From NCBI GenBank assembly GCA_025094145.1, contig JALLLS010000006.1, forward strand, positions 186,001 to 250,000: a stretch of DNA of 64,000 nucleotides. The letters run 5' to 3'. Position numbers and translations under genes: made by a program. The notes below the pieces were generated by a model. The model was given only the letters and a program-made list of their open reading frames with translations, was not told the DNA's origin and did no database searches. Every line of letters starts with the position of its first letter. Within the stretch, counting starts at the first letter, position 1. Origin of the DNA: Spinellus fusiger. Lineage: Eukaryota > Mucoromycota > Mucoromycetes > Mucorales > Phycomycetaceae. Of this stretch, positions 1-64,000 are shown piece after piece.

Positions 1-811
1 CAGTGGTTACCCTCATGGCCACAGATCTCCTTGTCCTTACCTTGACTGCATCAATTGACTTCTCTCGAGAAGATTCAATACACCTCTGCTTGGTTTTTTT
101 GTTAATGATGTCCCCACCATATAATGCAGAATAGCCTCCCATTGCTGTGTTGCGTACTGATCAAGAAAAGCAATATCGACAGGATGTTTATCAGGAGTGG
201 AACAAGGAAGACCAAAGGATTGCTGTGTTCCTCTTTACTCACAGTATAAGTCACTGTTCTTATGGATGCGTGCTAACTTACCCACCCGTCAGTGCGTTAC
301 GGAATTCCTGGCGAAATGTATCATTCATGACAAGAAAGCTTTCTTTCTGTTCCAGGATCCGGAGTCGTGTCAGTTTAAGCATTGCTTCTGATAGCTTTCT
401 AGAAAGAAAGAAAGAAAGAAAGGCAGTTTATATGAGTGGACCCTTATTCCCAAATAAAGAGAGAGAGAGAGAGAGAGAAAGAGAAAGAGTGTGTTTCTAT
501 AGAGGAGCAACCCTAGGGATAACACGCTTTACTACCTACCGTTGACCTTCTTTGTTGACCCAACTGTTGATATCTTGAGCAAGTGTGGATGTTTCTACAT
601 AGAGAAGCGACATGACAATCTGTCTTCCTATACTCGGTAGCAGCCTAATACGTAAACAGGTGGTTGTTAGGACTGGATAAGGACTTTATTATTATTGTTA
701 CCGGAAGATAGCAAGACACGTTGCTGGCTTTTGGAACAGCCTTAGAAAGGTAAACGTAGGAAGTGTCTCGAGATACTCATAGATGTTTGTCTTGAAGTTG
801 TCTACAGACAT
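1..811 (-). CDS. TFB2: TFIIH subunit Tfb2 (p52/GTF2H4), N-terminal part
   Basis: Core subunit of the general transcription and nucleotide-excision-repair factor TFIIH, which binds and stimulates the XPB/Ssl2 helicase in the nucleus. The gene is broken into short exons. Exon 1 (702-811) starts with MSVDNFKTNIYEYLETLP and includes the family signature QKPATCLAIFR. Exon 2 (540-644) holds LLPSIGRQIVMSLLYVET. A third exon (about 282-400) ends in FRNALTGG. A fourth exon has SFGLPC, then the hallmark WEAILHYMVGT and PSRGVLNLLERS, and ends at base 41 with a GTAAGG donor. Phases agree at each junction. Only about the first 170 residues are present; the rest lies beyond base 1. The intron around 400-539 contains a GA microsatellite. 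The ATG at 811 aligns with the usual family start. Identification is strong by motif order; exon borders are hand-made. Confidence 0.88.
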
Positions 812-837
812 AATAGTGTGCTGATCTACTACCACCA

Positions 838-1075
838 AAGGAAGAGAAAGAGAGAAAGAGAGATGAGTTTGAAAAGAAGCGCCACTTCTGCTTTAGAGAG
901 ACTTCAGTCACAATGGCCAAAGAGCAGAGAGAGAATATGAGAGAGAGAATATGAGAGAGAGAATACGAGAGAGAGAATACGAGAGAGCGACAGAGTTTGG
1001 TGTGTGCAGAAGTGTACGCGTGTGTGGACGTAGGGTTGTAGTTTTATAGAGAGAAAGAGAGAGAGTCTTATAGAT
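838..1075. repeat. GA-rich low-complexity tract upstream of TFB2
   Basis: Mostly GAGA runs, with a short tandem unit (roughly GAGAGAGAATATGA, with AT/CG changes) repeated about four times between 925 and 990. It sits directly 5' of the TFB2 start, so it may lie in the promoter or 5' UTR. Purine-rich tracts recur at other gene ends in this window. Confidence 0.6.
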
Positions 1076-1104
1076 ACTACCTTTCTTCTAAATACAACTA
1101 CAAC

Positions 1105-1170
1105 TGCAGTTCTCTATCTATCTATCTATTTGCCTGCCTGTCTGCCTGTCTGCCTGTCTGCCTGCTTAAA
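1105..1170. repeat. tetranucleotide microsatellite (CTAT)n then (CTGC/CTGT)n
   Basis: Two adjoining tetranucleotide arrays lie between TFB2 and the mitofissin gene. The sequence changes from CTAT units to alternating CTGC and CTGT units. No gene is seen between 812 and 1327 apart from these repeats. Confidence 0.75.
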
Positions 1171-1327
1171 AGATAGGCACAACACTGGGGCGTCTCTTCT
1201 CTATAAACACCACAATGAACTCTGTTTCTGCTGTATTTATTCAAACAGCATTGTGTTTCTCTTATTATTAAACAGTGCAAACAAACACACAAACAAACAA
1301 AAGGAAACGTGGTTGGTGTTCTTTTCT

Positions 1328-1607
1328 TTAGCTTCTACGCTCAAAGTAGTTCGAGTTGTTCATAAAGACAATACTAGAATCCAGCACCCACTCGCCTACA
1401 TTGAGGTATTTCTGGACATAAATGCGTACTTCTTCATTGTCTATTTTTGAGATGGAGGGTCTATCATATAATACAGTGCATAAGTAGTTGTTTTTAGAGA
1501 GAGGTTACAGTCCTCACTTACTGAAGTCCAGTGTTGCGTTTGATACCAGCAAGTACGGTGGAGATCAGAATAGCATCTGCTGTATAATGAAACAGCTTTC
1601 CCCACAT
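1328..1607 (-). CDS. ATG44: mitofissin Atg44 (DUF1748 family), 72 aa
   Basis: Small protein of the DUF1748 family, which includes Atg44, the intermembrane-space mitochondrial fission factor needed for mitophagy in yeasts. Exon 1 is 1522-1607 and exon 2 is 1328-1460, joined by a GTAAGT...ATAG intron of 61 bases; the joined frame gives 72 aa. Visible family features are an N-terminal amphipathic stretch MWGKLFHYTADAILISTVL, the motif AGIKRNTGL, then NEEVRIYVQKYLNVGEWVLD and a C-terminal SNYFERRS. The length is typical of the family. Neither exon forms a long ORF, so automatic calls would probably miss it. The family match is from memory but the motif order is distinctive. Confidence 0.86.
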
Positions 1608-2106
1608 AATAATATTGGTATGGAGGTAAGACCACTACTGGAAGAGGAAGAGGGAGGGAGAGAGAGAGGAGAGAGAGGAAAAGAAGAAGAAAGGAGATCA
1701 AAAAGAGCAGTAGGGCAGCACAGTAAGATTTAACGGGAACACCCACCACCACTCCACCTGCCTAGTGACTGCTTCCTAGTGTCTGTCTCCTTGCTGGCCT
1801 ATTTTGTGCCTGAGTTGGGAAGAATCCAATCCAATGCAATCCAATGCAAAAAAAAAGGTTTCTCGGTCTTTATTAGTAGTAGTAAGAGAAGTGTTTGGGT
1901 GCACTGTGGAATCCCGTCTACTTGGACTCTGCCCTCTTTCCAAACACCTCACTATGTAGGAGAAGAGTGATAATAGACACATCTAATTAGACAGATCCTT
2001 AGAGTGTGCCTTGTACTTACTTGTATTCACGCCAAATCTATAAGGAAGCAGCGCCATTCACAAAGAACATTAGTTACTATAGGCGTGTTGATCTAATCTA
2101 TTTTCT
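1608..2106. other. intergenic, GA-rich and unremarkable
   Basis: About 500 bases between mitofissin and eIF2B-delta. It contains a purine-rich stretch at 1640-1710 and an AATCCAATGC duplication near 1830. Short ORFs exist on both strands but none shows family motifs or convincing splice structure. Confidence 0.5.
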
Positions 2107-3838
2107 TCACTTTACCACAGGTGCAGATGTACAAGGAATAAGACCCACTTCGGTCACTACCAGAGTAATGTATTTTGATGGAGTCACATCGTATAGCATA
2201 TTCAAGAGTCTCAAGTTGGGCTGATCTCTCCAGTTGGACAGTGGGTTGGTGGTGTTGATGGAAGATGGGTCGTAGGCATTGGAGACTGCCTTTGTGCTGA
2301 CAAGATCATCGGGATTGCCTTGAAATAGATAGGTCAGTCCTCTCTTGGGCTGCTCATACCACCACCACCACCACCCTCTTAAACATCCTTACCAATTTCA
2401 TTCATCACAAGAGAATCCACCTGGGTACGATTCACAAACTTATAGGTCTCACAGCATATCATTACAGGAATCTGTCGGTCACTGGCTGCCATGGCCACCA
2501 TAGCACTACCAATGCGTGAATAAATAGCACCGTTGTTCAGCAATGCATGTGCTCCCATCACCACCTTTGTTACTGATTTAAGAGCAACATAAACACTCGA
2601 CAAAAGATAGTAGGAACAGTCAATGCCTGCTTTAGAAAGGCGCTTCAAGAGTTGTTTGCCTAGGAACACTTGATGAGCTCATTTCTTGGACTCTCCTACC
2701 TTCAAACAGAGGCCGACTGTCTACAACAATCACCTTGAAATCAATGCCCTTTCTTTTTGTTTCCAATAAAAGGCTCTCTACAACAGAAGATTTGCTATAA
2801 GTCAATATAATATCTCCGTCCTGGATCTTCTGTAGGCCATTCTGAACAATAAGCTGGTCAGCCAGAGTAATTCTATCTCTAATAAAGTCCTCAATGTGCT
2901 GGATCAACCGATGGCGTGCCTAACCACATAAAAGGAGATGAGCGACTAGGATCACAGTCTATACTTGCCTCATCATCAGAAAGAGGTGGGTCCTGTTCTA
3001 CAATATCCGACATCTCCTTCTTTAGCCAGCGAATACACTCGCGCATACTCAGTGACATTGGACGAGTGGATAGCAGGTACGCAATGTGAGGATCCAGATG
3101 CTTCTGAATGTGTCGAGAAAAGGAGGCATCGGCTGGGGGTCGGTGATCTTCAATGACCTAACCTTGTTGATGAATACCCATTCTTACCACACCCTCCCTT
3201 GATGAACTCACTTTGGAGAATGTCTGAAGCATGGCCACACATCTTGCATTGGAACCCACAATCTTAAAGTCGGAAAAGTACAGCCCAAGTGTCAGCACAG
3301 CTGGATGAAGGTCCTTATTGGCAGTGTCAGGTCGCTTGGGCACATCCAAATGCATAAGCCATGGCACCTGGTTCTGAGTATGCTTCAACCGCATTTCCTT
3401 GCTCTGCTTATTCTCAGCCAAAAGGTTCTTTTGTGCTGCTGCAGTCAGTGCCGTCGGTGTAGGCACAGACCCAAACCCAGTCTTTTTCTGGCTTTCTTCA
3501 TGCTTCACTGATTTAGGAAGTCCTGCTGCCACCCGACTCTGTTTCTCTGCTCTCTGCTGTTCCTGGAGTGCTCTGCGTTCTGCTTTTGTCATGTCCTTTT
3601 GGGCTTTAGGGCCTGTTTCCAATGGTTTGCTGTCTCCACGTCCATGTTTGGTCATGTCTTTTCCTCCCTTTTCTTTCTCGTTGGGTTTCTGAGGCTTTGT
3701 TAAGTCTTCTCCTAAATGACTCTTTCTAAGACTAGAGCCTCCCTTTTTGTCTTCCGTAGAGAGCCAGTGGTGTTCATAGGAGGAACTCATGGGCTGTCCA
3801 ATGTTAGGAGAAGCCGGGATCTTTGGTGACCCTATCAT
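2107..3838 (-). CDS. GCD2: translation initiation factor eIF2B subunit delta
   Basis: Regulatory/structural subunit of the cytosolic guanine-nucleotide exchange factor that recycles eIF2-GDP. The N-terminal 200 residues are charged and low in complexity (MTKAERRALQEQQRAEKQ), as in all delta subunits. The Rossmann-like core follows: YSKSSVVESLL, VVDSRPLFEGKQLLKRL, VVMGAHALLNNGAIYSRIG, CCETYKFVNRTQVDSLV, and the C-terminal ITLVVTEVGLIPCTSAPV close to the stop at 2107. There are about six exons. Most introns are GT-AG; the one at 2920-2968 has a GCAAGT donor and is required because read-through meets a stop. Junctions such as NEIG/NPDDL and FEG/KQLL restore conserved family sequence. Start chosen at the first in-frame ATG after a pyrimidine/purine tract. 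Confidence 0.92.
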
Positions 3839-4905
3839 TATCGGCTATGCAAAGAAAAGAAAAAGAGAAAAAAAAAGAAAAAAAAACGTCTTTATTTTCT
3901 CTTTCTTTCTGTTTTCTGTTTTCTTATTTTAAGAAAGTGCTACTAACTGAAGACTTATTTGCGCCTGAAGTGGTGTCCATAGAGTGCAATAAGAAGGATA
4001 GGAGAAAGACAGGTCGTTTTTTTTTTCTTTTTTTCTTTCTTTCTTTTAGGCGTCGTCCACAGGACTTTGCCTACAAGTGTGACTTTTCTTTTTATTAAAC
4101 AATACAAGATGACATGGGCTCAGAGGAGAAAAATACATCTATTCTCAATCCATAGTGCACTGTTTTAAATTCCGATAGAAGAGTGATTTTACGTGACAAT
4201 GCAACGATGGTTTGTTGTTACAACCTAAAGTACATGACGTATTCACCCTCTATGGATTGAATAGAATATCTACACTGGCGAATGAATGGACCCATCCATG
4301 ATTTTGTCTAGTACCAACTACAACCCCAGTACTGAGAGTTGTCATATGGACAGGGAAATATTCCCTATGATTTGATGATGTGTACAGCACAGTACAGTAC
4401 GATGAACATACAAGTCAATAAGAGACTGCACTTGTGTCTATCAGTGTTCCTATGGAAAACCTCAGACTAGAGAAAGAGAATATAGACTGTGTTGGTGAAT
4501 ATCAATAAAAAGAGACTCTAGAACAAGATGAGGTGCATATTCAGTCTCTTTTATAAAAGACTTCTCGTGCATTTATTATGGTATTCCTGTGTTCAATAGA
4601 TCAGAGTCAAAAGGTATGTTGGGCACGACACCCACAACCCATTGAATTGAATTGAATACTTGCCAAGAATTGAATACAAAAAGATACTTGTTTTTGCATA
4701 AAACTCTTCTTCTTTCTAAATAGTGTTAAACCAACACACTATATCAGATAGATAATCAGAAACTCACGCTCGTGGAGAATAGAACAAGGCAAAAGATGGA
4801 AAATGATGGGGGCATTGATTACCTGTTGAAGGCTGGATTAAAAATGACTGTCATTGTGAGTGTGATTGAGATAAAGAAAAGTCCATGGTTTAGAATAGTA
4901 TTAGG
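3839..4905. other. intergenic, homopurine tracts, no gene recognised
   Basis: The first 250 bases upstream of GCD2 carry A/G and T/C runs (3850-3900 and 4015-4050) that probably belong to its promoter or 5' UTR. The rest is AT-rich with no ORF of interest, leading into a decayed transposon. Confidence 0.5.
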
Positions 4906-5424
4906 AATATCAAAGAGCATAGATCATTATTACATTTAAAGAGTCATGGAAAACATAAAAAATTCAGTGAGAGGGACCTCAGACACCTGGAAAAGGTCAT
5001 TAGAAAGGATCCATTTTCCTCCTACAATCAGTTGAAATTGGAAATGTTGAAGATTCAGGTGGATGTATGTAGAAACACCATGATCAGTTACTGCAATCAG
5101 CTAGGGTTCGGATCATTTTCTGTAGACCAAAAGCCAGCCTTCACTGTAAAATACAAAGAGAAACAGCCTTGTTGGGCAAGTATGCTATCTGTCATACTAG
5201 GGCCTATGCTAGAGGGTAGAATGAGACACATCAAATTAGAGTACTCTGAGTACTGGCCCGCACAAAGTCCTGACTTGAACCCAATTGAGCACGTCTGGTG
5301 GGCCTTGGAAAGACGAATTGAATAAAGAAGGGCATCTATTACCCATGTAGAATGTTTGAAGGCTCTACTTACAGAGGAGTGGGAGAGAGTTGGTGTTGAA
5401 CATGTCCTAAATATTTTGCCCTGA
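4906..5424 (+). pseudogene. decayed Tc1/mariner transposase
   Basis: Remnant of a Tc1-like DDE transposase. The helix-turn-helix region reads FSERDLRHLEKVIRKDPFSS, typical of the second HTH of Tc1 elements. The sequence then jumps from about KYKEKQP to the C-terminal catalytic block WPAQSPDLNPIEHVWWALE, so the part with the first two catalytic aspartates is deleted. A premature TAA at 5323-5325 interrupts an otherwise continuous frame that goes on to ITHVECLKALLTEEW and ends with TGA at 5422-5424. An upstream TAG breaks the N-terminal domain. Terminal inverted repeats were not identified. It cannot encode an active enzyme. Confidence 0.85.
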
Positions 5425-6389
5425 AATTTATCTTAAAGATGATTAAATTCAGTTGGGTGTGACTGAAGTTATATATTTATGAAAAGAGTATAAATTGATT
5501 CCATGATTATTAACTATTCTTGCATTCTTTTTAAGTTCAAAATTTATATTCCTTTAAATGAATAATAAGATTGATGTTATAGATAAGAAATTCAGAATGC
5601 AGAAGTACTATACAATGTAGAAATAAAATCATAAAGAGTATATCCCAATACTAGTCAATTCATTCTAAACATTACTTTCTTCTTATTCAAGAGAATAAAA
5701 ATGAGAAAAAGAATATGTATTTGAAAACCATCCCTGTTATTTTTAGCTACCATGCACTCTTCTTTGACGGCTACTGTAAAGTACAGACCCTAATAAAGAA
5801 GAAAGTAGCCCACCCCCACCCACAGTGGACTCTATGAGATCTTGGGTTTAATCTATAGAAGAAAGAAGAAATATCTTAATTAAAGAAATCAATCACTCTC
5901 CCTTGCAGTGGTGGGAAATCTTTGAGTTTATTCATGTGTCTATGGTGGTGAAACAAAATTAAGCTTGCCTATTGTAAACACTCTTATAAAGTTATTATTA
6001 TCTCTTAAATGTATCTTGACCAGTTTCCAATGAATTATGTCTCGAGACTCATGTATGTCTTGGTTCTAGACTTGTGAATGTAGAAACATCGGCATTTATT
6101 CATGGTAAACACTCTAATGTTCTGTCATAAAACACAGTAGGAAAGAAGCACATTATATCTCATGTTCATTTGCTACTTAGGCAAGTCATTCTAAACACTA
6201 TTTTTGTTTTTTGTTTTTTGTTTTCTTTTATAAAACATTACAAGAAGTGTTCTAAGAAATGCTCCAAGAAAGAGTATCATCAGATACTTGTTCTGGACTC
6301 TTGTGACTGAATGGAAGAGCCAAAAAGTAAAAGTAAAAAGGGGAAAATAAAGTAGTCTACAGCATGCTACAGAAAGAAAAAGAAAACCC
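5425..6389. other. AT-rich intergenic DNA
   Basis: Roughly 1 kb with AT-rich composition, several polyT runs (6200-6230) and no supported gene. It may include the 3' flank of the Tc1 remnant. Confidence 0.5.
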
Positions 6390-6920
6390 CCCCAATTTTA
6401 GCAGACATGTTTCGCTCAACTGCAATAATGACAAGTACGGTGGTGGCTTACACTTGGCTTTTGTCTTCCTAATGGAATCAATGGACAATGGCAGTGAGGC
6501 AGCCGCTATTCAGTGCAGTCCTACCTCTGCCATTGTAGAGTCTCTATGATGCCAGTGTCTAGAACTACAGAAAATATCAAGACTGCCAAAGTCCCATCCT
6601 ATTTTCTGCTGTTCTGCTTTTTTTTTGTTTCTTTCTAATTCTATGCATTTGTCCCACTATTCTATTTTGCAACCAACCACATGGGTCAATCTCCATGTGA
6701 TACCAAGAGAGCTGGTAGGTGCAGAGAGGATACTTGTTTTGGAAAGAGATTTTCCCTCTATCTTATTGGGTTTCTTTAATGACAAGTGACGGGGCAAGCC
6801 TTCTGTGCACTCACTTATTTCAGGGCGAGTCGGACCAAGAAAGAAAAGGAATAAGATACACCAGCTGTTTGTTACAAATGCAGTCAAGACATCCAAGCTC
6901 AGTCTGTAAAACGGACGATT
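6390..6920 (+). other. coding-like segments, gene model unresolved
   Basis: Several blocks look coding but could not be joined with confidence. At 6450-6547 the plus strand reads ESMDNGSEAAAIQCSPTSAIVESL. At 6657-6792 it reads TTWVNLHVIPRELVGAERI and then LVLERDFPSILLGFFNDK. At 6832-6910 it reads RKKRNKIHQLFVTNAVKTSK before a stop. The minus strand also has an open frame at 6657-6956 (99 codons), so strand is uncertain. These may be 5' exons of the gene that follows. No family was recognised. Confidence 0.3.
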
Positions 6921-7034
6921 GATATATAAGTGTCTCTTAACTACCCACCTACCCACCTACCTAACTACCCACCTAACTACTTGCCCACCCACCCACTCAT
7001 ACCTTTGCTTCTTCTTTGTATCCGTTCATAGCAA

Positions 7035-7710
7035 TGACTACCATTGAATCTTCTACACTGCAATGCCCTAAAAATGTCTGTTATAGTTACTTTATTGTTA
7101 TCAAAACAACGCAGGGTGTATTGACTGATACAGTGATAGGCAACACATTGTATTTATCCTGCGTCTCCCTCCCCTTCTTTTCACTCGTATGTCCCTTCTC
7201 TTAGTAAAAAGGCGTATTCAACCCATGGTAATTGCTCTTACTCTTAATATTTGCTCTAATCGTTCGTCTGACTACAGAATCGGGTTCTTCAAAGACTTAT
7301 TACGGTACAATGCAGAATGCTTTTTCAGGTATTAGATCAGGCCACCTTTAAACATCTTTATATTCATTCATAGATTACTGACAGATACAAACGAATATGG
7401 TCCAGAAGACAGCACACCCCCCACTCCAAACTATACAACTGTGAGTCCCAATGATGAAGATGAAGGTCTTTACCTACTTTGGACACACCAATTGCTACGA
7501 GAACGAGGATTTCGACCCACTTCTTGCCGAAACTCCACACTGCATGAAGATGATGACTTGGAAAGCGATGACAGTAGCTTGACAAATCGATCCATCGAGA
7601 TTAAAACGACTCACTCACACAGAGCCTCGACTCCGCATCTTGTGGTTGAGGAACCACCCCAACGGTCGACTCTGTATACCTTTTTCTCCACTGTTTTTCC
7701 CTGTCTTTAA
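7035..7710 (+). CDS. hypothetical spliced protein, acidic C-terminus
   Basis: I do not recognise this gene. Two exons join cleanly in phase. The exon at 7278-7328 reads IGFFKDLLRYNAECFF and is bounded by ACTACAG and a GTATTAG donor. The exon at 7374-7710 begins LTDTNEYGPEDSTPP and contains LYLLWTHQLLRERGF, HEDDDLESDDSSL and a hydrophobic ending TLYTFFSTVFPCL before TAA. An upstream exon starting MTTIESSTLQCPKN at 7035 has suitable composition, but its donor is unclear. The gene may begin further upstream, in the coding-like blocks between 6390 and 6920. The terminal segment could be a tail anchor or simply coincidence. Function unknown. Confidence 0.4.
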
Positions 7711-9293
7711 TCTTTGTACTCTTCATTCTCCTTTTTTGTTTGTTTGTTTATTCTTTCTTGTTGTTATTATTGCTATTAATACATATACTAGAATGCATCT
7801 ATAATATACATTACTTATAAACTCTTTCTTTTGTTAGAGAAGACACAGTGGTTGTTTCTACCTCATTCATGATAGCCCACACTATTGGATTCTTATTCAT
7901 TGGCAGTATGGATAGAAATGACAGAGTTTGCAAGTCATGAACACTTGCATGTCTGTTCATTCGATGAGTTTGTGTACTGAGTAGAATTTGGTTTATATTG
8001 AAATTGTTAGTATTACCATGGCTGTCATTTAGATAGGATGTGTAGCCTTAGGCAATTGCCACAGAGAATAAAACTGGCAAAAGTACCGTTTATTTTCCTT
8101 GTATCATGGCAGTGTAACGTTTGTGTTGTATAGCTTGTCACAATGATTAAAGACCCATAAGTCATCTTAGCCCTGAGCCACTCTTAAAGAAAGACTTGAA
8201 TGGAACAGAAAACTATACCTACTGCACCTACGCCAAATAAGGGTAAACATTACACTATAGATCATAGATGCTGTCCTAGAAGACAATTGCTTACTATAAT
8301 AGGCTATTCTGTCATTCATGGTGGTTTACAGATGAATACACGTTAAAAGCATTGAACTCGAGGATAACATTTAGATGCACATACACTCTCTTTATAGATA
8401 TGAACCAGTTGAATGGTATTTTAAAGAAAGGCTTCAAGACATCATCAATGCAGTATTCTAACCCAGTATATAAGTATGAGCATAATTACGCATACAAATA
8501 AATAACTAGAAATGTCACAATCATCTTCATTACTTGCTATTACAAGTAGACACTCACTTTGTACGCATTCGTCATTTTCTTTACTTTTATCTCTTTTTTT
8601 ATTTTCTTATTATTTTCTTATGTTCTTATTTTCAAGGGACCTACATTTTGATTTCTATTTATCTACTGACTGTGAGTCTATTGGATAGGAAATCCAAAAT
8701 GGCTGAATAGATGTACTGTGCACTTGTATTACCAAGTGATCTGCTTGGACAGACGCTTAACAATGATAAACACAGGTAGATGATAAATAAGATATTCTCT
8801 TCAACTATAGATGGAAAAAAGAGATCGAATGCAATAGGGTCCAAGTGTGAGAAAAAGTCGTGAAAAAGTAAGAATGTCAAGAAGATTTCCCTTTTCTTTT
8901 TGACCCCTTTTTTTTGTGGTTTCTCTCTTTTCCCTAGGGTCCACTTCCCCTTGTTGACTTGGTGTTATTATTATTATTATTACTAATACTACTACTAATA
9001 AAATGGGAATTTGGCTGTACAAGTATAAGCAACACAAGAAAGAATATTCTACCTTGTAAAATAGATTAATATTTTCACTCTTTACTTTTCTTCAATTAAG
9101 AAAAAAGAAAAAAACAAAAGAGGGTGTTATAGTTGCTCTTTAATTTACTTTATTTAGATATTCGTTAAAGAGAATATATAAAGAAATCATGTGTCTATAT
9201 AAAAAGAAAGGAAAAGATCAGTACTATCTATGTACTTTATGGGTATCTCTATTGTGATTTTTCAAATAATAATTATAAAAACAAAAGAGTTAT
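7711..9293. other. 1.6-kb gap, no gene supported
   Basis: AT-rich DNA with tracts of TTTTATTTTCTTA near 8590 and a short (ATT)n/(ACT)n stretch at 8965-9000. Overlapping minus-strand ORFs at 8659-9037 are low-complexity (poly-Ile, Lys/Arg) and look spurious. Confidence 0.5.
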
Positions 9294-10634
9294 TTAAACA
9301 GCCCATACACTCAGGAATGTAAATACAAAGAGAAGGCTCATGAAGACTGGAATGGCTTTTTGTCCATCTGACTTTACTGAAGTGTTTTCCTGAATACTCT
9401 TCACTGTTTTGGTTTGCAAGACATCCAATCCTCCACTGCTGCCTCCACTGCTGCCTCCACTGCTACTTCCACTGCTGCTTCCTCCAGTGGTGTTTGACTT
9501 GCTGGCATGTGGGTTTTCTACAGTAGTCTGGCCCTGTCGATAGTTATCTGTTCCAAATGAATGCTTGTCACTAACAAACTTCAATGAAGAAGCATCTATG
9601 ATAAACAATATAAAAAATCATCATCATTAGTATCCATATAAAAAAATGAGTTGTTGAACATTGACTTACGTTCTTTGTAAGGAGTCTTATCGTTCAAACA
9701 TCCATCAAGACGCACCATGGTGTATCCATTGTCATCGATGGCTTTGACAATATCATAGATGGCTTGCCAAGACCCAGTGTCAGGAATATCATATTGTACT
9801 GAGATAAACGACCCTTTGGAGTCATAGGTGTCAATCTGTTTATCAAACACTTGTCTGTAGAGGTCTGCAATGCCTTTTGGGTTGTCTTTGAAGTTATAGT
9901 CCATAGTGTCCAAGTTATAGGCAACAAGTGTAAATCCAAGACTACGGATCAAGTTCTCAAGACGAATATCCTCTGGCTGAGAATAATGAAGGCGAACATA
10001 CTTGGGAGATACACCAATCAAAGTTTCAACAATCTTAGCTGTATTAATAATGTCTGTCTTGAGCTGTTCATCTGTCAAACCATCAGAGGTGTCTCCAGGG
10101 GCACGGTAGGTCATGCCAATAAAGTGACCATCATTATAGGCACGCTGAAGAATCATTGCGTATTGTTGTGTGTACAGCCTGAATCAACGGTACTGAGTGA
10201 ATGAAACTCACAGGAATAGACCTACCATGTTGCATTGACAAAGAAGTTGGCCTTTGCCTGAGTATGCTTGAGACCATTGAGTACCTTGGCTGTTACATCA
10301 CTTGGACCTTCATTCTTTAATATGTCAAATGAGAGAGGTATATTGGCGTTTAGCTTTCTTCATAGGACAGTAGATGGGTAGATAAAGTATAAAGTAATTC
10401 TTACATAGGTTACAGCAATCTGACCAGAATTAGCACAGGCTGTTGCTTGAGGAGCAGGACCATAGCCAGTGGACTCTGTGGGATGGTTCCAAACAGGAAG
10501 AAGCATTGATTCTAAGATGAAGAATGCAATTCATAGAGTAAGTACATATACTAATTTTACGTGTCTTGTGGCGTACCATCATCAGCATATGCGGTAGAAA
10601 TCAATAGTGCACAAACTACAATAAAAGAATACAT
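9294..10634 (-). CDS. secreted chitin-deacetylase-like protein, probably inactive, GPI-type C-terminus
   Basis: Polysaccharide deacetylase (NodB/CE4) fold protein directed to the cell surface. The first exon encodes a signal peptide, MYSFIVVCALLISTAYA. Later exons give the family fragment WNHPTESTGYGPAPQATACA, then GQIAVTY joined to NEGPSDVTAKVL, AKANFFVNATW, and the long exon 9662-10156 with VSPKYVRLHYSQPED, YNLDTMDYNF and DIVKAIDDNGYTMVRLDGCL. A Ser/Gly-rich linker and a hydrophobic C-terminus (VFMSLLFVFTFLSVWAV) suggest GPI anchoring. The catalytic motif TFDDGP is TYNEGP here, the metal-binding HxxxH motif is replaced by FIGMTYRAPGD, and the arginine/proline motif is degenerate. The fold is clear, but loss of the metal ligands makes deacetylase activity unlikely. 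About six exons. Confidence 0.85.
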
Positions 10635-11650
10635 TGAACATACGATTAAAGGCATTCCTATTGACTCATTCAGTATAAGACTTACTTGACACTATCAGTG
10701 CCAATAAAGAGACCCTTGTCATTGAGTGAAAGAGAGAGAGAGAGAGAGGAGATAAAGAAGAAGAAAAGTGATGAATGACTAGATATATGAATGAAAACTG
10801 TATAAAATAAAAGAGAGTATTAGAAAGAGAGTATCAGAAAGACATTCTTTTGTAGTTGTTTTCAACATGGATTCACTTTGCTGTTAAAGAACAGAACACG
10901 CAGGTGAAAAGTAAATTATTGATTTCTGACTTGTTGATACATGCCACAAGTATTGCATTCCCGGCGTATTCATGTGGATCTTTACACTACTACTCCTTGT
11001 TTATTTTACAAGTTACAAGACGCGTTTGAATAGTAAAACAGTATTCATTGTCATTTGTACTTTGACTATGAATTCTCTATGTATTTTACTATAATAACAA
11101 TCATTGAAATATTTGTGTATGTGTGTATAAAGTGAAATGTAAATAGATGAAGAGTCTTTGTCATTTGTTTATAGTGGGATGCTGCTGCTGCTGCTGCTGC
11201 TAAATGTTCATGATCATGAAAGTGTCTATGGATAATTCTTTTTCTGATTTCGAATCATCAAGGGAAGGTGGTTTCGAGGCAAATCGACTACTATAAGAGT
11301 AAACGTGGATAGTTATACATGTATATATGAGTATGTGTATATAAAAATGGGACGTATATGTATGTATGTGTGTATGTGTGAATGTATGTGTGTGTATGTA
11401 TGTGTATTTATACTTTATGAGTGTGAGTTTTTATATATATTTGTATATGTATATCTAGATAGATAAGTAGATATATATTCATTCATTCACTTATTCATGC
11501 GTACTTAACTATATACATATATATACATATACAAATATATATAAAAACTCACACACATACATACATACATACATACATACATACATACATACATACATAC
11601 ATACATACATACATACATACATACATACATACATACATACAAAGTATCTT
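10635..11650. repeat. intergenic/3' region with GA, TATG and CATA microsatellites
   Basis: Contains (GA)n at 10731-10749, (GCT)7 at 11180-11201, a TATG/TGTA-rich tract at 11330-11420 and a perfect (CATA)n array of about 21 units at 11556-11640. The array directly follows the donor of the GATA/PHD gene's last certain exon, so it may lie in that gene's final intron. A possible last exon on the minus strand lies near 11215-11292, after the acceptor CTCTTATAG. Confidence 0.65.
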
Positions 11651-13429
11651 TCAGTGGGAATGAATAGAGTACTTACCAACTTTATCTTTTAATCGGTTGG
11701 GTTGACATGTTGTGCTGCAGTACCACGGTGTGTCTAGGAACATCTTTGACTCAATGACTGGAGATTGGCAAGATTGATGGTAGGCCCGTGAACAGCCTCC
11801 TTCACAAGACACCAGGGTATTGTTAGGGAAGGACGATGAAGAGTGACATACAAGACAGAACTCTTGAACAACAGGACATTGACGGTCCTTTATCGATTCA
11901 TTCACAAAGGCAGATAAATCAAGACGAGGCATACGACTCACTAACCCATACCCTTTGTAGTCACACCCATGTTTGCTAGGGATCATTATTATTGTCCATA
12001 CAGGGGGGGAGGGGGAAAGAATAGGGGAAAGTAGAACCAAAAGAATGAGATAATTGCACCAAGAGTCAACAATCCCCATTTCTACTGCTACCATTTTTAT
12101 TTTTATTTTTATTTTTATTTGTACTTACTTGCATAGTGTTCGTTTCCCCCATGGACCAGGCCGCCAATTCACACTCTCGGTTGTCCCACAGTATCTACAC
12201 CAATTGATGCCCAGGTGTATTAGACGATCGAATACTGTTGGCCTCTGACTTTTTCTCTTGTGCTTTGGTAGTAAGGAACTGTCCAAGGAGACTGGCAGGT
12301 GGTTATGGTGGAGAAGAAGGGTAGCGTCTGTCTTTTTGACAGGGCGTGATCGGTGATTCAACGAGTCCGACACACTGACTTTATAAACTTGCTCCTGATG
12401 ATCGCTGTCAATGGAAGAATAGCGTCTGCGCTTCAGGGATTCTGTAGGCGGAGTACAAGTGTAAGGTGGCATGCAATTTTCATCACTGCTATGTGTACTC
12501 TCATCATCGCATGCTGTTTCTGAGGGTGTTGGTAAATCACACAGCAAATGGTCAGAGGTCGTGGTAGCGTCACCAAAGTGGTCCACAAGAGCCGACCACT
12601 CTAGTTCGGGTGAGTGATCGCTCTCAAATGCATTGTCACTGTTACTCAGAGAGTTGGCATGTTCAGTTTGAAGTAGTACAGGAAGACTCTCATTATGATG
12701 GATGGGGATTGAGAGTGTAAGAGATTTCTCCTCCTCCTCCTCTTCTTCTGCTTTTTCTTCTTCTGCTTCTAAGAAGGTAGAAAAGGGAATGTCTTCCAGG
12801 CCTTCAAAGAGAGGCTCATGATCATAGAGAAGACCCGATGGAGAAGTGACAGGGGACAGGTGAGGGGTGGAGGTCCACAGCCGCTTGTTTGAAATCTTTT
12901 TGTCAGAGTCAATAATAGGAGATGCTGCAGGAAAAGGGAGAGGAGCCTGTTCTGATAAGGAATTACATATCAGTTCATGCGTAAAAGAGAATTCCTGAGA
13001 TAGAAATATATCATCTTTAAGAAGAAAGTAGGATAGAGAAGAGGCCCAAATCATAGAAGAAGAAAATAGGTTGTTTGAGAGTGATGGCAGATCGATGCTC
13101 ATGGAGAGTATCTGCATACTTCTTAGCCTGCACTCGTGACATACACCTGATCCTAACAAGTGCGGTCTCTCAAGCACGTCTCCGCTCCAAGTCTCCTCTA
13201 GCAAACTATAGGAAGACAGGTGATTCTCAAGAGAACGACATCCTTTGCAACTAAATGGCAGCACATTTGGCTGAAGGAACTCATGTGTCAATAGATTTGG
13301 CAGTGGTGAGAGGGATTCTAGTAGGCATTTATCAGAGACTGAAAGGACAACAGACTGTGTAGCCCTCCAACAGGATGAAGATTTCATGACGACAGATGAG
13401 AATATGGGCTTGGAGAAGAGAAGAAACAA
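11651..13429 (-). CDS. GATA-like zinc finger plus PHD finger protein
   Basis: Probable nuclear chromatin or transcription regulator. The long first exon (12132-13429) has two CxxC pairs (CKGC and CHEC, near residues 63 and 105), an acidic Ser/Thr-rich middle (EEEKAEEEEEEEKS), an LKRRRYSS basic patch, and then WCRYCGTTESVNWRPGPWGK at its end. The AA/C junction continues it to LCNKHGCDYKGYG. The finger is therefore CX2C-X18-CX4C, longer in the last knuckle than a canonical GATA finger (LCNACG). The second exon adds a PHD finger: FCLVCHSS, CEGGC, YHQSC, WYCSTTC. A GTAAGT donor follows RLKDKVG near 11670, so the true C-terminus lies further down and is unresolved. Start is the first ATG at 13429; a later Met (VVMKSSS) is possible. 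Specific orthology not assigned. Confidence 0.75.
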
Positions 13430-14385
13430 AACCCTTCCACTCTGTTAGCATAATAAGTCCATAAGTACCCCAAAAGGGGATGACCAATAAATGCAAAAAG
13501 AAAGTTGTTTTATTTGCTCATGACTTTCTTTTTATACTTTTATTTCATAGTGGAGTCACACTCTATGCAATTGCAATCTATGAAAGCAGGCAAGAGTATG
13601 TCCTTTATATAGACATGGACTAGGCAGTGTGCTATCTTCTGCATAACAAGATCAAATAAGATACACTTTATTAATTTATTAGATAGTTTGTTTGTATTAT
13701 GGTCTTCTATCGGCCAGTAAACCAAAGGCTCGAGTGATACATGGGGAGAAGGAAGGATAAACCAATAGGCTTATTCTTCTTGGTTCTAGTAGTATCTTGC
13801 TAAATAGATGATATTTAGTTTATAGAAAATAGATAGAAATACAATAAGAAAGAAAGAAAGAGTCTTTAGTAGTATTGAATAAGTATCAGCTACTATTCAA
13901 CTTGTATGCTATCTTTTATATTTTTATTCTACTCTAATTGTTACTACAAATAAAAGAGTTTTACAATTAAAAAAAAAGAAACATACACATTCTAATGCAG
14001 TCTATTACACTTTCATACTATAAAAGATATATCCATTACATTCAAATACACTGCATCTTATTATAAATACCTCATCACAGACATCATTTTGTAGATGTTT
14101 TCTTTTTTATATACGATTTACTAATTGTTAGTTTCTCGTTCTTTTAATAAATAAATAATGTATAAATAAATGTGGCTGTAGTGGACTGCTGATAGACTGA
14201 AGAAAGTCATTTCTTAACTTTATTATTACTTATAATAACATTATCAGTGATATCATTACTAATATTGCTATCATCATCCCTCATCTTTTCTTATTATGCC
14301 AGACAGCAGCAGGACTGTGATTCTAATTTCTTGGCTGATTTATTTACTTACTATTTTTCTTTTCTTTTTTCTTTTTCTTTTTTTT
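13430..14385. other. AT-rich gap, no gene recognised
   Basis: About 950 bases with AAAG and ATAAATA simple sequence and short ORFs only. It contains the promoter side of the GATA/PHD gene and the 3' flank of the WKF gene. Confidence 0.5.
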
Positions 14386-15669
14386 TTACAATAACACTTG
14401 TACAATTGTTTTGGCTCTCTTTGCCTTAGGGTCTTGTGCCTCTATCTCTTGGCCAGAGACTGCTACTTGTGTGGTTGCTCTTGCTAATAACTTTTCAGCA
14501 TCGAAATCATCCTCTTCTCCATTATTGGCATCAGCAGAAGTGTCCTGATGTGTGTCCAAATAGCCTGTAAGAGTATGGGCTATACCTGTGGATGCCTGAC
14601 AGATCTTTTGTGCTTCTACTAATAAATTCTACATCCAACACACTATTGAGTTGGTGTGCCTGATGGACTAGTCTACAATGCTATTCTTTACCTTTCGTGC
14701 CATGCCTTGCATATCTTTGATGTAATTTACAACAAGATCAAAGTCCTTGTCTTCAATCTATCATCAGTCTATAAATATCCTGCATACTGCTGCTGCTGCT
14801 GCTATCATTACTACTACTATCATTATTGCTATTGCTATTGCTATTACTATCATTATTGCTACTACTACTACTACCAATACTCCATACTCCTACCTCTTCT
14901 GTGTCATAAAGATGCTGTAACAGCCAGATTTGTTGTACTTTACGGAACTTCCATGATGCACGGTCTGTTGAAAAGAGGTGGAGATAGGCAAGTGCTTCTA
15001 CAATCATCCCATCCCACAAATAAATACACTAGCCCCTGTAGACCATAATAATAATAATAAATCAATACTCCTACCTTCTTTCTTTCCTAATTTTTCTGTC
15101 TCATCTTTCTTTTCTGTTTTTGGAGTGTCTGCCTTTAATTTTCTTTCTGCTCTGGGTTTTTTAACTTTAGTTTTTTTCTGTGCCTCGACAGATGCCTGCA
15201 TTTCTTCTAAGGATTCGTCTATTTTACGTTTCTTTGCTGCTGCTTCTTCTTTTGATACTGGTTTACGCTTCTTTTCTACTGAAACTTCCTTTTGTGGGGC
15301 AGGGATAACCACACTATTGCCTTCTTCATCAAATGTGGTGTGAACAGTAGGCGCACTGTTCTTTAAAAGAGCATCTTTGGCTGCCTTTTTAGCTGTCATT
15401 GACTGTAATAGGGCCTCTGCTGGTGTCAAACGCTTCTTGGCAGCTACAGGAGCATGGGCTATTTTCTTTGGACCTGCTTTAGTGACTTTTTCCTCGGAGT
15501 CGCCTTCTATAGTGATAGTTTGAGGTGTCTTTTTTGGTCTAGCTGTAGGCTTGCTGGTTGTAGGCTTGTGCTTATCAGAAGAATCTGATGTTGCCCTGGT
15601 GATGTTCTTTACTGGACCTTTATCAGCCATGTCTGGCTTTGCTTTAGTGATGTTCTTTACTGGACTCAT
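14386..15669 (-). CDS. WKF-domain protein (C7orf50-like), probably nucleolar
   Basis: Lysine-rich protein ending in a WKF domain, a family of poorly known eukaryotic proteins that includes human C7orf50. The N-terminal ~205 residues are basic and repetitive (SPVKNITKAKP, GPVKNITRA, AAAKKRKIDES, EKKRKPVSK), suggesting nuclear/nucleolar location. The domain starts in the next exon with EALAYLHLFSTDRASWKFRK, continues VQQIWLLQHLYDTEE, then EDKDFDLVVNYIKDMQGMAR. The last exon (about 14386-14627) is acidic: DTSADANNGEEDDFDAEKLL, ending TIVQVLL at TAA 14386. There are about four exons, and the intron after DTEE contains a (GCT)n/(ATT)n microsatellite. The domain call is confident; function is inferred only from composition. 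Confidence 0.8.
14786..14877. repeat. trinucleotide/hexanucleotide repeats inside a WKF-gene intron
   Basis: (CTG)n followed by interspersed ATTACT and TATTGC units. It reads as poly-Ser/Asn or poly-Tyr in shadow ORFs, which should be ignored. Confidence 0.75.
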
Positions 15670-16079
15670 GGCAGCTGTGGATGATCAGATCAAGATGAGC
15701 AAGTAAAATAAATAATTTTCTTGTTGTGTCTGCTATTCAAAATCTCCGCTCCTCCTCCTCCCAAAGAGAAGAGTGGGTGTATCCTATTTTGTGGGGCCAT
15801 ATACCTTTATTTCATATCAAATCACTGCCAACCCATAATGGAAGGAGAGGAGAGACATTCTTCTATTTCAAATAGCATGTCTTGCTACAGACAAAGTATA
15901 TATTGCTTTATTAAGGTCCATGGGAGTTTCTGTAGCTGTCTACTTGAGTGACTGTTATTGTTGTTATTCTATTACAAGAGCTATAGAAAGAAAAGAAGTC
16001 TCTCGTGTAGGGAGTCCCATAAGTGGATAGAAGAGAGAAGGAGAAAGAGAAAGAGAAAGAGAAAGAGAGTGAAATCCGC

Positions 16080-16345
16080 TCAGTGGAGGCGAGTCTTTAT
16101 GTTTGCTTCATTTGTCAAGGGCTGTTTCTAATAGACAAGCCAGTCGCTGCTCCTATGTACCATGCACATGAGGCCACAATTGTTCAGTACCAGAGCCCAC
16201 CACAGCCCTTGTCACTACCGCAGCTAGCCAGCCAGCCACCACCTACCATGGCCTTCACCTTGGATATTTCTACTATATACAATGAGGCAGCACCTCCTGC
16301 CAAAGCACCCAGTGATATTCCTATAGCTTGACTCAGTTTTGTCAT
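16080..16345 (-). CDS. candidate 44-aa hydrophobic protein
   Basis: Not recognised. Exon 1 (16259-16345) reads MTKLSQAIGISLGALAGGAA then SLYIVEISK. A GTGAAG donor and a CTATTAG acceptor join it in phase to exon 2 (16080-16127), KQPLTNEANIKTRLH and a stop. The result is one glycine-rich transmembrane-type helix with a short polar tail, like many small mitochondrial inner-membrane proteins. An upstream in-frame Met at 16408 would add a signal-like MLVRLLKQVTVLFCVSTSVH. It is divergent to PSMG3, only about 145 bases apart. It could be a chance open frame; composition and clean splice phase are the only support. Confidence 0.4.
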
Positions 16346-16490
16346 GGCATGAACAGATGTAGAAACACAAAAGAGAACTGTGACTTGTTTTAACAGGCGA
16401 ACAAGCACCTTCCAACCTGCACACTTGTTCCTTTTCTCTCCTTCCTTCTATAGAGATACAGAGATACAAGACGAGTGCCTGTTTTCCTTA
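16346..16490. promoter_or_regulatory. possible shared divergent promoter
   Basis: The 145 bases between the candidate small minus-strand gene and plus-strand PSMG3 must hold the PSMG3 promoter and 5' UTR, and both promoters if the small gene is real. No specific element was identified. Confidence 0.3.
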
Positions 16491-16965
16491 ATGTCAAACC
16501 AAGAGAGTGAATTTCCTCTTGTCAACAAACAGGCCGCCTGTACTGTCCTAGGCCACCACACCGAGGTTCTATTGACAGGGTACAGAGACAAGATATTTAT
16601 TGTTATTACACAGTATGGTAAAATAGGGAGTTTGGTAAGCCAACCACAGCCCCTCCCCTCTACAAACACACTGACTGCAGCATAATTAGATTCAAACAAC
16701 ATTTGATATTGCTCCTCATTTGGCAAGCAATCCTGCTGCTGTTCCTACTACAAGTCGTGTCCTATTGGGAGAATCCATGGGCACACAGTATGAACTCTAC
16801 AGTCTGTATGCCACGTCGATTGCCCAGGCAGTGGCTGCCATGAACCCCCATGAAAAACGCAGTCTCTTATTGGGCATTGCCCTTAAACCCACAGACAGCA
16901 TGCAAGAACAAAAACAAGTGTTCCATTGTGTGATAGATCTTGTTATGGCACATACTGTGTGGTGA
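16491..16965 (+). CDS. PSMG3: proteasome assembly chaperone 3 (PSMG3-like), 139 aa
   Basis: Chaperone that, with its partner PSMG4, helps build the 20S proteasome alpha ring in the cytosol. Exon 1 (16491-16634) reads MSNQESEFPLVNKQAACTVL, then HHTEVLLTGYRDKIFIVITQ and YGKIGSL. Exon 2 (16690-16965) continues in phase 0 with IQTTFDIAPHLASNPAAVPT and TSRVLLGE, and ends with a TGA at 16963-16965. The pattern of a short N-terminal strand, ITQYGKIGSL and a VLLGE strand after a variable loop matches human PSMG3, as does the length. The splice junction was chosen because it restores the family alignment; reading through the donor gives a shorter nonsense tail. Confidence 0.78.
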
Positions 16966-17056
16966 AGTCTACAAGAAAGTCTATTTTATTTTATATAAAT
17001 GCATATATAACTTATACATATATAACTATATAAATGCATCTATGCTTAAAAGTGCA

Positions 17057-19297
17057 TTACTCCAAATCCCCCATCACAATTCTATCAAACTCTTTTCTAT
17101 CCATTTTACCACGCTTGACTTTCTTAGCCATACGTTCTTCAGCAGCCAATTCCTCCCAATCATCCTCATCGTCTTGTTCTTTTCCATTCTGCTGATCATT
17201 GGCTTCTTGCAAAGAACGCTTAAGGAATTCTCTCTTGCGTTCTTTCTTGAGCTTTCGATTGTTCTTCCTGTCTTTTGCCTCTTGGTGTTCTGACCAAGCA
17301 CCCGATCTAATGTTTCATTATGAGATCCACAGTCCATGGACTTCCTCTGCTGATGGCTTACCGAGTGGGTTTGCGTGCTCTAGCTTTGGCTTGGGCCTCT
17401 GCTCTTGCTGTAGCACTGGCCTTGTAGGCTTCCATTTCACGCACTCGCTTCTCTTCTTTTTGTTTGTCCACATAGCGATAATTGTCCCACTAAGCAAATA
17501 TCAATCCACTATTCTACTCATCCACCATTCTACCCGCGTTTGAACTATAGCTTACATCCAGCTCCTGCTCCAGTAACTGTATTTCCTTCTTCTCTTTGAG
17601 TTCTGGCATCTTGGGTAGCTTCAGCAGACCAAACCCATTAGCAAACCCAACAAGATCTGCCTCTTGAAGACGAAAGATATAACTGGCCTCATGCTTGGAG
17701 TAGGCACGCACCCAAGAGACAAAGGCCTTGATAGCACGGTCATGCAAGTCTCTATCCGAAAGAACAGTGGTACGTATGGACTGAACAAGGACTTGAACAG
17801 AAGGATCTTGGACTAATGTACTTGTTTGCTTCTCATCACCATGAACACTGTTATCTATGTGTTGGCCATTCTCCAGACAGTAAGGTCTTCTCTCCAGTGG
17901 AACTTTACGCAACTTCAGAAAGTCCACATACACTTCCTCTCTGCCTCTCACCAATAAAACAGTGGCTTTTCCTTTTCTTCCAGCCCGTGCTGCACGTCCT
18001 GCTCTGTGTGTAAATGCCTTTGGATCTTGGGGAGGATCCACCTGAATGACATAATCCACCTGAGGAATGTCCAGTCCACGAGAAGCTACATCTGTACACA
18101 TAAGAATAGCAGGTACAGAAGGTGCTAGTTGTGTGAATGAAGTGTAGGTGGCTGTACGTTTCTTGGGATCCATCTGCCCGTGCAGAGAATGAAGAGAAAA
18201 GGAGGCGAGTGTGCCCATCTTGGAGAGCACCTTGTAAAAGTAATCTACACAGGCACAGGTGGCAAAATACACAATGAACTTGCGAGCTCCCTCTGTGGCC
18301 TCTGCTTCTGCCTGTAGAATACGGATCATCTGTGCCAGTTTCTGATCTGGCTCACACACAACATAGTCAATTTCGAGTGTGGCGGGTGTACGCTGAACAA
18401 TGCCCTTGTTGTTGATTCCTTGAACCTTTACAACAATACGCACAGGATTACGAAGACCTGCTCTGACAAGTTCTGATAATCCGTCTGTCATTGTTGCCGA
18501 GAATAATCCAGTACGGCGTTGTTTAGGGAGTTGGGCAATGATCGTATTGAGTTGATGTGTAAATCCCATGTCTAATAACCTATCTGCTTCATCCATAACA
18601 AGGATTTCGAATTCCTTGGTGTTGACTAGCTTTGATGTCTTGGCAAGGAGTTCTTCCAGACGGCCTGGGGTACCAATGAGAATACGCGGTGTGTCTTTTT
18701 TGAATTGAACAATGTCTTGGTGCAGAGAAGTAGATCCACCAATGTACAGGCCCAGACGGATTTGGTCCTGTAATGGATGGTCCCTAACAAACAGATCAAA
18801 CACAGTGTGGATTTGCTGTGCTAATTCACTGTCCAAGGGTAAGTTGACTGCAGTAAGAAAAGGGAGTTACCGTGTAGGAGTAATGACGATAGCGCCTATT
18901 TCATGGTGTTTAAGAGGCTCTTCTCTTCCAAGAAGTTTCTCGAGAATAGGAATAACAAAAGCCAGTGTCTTTCCAGAACCCGTCACAGCCTAAACAAACA
19001 AACAAACAAACAAACAAGAATAAGAAAAGGTTGGACTATACCAGAAGAGTGTAAACTTACTTCTACAACAACATCCTTGTTCTTCAAAAACAGTGGAATA
19101 GCAGCTGCTTGGACGGGTGTCATTTGGTCAAACCCCATAGTATTCAATACATCTAAGCTATCGACATCTGTGTTAATACAATACTATAGTCTTGGAGTAC
19201 TGAAAATAGAATAAAATAAAATAAAAAAGGCGTACATTTCTTCACTAAGCTGAGGCTCTAATGAGTTCCAGGCTCCGGCATGGTTGGTGTCTGTCAT
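17057..19297 (-). CDS. SPB4: DEAD-box RNA helicase Spb4 (DDX55)
   Basis: ATP-dependent RNA helicase for 60S ribosomal subunit (27S pre-rRNA) maturation in the nucleolus. It starts [20 protein letters not shown], the typical Spb4 opening. The Q-motif follows ([20 protein letters not shown]), then [11 protein letters not shown] (motif I), TPTRELAQQ (Ia), TPGRLEELL (Ib), [12 protein letters not shown] (II), LFSATMT (III), [17 protein letters not shown] (IV), [16 protein letters not shown] (V) and [13 protein letters not shown] (VI). The C-terminal extension is basic and ends [10 protein letters not shown] at 17057, as in DDX55. There are about six introns; the GTAAGT-type donors and family motifs agree. 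All catalytic motifs are intact. Confidence 0.95.
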
Positions 19298-19499
19298 GAG
19301 AGAAAGTCCAAGGTCATGTTCACTCATGAATATTTTAATTTATGACATGAGTCTTTCTCCCAAGCCACTTGTTCTTGTTTCGGAGTCAAGTACGTTTATG
19401 CCGATATCCAAGGCTACTATAGAAGAGGGAAAGAGTGAAAAGAAACATTTTCTGTCTCTTGGACAGTATAAAAAGCAGTCCTTCTTATGTCCACTCCAT

Positions 19500-19662
19500 A
19501 TGTATTAATATCTATCTATCTGTCTATCTATCTATATATCTATATATCTATATATCTATATATCTATATATTTATTCTATTCTATTCTATTCTATTCTAT
19601 TCTATTCTATTCTATTCTATTCTATTCTATTCTATTCTATTCCATTCTATTCTATTCTATAG
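19500..19662. repeat. compound microsatellite (TATC)n-(TATATC)n-(TTCTA)n
   Basis: Tandem tetra-, hexa- and pentanucleotide arrays in succession between SPB4 and SYM1. The (TTCTA)n part at about 19571-19658 has around 17 near-perfect units with one TTCCA variant. Long ORFs across it (poly-ILFYS) are artefacts. Confidence 0.9.
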
Positions 19663-19881
19663 AGTAGAGAGTGTTTCTTTTTTATTTTTAAAATAATCAT
19701 AATAAAATAGATGAACAGAACAGCAGAGGAAAAAGGGAAAGGTTCCTATAAAGAGAGAGTGAAATACTATAAAAAGCAATCTACATAACCAGTCACACTT
19801 TGCCTCTTCCTCCACTTTAATGAGCTTCTTTAGGCACACAAACGTTACTCTTTTCTACTCTCTTTCTCTTTTTGTTTTTAT

Positions 19882-20758
19882 ATGATGTTTTCTTGGTACA
19901 ATCGTATTTTGGCCAAGCGCCCTATTCTTGTCCAGAGTGCCTTTACAGGTAATAGTGATAGAGTGTTGATTATTTACTTATGGCATGTGAATATGATAGC
20001 ACTTCTTTTTGGTGCAGGTAGTGTGCAGACAATTCTCCTTTCTCTTCTCTCTTTGTGTCTTGACGGGATGGTGACTATATCCATAGACTAGGGGATACTA
20101 TTGCACAACACATGGTGGAGAATAAGGGATATCAAGGCCATGATTATGAGAGAACTATCCGTATGGTTGGATTTGGTGGTCTAGTAGCAGGTCCTATTCT
20201 CAGTCATTGGTACCGTTTTGTTGAATTTAAAGTCAAGGCATCCACGCCTTTCAAAGGTAAAGAAGAAGCGGTGCTGAGTGTCTAGTATTAATATTTATAT
20301 TTACAAGAACTGGCCATTAAAGTGGCTATGGATCAGTTTCTATTTGCTCCAGTATTTATTGGTGGTAAGTGATGTCTACCTCACATCTGCTTATAATTAT
20401 GCTTATAATTATGCTTATGCTTATGATTACGCTTATGCTTATGCCTATTTTCTAGTGTTCTTCTCTGCTCAGGGTGTGTTTGAGGGCAAGTCCTTCGAAG
20501 AAATCAAGCAAAAACTACACATGGGCTATACAACAGCCTTGTTCAACAATTACAAGGTATCTACAGGTGTCCTGTGCTTTTGTGGGTTACTTACACATGA
20601 ATGAATTGTTATAGCTTTGGCCTACTGTCCAACTCTTTAACTTTTATTTTGTCCCTTTGAATCATCGTCTTATGGTGACTAATCTTGTTGCTTTGGGATG
20701 GAATGCGTATCTTTCTACTGTGAACCAACAGACATTGGTGGAAAGTATAAAAGTATAG
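19882..20758 (+). CDS. SYM1: Mpv17/PMP22-family membrane protein (Sym1)
   Basis: Four-helix inner mitochondrial membrane protein of the Mpv17/PMP22 family; yeast Sym1 and human MPV17 are linked to metabolite handling and mtDNA maintenance. Exon 1 reads [20 protein letters not shown] and ends FTG. A tiny 22-base exon (about 19999-20020) gives ALLFGA. The next exon gives [20 protein letters not shown], then [20 protein letters not shown]. Later exons give [31 protein letters not shown], and [20 protein letters not shown] with the family ending NAYLSTVNQ. Splicing the tiny exon creates the family motif TGALLFGAGDTIAQ; skipping it does not. Stop TAG at 20756-20758. A hexanucleotide repeat lies in one intron. 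Confidence 0.88.
20392..20450. repeat. (TTATGC)n hexanucleotide repeat in a SYM1 intron
   Basis: About nine imperfect units alternating TTATGC with ATAATT and GATTACGC, immediately before an exon. It is non-coding. Confidence 0.75.
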
Positions 20759-20962
20759 AAATATATTCATCTTCACTAAGCATATCTTAATGTATTTCAC
20801 AGTCGTAATATGAACACCTTTATTTCCATTTTTTCCATCTTTCTCTTGTGGGTGGTGGTGAGGGAAGAGGGGGGAAATGTATAAAGTGTATAAAATATAT
20901 AAAATGTAGTGTTATTACAAGATAGTTTGTGTTGATTGTCTCATATCATCCTTTATGCAGTT

Positions 20963-23900
20963 TTATAGAGAAGACATCTCTGCAACACCAGCTCCCTTGA
21001 TTTGGGGCACACCCACTTTACTCTTTTGATAAGCAAGTACACCTCTTATTTTGATCTAGTAGACAATAAGCACACCTAGAGTAAATGCTTATCCACTTAC
21101 CCTCCCACCCAGCAACCCTACACAGTGACTCTGAGGCCCTGATAATCCCTTGAGTGCCTTTGTTGCTGCCTCTGCTATTGGCTGTAATGCCTGAATCCTG
21201 TTGGCACACAGAGGACAGGCGTACTTGGCCTCTTCATCATCACACAGGCTCTGATATTTGTTAGGCGTCAATGTCTCATCACACTTTGTATGAATCCAGT
21301 GGTCGCATACATCACACGCCACCATCTCCCCGTCTTCCTCCTCATTTCCATCTCCCTCTGTAAAGGTCTTTAAGCATACAGGACAAAACCTATGCTGATC
21401 AAAATGACCATGACATGGACGGCAATACGTGGCCAAGTAAGCAACTTTGGAATAGGTGTCTGTAGGAGGTGCTATGGCATCACTGTAGTGACTAGGATCG
21501 CTGTGTTGATGGTCATTGCAGCTATGACATTCTGCACACAGTTTACAGAGCCATGCACCTAATCAATGGAGATGAGTAAGATATACTATTCCGTCTATCT
21601 GTTTGTCTGTCTGTTTGTTTTTTAGGCTGTTTGTCTGTCCGTTCTTATTACCTTCAGGCACACTGCTTATTTCAGGCACACAACTATGACATAAAGAATA
21701 GAAGAGATGAATGGTGATGGAAGTAGGTGTAGTTCTCTATGCTACTTTACCATCCAGTATGCCATCCCCTATCACAGCCATCACAGATCATTAATGTAGA
21801 TTCATCTCCTACTTGCTGACATACACTACACACTTTGCAGTCAGGACAGGACCATGGATAAGACTCTGCTGTTATTATTTGGCGTGGAGTAGTGAGATGG
21901 ACACAGACAGGGTGGTATTGATGTGTGCATTTGGCACATACAATCATAGTACTAGCATCGCATACTGGCATGTCTTGGGTTGCTAACAAGTCTTTTGAAG
22001 CCTCTGCTGCATGACAATCAAAACACAAAGGCAGATCTATCATGGGAGGGACCTGACAGAGGTAGGTGAGTCTTCTTCCTCCCCTTTTTTCTTTTTGTTT
22101 TTCCTTTCTTTATTATTCTAGAGTGGGATGAATACCTTGGAAGAAACCACTACTTTAATAGCTACTGTATGCTGTGGACATTTTTTACCAGGATAAAGTA
22201 CTGATTGTTGGCAGGGGCCTTTATGAGTTACCTCTCCACACACAGGCATACTTTGTACATGATGCATTGATTTCTAACAATCATAATAATAACCACAATG
22301 GTCTATGAGAGTGTATTACTCTGTGGCACTTACAAAGGAAAGAGAGGACTGTGTGGGTGGTGGTAAGGAGGGCTGTGCGGTTGGTGATGAGGAAGGCTGT
22401 GTGGGTGGTGGTAAGGAGGGCTGTGTGGGTAGTTGTATAGAGTGTGGTGCAGGTAATGGTAAAGAAGACTTTACAGAAGACTGCAAAGAAGACTGTACAG
22501 ATGAGTGGGCATGTGGGTGTGAATAGGAAGACATATAGGCCTGAGGATGATGTTGATAAGATGGATACATCGCTGGAGACATGTGCTGCACATGCTGCAT
22601 AGGTGGCATGTGTTGCATAGGTGCATAGTTATTAGATTCATAACTTATTGGTTGACTCATCGCTCGATACACTTGATTAAGATAGTATTGCTGAGTTACT
22701 GAAGACTGTGCTGCTGCAATCATGGTAGCAGGAGAAACCACCTTTGGTTTTGCACGGCCATACCGTAAGAAATCACTAATGCCATGATAAGTACAGCAAC
22801 AGCAACCCTATTTTTCTTCTTTTTTTTAGTGGAGATCACTTACACTGGGAATTCAGCCTGGTACTGTCCTTCCATAATAGCAATTGGATAACTCATGTCT
22901 TTGCAGTGCTGTGTTGAGTGTGTTCCCATAACAGACTCCATTGTATTGATGATATGGTTGACTTCTGTGCGCTCACTCTCAGACAGTGTGTTGAGTACTG
23001 TATGTCTAATAAGATCCTTGTCTAGTAAATACTGTCCAAAGCCATGCATGGGCTGTGCAGAAGAGACGTTAAAGGCAATAAGATCCACTTCTGTAGCATC
23101 CACAGGCTTCCATGTACATTGACTAGGCTGGTTGGCTTTTGCTATTTGACGAATATCTGTATGAATATCATAAAATATGGGCTTCTCTATACGTCTTTGA
23201 TGCAACTGAGCATTGAATCCTCTAACATCCATAGCAGCATGATGTAGCCATGTCGCACTATTCAAGAGTGCTTTCCCCTTGTAGATATCATCCCCAGAAG
23301 ATAGCTTGGAGAGAAGAGAACGTCTAGCCATGGGTTCGTCTTTCTCCTTTTCTCTCTCTTTCTCTCTCTTGTCCTCGCTCTCCTCCTCTGTGGGCTCCTG
23401 TTCTACTTCCATCTGTGTGTCTGTCTGATAGTGTCTAGCCTTAGATTCAAAGTAGTCATCTTTAAGGCGTCTTCCTCTTTTCACAATCCTAGATCCAAAA
23501 CACTTGAATACAGACCGAGCCGTTACCACAGCCACATCTCTGTTTCTAAACCATGTCACTAACAAACGCTCTTTGACCAAATACTGTTTCTCTTCTTCAC
23601 TAATGCGCACTCGTTCTAAAAGAGGGTTTTTGTGGAAGAATAGATAGCTGTCTCGATAACCAAGGGCCTTTGCTGGATCCATGGCTAGCATTAGCAGCTG
23701 TTCACCACGCAAGGGCAGTGTAAACGTAGACACAGCATATTTGCGCCCTTATAGCCCACAGCCCACAGTCGAAAAGTGAGCCACCCATACCAGATAGAGA
23801 TACAAATGCAAATCTTCCTCACCTTGTAGCAGATACCCGTGCCGATCTACTTTTTTCTCTCCTGCCTTGTCCACTTCACTTGCGCTGCTGTCTGCGTCTG

Positions 23901-24229
23901 ACTCTTCGGGCGTCTCTTCTCTTGGCCGCTTACGGTCTTCATTGGCTCTGGTACGCGTTCTGGACCGTGTGCGCCTTTTCAATTGCATAGACTGACTGCT
24001 TGTATCATTATCACTGGTGTCCATGGTTTCTCTTTCAAATTCATCGCTCTCATGGCCTCGTTCTGGCTGACGTCGCCGTGGTGGACGTCCTCTTCTTTTT
24101 CTAGGTATTGCTGTTTCTAGTGGAATAAGATCAATAATACATGCGTTAGTGGTGTATTATGTCTCCTGTCTAGACCCGTGTCTTGGTGGTTGGGTCAGTG
24201 TTCTTTGATAGATCACCTCGTGGACTCAT
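20963..24229 (-). CDS. Rsc7/Npl6-domain protein fused to three PHD-type fingers (891 aa)
   Basis: Probable subunit of a SWI/SNF-family (RSC/PBAF-like) remodeller. Nine exons: 24217-24229, 23823-24116, 22844-23747, 22334-22775, 22136-22273, 21751-22052, 21652-21683, 21101-21558, 20963-21055. Phases agree at all eight junctions and the total is 892 codons. Residues 1-102 are basic with an AT-hook (PRKRRGRPPRRR). Residues ~104-230 are the CRC_subunit domain of Rsc7/Swp82 (KYAVSTFTLPLRGEQLLML; NPLLERVRISEEEKQYLVKE; FKCFGSRIVKRGRRLKDDYF). Residues ~404-551 are Gln/Pro/Ser-rich. From ~600: a PHD-like finger (CFDC, CAKCTHQYHPVC), a canonical PHD (CSVCQQ, MICDGCDRGWHTGC, WLCKLC), and a third (FCPVC, VACDVCDHWIHTKC, YACPLC). 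The 3' end (QIKGAGVAEMSSL) is in phase. No start codon context or polyA-like break separates the two halves. Two separate genes remain possible but less likely. Confidence 0.83.
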
Positions 24230-24492
24230 CAAGGATAATACTAGAGAGGGAGGAGTCAACCTTCTCTACAACAGCTATGCAGTGGAGTTTTAAAAACATA
24301 TCTTTATTTGGTGGTGGAGAGTGTAAAAGATGAAAAATAATTAAAGAAAAGACACTGATTGGAGGATATAATTATAGAGAGAGATTCCACCAATGAATAA
24401 AAGTGTAGGTAGAGATAGGTCATTCTTTAGCTATTCTCTAGTAACCTTTTTTTGGTGAGTAGGACAGAATGGATCTACAGTTGAGTTGATGC

Positions 24493-24528
24493 TTTTTATT
24501 TTATATTTTATATTTTATATTTTATTTC
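24493..24528. repeat. (TTTTATA)n heptanucleotide repeat
   Basis: About five units of a seven-base repeat shortly upstream of the fumarylacetoacetase start. Similar seven-base arrays occur at 30243 and 45560. Confidence 0.7.
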
Positions 24529-24661
24529 AACTGGCACTCCCTTAGTGTTTGTTACTACACACATTGGCTTCCTATCCTATTTACCACGGTCAGCTGATCC
24601 ATGGGAAAATGGAGTATTTTATCCTTTTTCAGGCTTCTCCTGCCTTTGTATCTTATTATTA

Positions 24662-26552
24662 ATGTCTGCACTCAAGAGTTTTATTCCAGTAGCCAAGGAA
24701 TCCCATTTTCCTATTCAGAATATCCCATTTGGTGTCTTTTCTACATCTCAAAAGGTAATTGAACTGTTCTCTGCAAGACAAGTGGGATGAAGAAGAAATC
24801 TACGCGTTGAGCAGTATTAAGCAACAGTTGCTTATGTCTATGGATGTTTAGACATCTCCTCGTGTGGGTGTGGCCATTGGAGACCAGATTCTTGACTTGT
24901 ATGAAATTGCCTCTGCTGGACTACTGAGCTCTGTTCAAGGACTGGGGGATGCAAAGGCTGTATTTGGACAAGTAAGTTGTTAGAACTTGAGAATCAACGC
25001 CACAAGAAAAGATCCCTTATACTATGGATTAGTCCAGCCTAAACACCTTCATGTCGTTGGGTCGTCCAGTATGGCGGGCCACTCGTTCTGCTCTTCAATC
25101 TTTGTTAGCAGAGAACAGTACATTGGAGGAGAATCAGGAGCTTCGTAAGCATGCTCTCGTGCCCCAAGCTACTGCTCAACTGCATTTACCCGCTACGATT
25201 GGGTAATAAATTTATAAAATTAAAACAGAAGGATTACGATATACAAGCATAAGCGACTGATAGGAGTGATTAGGGATTACACCGACTTTTATTCCTCACG
25301 TGAACATGCTACCAATGTTGGTATTATGTTCAGAGGCAAGGACAATGCTCTCCAGCCCAACTGGTAAGAACACTTTATCGTCTAGAAAAAGAGAAAGAAA
25401 AGAAGTGGGTATGAATGGACTCTTTTGTAGGTTACATCTTCCTGTGGGATATCATGGCCGCTCTTCTTCTGTAGTTGTATCTGGTACAGATATCCACCGT
25501 CCTTCTGGTCAGCGTCTTTTATCCAAAGACAACCCTAACCCTGTATATGGTGCCTCTCTTAAACTGGACATTGAATTGGAAGTGGTGAGTATAAATAATA
25601 ATAATAATAATAGTAGTAGTAGTAGTAAAAAAAGACTGCTTAGAATAAGATGAATAAGCATGTCTGACTCTCTTGTTTAGGGATGGTTTGTTGGTACTGG
25701 AAATAAACCTGGTAGTGCTATTGATATTAAAGATGCTAAAGAACATATCTTTGGCATGGTCATTGTGAATGACTGGAGTGGTAAGTGAATAGGCGTGATA
25801 CTAGGCTAATAGGATCTCCTTTACAGCAAGAGATATCCAGGCTTGGGAGTATGTTCCCTTGGGTAAGTAAGGGTGTATTTCAGTGTGTCGTGTATTGATT
25901 TGGTTATATGCGGGGAATAGGTCCTTTCCTTGGTAAGAACTTTGGTACTACAATATCACCTTGGATTGTTACTCTGGATGCCTTGGAGGAGTTTGTTGTG
26001 CAAGGTCCTATTCAATTACCAGAACCCTTAGACTATCTTAAGGAATCAGTACCAAGTGCTTATAATATTGACCTGAGGGTGGATATTAAGCGTAAGTAGA
26101 CTCCCTTTATGATGTACATTTGCATTGACATATGCATCTTCTATATTCACAGCTGCCGAATCCACCCACTTCCAGACAATATCAAAGTCCAATATGAAGT
26201 ACATGTACTGGTCTATTACACAGCAATTGGCACACCATACAGTAGGCGGATGTAATATGAGACCTGGTGATATGTGTGCTACTGGCACTCTATCTGGACC
26301 CGTAAGTCATGCCTTTTTTCTATACCCATGGCTTATAATGTTTAGGAAAAGGACTCGTATGGATCTCTTCTTGAGCTTAATTGGAGCGGAGCCAACAAGA
26401 TCATGCTTGCAGAGGGTGTTGAACGTCTTTTTCTCCAGGATGGTGATCAAGTCAACTTGGTTGGTTATGCAGACAGCCCTTCTGGCTATAGAATTGGTTT
26501 TGGTGACTGCATTGGAAAGATTCTCCCCAGTTCTTCCAGTAAACACACTTAG
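24662..26552 (+). CDS. FAH: fumarylacetoacetase
   Basis: Last enzyme of tyrosine/phenylalanine degradation, hydrolysing 4-fumarylacetoacetate to fumarate and acetoacetate in the cytosol. Start at 24662: [20 protein letters not shown] matches the family opening. Later exons give [130 protein letters not shown] and [18 protein letters not shown], ending [20 protein letters not shown] at TAG 26550-26552. Metal-ligand regions (DYTDF, the ELE motif, NDWS) are intact. Around eight short introns. No peroxisomal signal. The upstream in-frame ATG at 24545 gives an unrelated leader and was not chosen. Confidence 0.94.
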
Positions 26553-26767
26553 TATAGAAGAACAGCCAATCTATGCCTATTCTATACAGTCATATGTATG
26601 ACTTAGGTAAAAGAAATAAAGAATCTATTTTATTATATCTATTCAATGACAGCATTCCCATGTCATATTAAACCATAAGAAAACAAAGTCAGTGCCAAAC
26701 AAAAGGCATGTATCAGAAAATAATAAGAAATAAAAAATAAACTAGCATTAAAAAAAACAATCTTTTC

Positions 26768-29715
26768 ATGTCTTTCGTAAACAACTCCAACAGAGAAGAA
26801 GAATACTCTTCCAATGACAGATCCTATGGATTCCAGCTTGAGTCTGAAATAAAAGCCCAAGATGAGCCCACAGAATCCCACCAAGGAATGCGTTATATTG
26901 CTGATACACGCAGACAAAGTATTAAACCAACTTGCTGTGATTCTGTCGACATAAGAAGCAGTATTCGTAAGAATGGATATCTTCCTATTGAGAACTATGG
27001 TATCATTGGCAATCTACGTACAGTTGCCTTGTGTGGTACTGATGGCTCTATCGACTTTTACTGTTACCCTAAGTTTGACAGTCCATCGATCTTCTGCCGC
27101 CTTCTCGACAAGAATAAAGGAGGACATTTCATTATTGAACCCACTTCTTACAATAGCCATCGACAGCAATACTTGCCATCTAGCAATATTCTTGTGACTC
27201 GATTCTTATCCGATGAAGGAGTTACTCAAATCACAGACTACATGCACATACCAACACAGCAACAACGACAGGTCACAAAACCCCTTCTGCCGTGGATCAT
27301 TCGAACTGTAAGAGTGATTCGTGGTAGTGTTGATTTCAATATGGAGTGCTGTCCTGCATTCAATTATGCTTTGGATTCACATACAACTAAGATATTACCA
27401 GAGTCACTGAGCGAAAATCAACAAGAACGCAGAGAACACTTGAAGATGTATCCTGAAGAAGACACTCCCTATGTTCCTGGTCACAAAAAGGCTGTGTTCA
27501 AATCAAAGTCATTGTCAATGGATTTACGCTACATTCTAAAATATGGAGAATTTGATTGTCCACTCATTGAAATCAGCATTGATAAGGATTATGAAAAAGT
27601 TGGATTAAAAGGACCAGGCATTCGAGGAAGATTCAGACTCAAGGAATCTCAGGAAGTAAGCTTTATCTTTCGACAGGAGCCAGAGTCTTACATGCAAGAC
27701 ACCTCCGCCAAACATTGGAAGAATCTGGCTGTCCATGATCCACCTCTTAGTATTAGTTTAATGGAAGCACTCTTTCGACAGACAGCTTTGTTTTGGCAGA
27801 ATTGGACGGAGGCATGCACATACAAGGGGCGATGGCGTGAAGCAGTCATTCGTAGTGCACTGACACTGAAACTTTTGACCTATGAACCGGTAAGAATTTC
27901 ATTGTTATTAGTTTATTTCTTTATTTCTTTATTGGTCTACGGTGCTTATCCCTTTATTTTGATTCAAGACAGGTGCAGTGGTTGCCTCACCTACATTTGG
28001 TATTCCTGAATGTAATGCTTATAGAAAGAGAGAGAGAGAGTGTGTGTGTGTGTATGTGTGTGTCCACTATAGAACAAAACACAATGGAATGGAATGAATT
28101 AGAGTAGTGGGAAATATGACGGGTGCCTTTCAAGGGGGAAATAGAAGGGGGAAATCGGTTGACATTTCCCATCCTGCAGAAATGCACTGACAGTATTTTA
28201 AATTGATTCATTTAGCTATTGGTGGTACACGCAATTGGGACTATCGCTATGTCTGGGTGCGTGATGCCTCTTTTACCGTGTATGCGTTCATGAGAATTGG
28301 GTTTACAAAAGAGGCAGAAAAATATATGCAATTTATAGAAAGCCGCTGTAATGATTTGGTAAGTAGATTGTAACCACAATGCATTTGTGTTTCTTTTTTT
28401 TTCTCTTTTAAAAATTATCAATGGCTCATAAACTAACACTTATTAGAATGAAGATGGCTCATTAAATATCATGTACAGTATTGATGGTGTAAAAGAGCTA
28501 AATGAATACGAACTGGATCATTTGGAGGGCTATCGATGTTCTTCTCCTGTGCGTATTGGTAACGGTGCCTATAACCATCTTCAATTGGACATCTATGGAG
28601 AGCTTCTTGACAGTGTTTATTTCTATAACAAACATGGAACACCTATTTCTTATGATATGTGGTGTTCTGTGCGTAAACTCGTCAACTATGTATGTGACCA
28701 TTACCATGAACCCGATATGTCAATATGGGAAGTGCGTGGGACAAAACGGCAATTTACTTATTCACTTATTATGTGTTGGGTTGCTGTGGATAGAGGTAAG
28801 ACTATGTGTTCATCCTTTGTAATTACATTTACATTTACAGTTGAATATATGTATATGTATATGTATATGTATTTATAAATACATGTACATGTACACACAC
28901 ATAAACATATCTTTTATATATACACATTTATACATATATGTATAGACCTCTATTAACACTTCTTGTTTTTCTTTTTTAGGTCTAAGGTTAGCAGAAAAAC
29001 GCGTGTTTCCATGCCAAGACAGAAACCGGTGGATGGAGACACGCGATACCATCTATGAGTTAATTCAAACAAAGTGCTATAACAAAGAATCCAAATTCTT
29101 CACACAATGCATTGAGCACCCAAACGCATTGGATGCCAGCACACTGATCATGTCTCTTGTCTTTTTTATATCTCCTACGGATCCACGGCTCATCTCTACC
29201 ATTGAAAGAATGCTCTTGCCTCCAGAAAAGGGTAATACATGTCTTGATTGTCTTTATAAATCTATACTAACTCTATCTTTAGGTGGTCTGGTAGTCAATG
29301 ATCTTGTCTTTAGATACAACTACTTAACAACAGATGATGGTGTTGGAGGATTAGAAGGGGCATTCTCCATGTGCACATTCTGGCTTGTAGAAGCATTAGC
29401 AAGAGCAGGAAAATATGACAAGAAGTTATTGAGAAGAGCAGTCGTGATGTTTGAAAAGATGCTTTCATACTCAAACCATGTCGGTTTATTCTCGGAAGAA
29501 GTAGCTCGGTCAGGAGAGCTTCTTGGAAATTTCCCTCAAGCATTTACTCATATATCGTTTGTAAGTGGTAAGTTGAACTGTCTTAGGGGGTGGCTTTCCA
29601 TCTCTTTTGGAGACTGGATTTTATCTCTCTGTGATTTTTACTGCTATTATTCTTTTTGCTAATCTGTCTGTTGTTAGCTGCTTATAACCTTGACCGTGTT
29701 TTATCAGGTTTATAA
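26768..29715 (+). CDS. GH15-family glucoamylase/trehalase-like enzyme
   Basis: Glycoside hydrolase family 15 enzyme of the long type with an N-terminal beta-sandwich domain, as in bacterial and archaeal glucoamylases and trehalases; related proteins occur in fungi. It lacks a signal peptide ([20 protein letters not shown]), so it is probably cytosolic, unlike secreted fungal glucoamylases. N-terminal domain: [41 protein letters not shown]. Catalytic barrel: [68 protein letters not shown], then DMSIWEVRG (probable acid Glu), [28 protein letters not shown] (probable base Glu), and [20 protein letters not shown]. Five or more introns; stop at 29713-29715. Substrate (glucan, trehalose or other) cannot be decided from sequence. 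Confidence 0.85.
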
Positions 29716-30153
29716 GCACATTATGCCTTTCAATCTACGCCTCCATGCAGAAATGGTTGTAACAGCAAGATATTTTAATGAAGAGAAATTGTTATATAGC
29801 ATTGGATCTATTGCTAATACTAGTCTTTTAACAATATTACCACTACTAATAATAATAATAATATCATTATCAATATCAATTTTATTTATAAAGTGGAGCC
29901 CTTCTCTTCCCCTAAAATATCCCCCACCCCTTTCTCTCTTTCTTTTTCTCTTTCTCTATTCTACACACTTGTTTTTGATCGCTCTCATTCTCCCTCACTT
30001 TCTATCACTGACTCCGCACTCCTAAGCCATTCAGCTATTCCTATCACCATTCTTGGTCTCCTACAAGAATTCCCTATATTTTCCAATTGTGCTTCTTTTT
30101 TTTACTAGTGGACCCTCTTTCTCTTCATCTCACTTTCTTCTACTTTCTTCATC

Positions 30154-30353
30154 ATGAAAAGTATCCGTCTCTCACTTAAAAACCAACAATTTGATGATCA
30201 GTACACCTTTGAACTCCATGGATATGTATGTTCAATGCCATCTTCTATCTTTTATCTTTTATCTTTTATCTTTTATCTTTTATCTTTTATCTTTTATCTT
30301 TTATCTTTTATCTTTTATCTTTTATCTTTTATCTTTTATATTTATATTTATAT

Positions 30354-30387
<34 letters not shown>

Positions 30388-31083
30388 CCTAATGGCAATT
30401 GTTCTAATCTATTCATTTATTATCTATTTATCAGTTATCAGCCCAACAATTCAGTTCTACTCTCGGACACTTTAATCAGATAGCTCGCAAAAATCCACCA
30501 CCTGGCAACAAGGCAACCTGGCTAGGCTATCTCTTGATTGTATGGCTACTCATCGGTGCGTCAGCCGTTTATGTCTGGCAGCAAATCCAACAATCATTGA
30601 TACTGATGATTGTACCTCTTCTTATTGCTCTGACAGCACTGATGTTCTTTTGGCGTTATCGTCTCAGAAGACTACAGGTAGATAATTACATTCCCAGTGC
30701 TGTACTATGACAGCTGATCTTTATGCATACTAAATCACCTTTTCTAGTTTGAAAATACCATTCTAGAAATCTGCAGCCGAATCAATGCTACCGAGAATAT
30801 TCGCGGCATCAATTATCGGTTCAGTAAAAATGGATCTGACCTACTTTCTACAACACCCACCTCTTTACTATGCCTTAAAGCAGTCTATGTAAGCAAATAC
30901 AATGTGTACATACCACTTATAGAATAGGCTATTGTCATTGAGTTTGATGATAGATACAGGGCATTGTCTAGCCAACAATTCAATAGTCCACCTGAAGACA
31001 CGTTTTACCCTTACGTTAACTCACCTGCCCCTGTTCACGTTTATACCGAAAAGAATCCATCCATGTTTTACGAGTATTCATGA
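30154..31083 (+). CDS. unrecognised protein with two membrane segments
   Basis: I do not recognise the family. Four exons join in phase 0. Exon 1 is 30154-30225 (MKSIRLSLKNQQFDDQYTFE, ending HGY). After a repeat-filled intron, exon 2 reads LSAQQFSSTLGHFNQIARKN. It carries two hydrophobic helices, WLGYLLIVWLLIGASAVYVW and LILMIVPLLIALTALMFFW, followed by positive RYRLRRLQ. Exon 3 has LEICSRINATENIRGINYRF, and exon 4 reads AIVIEFDDRYRALSSQQF to a stop at 31081-31083. Total about 200 aa. The layout (short cytosolic N-terminus, helical hairpin, cytosolic C-terminus) suggests an ER or endomembrane protein. The two membrane helices and consistent phases make it a likely real gene. Confidence 0.7.
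30243..30386. repeat. (TTTTATC)n heptanucleotide array followed by (TTA)n
   Basis: About 13-14 near-perfect seven-base units from about 30245 to 30340, then about ten TTA units. It fills most of intron 1 of the two-helix membrane protein gene. Confidence 0.9.
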
Positions 31084-31550
31084 TTCTTCAATAAGTGATA
31101 AGAAGAGAAATCCAATCAATGGCCGAGGCTTTTATTTTACATAAGGTTTCTACTGGAACTGTTTATATATTTACATACACTTTCAACCTATACATACCTG
31201 CACACCCATCTACATTCATAATCAAGGCCATCTCTGTTTTTCTGTGATATTTTTACTTTTTTTCTGTTACCATTCACTGTTAAAATTGGGAAGAAAGCGT
31301 CTATAATAAAGTTCAAGACAAAGCTGAATTGAGTTCAATTCAGTTCAACGGCACTAGTTTAAAAAGACGATAGTTAAAATAGTAGGAATTAGCGGAAGAT
31401 GAGTAGATCCATCCACTCTCCATACTACCCGTGTAACCTCATAGGCAGACATGCGTGCTATTTCTACAGATAGAAGAGCCAATAAAAACACAAATAGATA
31501 ATGAAGTCTCCTCTTTCTTTTTTTTCTTTTCTTTTTTGACCTTGTAACTT

Positions 31551-32626
31551 ATGCTAGTATTCAAGGGTGAATGGATTATTTACTATTGGGTAAATAGTGT
31601 ACTTTTGTATCATCTTGCTACTGCTGTACATGCACCCATTCAAATTTCATTTCCCGAATCATGCCAAGATGTCTTCAGTTGTTCTTCTGAAGCATTGAGT
31701 TCTAATGATAGCTGTTGTGTCGAGAATAGATCTGGAGTGATACTGCTTTCGTAAGTGAGTTAGTCTTCATCGCCTTTTAAAGAAGTATCTATGGATTACT
31801 TTATTTATTCAATAGCTATTTTTGGGATATTCATGCTGGTGTAAGTATCTATTGAACTTTGTTTTCTATTGGTTTTCTGCATTTACCTACAATATCTATT
31901 TCTCAATGTATAGTATCCTGACCAATGGACTATTCACGGTCTTTGGATCAATGACTGTGCTAATGGAACATGGGTAACTAGAGTACATATCAGTTCAGAC
32001 TTACAGTTTTCTATGGAAGCCTCAATTCTGTGATGACACGCGTGCCTATACAAATATCACCTCCATTCTTCAATCACAGGGTAAATACAAATTAATACAC
32101 CTTATGAACAGTGTATGGCCTAGCAGTGAGGGCACAGTGGATTCATTCTGGCAATACGAATGGCACAAGCATGGAACCTGTATGACTACCTTGGAACCAG
32201 AATGCTATGACAGTGCAACACCGTACCAAGGCTTGGTGGATTATTTTACCACTGCAGTTGAGATGCATAAACAGTATCCAATCTACAAGGCATTGTCTCG
32301 CCATGGCATTGTTCCTGGTTATAGCTATCCGACAGCAGCAGTCATCTTGTCAATTCAAAGAGAACTTCATGCTCTGCCTATCTTGCACTGTGATGATAAC
32401 GGTACACTTGTAGAAACATGGCTTTACTTTCATGTCAAGGTAAATTACACCCCCCTATCCTGTATAGAAAACTCAATTATCTATATTGATCACTTATTTA
32501 ATTATTACTCCATTATTACTTCATTACTTTAAGGGTCCAATACGGCATTCACAGTTTTATCCAATGTTGCCTGATAATGTTGGGACATGCAAAGAGACAG
32601 TCTATTATCCTATAAAATATCAATAA
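31551..32626 (+). CDS. RNT2: ribonuclease T2
   Basis: Secreted or vacuolar acid endoribonuclease of the T2 family. Starts MLVFKGEWIIYYWVNSVLLY, a likely signal peptide ending near AVHA. Cysteine-rich SCQDVFSCSSEALSSNDSCC follows. Both catalytic blocks are intact: CAS1 WTIHGLWINDC and CAS2 FWQYEWHKHGTCM. Splicing YFWDIHAG/YPDQW and NGTW/TYSFLWKPQFCDD restores the family sequence; the latter uses the acceptor GTTCAG. The reading frame then continues without an intron through LQSQGKYKLIHLMNSVWPSS. The last exon begins GPIRHSQFYPMLPDN and ends at TAA 32624-32626. Length about 270 aa, with several N-glycosylation sites (NGT, NIT). Confidence 0.92.
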
Positions 32627-34975
32627 GTCTAGTCATTTTTCTTATTAGCTAATTTATATAAATTGAATTTTAGTTCCCGGAATCCCTGCAGATTTACATT
32701 TTTGTTGTTTCCATTAAAATGGATGCATGTTGTATTTGTAACGGACAGCGAGAGTTACATACTATCTCTCGATCAAAGGGACAAAGACAACAGCCCTATT
32801 GAGTTTCTTTTTTCTTTTTCTTTCTTTTTCTTCACTTTAACTAGGACGTATGGTCTTTGTTATTATCGGTACTACCATGTGTATTGAACAGGATATCTTT
32901 TTGTTCTTTGATAGAAGGCACTCACCTACTTGTGTAGGTTGGGTAGAATAAGAAGCAGTAGAACTAGTTTGCACAAGCAGCACATTCAATATCACTTTTA
33001 AGTTAAATATTCATCTCTTCAGTAGGTTTATACGAGTGTGTGGGCTTGCTTGGCCTATAAAACGGATAAAAATAGTATTTTATCACTACGGATTTTATTC
33101 TTCACAGTAGTCTTTTGTATCTAAAATACTACCTTTGTATTTTCAATAGAGTGGTCCTTCTCTCTCTCTCTCTTAACCCATACTATTGTTTTATAATTTT
33201 ATTTTTAGTATGTATAGAATCATCTACTTTAATTTTCTTTTTAAAGCATTCAACAAAGATACAAAGATAGGTAGTTCAATATCTTTATATATTCGTATAC
33301 ATTTGTCTAAAGAATTTCATTTATTATTTGTAGTAAAGATATGTATAGAGTAACTTGAAAATTCAACAACAATAAAACATAGTACACAATGGTCAGAATA
33401 ACAACATAATTTTAAAAAAGAAATGGCGATCAGCTCTTTTGTCGATTTCATGCTTTTGAACCTGCTACATTCCAGAGAACAGTTGAGATTTCATTCTGTA
33501 TCTAATATTGTTATAAGTGATTATTATTTAGAAAATAAATGAAACTACCAAATTAAGAGCATTCTTATTTATTCATTCACATCTCTAGTCTCCAATTAAT
33601 CTGCCAAGCAAAAAAGAAAAGAAATTCTACCTGTATTCTGGATAGATCTACAAATACTCTTCATAAATAGAAAAGCTAATAATAATTTAAATTATATAGG
33701 AAATATATGAAGAATAGGATCTATTAATAATTAGGGAAAATACTATATTTGTTTGTTATCAAATTAATTAGATTCATCATATTATTGATATTTACAGGGG
33801 TAATCATTGTATATATTTATATATCATTTAGAATAGAAATCCTTACAAAGACATACTGGATAATGAGGTCTACTCATGCTTATTATAATTAGCTATACCT
33901 ACAACGATAAGCATAAGACCCCGATAATGTCAATAATCTGAATCAAAGACAAAAAAAAGTGAATATATTTGTGTTATTATTGTATTTTATGTAGAAATAT
34001 ATAAAATGTAAATGACTTAATATTGAGAAAATAAAGTATAGTACTTTCACTGAACACTATCCTCCTTTTTTCTTTTTTCTTTTCGTTTTTTCTATTTGTT
34101 TATTTTTATCAGAGCATGATATTACTCTAGAAAAAAATAACTCTTTATCATAATGTATTTTTTTTATTACGAGTGTATAGCTATATTTCCATGTAATTAA
34201 CCAACTTTTACAGCCCCAAAATTAATTGTAATTGACTTAATTTAGTCTTTGATCTTTTCCTCTTTCTTTTCAGAGTTAAAAAGATATAAAGATATAAATA
34301 ATATTTTATTCAACTTGAAGAATATTCCAAACTATCAGTACAAGTAAAAATATAAATTAATTAGTAAAAAGAAATACTGTTTATTCAGTATATCTAGATT
34401 GAGGATATTTCTGTATTGTCTTAACATTATTCTTCAAGTTAGATTAGCTATAATGTCAATTATTAGCTATATTCTTTATAATAAACAATTTTATCTTATG
34501 AGGAATATGTTGTGTAAGTTGTATGTTTGTTAGTCGATAAAAAAAAAAGTCATTATAAATAGATCCCCAACAAAACATTCCTATAAGGTGACTATAAAAG
34601 GTGATACTGTTTGGATGTTAATGGTGGGAGCAGATAAAAAGTATCCAAAGGTCAGAAAGATCCTTAGATGTGTACGTTGTTACTGATGATGATTCATTCG
34701 AGAGATCTCGCATCTCCGCTGAAACTAAAGCGTCAGTCCTCTTTCTCTTTGACGGAAGTTCAACTTGGGCCAGTAGATGGAGGATCCGAGAAATAGGGTC
34801 TGAAAATAAGGTATAAAAAACAACAATCGTAGTATGAATAACAAAAGCATCTGTGGGCGCAGGAGCAGGAGCAGTGTTAGCAGCTATTTATTTTCCCAGG
34901 CTCTGTTTTTTCCCTTCTTCTATTTGTTTATTGGCTACTATACCACCCTTAACAAAGAGGAAAATAATAATAAGA
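32627..34975. other. 2.3-kb AT-rich region without a recognisable gene
   Basis: Very AT-rich DNA between RNase T2 and the C1-THF synthase gene, with dense stop codons on both strands and no ORF above 75 codons. A polyT/C tract lies at 34070-34100. Near 34685-34800 a short open stretch reads RISAETKASVLFLFD on the plus strand, faintly like the N-terminus of a transposase, but this is weak. It may hold long UTRs or old transposon debris. Confidence 0.6.
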
Positions 34976-37900
34976 ATGTCCTGTACTATTATTGACGGAA
35001 AAGCACTTGCACAGTAAGGCTTATAGAGTCTCTTATGGCCTTTTCTGCCCAACACAACTCAATGTTATACTGTGTTTGTTTCTCATTGCCTCGAATAGAT
35101 CTGTGCGTACACGTGTAAAACAGGATATAGAGGCTACCCGAGAAAGCTACCCTGAATTCAAACCTCACTTGGCTATTGTTCAAGTGGGTGCTAGAGAGGA
35201 TTCTTCTATTTATGTTAAAATGAAAGATAGAGCAGCCCAGGAAGTGAGTTTTTAGACTATGAATAAATCTATAAAGAGAGAAGGCTCACTGTTTCTTTTA
35301 TTAAAGTGTGATATCAGTATTACAATGGAGAAGTTGCCCGAGTCTATCTCTGAAGTCACTTTGTTACAGAAGGTCAAGGAACTCAATAATGATTATCGCA
35401 TTCACGGTATTCTTGTTCAAATGCCTCTTCCTGCTCATATTGATGAGACCAAGGTGATTGAGGCTATTGACTACCAAAAGGATGTGGATGGGTAAGTTAT
35501 TTAATAGGGAATATCGGTGGTGTTTGTATCAGCATTTGTATTGAGTCTCATTTATATATGATAGATTCCATGCTGTTAATATTGGTTATATGACCAAGAA
35601 GAATGCAGAGCCACTCTTCTTGCCATGCACACCCAAGGGCATTGTTGCATTACTCAAATCAACTGGTAATATACTCATTTTCAATTGTTAAAAGAAGAGC
35701 CTACTTACTGATCCATGTACTCTTATGCTACTATGCACTACTATGCACTACTATGCACTGCTACGTGCTGTTATGTATGATCAGGTATTGAATTGGAAGG
35801 AAAACATGCCGTGGTTCTTGGTCGTAGTGATATTGTGGTATGTAATATAGTTCTCCTATAAACTCTTTATCCTTCAATTCAACTCAAACACAACCTACTT
35901 TGTACTGTACTTGATATTATAGGGTGCTCCTGTAGCTACTCTGTTAACAGCTGAGAATGCGACTGTCACTCTCTGCCACTCGAAAACTATTGGATTAGAA
36001 AATATTGTAAGCAAAAATTCATGATGGGTCTCTTCTATCAAGCCTCTCTTACTCAAGTGTTGAACAGGTTAAACAAGCAGACATTGTAGTAGCTGCTATT
36101 GGTAAAGCTGAGCTTGTGAAGGGAGATTGGATCAAGCCAGGAGCTGTTGTTATTGATGTTGGAACCAATGCAGTGCAAGGTAAACTCATTCATGATGATA
36201 ACATATATTATAGTCTATCTTTCCTTTTCTCCTCCTTTTCCTCTTCTCCTATGTAGACACCAGTGCATGTAACCTACATTACTAACATGTCGTATAGACT
36301 CCACCAAGAAATCTGGTATTCGTTGGGTAGGAGATGTTGAATATGAAAAGGCAAAGACAATTGCTAGTGCAATTACACCTGTTCCAGGAGGCGTGGGACC
36401 TATGACAGTAGCCATGTTGATGGAAAACACGCGTCTGAGTGCTATGCGCTGGCTTGAATTGAGCCAAAAGAGATCAATCCTCCCACTGCCTCTTGAACTC
36501 TTGAATCCTGTGCCAAAGGATATTGAAATTGCTAGGGCCCAGACTCCCAAGCACATCTCTACTCTTTGTCAAGAGATTGGATTAGGTGCCAGTGAGGTAG
36601 GGAAACATTCCCTTTTTTTTTGTACCTACATCTACATGCACACACACAAACAGACATCATCTTACTTTTATATGTATAGTATGAACTCTATGGCCCTAGC
36701 AAGGCAAAGATCAACCTCGATGTATTGGAACGTCTTTCACATCGTCAGGATGGTCGTTATGTGGTAGTCACTGGGTAAGAAAACAACCTACACAACCACT
36801 AGGAATACTCACTCGTTCTTTTAGTATCACACCTACACCATTGGGTGAAGGCAAATCCACCACCACCATTGGTCTTGTCCAAGCCCTAGGTGCTCACTTG
36901 AACAAGGCTGCATTTGCCTGTGTGCGCCAACCCTCTCAAGGCCCTACATTTGGTATCAAAGGTGGTGCTGCAGGAGGAGGCTATTCCCAAGTCATCCCTA
37001 TGGACGAATTCAACCTTCACTTGACAGGTGATCTTCATGCTGTCACTGCAGCCAACAATCTTCTTGCTGCAGCCATTGATGCTCGTATCTTCCATGAAAA
37101 CACCCAGTCCGACAAGGCCCTTCTCAACCGTCTTTGCCCTGCACAAAAGGGAGTCAAGACATTTGCCCCTGTGATGTTCAAGCGTCTTCATAAGCTGGGC
37201 ATCCACAAAACAAACCCCAATGAATTGACAGAAGAAGAAGTCAAACGTTTTGCTCGTCTTGATATTGATCCTGCTACCATTACATGGCAACGTGTGATGG
37301 ACACCAATGATCGTTTCTTGCGTCAGATCTCCATTGGCCAGAACCCCACAGAAAAGGGTATGGTGCGAGAGACTGGATTCGATATCACTGTGGCAAGTGA
37401 AGTCATGGCTGTCCTCGCCCTGGCCACTGATCTCAAGGACATGCGTGAACGTCTTGGTAACATGGTCGTTGCCAGTTCTCGTGGGGGGGATCCTGTCACT
37501 GCTGATGATATTGGCATTGGAGGTGCTCTTACTGTTTTGATGAAGGACGCTATTAAGCCTAATCTGATGCAAACCCTTGAGGGGACACCTGTGCTTGTTC
37601 ATGCTGGGCCCTTTGCCAATATTGCTCATGGAAACTCATCCATCTTGGCAGATAAGATTGCTCTTAAATTGGCAGGCACAGACAAGGGAGCCAGTGCCAT
37701 GGAGCCTGGCTATGTAGTGACAGAAGCTGGGTTTGGTGCTGATATGGGCATGGAGAAGTTCTTTGATATCAAGTGTCGTGTGTCTGGTCTTGTACCTGAT
37801 GCCGTTGTCATTGTTGCTACAGTGCGTGCCTTGAAGATGCACGGAGGTGCTCCTGATGTTGTTGCTGGTCGACCTCTTCCTGATGCTTATACCGAAGAGA

Positions 37901-38607
37901 ACCTTGAATTCTTGGAGAAGGGATGTGCTAATCTTGTTAAACATATCGAAAATGCCAAGAAGTTTGGTATTTCTGTCATTGTGGCTATTAACCTGTTCTC
38001 GTAAGTCAATAGACAAGATAAGAGGAGGAGGAGGAGAAGGAGAGAGAGAGAGAGAAATTGACTTGAAGATTGTCTTTATAGATCTGACACTGCTGCAGAA
38101 ATGGAACTTGTCCGCAAGATATCCTTGGCAGCAGGAGCAGATGATGCTGTTGCTTGTGATCACTGGGCTCGTGGTGGTCTTGGCGCCGTTGATCTTGGCA
38201 AGGCTGTTGTCTCCGCATGTGAGAAAGAGAAGAAGTTCAACTTCTTGTATGAACTTGATCTTCCTATTGAAGCCAAGATTGAATCCATCTGCAAAAACAT
38301 CTATGGTGCTGATGGTATTGAGTTGAGCGAGTTGGCCAAAGAGAAGATTGCTACCTACACAAAGCAAGGATTCAGCCATTTGCCCATTTGTATGGCCAAG
38401 ACTCAGTACAGCTTCAGTCATGATGCTGCATTGAAGGGTGTCCCTACTGGATTTGTAGTGCCTATTCGTGATATCCGTGCCTCTGTAGGTGCTGGTTTCC
38501 TCTATCCTTTGGTAGGCTCAATGCAGACAATGCCTGGGTTGCCTACACGCCCTTGCTTCTTTGATGTTGACTTGGATGAGAGTGGCAATGTTTTGGGTCT
38601 CTTTTAA
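34976..38607 (+). CDS. ADE3: trifunctional C1-tetrahydrofolate synthase
   Basis: Methylene-THF dehydrogenase, methenyl-THF cyclohydrolase and 10-formyl-THF synthetase in one protein, feeding one-carbon units to purine, thymidylate and methionine synthesis. No mitochondrial presequence is visible ([13 protein letters not shown]), so it is the cytosolic type. Dehydrogenase/cyclohydrolase domain: [19 protein letters not shown] (catalytic Lys in YVKMK), [47 protein letters not shown]. Synthetase domain: P-loop [77 protein letters not shown] and the ending [16 protein letters not shown]. Eight to nine introns crowd the 5' half; one 1.16-kb exon (about 36841-38000) holds most of the synthetase domain and has clearly more C-ending codons, a sign of high expression. 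It is convergent with homocitrate synthase. Confidence 0.96.
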
Positions 38608-38776
38608 GTATGACATTTTTATTTATGTATAATGAAAAGAGATGACAGAAATAGCAAATACAGAAAATAATAATAATAATACACATGGAATGAACATAAA
38701 TTTCATCGAGAAAAGCCTTTCATATACTATGGACTCGGAAGAAAGAGAGAGAAGGAAGAAGAAAAAAGAAAAGTGT

Positions 38777-40173
38777 TTAGGTACTGGTAGTTTGGATAAG
38801 CTGGTCGGGCGTTTCGATTGTATTCAAGACAGTGGTATGGTTTGATGTTCTCTTGGCATCATGGTATTGGAAAAGAAGAGAGTCGACATTATCAAGGGAC
38901 AGGGGACGAATATCAGCGAGTTCCTTGATCTTTTGAGTTACTGCCTTTGCATCTTCGTCTGTCATTTCTGTTAGACGCAGTTGTTCTATTCTGTTCTTGA
39001 CAGCATTCCAGCCCGTCAAGCGATGACCAATGCTGACATAACGAGACATGCCAAAGTCCTCTGGCTTGAGGATTTCATAGGTAGAAGGATTGTTGAGAAT
39101 AGCCTTGGCATGGATACCAGCCTTGTGTGTAAATGCACAATAGCCAGTGATATAGTTGTTAAAAGGAACAGCCACCTCCACAGCATCTGCCACGAGATTC
39201 TCAACATTGCGAATTAACTTGACATCGTATTTGCCCAATACATAGTCCTTGTCAGCAGCATACATACGGGCAAACAGTCCACCCAGAGGAGTAATACCAT
39301 TGCGTTCACCAATACCAAGGACAGAAGTGTCAATATGAGTGGCTCCTGCCTCAAGAGCAGCATAGGCATTGGCAATGGCACACCCGGTATCGTTGTGGAA
39401 ATGACATTCAATGTCGCAATTCACCACACTACGGAGGGTTTTGACGAGCTCATACACTTGACGAGGATTGGCACATCCTACAGTATCAGCAATCCCTACA
39501 CGGTCCACACCAATCTTGTCCACTGCCTTGTAGATGCTCAGCAGATCCACAAGATCAGAGCGGAAAGAGTCTTCTGTGGAGAAACGCACTTCACGGCCCT
39601 GACTCTTGATGTAGGTGATAACTTCAATGGCCTTTTCAGTAATGTAATCCATGTCTTTGCCATGAGAGAACTCACGAAGGTAGCTTGAGGTACCAATCAC
39701 CACATCCACGCCATCCACACCTGTCTCTACTGCCAAGCGAGCATCGTCCATATGACACCGGGTATGCGTCAGAATCTTGGCTTTGAGACCGAGACTAGAG
39801 ATAGTCTTGCAGTCATTGTAGGATTGTTCAGAGGCAGCAGGAGAGGTAAGTTCAAGATAATCCACACCAATGGCATCTAATGCCTTGGCAATTTCAATCT
39901 TTTTGGCAGTATCAAAAAAGGCATTGGCAAACTGTTCACCCTCTTTGTACAGATAGAATAGATTAGTTTATGGATTGATTAGAGAGAGTATGTCCACCCA
40001 CATATCATCCCATGTCACCTACCTCTTAGTGTGGATTCAATGATCTTGAAACGGGAGATATTGGACATTGGATCGGGATACTTTGGCATGTAGGGGGATA
40101 CAAATGGCTCACGGGTTCTCTGTGCAGGAGGAGCGACCATTGGGGATTCAGAAGAGTCTCTTGGTGGTGACAT
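38777..40173 (-). CDS. LYS21: homocitrate synthase (lysine biosynthesis)
   Basis: First step of the alpha-aminoadipate lysine pathway: acetyl-CoA plus 2-oxoglutarate to homocitrate. Exon 1 (about 40024-40173) starts [20 protein letters not shown] and ends [10 protein letters not shown]. The next exon gives [20 protein letters not shown], and a long exon of about 1.1 kb follows with [49 protein letters not shown], the metal-binding [36 protein letters not shown] and [16 protein letters not shown]. The ending is QLIQTTST. Catalytic TLREGEQF, HxH and the C-terminal lysine-feedback region are all present. No targeting peptide is obvious. The 3' end lies only 170 bases from that of ADE3. Confidence 0.95.
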
Positions 40174-41297
40174 TCTAGGTAGTGTTGGATAGAGGTGTAG
40201 AGTATAGATGTATGTATTTTCTCCACTGACTCGATCTCAACCTGATTTATAGTGACTGAAGAAGATCTTAAGGGTTAGATAATCAGCTTAGTATGAATCT
40301 TTTGCTCTTTTCCATAAGTGAATATGATCATATCTCCGATCTATGCCTTCATATGGAAAGATAGATCCAGACTAGAAGGGGAAAGTAGAGATGATCTTTT
40401 TTAATATGAATAGTGTTCATAGAATGAGTTGAGTTTATAGTGTATATTGCCATTGTCTTGTGTGTGTGTTATATTAATAGCATAATTAAGATCTACACCC
40501 AATGGTACACTGTTTGTGATTGTGTTTATATAATGAAAGTGAATAAAAGCCCTCTGATGCCATTTCCTCTCCTGTGAAAATACAAGATGATTCATGGTGT
40601 GTTGTTCTTAGTTATAAACAAGGGGGAATATAGGTACATCTATCACTAATAAGTGTCTGTAACTTATCAACATCATATGACATGAATGCAAAATAAATAA
40701 ATAAAAAATAACAAATAAAAGACTGTTAAGGAGACTGGGCCCACTTCAAATTTTCTGTAATTTAGCTTGGTAGAATTACCCTCTATTGTTTCATATGACA
40801 TCATTTTATAGACCATTCTATATACTATTCTATAGACCATTTTGTATACCATTTTGTATGCCATTCTACAGACAATTCTACAGACAATTCTACAGTCTAT
40901 TCTCTCCAACATATCCATAGTCTCCATTGTCTCCATTGTCTCTATTGTATTTATAGTATGTAGACTTCACAAAATGTCCATATTAAGTATACCAAGTCTA
41001 CTCATTGGATCTATTGTACCCACTGCACCCACCATAGTATTTACAATAGACACTATTGTCTCTTAATGCCCCAAAGGAAGAAGACATTCAAATAGAGATG
41101 GGACTGCTTATCTTGGCAGGAATATGCAGGTGAAAATTCCTCCCTCCATTGATGTGGTGGAGTGTTGCGTCAGTTATTTACGGAAACAGGATCAGTCTTT
41201 TTTTTCTCTTCTCTCTCTCTCAATCTCTCTCAATCTCTCTCTCTCTCTTCTTTTTTTCTTTTTCTCCTCTTGTTAATTTATCGCGTCCATTGTTACC
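40174..41297. other. intergenic region with 12-bp minisatellite
   Basis: AT-rich DNA between LYS21 and the acidic-protein gene. Besides the tandem repeat at 40806-40915 it has CT-rich tracts (41195-41270) just upstream of the next start. No supported gene; the minus-strand ORF at 40673-40936 simply translates the repeat. Confidence 0.55.
40806..40945. repeat. 12-bp minisatellite, unit like CCATTCTATAGA, then (TCTCCATTG)n
   Basis: About eight degenerate 12-base units (CCATTCTATATA, CTATTCTATAGA, CCATTTTGTATA, CAATTCTACAGA) run from about 40810 to 40905, followed by a few nine-base TCTCCATTG units. Two further 12-bp arrays with similar content lie at 43326 and 46613. Confidence 0.75.
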
Positions 41298-41732
41298 ATG
41301 CAAGATAATAAGCGTATCAAATTAGACAGTGCTATTGCAAAAGTGACTTTTGGAGAGGAAGAGAAGCCTGTCTCTGTTCCTAGTCAGCAAAACAAAGGAA
41401 AGGGAAAAGCAACTGTCACTATAAAATCCCCAGAAACAAAGTCAAACGACGAGAACTCTGTTTCTGATACCAATGAAAGTGAAGAAGAAGATACTTCCCT
41501 TGCTTCGTTCTGGAAACATAATTATGAGGACGAGGACGAGGAGGAAGAAGACGATGAAGATTTCCAAGAACAAGACAGTGAGGAAGAGAGTGAGGAAGAA
41601 GAAGAGGAAGAGAATGAAAACGAAAATGACGAGGACGATGAAAATGAAGAAAACAATCACATATCAAAGGCCGGCACCTCCTCTTCCTCTTCCTCCTCTG
41701 CTAGAATTGCAGGAGAGAAGCGTAAAATGTAA
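41298..41732 (+). CDS. hypothetical acidic protein, 144 aa
   Basis: Single-exon frame. The N-terminus is basic (MQDNKRIKLDSAIAKVTFGE, with KRIKLD as a possible nuclear signal). The middle reads SEEEDTSLASFWKHNYEDED and is followed by about 55 residues that are almost all Glu/Asp/Asn, then a poly-Ser tract and a basic end GEKRKM. Such charge runs are typical of histone chaperones and nucleolar proteins, but no family could be assigned. A CT-rich tract precedes the ATG. The frame could alternatively be a repeat artefact, but the ordered N-terminus argues for a real gene. Confidence 0.6.
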   Translation: MQDNKRIKLDSAIAKVTFGEEEKPVSVPSQQNKGKGKATVTIKSPETKSNDENSVSDTNESEEEDTSLASFWKHNYEDEDEEEEDDEDFQEQDSEEESEEEEEEENENENDEDDENEENNHISKAGTSSSSSSSARIAGEKRKM

Positions 41733-42311
41733 TAACAAAATAAAACTCAATATCAATTTTATTCTTTTCCTTTTCTATCCCACCCTCTTCTCTCTTTCCT
41801 GTCAGTGGAGCAGGCTGCAGTTGTTTTATTGGTGTTTCTCTCTATTTGCCGTGGTTAAAATAGAGTTGCATTTCATCTGCTGAGAGGGAAAATCAGTGCA
41901 CTTTGGAGGTAGGACAACCAGATAGAGGTATAGGGTAAAAAAGATAAAAAAGATAAAGACAACTCAGCCTTCTTGTTCTAAATGAGCCAGGGGTCAATAA
42001 AGACAGGAGAGGAAAGAATGCCTCACTCCGCCTCCGAAGCACCCTCTTTCTCTCTTCATTACAGGTTGCCATGGAACACAGGGCTCGTGACAGGGTGCGG
42101 CACTTGGGGTCTCTTTTCCGTAGCATTGAACCATCAAGTGTTGTTTGTAGGAGCCAATGAGATGGAAGAATAGAGGGAAAAATGCTATGTACTTGCTATT
42201 TATTATAGTGCTTCTTATTATGCTTTCATTCTCTTATTTCTTTATGCTATTTAATGGACAATGCTATATATAAATATCTACAATTGAAATGAATCAATGG
42301 GCCAATGGATC
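41733..42311. other. intergenic, possible unassigned exon near 42065
   Basis: At 42065-42165, after a TTACAG acceptor-like site, the plus strand reads AMEHRARDRVRHLGSLFRSI, and the minus strand is also open there. Neither could be linked to a gene. The rest is unremarkable. Confidence 0.35.
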
Positions 42312-42916
42312 TTAATAATCAAGGCTATAGGTGCTGTTTTGACAAGAGTCCATTGGAGGAGGAAGAGAGTCGTATCTTTGTTTCAATAGATACAGACATG
42401 GTCCGAGGGTAGATTCAATATGAACACGGCGTTGAGAATCTTGTGTCTGTTGTAGCAGTTGGTGCAATGCTCGACTATAGGCCTGAATGGCTTCTCGCGT
42501 TGATTCAAGGTCTCCAGCATAATAAGGGGTACCGAGTGAGTCTTTTGCATAGGAAATCTACACGTAAATGATAGGCGTGAGTCTCTTTATTGCAGCATAG
42601 GATTTCTTTTTCTAATATTTACCTCGTCCAATGCATGATTGTACAGATCTTTAATGCCTTGTTCTTTTTGAATATCACACGCATAATTGGAGTGGTTGCT
42701 GGATTCACGTCTTCGGAATGGATTTGGAATACTGTTAAAGAGGCGTTCTGCCTTGATTTCAATGATGGAAGCAGTTAATTTTCGCTTTCTTTGGTCTGGC
42801 AAATTCAGAGTGTGGTGTGTGCAACAGCTGCACTCTGATTTTCTTCGTTTGGAGTTGGCAAATGGCTCTGGTGAGAAGCGTGTTTTGAAACTAGACCATC
42901 GAGATTTAAAGAGCAT
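42312..42916 (-). CDS. small basic protein with MIT-like helical hairpin
   Basis: Two or more exons. Exon 1 starts at 42916 (MLFKSRWSSFKTRFSPEPFA) and is basic, with CSCC and an LPDQRKRKLTASIIEIKAE segment, ending NHALDEV. The last exon reads ISYAKDSLGTPYYAGDLEST, REAIQAYSRALHQLLQQTQD, YLLKQRYDSLPP, ending NSTYSLDY at TAA 42312. The pattern Y..GD...REAIQAY.RAL..LL, then a second helix ending in LKQRYDSL, resembles MIT (microtubule interacting and transport) domains that bind ESCRT-III tails. This is inference from the helical pattern only; an upstream in-frame Met at 43012 is less likely. Length about 170 aa. Confidence 0.55.
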
Positions 42917-43540
42917 GGCAGTTATTGAAGTGTGAGAATGAAGGAAATGGATGAATGAGTAAACGAAGAAGGATTGGAATGAAATTCCATCAATATAAAT
43001 ACACTTTTCCAATGTGCATGAATGGGGGACATAGAGTCAAAGGGCGGAGTGCAACCATCGCATGATATCACACATATGGGAAGGTGGCGGCGGCATAATA
43101 AAAAAGACAAGTAGTGCAAAGTCATTGCTGCAGATGACAAAGCCTTGGTGAGCTTTGTTCGTGTATCCATTAGCCAACCATAAACAAAGGCTGAATTCAC
43201 CTCCGCCTTACTGTCATGTCTGTCCTTCTTTTCTCCTTCTCTGCCCTCTCCCCTCCCCTCCTTTTCTTCTCCTTCTTCTCCTGCCTATGAGATGATAGGT
43301 CTATCGGATGCTGCAGCCATTCATGCGATTCTACCTACAGTTCTACCTACAGTTCTACCTACAGTTCTGTCTTCAATTCTACCTATAGTTCTACCTACAA
43401 TTCTACCTATAGTTCTACCTACAATTCTACTTATCCAAGGATCATTATAACAATCAGAAATTAGAATATAGGTAACAAATCATTCATACAATAGTCTTGT
43501 TTATATTTCTCACTCTTTAATCCTTCAATCCTTCAATCCT
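42917..43540. other. intergenic with 12-bp minisatellite
   Basis: Lies between the MIT-like gene and the metalloprotease. It has a CT-rich stretch (43215-43290) and the tandem repeat at 43326-43437. A 92-codon minus-strand ORF at 42922-43200 shows no recognised motif. Confidence 0.5.
43326..43437. repeat. 12-bp minisatellite, unit GTTCTACCTACA
   Basis: About nine 12-base units: GTTCTACCTACA repeated, with ATTCTACCTATA and GTTCTGTCTTCA variants. It lies about 100 bases beyond the 3' end of the metalloprotease gene. Confidence 0.88.
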
Positions 43541-45378
43541 TCAATAAATCACTAGGCTGGCCATTACCAAGACAATAAAATATCCCCAAGAACAGCCATG
43601 GCCACCCTCCTTCCATAGAACACGATAGGCACCCGACGCTACGGGATTCACCTTTGAAATAGCATAGCTATTGTTACTATCATCGCAAACAGACTTGGAT
43701 TTGTAAGTCTTCACCGCGCCATCGGTTGTGTAATTAGATTGTGTGAGTACGGTGGAGTAACCAAGAGAATCTAATATACGTAAAATGCCCGGTCCTATAG
43801 GAGATCGATAAGTCTGTGCCAATGTCGTACCGTTGGCACTGTTCGTTGTATAATTAATGGCTGGAATAGCATTGTACGCTGTTTCAACAATCTCTTCGAG
43901 TGTCTTTCCAGTAATATAGTTACGCGTCATTAGGAAATCAGGTGTGGAGCCGTACTGATTATCTACATGGGAAATGGCAATCCCAGGACGATTATTCACT
44001 CGATCATAGTGCTCGAATTCTGAACTTAGAACATCAAGACCCGTAGACAGTGTCATGCTCTGGTATGTCTGCTTTAAATAAGGATTTGTATTGAAGCTGC
44101 TATTAGGTGTGAGAGGAGCAAAAAAGTCAAAACGGAGGGATTTGGATTCAGTCATGGCTTTCCACAGTATATGGGCATCGGCAGACTGACTGGAAGCATT
44201 GAATTCCTTGACAAAGTTAATAATAAAGGCGTCACTGTCTTGCACACAAAAGTTCTGCATATCAAAACCAACTGTCGATAGATTAGTGTGAGCAGCACCG
44301 GTACCAACAGTCACTAGGAACTTATCAAAGATCATAGTAGGTTGAAATCCAGTAATGAACGTGGGCCCTGTGTCTTGGTTCACATACCAGTAAGGGCTTG
44401 GTGTGACAATCTGAAGGCTACTAGGATCGACAAATCCGTCGACAAGTGCACGGAAAGGAGAAGCATCTGTCCAGAAGTAGGCTGCCCATGCACTAATAAA
44501 GCCAAGGCCATGGAGTAATTCGTGAAGGACAATGTAACGGATATCAATTTGGTGCTGCTTAATTACAGTGTCATTGATAAACCAGTATTTTCCTCCTTCT
44601 GGTACGGAGGATCCATTCCATCCATCGCTCTTTGCCTTGTTCCAATCCACACCACTCAGATAGTTGTCATGGTTGATCTCAATGTCTACATCATGGTCTG
44701 CCCATACTGATGTGTTGCTGTAAGGGGCCAACTGTTTTGCTAGTGCTTGTGGATAGACATAGTTAAGATCAGCTCCATCATCAAAGAATGGAAGTGTAAA
44801 CTGTAGAAATAAGCATGGGGGGTAGTGCACAGAACAAGTATACCTGTGAAGTAGGTGCGCCCCAGCCATACGTAGAATTGGAACATCGTTTGTCACAAAA
44901 GTTATAATAGGATATCCATATACTACTTCAATGAGTTGTTTATAAGAGAGTATCCAACGTACGTCATATTGTTTTTAATAGTTACTACTTGTGTAAAGGT
45001 ATTGATGGCCGATGCCACTGCCTCATTGACTTTGGCACAGAACACTTTATCCAGTGTACAAGACAGTTGGTATTGTACTAGTGCACCCACAGTGTTATTG
45101 GACTGTGAGCTGGTGATGTTGGCCAAGTGGGATGGATCTGCTGTTTGGCTGTGGACTGCTGTGGTGCGGGTGGGTGGTCGAGTGGAGGTGGCTGTAGGCA
45201 TTCGAGTATTTATCTCCTTTCCAGCAGGTCTCTCTTCAATAGGGATGAACAGGTGGTTATAGACATCTTTAATGTCTGATACACTCTGGACATGAGCGCA
45301 TGAATTGAACAGCAGAAGAAAGGAGAAGAAGAAGCAGGGTGTGTTTGGGCTATTGGGAGTGGAGTGGAATAACTTCAT
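43541..45378 (-). CDS. secreted GPI-type zinc metalloprotease (HExxHxxGF)
   Basis: Surface protease of uncertain family. Starts MKLFHSTPNSPNTPCFFFSF with a hydrophobic signal segment (LLLFNSCAHVQS); a Met seven codons earlier (45399) is also possible. A Thr/Ser/Pro-rich stretch follows, then CTLDKVFCAKVNEAVASAIN. A short second exon gives WISYYNFCDKRCSNSTYGWG with two cysteines, and the long third exon gives FTLPFFDDGADLNYVYPQAL, the zinc site IVLHELLHGLGFISAW, GPTFITGFQPTMIFDKFL, and a C-terminal part repeating NYTT glycosylation sites. The tail GCSWGYFIVLVMASLVIY is a GPI-anchor signal. HELLHGLGF fits the zincin pattern HExxHxxG with a metzincin-like glycine, but the third ligand was not fixed. 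Exon junctions are in phase. Confidence 0.75.
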
Positions 45379-45943
45379 TCTTTCACATGTACTGTTCATC
45401 CATCTTCGACCCTTGAGTCTGTTCTTTATAAAAGAGCGTCACACATAAACAGACTCCGCTCATTCAACATCTATTGTCGGTAGGATAGCCGATCGATCCG
45501 TGGTTGTGGTGATAAGTTTCATTCCTTAGTTACAGTTGCCATGGTTGTTTCTCTTTTTTGTTTATTATTACTATTTACTATTTACTATTTACTATTTACT
45601 ATTTACTATTTACTATAGCGCAGATACTGTCTATTTACTTCCTAACAAAGCAAACCATTGAATTCAAAGAACCATTCAACAAGTGCAGGAATAGTAGCAT
45701 CATGACTGGCCTTTTTCCTGACAGAAAAGTATGCACAAATGAACTTACATTTTATACTTGTTTGATCTATCCCCTTTTTTTCTGTTCTTCTTCTCTGTCA
45801 CTTTTGATCTCTATAAAATACTATTGATTTCTATCTATTATTGATTAGTGTTGATTCCTATCTATTACTGAGACACTAAAAAAAATACCCCCAAGAACTA
45901 GTCTCTAGTGCTGTACTGAACAGCTCATTGTAAAATCATTTTC
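45379..45943. repeat. intergenic with (TATTTAC)n heptanucleotide repeat
   Basis: The seven-base array at about 45565-45616 has around seven perfect units. A short ORF around it translates to ITIYYLLFTIYYLL and is an artefact. The flanks show no gene. Confidence 0.75.
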
Positions 45944-46909
45944 ATGGAGTCTTCTCATAGAGCACTGTCAGCTTCCTCTTTCCTTGCTACTATGATCCAA
46001 TGGGAAAGACTGAATCAGTATATGGATCAACTGTGGACATGTGTTTTTTGGATTTCGTGTCTTTGCTTCCATCTCAAGTACTATAACCATGAAGAAAAAG
46101 ATCTTGCCATCAAGACAATGCTATTGAACTATAAGAATCTGACACAGCCTACCAGTAGAAAAGACCTTTGTTTATCGCTCCATTTACAAAACACTTGTGG
46201 TGTAGAATCCGTAGAGTCTCCCAAGCATACAAATAGAGTCCATTTTACACCACCCAAACAGCCTCACTTGTTATTGAAGGATTTCAAAAAGACACTTAAT
46301 CGACACTCTGTCCATGGGTTATTCTCTCATCATGTATCTTCTCTACCTCCTTCCTCACTCTATTCACCCGTGGATCCTTTAAAAGAAATACCCACAGACC
46401 ACCGCCGTTCTTCTTTTTCTGATGTCTTCAAGTCCATGTCTAGAAAGCAAAAACTACCACTGCGATCCAACACATGGGATGTATCTCCAACCCCCAACTG
46501 TTATGTTTCTAGTGATGTTCGTCGTGGTAGTACGGGTAGTCATTCGATGAACAGTTATAATATTCATCCTACTAGTCTTATTCCCCATACTAATACTGAT
46601 GTTATTCCTGATCCTTCTTCTATACCTCACTCTATACCTCACTCTATACCTCACTCTATACCTCACTCTATACCTCACTCTATACCTTATCCTCCTCTTA
46701 CTCCTACTACAAGGACTCCTACAAGGACTACTACAAGGACTACTACAAGGACTCCTACGACTCCTACGACTCCTACGACTCCACTGTGGATACTTCCATT
46801 GGAACCCCTACAAACACTCACCAAGCATAAAAGCTCCCCCTTCTATCTCTTCCGCCGTAAAACTGCTAACGATATCAGTAGAAAAGATCTCTCTCTCTCT
46901 CTTCTATAA
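45944..46909 (+). CDS. hypothetical protein with SIPH tetrapeptide repeats, 321 aa
   Basis: Single-exon frame with no recognised family. The first 90 residues look globular (SSFLATMIQWERLNQYMDQL, then WISCLCFHLKYYNHEEKDLA). A Ser/His/Pro-rich region follows with HRRSSFSDVFKSMSRKQKLP, typical of phosphorylated linkers. Residues ~225-248 are about five perfect SIPH repeats encoded by a 12-bp minisatellite, and these run into TTRTPT/TTRTTT and TTPTTP repeats from a second 12-bp array. The C-terminus is KSSPFYLFRRKTANDISRKD then LSLSLL. RKDLSLSL near the end echoes RKDLCLSL near residue 72. Possibly intrinsically disordered signalling or scaffold protein. Confidence 0.6.
   Translation: MESSHRALSASSFLATMIQWERLNQYMDQLWTCVFWISCLCFHLKYYNHEEKDLAIKTMLLNYKNLTQPTSRKDLCLSLHLQNTCGVESVESPKHTNRVHFTPPKQPHLLLKDFKKTLNRHSVHGLFSHHVSSLPPSSLYSPVDPLKEIPTDHRRSSFSDVFKSMSRKQKLPLRSNTWDVSPTPNCYVSSDVRRGSTGSHSMNSYNIHPTSLIPHTNTDVIPDPSSIPHSIPHSIPHSIPHSIPHSIPYPPLTPTTRTPTRTTTRTTTRTPTTPTTPTTPLWILPLEPLQTLTKHKSSPFYLFRRKTANDISRKDLSLSLL
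46613..46790. repeat. two in-frame 12-bp minisatellites inside a gene
   Basis: TCTATACCTCAC units (about six, 46619-46690) and ACAAGGACTCCT/ACTACTACAAGG units (46706-46760), then ACTCCTACG triplet pairs. All are multiples of three, so repeat number can change without breaking the frame. Confidence 0.88.
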
Positions 46910-47162
46910 CAACCCCATGGCTACAATAGCGTGTCCTGTTTCTGTCTATTACATTGTCCCACCCTAAAATAAAGCAACGATCGCCGTATATGGATTCTAC
47001 AAGCTGTTTTGTTCCTTTTTATTTTATTTTTTGCACACTTCAGCTTCACAGCCTTTATTTCTTTTTTTTTCTTTTATCGACAAAACTTTTTTTCATTCTT
47101 TTGTGTCTGTTTGGTATAGCACCTCTTTTTACTGTCTGTGGGTTATATCACGAGAACTCCTT

Positions 47163-47931
47163 ATGCATCTGTAAGCATGTCCCTCATGGCACTCGTAGAC
47201 TCGACATTCTAATACTTCAACCCCACCATGATAACACTAATAATAAACCACATCCTCCCACATTCTCCCTTCTAGATACGTTAAGCACGCTTCCCTCATC
47301 AATAGCTGCTACCCAGAGAAAGAGGGAGAAAAGGGCCCTCGTTCTTCTGAACTAAGCTACCTGACCTTTTATGCAAGCTCAAGACCCGTCAAACTCACCA
47401 AAGTAGGACTGTTTCTTGAGAAGAAAGTAGAAAGAGACATCCAAAAGGGCCGTCGACAGTGAGTAGTCTCCTCATGGGCAATAGGACTTGTGATCTTTTC
47501 TATCTATCTATCTATCTATCTATATCTATATCTATATAAAAAGAAGAGATAACGAATGATCTGCACTATAGAAACAACCAGGTGTCTTTAGATATCATCA
47601 AGGCACTAGTGCATGCCTGCAATAGAGACCTTAATCTCTTCTCAAAGTATATTGTGAGAATTCTCAATATGATACTTGATACCAAAGACATTGCCTTGGT
47701 GGATCTGGCCTGTGAAACCGTAGGTAGAAACATACAAGTGCCATAGACTGACCATCCTAAAGTTCATCATCTTTGCCGAATACCACGAAGGATCTACTTT
47801 GGGTGTGGATGCTGAGTTCACTGTGGATTATGAGCTGCTGGTGATGAAGTTTGCTGCCTATTGTGATTCCAAAGGTCCAGATGATCTTGTTAGACTCCAG
47901 TAAGTGGTTTTTTTATTTTTTTAAAAAAAAA

Positions 47932-47972
<41 letters not shown>

Positions 47973-50847
47973 AGCAAAAGAAAAACAAGAGGTACCATAA
48001 AAGACCCTATAGAATGCGATACATTGGACAGAGAGGCATTCATGCTGCTGTTACCTCCTCTGCCCTTTACGCCTCTGATTTCAAGACACAAGTGGATGTG
48101 ATTATGCCGCCTTTGATTACTGCACTGGCGAATTCTGCAGGACTAGAAATGAGCTCTACAAAGCAAGTGTTCTTTTCTTCTTCTAGTTTCTGGTCTAATG
48201 GTCTAATGGTCTAATAGTATGGCTTATTCTCTTTTCTCTTTTTCTTGGGTAATAGTGAGTCGGTGGATATCCATGTATCTGCCGTCAACAATGATACGCT
48301 TGATAAGGCCACGGTGGATCTACTTACGATTAGTACCTGTGTGGTGATGCTTAGCAAGGCCAATGGTGGTGCAGTGAGAACGACCCTTAGGCCTGTCTTT
48401 ACGTGAGTAGGAGGAGGAGAGGAGCCTATCATTGTTGACACTACAACTCAAGTTGACTGTACAAAGGTTTATGGATACTCAAGGAAAATGGTGGCCACCC
48501 AAGTTTGCTACTTCTTTATTTGAGCTGGTTCTGGATTCTCTTCAGGTACATGCATTCACCACCTTAGCACTAGTGTTCTTCTTGGTCTTGGTATTAGTAT
48601 AACTACCATCTATCTCTTCTTTATCTTCTGTATGTTTCATTAGCTAAGATTCTTACTTAGCCTCAATTTCGACATTTGTTGGTATCAGATCTACTGCAGG
48701 AACTGGAGATATCAAAAACAAACCGTGACGATGCTATCCCTCAGAAGTTTGCTTCTATTGTCTCTATTCTCGATAAGCTATTGAACGCCAATGTCCCGCT
48801 CGTTGGGATTTCTGTCCTTGAAGTCCTTAACATGCTGTACAACAATCTGTTCAAATCCCTTCAGGGTCGTCCCTTTTGTGATACACCAGGAGACAATGAG
48901 GAAAAGATACTAGAATACACTGTGCATTGTGGTTTGGTGCATGGCATTGGTGGACTGGCCTCCCAGGTGTACTATCAGAACCAGTTGAATGATATGAGTG
49001 GCTACATTATTACTAAATTCAGAGTGGGCACTGCCTTGGAGCATACAGATGGACTCCCTATTATTGAGTGCAGACGAGTTGCGTTGAGGTGTTTGGATCA
49101 GATCTTGTCAGGTAAAAAACACGCCATTGGACACGAAGATGAGGCCCAGGGATACCCTACAGAAATATCACTGGAAGTATGGATACCCGCCTTTGGACTG
49201 TTGACGGATCCAAGGACAGGTAAGACGACTCCTTGTGGATGAATGCTAGGGGCAGGAACAGACTCCTTCCTTCTAACCCACCTGCTGCTGTTGTTGTATA
49301 GAAACCCGTGTTGATTTCATTGAGGCCCTTGTTCGGTACTTGGAGGCAACATGTGAGGAAGATATGACTCTAGGGTGAGTTGTAGAAAACACTCTCTTCT
49401 CTCCATAGACTCCTCTCTCCCCCCTTTTTTTCCTGTTTCCTTGCTGTCTTTAGTCTATACATACTTTATGGAGAATGATGACTAATGTTGATACAATGTA
49501 TTCTTCATACTATTTTATTGTATGGTTCATTCTAGTCCATTTCCAAAGGTAATCCTTATTAAAGAACCCTCTTCCTCCCTCTTCCTCCCTCTCTCTCTCT
49601 CTCTCACACACACACATACACTGTCTTTTGTCTAACAGACTCTATGGTTATTAGCATATGCTTCATCACCATGGTGATGTGATGTTTATCAATGCTCTTC
49701 ACCAGATCATTCTTGATTGGGTGATGGTACCAAACTATGGACTCAACGATGCCCACGCCCTGTATATAATTCTATGTGCATTGACACGTCGCTTTGGTGC
49801 TGATGGTACCATCAAATCTTTCCCTCTTATGTTTAAGCTGCAGAGCCTTGTTGAGGCACAGGAGATACGCCAGCCCCTGTGTGGGCGTGCCATTGCAGCT
49901 GTGATCATTGAATGGCTTGCTATGCTAGGACAGTTCTATTCCATGAGTCGATTATGTCAATATGCTTCTGAAATCAAACAGGCACGTATTGGCAAGGTCA
50001 AGGAAGAAGCTCCAGGTGCACAGTTGAATGACCTTACTCCTAAAGAGGCCATTGCACTAGAATCCAACAATCCAAAGCCACTCACCCATTTCGCTGATCG
50101 TTATGCCGTGGTTGAGATTATTTCCAAGGATGGTCCACTGAGGAATGAACAAGACACGCATGGATTGGAGTTGGAGAGTAAACTGTATGCAGAGTGGGGA
50201 TCAGAAGCATTTTGTAAGTCTATTGTAGTGTGGGGTTTCTGTGCTGAAGGTTTTATTATGGGGATATAGTGAGCCATGAACGTGCCTTTAGGATCCGTAC
50301 TTCACGCAATCTGGAGGACCTTAAGCCAAAACTATCGAATCTATGGCCAACCACAGACCACAGTGTAGGTAGTGCAAGTGGTGTACAGTGGATAGAATAA
50401 TCATGGATGTGTTCTGTTCCTAGCGTATCTATAGCCACGAGACTCAGTCTATCAAAGTGGAAACTCTAAAAGAAGCCTTATGTAAGTCCATCCTTTTCTT
50501 TCTCTACCCATTCTACTACTAGTAGTAGTAGTAGTAGTGGTGGTAGTAGTGACTCATAAGGTTGGTATTTTAATAGCACAACCCTCCCAGCATCGTTCTT
50601 TGGAGAATAAAGAGAGCAAGGCAAAGTCTCCAACCTCTTCCATCTCTGCTAGTTCTGCTAGTCCCGCCAAACCCACCAAGCACAACCGTAAAGATGTGAG
50701 TTCGTTGCTATCGACCCTTAGCTTTGGCTCCAATGAAAATCTGTAAGTGTGTTCTATAGTCTTTGCTATTTTATTTGTATACTTATATTCACTACCACTA
50801 CCACTACTAGGTCTTCTTCTTTAGTGAATCCTCCCTACAAATTATAA
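47163..50847 (+). CDS. EFR3: EFR3 homologue (PI4-kinase plasma-membrane anchor)
   Basis: Peripheral membrane scaffold that recruits the Stt4/PI4KIIIalpha complex to the plasma membrane. About 12 exons. A tentative first exon ATGCATCT (47163-47170, GTAAGC donor) joins in phase to YVKHASLINSCYPEKEGEKG and then LSYLTFYASSRPVKLTKVGL, the conserved N-terminus. Next come QVSLDIIKALVHACNRDLNL, CET/FIIFAEYHEGS, MKFAAYCDSKG, RYIGQRGIHAAVTSS, LLQELEISKTNRDDAIPQKF, ISVLEVLNMLYNNLFKSLQG and HMLHHHGDVMFINALHQIIL. The C-terminal Ser-rich tail ends SSLVNPPYKL at TAA 50845-50847. This helical-repeat layout is typical of Efr3. The short start exon is the least certain part; the expected Cys/basic membrane-binding N-terminus is not obvious. 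Confidence 0.9.
47932..47972. repeat. (AGAC)n microsatellite in an EFR3 intron
   Basis: About ten perfect ACAG/AGAC units after a T/A-run, between the exon ending DDLVRLQ and the next starting YRYIGQRG. A (CTAT)n array lies in another EFR3 intron at 47502-47525. Confidence 0.9.
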
Positions 50848-51054
50848 TACACAATTTCCATTAGAAATAGGAACAGAACCTCTTTAAATATATTAAAGCG
50901 AACTACATCCCATCTTGCTCTTGATTTTCCCTTTTGAACTGAGCCACCCTCTTGGGCGCTATGTGACTCCGTGTCCAATGCTCTTTTTTTGTTTTTAACT
51001 CACGACAGCTGTTTATTTCTACAGCTTACTTACTTACTTACTACCACTACCACT

Positions 51055-51739
51055 ATGGAACTCGTGATGACTATTGCTGAGAAGAGCACTGAGCAATTTG
51101 TTCAGTTCTACTATGGAAATTATGACGAACAGCGCTCTGTAAGACGTGTGGATTAACTATGGGAGGAAAACTGATGGCAGTGGTATTCTACAGGCACTTG
51201 CTAATCTGTACCGAGACACCTCAGCTATCCTGTGGAATGGTAGGTCCATAGGGTTCTCTCTAAGAGAAGACACCGCCTGTTCCCATGGCAGTGACGAATG
51301 ACTCCTACTCAATAGGCAATGCGTTTTCTGGTGGCCAACAATACTCTGAAATGTTAGCTCGTTTTCCACGATCACGCCATGAGATTGATGTGTATGACTG
51401 TCATCCTATAGCAGGTGTGTTTGTCCAGGCCTTGTTGCTGTTGCTGCTCTTTGTGTACTTTCTGTTGGCTGAACCTAACATGTCCTCTTTCTTTTTTCTT
51501 TTTTTCTTTTTTTCTTTTTTCCTCAGAAACCGTCAATGCTCAGGGTATTTGTGGCATGATGATTGGTATTTCTGGGACTGTTAAATTTGGTGAGAATCCA
51601 ACTAAGAAATTGTTCCATGAGTCTTTTGTCTTGATGCCAGACGAAGGACAGGCTGGCAATTATTATGTTCAGAGCCAAAACTTTAGGTAAAACACCCTCC
51701 AGGGAAGAGTCAATGGCTGACGTGTTTAGATTTGTGTAG
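51055..51739 (+). CDS. NXT1: NTF2-like mRNA export factor (NXT1/p15-like)
   Basis: NTF2-fold partner of the Mex67/NXF1 mRNA exporter. Five short exons join in phase: MELVMTIAEKSTEQFVQFYY (ends DEQRS), ALANLYRDTSAILWNG, NAFSGGQQYSEMLARFPRSR with DVYDCHPIA, and ETVNAQGICGMMIGISGTVK followed by LFHESFVLMPDEGQAGNYYV. The last exon is a few codons (RFV, stop TAG 51737-51739), giving the family ending QNFRFV. About 140 aa. The ATG at 51055 fits the family start. Another open segment at 51905-51985 reads YDDEFLDNRPELFNEAQTLQ and could be an alternative last exon. Assignment to p15 rather than another NTF2-like protein is by overall pattern. Confidence 0.82.
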
Positions 51740-52550
51740 TCTCTCTGTTCTCTCTGTAAGCTACAGTGGAAGTGACAATTGTAAATAAATGAAATGAAGA
51801 AAAATAGTCATATAAAGATGAGTTATTTATTACTATGAACATTTGGATAGATAGACAGTGTGTGGAAAGTCTTTATTTTGAACACTGGCTTGCCTTCCTA
51901 CTTGTGTTGTTGCTATGACGATGAATTCCTTGATAATAGACCTGAGCTCTTTAATGAAGCCCAGACACTGCAAAAAGTACAAGAGGGGTAGGTCTTTCTC
52001 TTTTCAATGGTCTTGTCATAATAAATAGAGAGAAAAAGAAGAAAAAGAAGAAAAAGATGTTGATTGCTCTATCATTGGCCCAAGACGGTCCTCTTGGTCT
52101 TTATGTGGGGTTGTTCCATTGATACTAAATAACAATCCAATAGGCCATCTTGATACGTATGAGTGGATGACTAAATGACTTGCTTGTCAATTCATTAGAT
52201 CATCATGCAATCTACAGCATAAGAGTGTATAGATGGCACCTTGTTATAGCATCATAGATAACAAAACACATCTTCCGTGTCTAGTCATACGGGTCTTCTC
52301 TGGTTCTTTACCTTTGTCCCGATTTTTTTTTGGCTTGACCGTTAAGACTCCTTATGGATGGAAGACATGCCATGGGAGTTGAATATTCCCCTAACATTCA
52401 ACCTTGGGCCTTTCTATGAAGAATAGGGTACTTTTTGCATTGTTCCTCCAGTGACTGTGATCTTGAGGGACGTGTTTTATGCTTGCGTTGTTTTTGCGCT
52501 CTTCTATTATTTATTTATTTACCTTAATAAAAAGCACTCTTTCTAACGCT
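51740..52550. other. intergenic; one open segment near 51905-51989
   Basis: Mostly AT-rich. The segment at 51912-51989 reads CYDDEFLDNRPELFNEAQTL and looks coding, but no acceptor in phase with NXT1 is compelling. AAGAAA simple sequence occurs at 52028-52055. Confidence 0.4.
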
Positions 52551-53730
52551 ATGACCATCCAAGACACCAAACAACCTCAACCACAGCCACTGCAAGCCAC
52601 CACTGCTCCTGAGAAGAAACCAGAAATTGAAGACAGTGAAGAAAATGAAGAAGTGTATGAAGTAGAAACCCTTCTTGGTCACCGTCTCTCCAGCAAGAAA
52701 AACGTAAACACCTTACACCTCTATAGACACATAGGCACATAGGCACATAGGCACATAGGCATATATGCACATAGACACATAGGCATAGACACATAGGCAT
52801 AGGCACGCCTATTTATAAAAAACAAAAACAAAAACAAAAACACACACACACACACACTACATATTACAGACATAAATCAGCTCTTTTTCATATGTCTTCT
52901 TTGTCTTTTTCTTTGTCTTTTTCTCTTTATATGATTTTAGAACTCTATTGATTATCTCATCAAATGGAAGAATTATGAGGACGACCAAAATACATGGGAA
53001 AATGAAAGCAATATGTAAGTCAGTCTAACAAAGAGTGGAATTGTACATGCACTGTGTTTTTTCTTTTTTTTTCTTTTTCTAAACCCATCCACCCACTATA
53101 GCTTCTGTGATGATCTTGTGAAGATCTATTGGACATCCAAAAAGACCACCAAGAAAGATTTTCTTAGAGAAGAAAGCAATCTAAAAGCTAAAAAGGGGAA
53201 AAGACCCAGACAGCGTACATCAGATACAAAAGGAGACAAGAAACGAAAGCCTGACACGGTAGCTATCAAGACATTTGTTTCTTCTGACAAGCACATAGCC
53301 AATGATAACACATCTCCAGTGCTAAAGAAGCAAGATACAAAAGACAGTGAGAGTAATCTGGTGACGATCAATATAGAACCCCCTACAGGCATGACATGGG
53401 CAGATGGTGTTCAGGTGCAGAGTGTGTTTGGTACAGAAGCTACAGAATTATATGCCAAAGTGACATGGTAAGAAGGAGAACATCAGCGGTCAGAAGAAAA
53501 GGAAAATGGACAATCTTATCCGGTCTGTTCTCTGTTCTCTGTTCTCCGTAGGTTGGCTGGTCAAACAACGTATTGTCCCAATGAAAATATGCGGAAACAT
53601 CGCCCCGATTTGGTGAGTGGGAAAGAGGGTGAATGTCAGTGTTTAATGTGGTGTACAGTTACTAGAGTTTTATGAAAGACATTTGGAATTCTCTGCCTAT
53701 GGGTCAGAAGAAGAGAAAGAAAGAGTATAG
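52551..53730 (+). CDS. HP1-type protein: chromodomain plus chromo-shadow domain
   Basis: Heterochromatin protein that reads H3K9 methylation. Starts MTIQDTKQPQPQPLQATTAP, then the chromodomain: EENEEVYEVETLLGHRLSSK, joined to NSIDYLIKWKNYEDDQNTWE and NESNMFCDDLVKIYW. The aromatic-cage residues (Tyr of VYEVE, Trp and Tyr of KWKNYED) are present. A basic hinge (KAKKGKRPRQRTSDTKGDKK) follows. The C-terminal chromo-shadow-like part reads TGMTWADGVQVQSVFGTEAT, ELYAKVTWLAGQTTYCPNEN and RPDLLLEFYERHLEF. About five exons; stop TAG 53728-53730. Total about 240 aa, fitting HP1/Swi6. Intron 1 contains an eight-base repeat. Confidence 0.87.
52727..52806. repeat. (CACATAGG)n octanucleotide-type repeat in HP1 intron 1
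   Basis: About nine imperfect units of CACATAGG and its CACATAGA/CATATATG variants, followed by (AAAAC)n and (AC)n. It lies directly after the GTAAAC donor. Confidence 0.85.
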
Positions 53731-54100
53731 CTATAGTAGGGTGGGGTAAGGAAGTTCAATACAAATACAACCTTCCATTGTGAATAAAGATATTTATCTA
53801 TCTATCCATTCATTCATTCATTCATCAATATATCAATCTGTGAATGTATTTATTTATTTTCATAGATCCTCATTTAAATTGATTTACATAGACTTCTGTG
53901 TATAGGAGCATATGGGAGAGGGTAGATAAGTGTAGATGTGGGTAAGAGTGTAGATGAGTGAGTGGATGCGTGGGTGAATGCGTGGGTGGATGAGTGTAGC
54001 TGTATATCTTGGTAGATCCACTTGGGTAGATCCACTAGGCCATGTCCATATCGTTTATGTGCCTGGAACAAACTAAGTCAATGGCTAATCAACACACAAC
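53731..54100. other. short intergenic with GTGGATGAGT-type imperfect repeats
   Basis: 3' ends of the HP1 and RFC3 genes face each other here. (CATT)n lies near 53805-53825, and a G-rich tract at 53930-54000 repeats GTGAATGCGTGGGTGGATGAG-like units. A duplicated TTGGTAGATCCACTTGGGTA segment occurs near 54010. Confidence 0.55.
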
Positions 54101-55628
54101 TTACGATTTGTAATGGTGCATCACAGAAACAACATAGGACTCAAGATGATAAATATCCTTTGAACCCAATTGCATACGATGTTCCTACAACAACAACAAC
54201 AAAGTTCACCGTCTGAAATTGCACTAGAATCACTTACATGTTTAGCAGCTTGTGCAATAACCATCTGCTTCATTGGACTGTCCACTCTCTTTATCAGCTC
54301 AAAGGTAAGGCACTAAGAAGATGTAAATACACAAGTAAAAGTAGACCGTATCCCTCACCTTCAGAATAGTACTGCCATCAATACAATGATTAAGAAAGTC
54401 ATACAGTTTTGCACGCATCTTTAACACTCTAGGGTCCATCAGTACACAAGTACACATCATTGATCTACGTACTGTTCTGTGGATTGATCTCTAATGATTT
54501 CTGAGGCCATGGTTGATATGGCTTGCTCCCATTCCATCAGATCCACCTTTTCTGTTTCAATCAGATCACTAGTGTTCTTTCATCAGTCTTGTTCTTCTTG
54601 CTATCACTTACTTTCGAGATGCCATACTCTCGAGAGCCAAGAGAGAAGCTCTGAGATTGCAATTGTGATGTTCTGCTATGTTCACAGCAAGTGTTTCTAG
54701 TAGAGACACTCGCTCCTCTTTGGCCACCCTCTGAAGAATACCAGCCACTTGCTTTGTAGTGGGTCTTGGAACACGGATCAACAGACAACGTGAACGCAGA
54801 GGCTCAATGACCTTGCTTAAACTCGTACAACAGAGAATCAGACGTATACTCGATGTGTACTTTTCCATAGTTCTACGCAATGCTGCTTGTGCTGTACGAG
54901 TCAATGAGTCTGCTTGATCAATTACTACTACTACAATGGATGTTAGCGACTCGGGATCCCTTGCATTTAAGGCTAGGATGTACCTTTGAATGCACGCTTT
55001 GCTTGGTTATCCACCTGCTGGGATTGGGCAATGTCCTTAAGTACTTCTTGTATAATGACATGATCATAAATCCCCAAATCACTAAGCATGTTAGTCTTTT
55101 CTTTCCGTGTGTTGTGTCTATTTACCCTGGGTTTAATTCAATGTGGTAGTTGCTGGAAACCACAGTGAAGTTCAGCTTGCGGTTGGAAGTCGTCACAAAC
55201 ATACGCTGTTCTACTTTTAACTAGAGATCAATGAGTGCTTGTCGGGTAGTCTTGGCTGATATACAACTAGTCTACAATCGTAGAAAACAGTTGTTGACTG
55301 TGTCTGTTGACAGCCACGTCAGACAATAACCCTACACTTTTTACCTTTTCAACAGCAGGACCATAGATAGCGTGGAGCATTGCTGTCAGTCTTGTCTTTT
55401 TGCCTGCACCAGAAGGACCATAAAAGAGTGTGTGGGGCATATCTTCTGACACAGCCTAAAAAAAGAATAGCAGTAATAACAAACATTTGAGTTGGCATAA
55501 CCTATAAAAAGGACTATAAAAGAGTTCTCTTTTATCTTTACCAAACGTCCCAAATGTTTGGAAATGTTTTCATGATAAGACATAGTGTCCAAAGTAGTAG
55601 GTCTGTACTTATCCACCCAGAGACTCAT
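54101..55628 (-). CDS. RFC5: replication factor C small subunit (human RFC3, yeast Rfc5)
   Basis: Clamp-loader subunit that helps load PCNA on DNA. Starts MSLWVDKYRPTTLDTMSYHE, diagnostic for this subunit. The P-loop is FYGPSGAGKKTR. Later exons give MFVTTSNRKLNFTVVSSNYH, LGIYDHVIIQEVLKDIAQSQ, VVVIDQADSLTRTAQAALRR with TMEKYTSSIRLILCCTSLSK (SRC-like motif PLRSRCLLIRVP), EWEQAISTMASEIIRDQS-like sequence, a segment with RVLKMRAKLYDFLNHCI, and the ending HRMQLGSKDIYHLESYVVSV then MHHYKS, stop at 54101. The Walker B is IDQAD rather than DEAD, normal for RFC3, which is the poorly hydrolysing subunit. About eight exons with short introns. Yeast and human numbering of RFC subunits differ. Confidence 0.94.
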
Positions 55629-56190
55629 AATAATAATAATAAAGAGAATACGCAGGCAAGTCGGTGTAGGGTAAAAAGAGGATAAAGGAACGGTAGAGGG
55701 GACGTTTCCTTTATTTTTTATTCTCTCTTCGTGACTTGCAAACAGTAAGACTCCGTTTCATGCAGTTGAGGATGGCTCGTACGAAAGAAGAATCTCTGTT
55801 CATACGAATTGGAAAAGAAAAGAAAAAAGATAAAAGGAACAGATAAAAACATGGGATAGTTATCATTATAGTCATAGACATAATAACAGTAGAAACTAAT
55901 AATAACACTATCAGTAGACTATATACAAATGCATATAAATATAAATATATACTCTCTTTGGATAAATAAAAGCTAACGATTAGAAATATGCCAAATGAAA
56001 ATGAATCAAATAAAGGCACAACGGCAGATATTTAGGCCTCTTATCTCATCTAATTGTACAGTGAAATCACTCAATTGTATCCTATTTTAAATATATACAA
56101 ACTGTTTATTGTTGTTATTGTTGTTGCTGCTATTTGCCAAATCCTATCCTATCCTATACTATAAAACAAGAGAATAATCCATATTCCACT
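55629..56190. other. intergenic, AT-rich
   Basis: Short ATT runs next to the RFC start, then AT-rich sequence with a (TCCTA)n pentamer near 56143-56158. No gene seen. Confidence 0.5.
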
Positions 56191-59100
56191 TTAATTGGTG
56201 CCACTACGCTTCAATAAAGTAACATTTCCGTGAAGAACAGGAATTGCTTTTCTATCCAAGGAAGTAGGCTCAGGAAGGAACCCTACTTTGATGAGATAGG
56301 CATAATAGAGTCCCATCAACTCATCTCCCATCAATGGACATGCAACATTGTCCTGCTTGAGAATGGCCTGTGTATTACTATCGTCTAATGAAGCACTCTT
56401 GGTGGAGGTAGGAAGATCATCAAGAACAAAGTGAAGAAGAGGAAACAAGGCATGGTTTTGTGACTGGAGTGTATGGTCCATCAGACTATTCCGCCATTCA
56501 ATGTAGCTGGTCTGCTTACACTCATAGCCATAAGTCAGAAGAGAGCCTAATAGATCACTGTAGGTGAAGATACTAGGGTGGGTGACTTGGAAAACACCAA
56601 GGGGAGAAGACATTTGGTCATGATAGGCAGCGGCAGCCACCACAGAGGCGACATAGTCTACAGAACAGGTGTTGACATCATTGGAGATGGAAGGAATGCA
56701 TTTGATCTCTATGCATCCCTTGAGTAGGCGCCATATAAAGTCATCAGTGTTGGTCACTCCTGTACGAGAATCACCCAAGATATAACCAGGACGGATAATA
56801 GTTGCCTGCATGCCACGCTTTCTGGCTTCCATGATAAGTCTCTCAGCAACCCACTTGCTCTGGCCATATCCCGTCTCAAGTCCAGTACGTGATCCTTCTA
56901 ATGCATCGGTTTCCAGTACTCTCTTGTCCTTCACAGAGTCAATATAGTAAGGAGTGTCCAGTACAGAAGTAGAGGAGACAAAATGGAAGGATTTGGGCTT
57001 TCCTTCAGAAGCAAGACGCATAGCCCACAAAGAACCAAGGACATTAGGTGCACGCAATTGATGGTAGGGATAAACCCAATGGACAAGAGCACCATTATGA
57101 ACAACACAATCTGTTCTTGCTACCAGGTCATTCCAGTCTACACAAGACAGACCCAATCGATCGCTTCCAAGGTCACCACACACGGCCTCGATACGATGAT
57201 CAGATTTCCATCTGTCTTGCCAAACAGCATGTTCAATGGCAGCCTGCTTCACACGTTCATAGGCAACAGGGGTAGATTTGGCTCGTACAATACACACAAC
57301 ACGGGTGTTGGGATAGGATAGAAGCTTATCAAGAATAAATGCACCCAGAAATCCAGTAGCTCCTGTCAATACAAACATACGGCTGTCTTGGGCTACAGGC
57401 GCAGGCACAGGTGCATAGGAGGCCTGGAGGTGCTCAGCAGCAAGTGTCTCAACATCAGCAGCATAGTCAATGGTTTCTCTTGTTGGCTGTGGTTTTTCTG
57501 ACACTTCCCGGGCTAACAGGCTTTCTTTGCTCTGGAGAGCAGACACCTCACGAGCTAAGCCTCTGATGGTAGGCTCAGCAAAGACAAGACCAAGAGGGGC
57601 ATCGACTTGGCATGTTTGGCGGATCTCAAACACCAGTTGAGTAGCAATCAGAGAATGCCCACCAATATCAAAGAAGTTATCATCCAAACCAATGACAGGA
57701 TCAGGAGAAGGTAGAAGTCTTTGCCAGATGGTATGAATGACATGCTCATTATTGATATAAATCGTCTTGCTGTCCGATGCTAATGAAGTCAAGGCAGTGT
57801 CAGGATAAGGCAGGGAGTTCTTATCGACTTTTCCATTGGGAGTTAAAGGCATTCGAACGAGCGGCACAAACAGAGAAGGAATAGCATACGAAGGAAGTTT
57901 CTGCTTGAGGTAGTGGCGTATATTCTTTATCAATTGGCGATACCGCAGCATAGGCTTGACATTAGCATCATCGCTATCATCCTTCTTTTCATCGGCTTCA
58001 TCCAATTCAGAGAACTCTTCTTGAACAGGTACAAAATAGGCTACCAATGTCTGTTCTTCGTTCTTGTCTCGACGCACCAAGGTGACGTTTTCACGAACAA
58101 AGGGATGTTGGGACAAATGCGTATCAATTTCACCCAATTCAATACGGAACCCACGAATCTTGACCTGGTCATCCGCTCGACCAACACATTCGACATTACC
58201 ATCGGCTCTGTATCTTCCCAAGTCTCCTGATCTGTAAAGACGATCTCTCTTTCCTTTCCAAAAGGCCATGCTTTCTTCTCCTGCTGCTGAATGAGCCTTC
58301 TCTGAACATTCGGCAGTGGACTGGTAGGGTGTCTCCACAAACCAATTAGGTATGAACTTTTCTTGTGTGGCATCTTCAAGACCCAGATAGCCTTCTGCTA
58401 ATCCAGGAGCACGCACATAAATCTCACCAATCTCACCCACACCACATAGCTTTGTACGGTCCTGACGGTTGACGACGAGCAATTGAACATCCACCATGCC
58501 CTTACCAGCAGGAATGATCTCCTTTTGATTTGGTAAAAAGGAAGGGTGGCTGGTACGCGAAGGCACAACAAAGTAGGAGACAGAGCGCTGTGTTTCAGTT
58601 GTACCATACATATTGATAACAGCCACATTAGGAGCAAACTTCTGGATACGAGCTGCATCTCTCTTTGTCAAAATGTCCCCCACAAAAAAGGCATTGACAA
58701 GGCTAGGGATCTCCAACTGAGCATGAGAAGAGAGGAGTTGGCCCATGGCAGGTGTTAAATGGGTAATTGTGACGCCAGCCCCATGCATCCATTCTGCCAA
58801 TTGGCCAGGCACGCCAATGTCTTCTGTGGTAGGAATGTGGAGTTCAGCACCAAAGAAGAGAGGCGTGAAGATGTCGCGTTGGATAGGGTCGTGGGCAATA
58901 CCCGACAGCATGGTGAATTTGTCGTGTTGAGTAATGCCGAACTCCTGGCCCATCCAAGGGTAGAAGTGGGTCAATGCGTAGTGGCGACCCCGTACACCTA
59001 GACTCTTTTGATTAGACACAGTTGTTTGAAGGGTGTATAGTTGTTGTTGTTTTTTTTGTTTTGTTTCTTTTTGTTCTATAGAGCAGAATAAAATATACCT

Positions 59101-60743
59101 TTAGGAATACCCGTACTGCCACTGGTAAAACTAAGAGTACCAATACTATCAGGGCCAAGGACAATGCCAGTGTTTTCAGAGGCAAGAGACTGTACTTGGC
59201 TCAACACATCTTGAGTTGTCTCTGGCAAACATCCACCAAAGAGACAACCCTGAGGATCAATACTAAGAGCAGGGATCTCGCATACAATGGACTGTTCTCT
59301 CTTGATATAGTCGCGTACAGACTCTGCAAGTACACCAGCACGACCAATGACAATCAAACCACGAGGATTGGCGACAGATAAGTAAATCTCTTGACGAGCA
59401 GGAGGATACGCAGGATCTAGTGCACATGGGGTTAACATAAGGCCATATTGTTATCACTTGGAACTCCAATAATAATAATAATAAAGAGTGGCCGTGGGTC
59501 TCTTTACACAGTGAACAAGTCCTTCTTCTTTTACAATAAAGATAGGGTCCTTACCAATCACACTATAGGTTGCACCTGCTTTGATCACACCCATGATAGA
59601 GATCACCAAATCAACACCTCGATAGGCATAGATCATGACCACATCCTCTCTCTGGATCCCATTCTGGAGAAGATAGTGGGCTACTGTATTGGAGGCATAG
59701 TGGAGTGTCTGATAACTATACGATACGCAGCCCCCTTGCTCTAATGACTCCACCACACAGGTTCTTTCAGGGTGCTGTTGGGCATTGGAAGCAAAGATAT
59801 CAGAAATAGCCCCCTCCCATACAGACCAATGCAAATCTGCTGTTGGATCAGGCAGCAGTGTCTGTGGATCTCCAAGATCAGAAATAGGAATCTGTCCAAT
59901 AGCAAGGGAGGGTGCTGCAGCTGCTGTCTCAAGAAGAAGCACCATTTGAGACAGAATGTATTGAATGCGTCTAGGAGAAAACAGGATCTGATTGTAGACA
60001 ACCCGGATGGAGATGGGACGCAAGAAGGAGGTTCGGAGGGAGGTGCTTGTTTCTGGAGAAGTGATAAAGACAGTCAGGTCTGTATTGGCAGAAGTATGAG
60101 ACAGTTGCTTCTGTGAAGGTGTGTCTGTCTCATTGTAGAATCTCACACGGAAGAGGGGGATTTTGTTTTCTGGGTTTGATGAATGGATCAGTGCATTCAA
60201 CTGTTCAAAGGGGACTTCTTGTTCCAATGCCTCTTTCTCCACCTAACAAATGCATAATAATGGTTGGATATAAAAATAGAGAAATAGAAAGAAACGCCGA
60301 ATGAATCAGTGGACTTGTTTCGCTCTCTTGTAATGCATAGACCTTACCCTGTGTACCATGGCGATTGTCTGATCAAAGGATTGTGATGGATCCATTTGAA
60401 GTCTCAATACAAGTGGATTGCCAGAGTAGGAAGATGTTCCTACTGCGAACTCCTCATCTCCAGTGTATCTTTGTAATAGCACTGCAAATGCACCGAGTAG
60501 AATAGTAAAAGGGGTGGGGGATGCTGAGGTAGTAGAGTGGCCCATGTACAGCTGAAGAATGCTCAGTAGTGTTTTATGGGACAAGTTCAATGTCTCTACT
60601 TCCTCCACAGTACGAGGAGGCAATGGACGAGAGTAGTCTGTTGGTATTAAAAGATCAGTGAGGTTCTGTAAGCGTGACTTCCATGCTGCCAGACGTTCCT
60701 CTGTTGCTGGACTGCTGGTGTGTAGGGAAGTTGTGCTGACCAT
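56191..60743 (-). CDS. LYS2: L-2-aminoadipate reductase Lys2, 1402 aa
   Basis: Reduces alpha-aminoadipate to its semialdehyde in fungal lysine synthesis. Four exons, all in phase: 60348-60743, 59555-60242, 59099-59416, 56191-58997 (1403 codons). N-terminal condensation-like domain: MVSTTSLHTSSPATEERLAA, DEEFAVGTSSYSGNP, EVPFEQLNALI. Adenylation domain: LSFTSGSTGIPKG (junction), GRHYALTHFYPWMGQEFGIT, SGIAHDPIQRDIFTPLFFGA, NMYGTTETQRSVSYFVV, YRSGDLGRYRADGNVECVGR, IRGFRIELGEIDTHL, NGKVDKNSLP. Carrier domain: DDNFFDIGGHSLIATQ with the phosphopantetheine Ser. Reductase domain: LTGATGFLGAFILDKLL, YGQSKWVAERLIMEARKRGM, YILGDSRTG. It needs Lys5 to be activated; no LYS5 is in the window. The length is exactly typical. 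An upstream in-frame Met at 60764 is possible. Confidence 0.97.
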
Positions 60744-61456
60744 TTTTAAGATTGAAAAATACAAGAAGAAGAATGTCCTTTCTATCTATCTAGCTAGCTA
60801 GCTATATTTATACTTATATGGATATATTTATATAGATATAGATATAGATATATAGATATATAGATATAGATATAGATTGATTGTGTGGTTTTTATAGCAG
60901 AAATTCCCTTTATATCTATGGAGGATGGAGCCCATCTTTTGTTCGTGGAAAATAGTGATTATTCCTAATTCGGAAAAGAAGAAAGATGGAAGATCAGCCG
61001 TCACGCCGTCGGGTCTTTAGGTGTGTGGACGCATAAAAAATAACAAGGACAAGAGAACAGAGCCATAAGAAAATTAGCAGCTAAAGTGAGTCTTTCTCTT
61101 TTCATCTATCCCAGACTACCTTATAAAGAAATATCTGGCTCTCTATACTATACAGGGTAAATGATGTCTGATGGTGTCTATTTTTAGCCAATCATCGATT
61201 GTCTATTCCCCTATTAGGAAGAATGAATAAACGCATTTCAAAGTGACTCATGGCGAATCGTTGAGTTTAGAATTTATTTATTGCTGGCTCTTGGAGGGTG
61301 TGGACTTGTTATTTAATCCATCTCCCTTTCTGCTATTTCAAAGTGACCTTATAGGGTAGATATGCCAGGTGTAGACTTTTAACGTGAAAATAGATGGATA
61401 GAAGAGGAATGTATGTAGAGAATAGGTAGATGAACAAGGCAGAGAAAGAAAGAAGA
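60744..61456. other. intergenic with (GATATA)n repeats
   Basis: LYS2 promoter side. (CTAG)n and (GATATA/TATAGATA)n simple sequence at 60780-60885. No TGACTC-type Gcn4 site was seen in a quick read close to the start; TGACTCA-like CAAAGTGACTCATGGCG occurs far upstream at 61238-61254. No gene found. Confidence 0.45.
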
Positions 61457-62193
61457 TCAGACGATTGTCTTGTCACTGAGCATCTCCTCCACTTCAGTAC
61501 TAAGCTGTGAGTAATAATTCAGTCTCAGTGATCGATAGTAAACAGTCAACACAATGGCAAAATAGATCTAAGGCAAAGTCAGTGAATAAGTGCATTCAAT
61601 TGATATGCTTCTATGATTGGTGCAGCTTACATGAACAAGGCGTAGAACAACAAGGATACCAATGCTAACCATACTCTCCATTCTGAACATGGCCTTATAC
61701 TCTTGTTGTTGGGTAGAGTCAAGGGCCAACTCCATTGCACTGTGGTCTGTATACATAAACCACCGGATTGCAAACAGTGAGGTTGTGACGAGACTCAAGG
61801 CACAGTCCACCCAATAGAAGCGAGTGTACCATTGGATAAACGTGTAGTTGTTCTTTTGATAATACTCCCATTAGAGATCCATGCATTGAGGATATAGATT
61901 ACCTTGTGCAATCCATAAAGACCAGCTATAAATACAATAAGAGCAACAATAGAATAGAGATAGACACTAAAGGCAGTAATGTCCACCGACGAAAATAAGA
62001 GCAGACCAAAAGGCCCACAAATCTTGTTCAACTAGAAGAATGAGATACCACACCACACACTACTCGATAGCCTACAATACCAAATACGGTGATAATAAGC
62101 ACGCCTACTTATTAGTCATTATCACTGTGAAAATTTACCTGTCTTTAGAGGAATGAATCCACAGCAGGTGGAGGATATATGTTGGTGTGCCAT
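61457..62193 (-). CDS. KEI1: inositolphosphorylceramide synthase subunit Kei1
   Basis: Golgi membrane subunit needed for IPC synthase (Aur1) activity and localisation in fungal sphingolipid synthesis. About five exons. Exon 1 starts at 62193 (MAHQHISSTCCGFIPLKT), continuing GVLIITVFGI and LNKICGPFGLLLFSSVDITA, YLYSIVALIVFIAGLYGLHK, then NNYTFIQWYTRFYWVDCALS and SLFAIRWFMY. The C-terminal exons read QQEYKAMFRMESMVSIGILV, IYFAIVLTVYYRSLRLN and end VEEMLSDKTIV. The order of hydrophobic segments, LNK.CG.(F/Y)G motif, IVF..GLY.(I/L)HK and RF.WVD match yeast Kei1. Four membrane segments. The family is fungus-specific, which supports the lineage call. Confidence 0.82.
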
Positions 62194-62651
62194 GAGAAAC
62201 AGAGCAGTAACAGAGCAGTAACAGAGCAGTAACAGAGAGAAACAAGAGAAACAAGAGAAAGAACAAGAGAAAGAAGAAAAAAAAAGGGCCAGCGACAAGG
62301 ATAGCCAATCAGAGACAGAGCAGTAACAGTATTAATACTATGATTGGGTGGCTATCACGAGATAGTAGCTTACCAGGAACAGTCGGTTGAACCCTTCAGA
62401 CTCAGATATCCCTAATCATAGCCAAGCAACAAACTGAGGTCAATAGATAAAGGCTCACAGTTGATGGCAAATGTCGTATGAATAGAAAGTTACACCAGCA
62501 AGTTGGCATATATGGCATATACGCACTGCCATAGTGACTGCACAATAGCCTACAGAGGAAGACATCCTGCTATAGATAACGATAATCTTATTCTTCATAC
62601 ACATTTCTATTCTCTTGTGCTATTCTTGGCATGTTACATTCATAGCACGTG

Positions 62652-62842
62652 GCATGTCCATAAAGAACCTCGAACAAGAAGAAAGCAATTTGTACGAACT
62701 ATTTGTAATGTATCTCTTTTATGCTTACTATCAAGACAAGCATGTAGATTCCTATAAGTATTTTAATGAAGAGGCTGCGGAAAAACACATAAATTATATC
62801 TCTTGGTACAGAACACATAATGCTGGGATGATATTAGATTAA
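62652..62842 (+). CDS. short orphan ORF, possibly a gene fragment
   Basis: Reads MSIKNLEQEESNLYELFVMY, then LFYAYYQDKHVDSYKYFNEE and HINYISWYRTHNAGMILD before TAA. The composition resembles a real protein, but nothing around it extends the frame and no family was recognised. It could be a fragment of a gene or mobile element; it precedes a dead Tc1 copy by about 400 bases. Confidence 0.35.
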
Positions 62843-63229
62843 GGTACAGTTCAAGGTATTTTATCTTTTAGTTTTATGTGTTTGGTTGCTATTCGTGCGT
62901 TAGGCATATAGCCACCCTATAAGATTGTTTTAATAATTAAGAATAGACATAGAAACACTTTAAATACTCAAGTGAGAAAATAAAAAATACAGAGAAAGGA
63001 GAAATAGAAGGATAGAACATAAAACCTCAAATGAGGGAATAGATTAAGATACAGTAAATTATAGAAATATTAGCAAGTTTTTGATTTCCCGACCAAGATA
63101 ATTAGCACAAGATAAATCTTTCTTTCTTTTTCATAATATATATGCCTTATCCAACACTAATGAACAAACAAAAAATCCTCTCTCTATAATAAAGAATAAT
63201 AGTGACTATTTTGCTTGTTGTATCATCTT

Positions 63230-64000
63230 ACACGAGGCAAATACAGATGGTACCAGCCAAGTAGAGATTGCCAATCATTTTGGTGTAGACTTTACAACTG
63301 TGTCTTTCATTTCGAAGAGATACAGAAAAACTAGTAACCTCAAGGCTAAATAATTCCCTTATCCCAGATCACTCATTAATGAGAGAGACAAGAACGAATT
63401 ATCTCGAGAAGGGGTTCGAGATTCTTTGCAGACACTAAAAGAATTCCACCAAAGTGTCTATAGTCATATTTCAGAAGATGAGAAGAAGAAAAACTTGGTC
63501 TGTTTTCTTACAGGATGGAAAATAAACCTGATCTTACCAATAAGCATATGAAAATAAGACTTACTTGGGCTAAAGACCCTACTCACTGGACCGATGAGTA
63601 ACGGTATACCATCATTGGGTCAGATGAGTCAAGTTACTAGCTCATCTCCAACAATAAGCGCAACAGAGTCATCCAAAAGGAGTCCTTGGGATACTTCCAA
63701 AGAATGTGAAGCCAACCATGGCTTTTGGTAGTGGTAGGGTGATGGTGTGGGGGTTCTATGTCCAGTAAAGGGCAATATTGATGTCCCTAAATACATTGAG
63801 TCCTTGAAGGAAGAAGAATATCATGAACTGACCCATAGAGCTGAAATGATCTCAGAAATAGGTTATCTTCTTCAGGAAGATAATTCCAGTAACCATAAGT
63901 GCAAGGTGATAAAAGAATAGAATAAGGAAACGAGTGTGGTCACAATAAAAGACAGGTCTTCCCAAAGCCCTATAGATAACTTTTAGGATATTTCGGACCA
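63230..64000 (+). pseudogene. second decayed Tc1/mariner transposase, 3' end outside window
   Basis: HTH region: DGTSQVEIANHFGVDFTTVS with SKRYRKT, then a stop. Later frames give NKPDLTNKHMKIRLTWAKDP, TIIGSDESSY (first catalytic Asp region), ISNNKRNRVIQ, MSSKGNIDVPKYIESLKEEE and LLQEDNSSNHKCKVIKE (second Asp block, normally QDN.P.H). At least five stops and frame shifts interrupt it. The C-terminal PDLNPIE block is only faintly visible as SSQSPIDNF. Sequence differs from the copy at 4.9-5.4 kb, so the two are not recent duplicates. Inert. Confidence 0.85.

Follow-up and report, generated by a model that had tools for sequence, protein, structure and literature searches.

A gene of the SMARCG family in Spinellus fusiger that encodes a CRC domain and PHD fingers in one predicted protein, and its likeness to animal PHF10

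The window analyzed was a 64,000-nt stretch of Spinellus fusiger DNA (contig JALLLS010000006.1, positions 186,001 to 250,000). A gene encoding both a CRC domain and PHD fingers was reconstructed on its minus strand, with the following features:

20963..24229, minus strand: whole gene, nine coding exons, 891 aa, SMARCG (Rsc7/Swp82-BAF45) subunit with CRC, Req, DPF and third PHD (gene model, Pfam, homologues)
24229-24217, minus strand: exon 1, encodes MSPR (13 nt coding)
24116-23823, minus strand: exon 2, charged N-terminus to the start of the CRC domain (gene model, Pfam, alignment)
23747-22844, minus strand: exon 3, covering roughly residues 103-403 with the larger part of the CRC winged helix, the Req-like helix and YPIAIMEGQYQ (gene model, Pfam, profile and fold matches)
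22843-22776, minus strand: intron 3, donor GTAAGT
22775-22334, minus strand: exon 4, linker rich in Gln, Pro and Ser that includes the motif QQYYLNQVY (gene model, ten-sequence alignment)
22274..22333, minus strand: intron 4, GTAAGT...TTAG, 60 bp, first join between the CRC and PHD halves
22273-22136, minus strand: exon 5, Cys/His motif C-x5-KG-x-C...KC-x2-H (gene model, alignment)
22053..22135, minus strand: intron 5, GTATTC...TCAG, 83 bp, second join between the CRC and PHD halves
22052-21751, minus strand: exon 6, encodes PHD1 and the beginning of PHD2, from the tandem DPF pair (gene model, Pfam, profile matches)
21683-21652, minus strand: exon 7, continues PHD2
21558-21101, minus strand: exon 8, completes PHD2 and encodes the third PHD finger (MLL1 PHD3-like) with the CDHWIH tryptophan (Pfam, profile matches)
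21055-20963, minus strand: exon 9, conserved C-terminal tail (gene model, alignment)

The coding sequence rebuilt from these exons was 2676 bases long (892 codons including the stop) in a single frame, and all introns were GT...AG. The nine in-frame exons and the junctions 22334/22273 and 22136/22052, proposed in an earlier note made from the DNA letters, were thus borne out. The same note had described good GTAAGT-type donors linking the two halves. GTAAGT donors were found at introns 3, 4 and 8, and the description is true of just one of the two linking introns, intron 4, because the donor of intron 5 is GTATTC.

Two other sites in the window were recorded. A divergent gene on the plus strand starts at 24662, and its first exon resembled fumarylacetoacetase (PF09298, N-terminal; weak, E 0.031, below the cut-off); its ATG lies about 430 bp from the ATG of the SMARCG gene, and the two genes may share a promoter. 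At 11651-13444 on the minus strand, adjoining reading frames encode a GATA-type zinc finger (E 5e-4, below the cut-off) and a PHD finger (E 3e-7), and these frames are perhaps exons of one GATA-PHD protein.

The order of parts in the predicted protein was a charged N-terminus, the CRC domain, a Req-like helix, YPIAIMEGQYQ, a Q/P/S-rich linker, the Cys/His motif, the DPF, the third PHD finger and the conserved tail. In the Pfam search, CRC_subunit (PF08624) was matched at residues 82-208 (E 4.4e-43; 147 bits against a cut-off of 25), and PHD was matched in three stretches of the same single protein (E 8e-17). Some weaker Pfam matches, Rad54_N, Cytochrom_C and C1_1 among them, were disregarded. 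The Req-like helix lies at about residues 260-320, with the pattern W..HAA...RGFNAQL..RR...FYDIHT, and YPIAIMEGQYQ at about residue 390. The Req family PF14051 was not called by Pfam in the S. fusiger copy (best value 0.042, in two of 61 relatives), whereas profile comparison matched the fungal Req-like stretch to the Req of PHF10 with E 1e-9 and Prob 96. In ten aligned sequences, linker residues Q432, Q433 and Y440 were invariant, as was RG...G.P.I.G of the C-terminal tail. The exon 5 Cys/His motif was common to several of these homologues and missing in the Cunninghamella and Halteromyces rows; no Pfam family was called over it in the S. fusiger protein at E ≤ 1. At the same threshold, no C2H2 family was found in the protein; where DPF1-3 have a C2H2 finger, between Req and DPF, the S. 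fusiger protein carries this different Cys/His motif. Among the 61 relatives, six gave a weak match to the C2H2 family PF18112 somewhere in the protein (best 0.025).

The DPF stretch matched DPF2 (3.5e-19) and PHF10 (2e-17), its profile match to the PHF10 DPF had an E of 3.6e-19, and its nearest relatives were DPF2, KMT2C and MOZ. It keeps the acyl-pocket tryptophan (YPW) and the aspartates of CD.CDRG, which we take to be those of the acidic pocket. The leucine at PHF10 413 is a valine in the S. fusiger DPF. The third finger was nearest to PHD3 of MLL1, a reader of H3K4me3.

To compare the protein with its relatives, 5.8 billion proteins were searched, and 41 of 7983 scored candidates were matches. 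Thirty-three of these (P0001-P0033) carry CRC, and 32 of the 33 also list PHD; the one that does not, P0033 (Apophysomyces), has a UniRef name that says PHD-type. By genus, the 32 named proteins of P0001-P0033 are Mucoromycota, and P0020 is unlabelled. Of the remaining eight matches, five have CRC without PHD (four whose names place them in Ascomycota, and one unlabelled), and three are basidiomycete acetyltransferases that have PHD and lack CRC. Because proteins of 0.55-1.75 times the query length were taken, the search under-samples PHD-less forms. Phycomyces nitens P0001 (797 aa) was 56% identical over 100% of residues 90-891, and the MSPR start is echoed by the MSPKE and MPPKE starts of P0024 and P0007.

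The model could have wrongly joined two adjacent genes, in which case an Rsc7-like gene would stop near 22316 and a PHD-finger gene would have its start before 22052. The unspliced reading does stop at 22316, one of the two linking introns has the weaker donor GTATTC, and a database model of this exact S. fusiger gene was absent from the 41 homologue matches. Against this, 32 of the 33 CRC-bearing Mucoromycota matches hold both domains in one predicted protein, the linker residues are invariant across the ten sequences, and in a paralogue the linker is interrupted by a phase-matched intron at almost the same position. The alignment with P. nitens P0001 and the echoed MSPR start also favor one gene. 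The two-gene model was rejected because of the homologue architecture and the introns common to the paralogue, and we consider it highly improbable. The sequence comparisons therefore confirm, for the predicted protein, that the CRC and BAF45-like PHD halves form a single gene, and the observation in the earlier note was real.

Three CRC matches were found in the S. fusiger genome, on contigs C167, C117 and C154, the last being the window. The C117 gene corresponds to the S. fusiger GenBank protein P0013, and its seven exons were read letter for letter, with GT-AG introns. The P0013 model begins inside the CRC domain, and the intron comparison covers the stretch from there on, without exons 1-2. 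Six introns of P0013 lie in this stretch; five were phase-matched to introns 3, 4, 6, 7 and 8, and the counterpart of intron 5 differs in phase. Intron 4 falls in a poorly alignable linker, 11 residues before the next Cys, compared with 10 in P0013. The third gene, at C167:32500-40500, fits the S. fusiger protein P0042 (100% identity over 72% of the query), and no PHD match lay on its contig among at least 24 found genome-wide. It drew 206 matches; among the 120 matches listed, all had PF08624 and none had PHD, under a length limit that would exclude long PHD-bearing forms. From both homologue searches, Mucorales hold PHD-bearing and PHD-less CRC classes, and the PHD-less relatives of the C167 gene are widespread in the order.

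The earlier note had also regarded the protein as a plausible intermediate between yeast and animal subunits and had called for a survey of the same architecture in other zygomycete-grade fungi. Among the homologue matches, the combination is common in Mucorales rather than rare. It was also reported by Hernandez-Garcia et al. (2022) for Rhizophagus irregularis and R. globosum, in proteins combining CRC, Req and PHD (PMC9170682). As described there, RiRsc7 and RgRsc7 resemble the S. fusiger protein in uniting CRC, Req and tandem PHD fingers; S. fusiger adds a new species and order, three PHD stretches and a Req that Pfam did not call. A fusion, or a gain by transfer, within Mucoromycota would also place both domains in one gene. 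All named matches with both domains belong to Mucoromycota by genus, the others are CRC-only Ascomycota or PHD-bearing acetyltransferases lacking CRC, and chytrids and Glomeromycotina were absent among the matches listed in the searches with this gene and the C167 gene. The same layout in the two Rhizophagus species (PMC9170682) speaks against such an origin, as does an N-terminal half collinear with PHF10, since a fusion of unrelated halves would leave the common Req helix and motif unexplained. We regard a fusion or transfer as very unlikely.

The earlier note had further suggested that one segment resembles the SAY core of PHF10, and this was supported. In the profile comparison, NPLLERVRISEEEKQYLVKE aligned with the PHF10 SAY core (YPDLERRDLSHKEKLYLRE). 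The predicted CRC model matched the SMARCB1 winged helix, and SMARCB1 chains ranked above Ski, SKI and BCOR chains among those that Foldseek ranked (214, of which 210 were aligned). The N-terminal half was collinear with PHF10 through the winged helix, the Req helix and the YPxAxxxGQxQ motif. Over this whole stretch the score against PHF10 was 56.9, compared with 19.9 for the best of 60 shuffles; for the winged helix alone it was near the shuffle maximum. When the N-half profile was compared with 177,635 PDB sequences, seven matches had E ≤ 10. Three were Rsc7-type chains, one of them under the name 'Nuclear localization protein'; Swp82 and PHF10 contributed two chains each, and PHF10 was matched at 2e-6 on its Req helix. 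PF21459 matched 10 of 61 CRC proteins at E ≤ 5, below its cut-off; a PF21459 search of the S. fusiger genome gave no match, and the controls likewise gave none.

PMC9170682 assigns SAY to metazoans alone and CRC to fungi alone, each having been incorporated separately, whereas we regard CRC as probably the SAY/SMARCB1 winged helix. If the two were separate lineage-specific gains, as proposed in 2022, their likeness would be convergence on a DHD-like winged helix used by several chromatin proteins. Both domains, however, precede the same Req helix and YPxAxxxGQxQ motif, and the margin over the shuffles, the rank of the SMARCB1 chains and the sub-threshold PF21459 matches also stand against separate gains, which we consider unlikely. 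The evidence argues against separate additions without settling the matter. In the literature on these subunits, represented mostly by titles, no published statement that CRC equals SAY was found.

A tree of the CRC domain was built from 92 rows and 125 columns. Of 163 CRC-bearing sequences, 31 with too little domain coverage were dropped, and 92 of the remaining 132 were picked by hand, those left out being mostly unlabelled metagenome. The tree holds no chytrid, Glomeromycotina or basidiomycete rows, row P0033 (Apophysomyces) is mislabelled Dikarya in it, and it is under-resolved, with 27 of 88 inner branches open. Mucoromycota genes with and without PHD fell together on a 100/100 branch, apart from the sampled Dikarya rows, and did not pair with Swp82 and Rsc7. 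Sc_Swp82 and P0025 had very long branches, and Sc_Rsc7 did not group with the remaining Rsc7 rows from ascomycetes. Given the 100/100 branch, PHD loss would be independent in Mucoromycota and Dikarya, and judging from these sequences the PHD fingers were possibly lost twice in fungi.

Several known subunits resemble the protein in part. Human PHF10/BAF45A, and fly SAYP by literature, show the same succession of winged helix, Req helix, YPxAxxxGQxQ and DPF; PHF10 has two PHD stretches compared with three, and its acidic pocket 2 pattern HHEEE (PMC8538644) was not found, the aligned S. fusiger stretch being GDEST. S. cerevisiae Rsc7/Npl6 and Swp82 both have CRC, and Rsc7 also has a Req-like stretch, but according to PMC9170682 they lack PHD fingers; that paper presents them as an apparent exception among fungi, and its discussion describes the rest of Dikarya as also without PHD. 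Human DPF1-3 (BAF45B-D) share the DPF and, per PMC9741621, the Req helix; they differ in their C2H2 finger (PMC3307773), and the SAY winged helix is not found in them according to PMC4509781. Arabidopsis TPF1/TPF2 are by name SMARCG proteins with three PHD fingers (PMC9170682), unlike ours in their Tudor-like C-terminus. A shared origin of Swp82/Rsc7 and BAF45/PHF10/DPF has been concluded, with metazoan, fungal and plant SMARCG united (PMC9170682).

The gene is one of the three CRC-domain genes found in the S. fusiger genome, and its product is very probably an accessory subunit, of the SMARCG type, in a remodeller of the SWI/SNF or RSC type. Its N-terminal half would correspond to PHF10 piece by piece (SAY winged helix, Req helix, YPxAxxxGQxQ) and its C-terminal half to the PHF10/DPF double PHD. 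The Req-like helix may pin the two SWIRM domains of Swi3/Rsc8 to the Snf5/Sfh1 repeats, like Npl6 in yeast RSC, PHF10 in human PBAF and DPF2 in BAF. Patel et al. (2019) describe the Npl6 CRC as homologous to the SMARCB winged helix and as the likely DNA contact, and Npl6 as a scaffold that keeps the SWIRM domains and the Sfh1 repeats in place (PMC6959994); the Req helix of PHF10 lies against SWIRM and SMARCB1 RPT2 in human PBAF, as that of DPF2 does in BAF (PMC9741621). The CRC winged helix would contact nucleosomal DNA, the DPF may read the acylated H3 tail, and methylated H3K4 is the probable target of the third PHD finger. With three PHD fingers offered to the H3 tail, the subunit could help hold the remodeller on active promoters.

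On balance we favor, with some reserve, the view that CRC is the SAY winged helix in the same place, and that the subunit of the animal-fungal ancestor already combined the winged helix, Req helix, YPxAxxxGQxQ and DPF; a third PHD that reads H3K4 methylation and is shared with plant TPF may have belonged to it too. In that case PHF10, DPF, Rsc7 and Swp82 would be copies that were each pruned in a different way, the PHD fingers possibly having been lost twice in fungi. The simplest history would be one ancestral protein with all the parts, the PHD fingers having later disappeared from S. cerevisiae Rsc7 and Swp82; the S. fusiger protein seems to have retained the whole ancestral set rather than to stand midway between the two kinds.

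The gene is an ordinary member of a family whose architecture was already known, and the member in S. fusiger is what is new. SWI/SNF remodellers are steered by accessory subunits, and here the yeast and animal sets long looked unrelated. If CRC is SAY, the published scheme of lineage-specific gain would be revised, yeast RSC results on Npl6 would bear directly on PHF10 and PBAF, and Mucorales would be a system for studying the full subunit in a fungus. The remaining interest is that the yeast and animal accessory subunits would most simply be, domain by domain, one ancestral protein.
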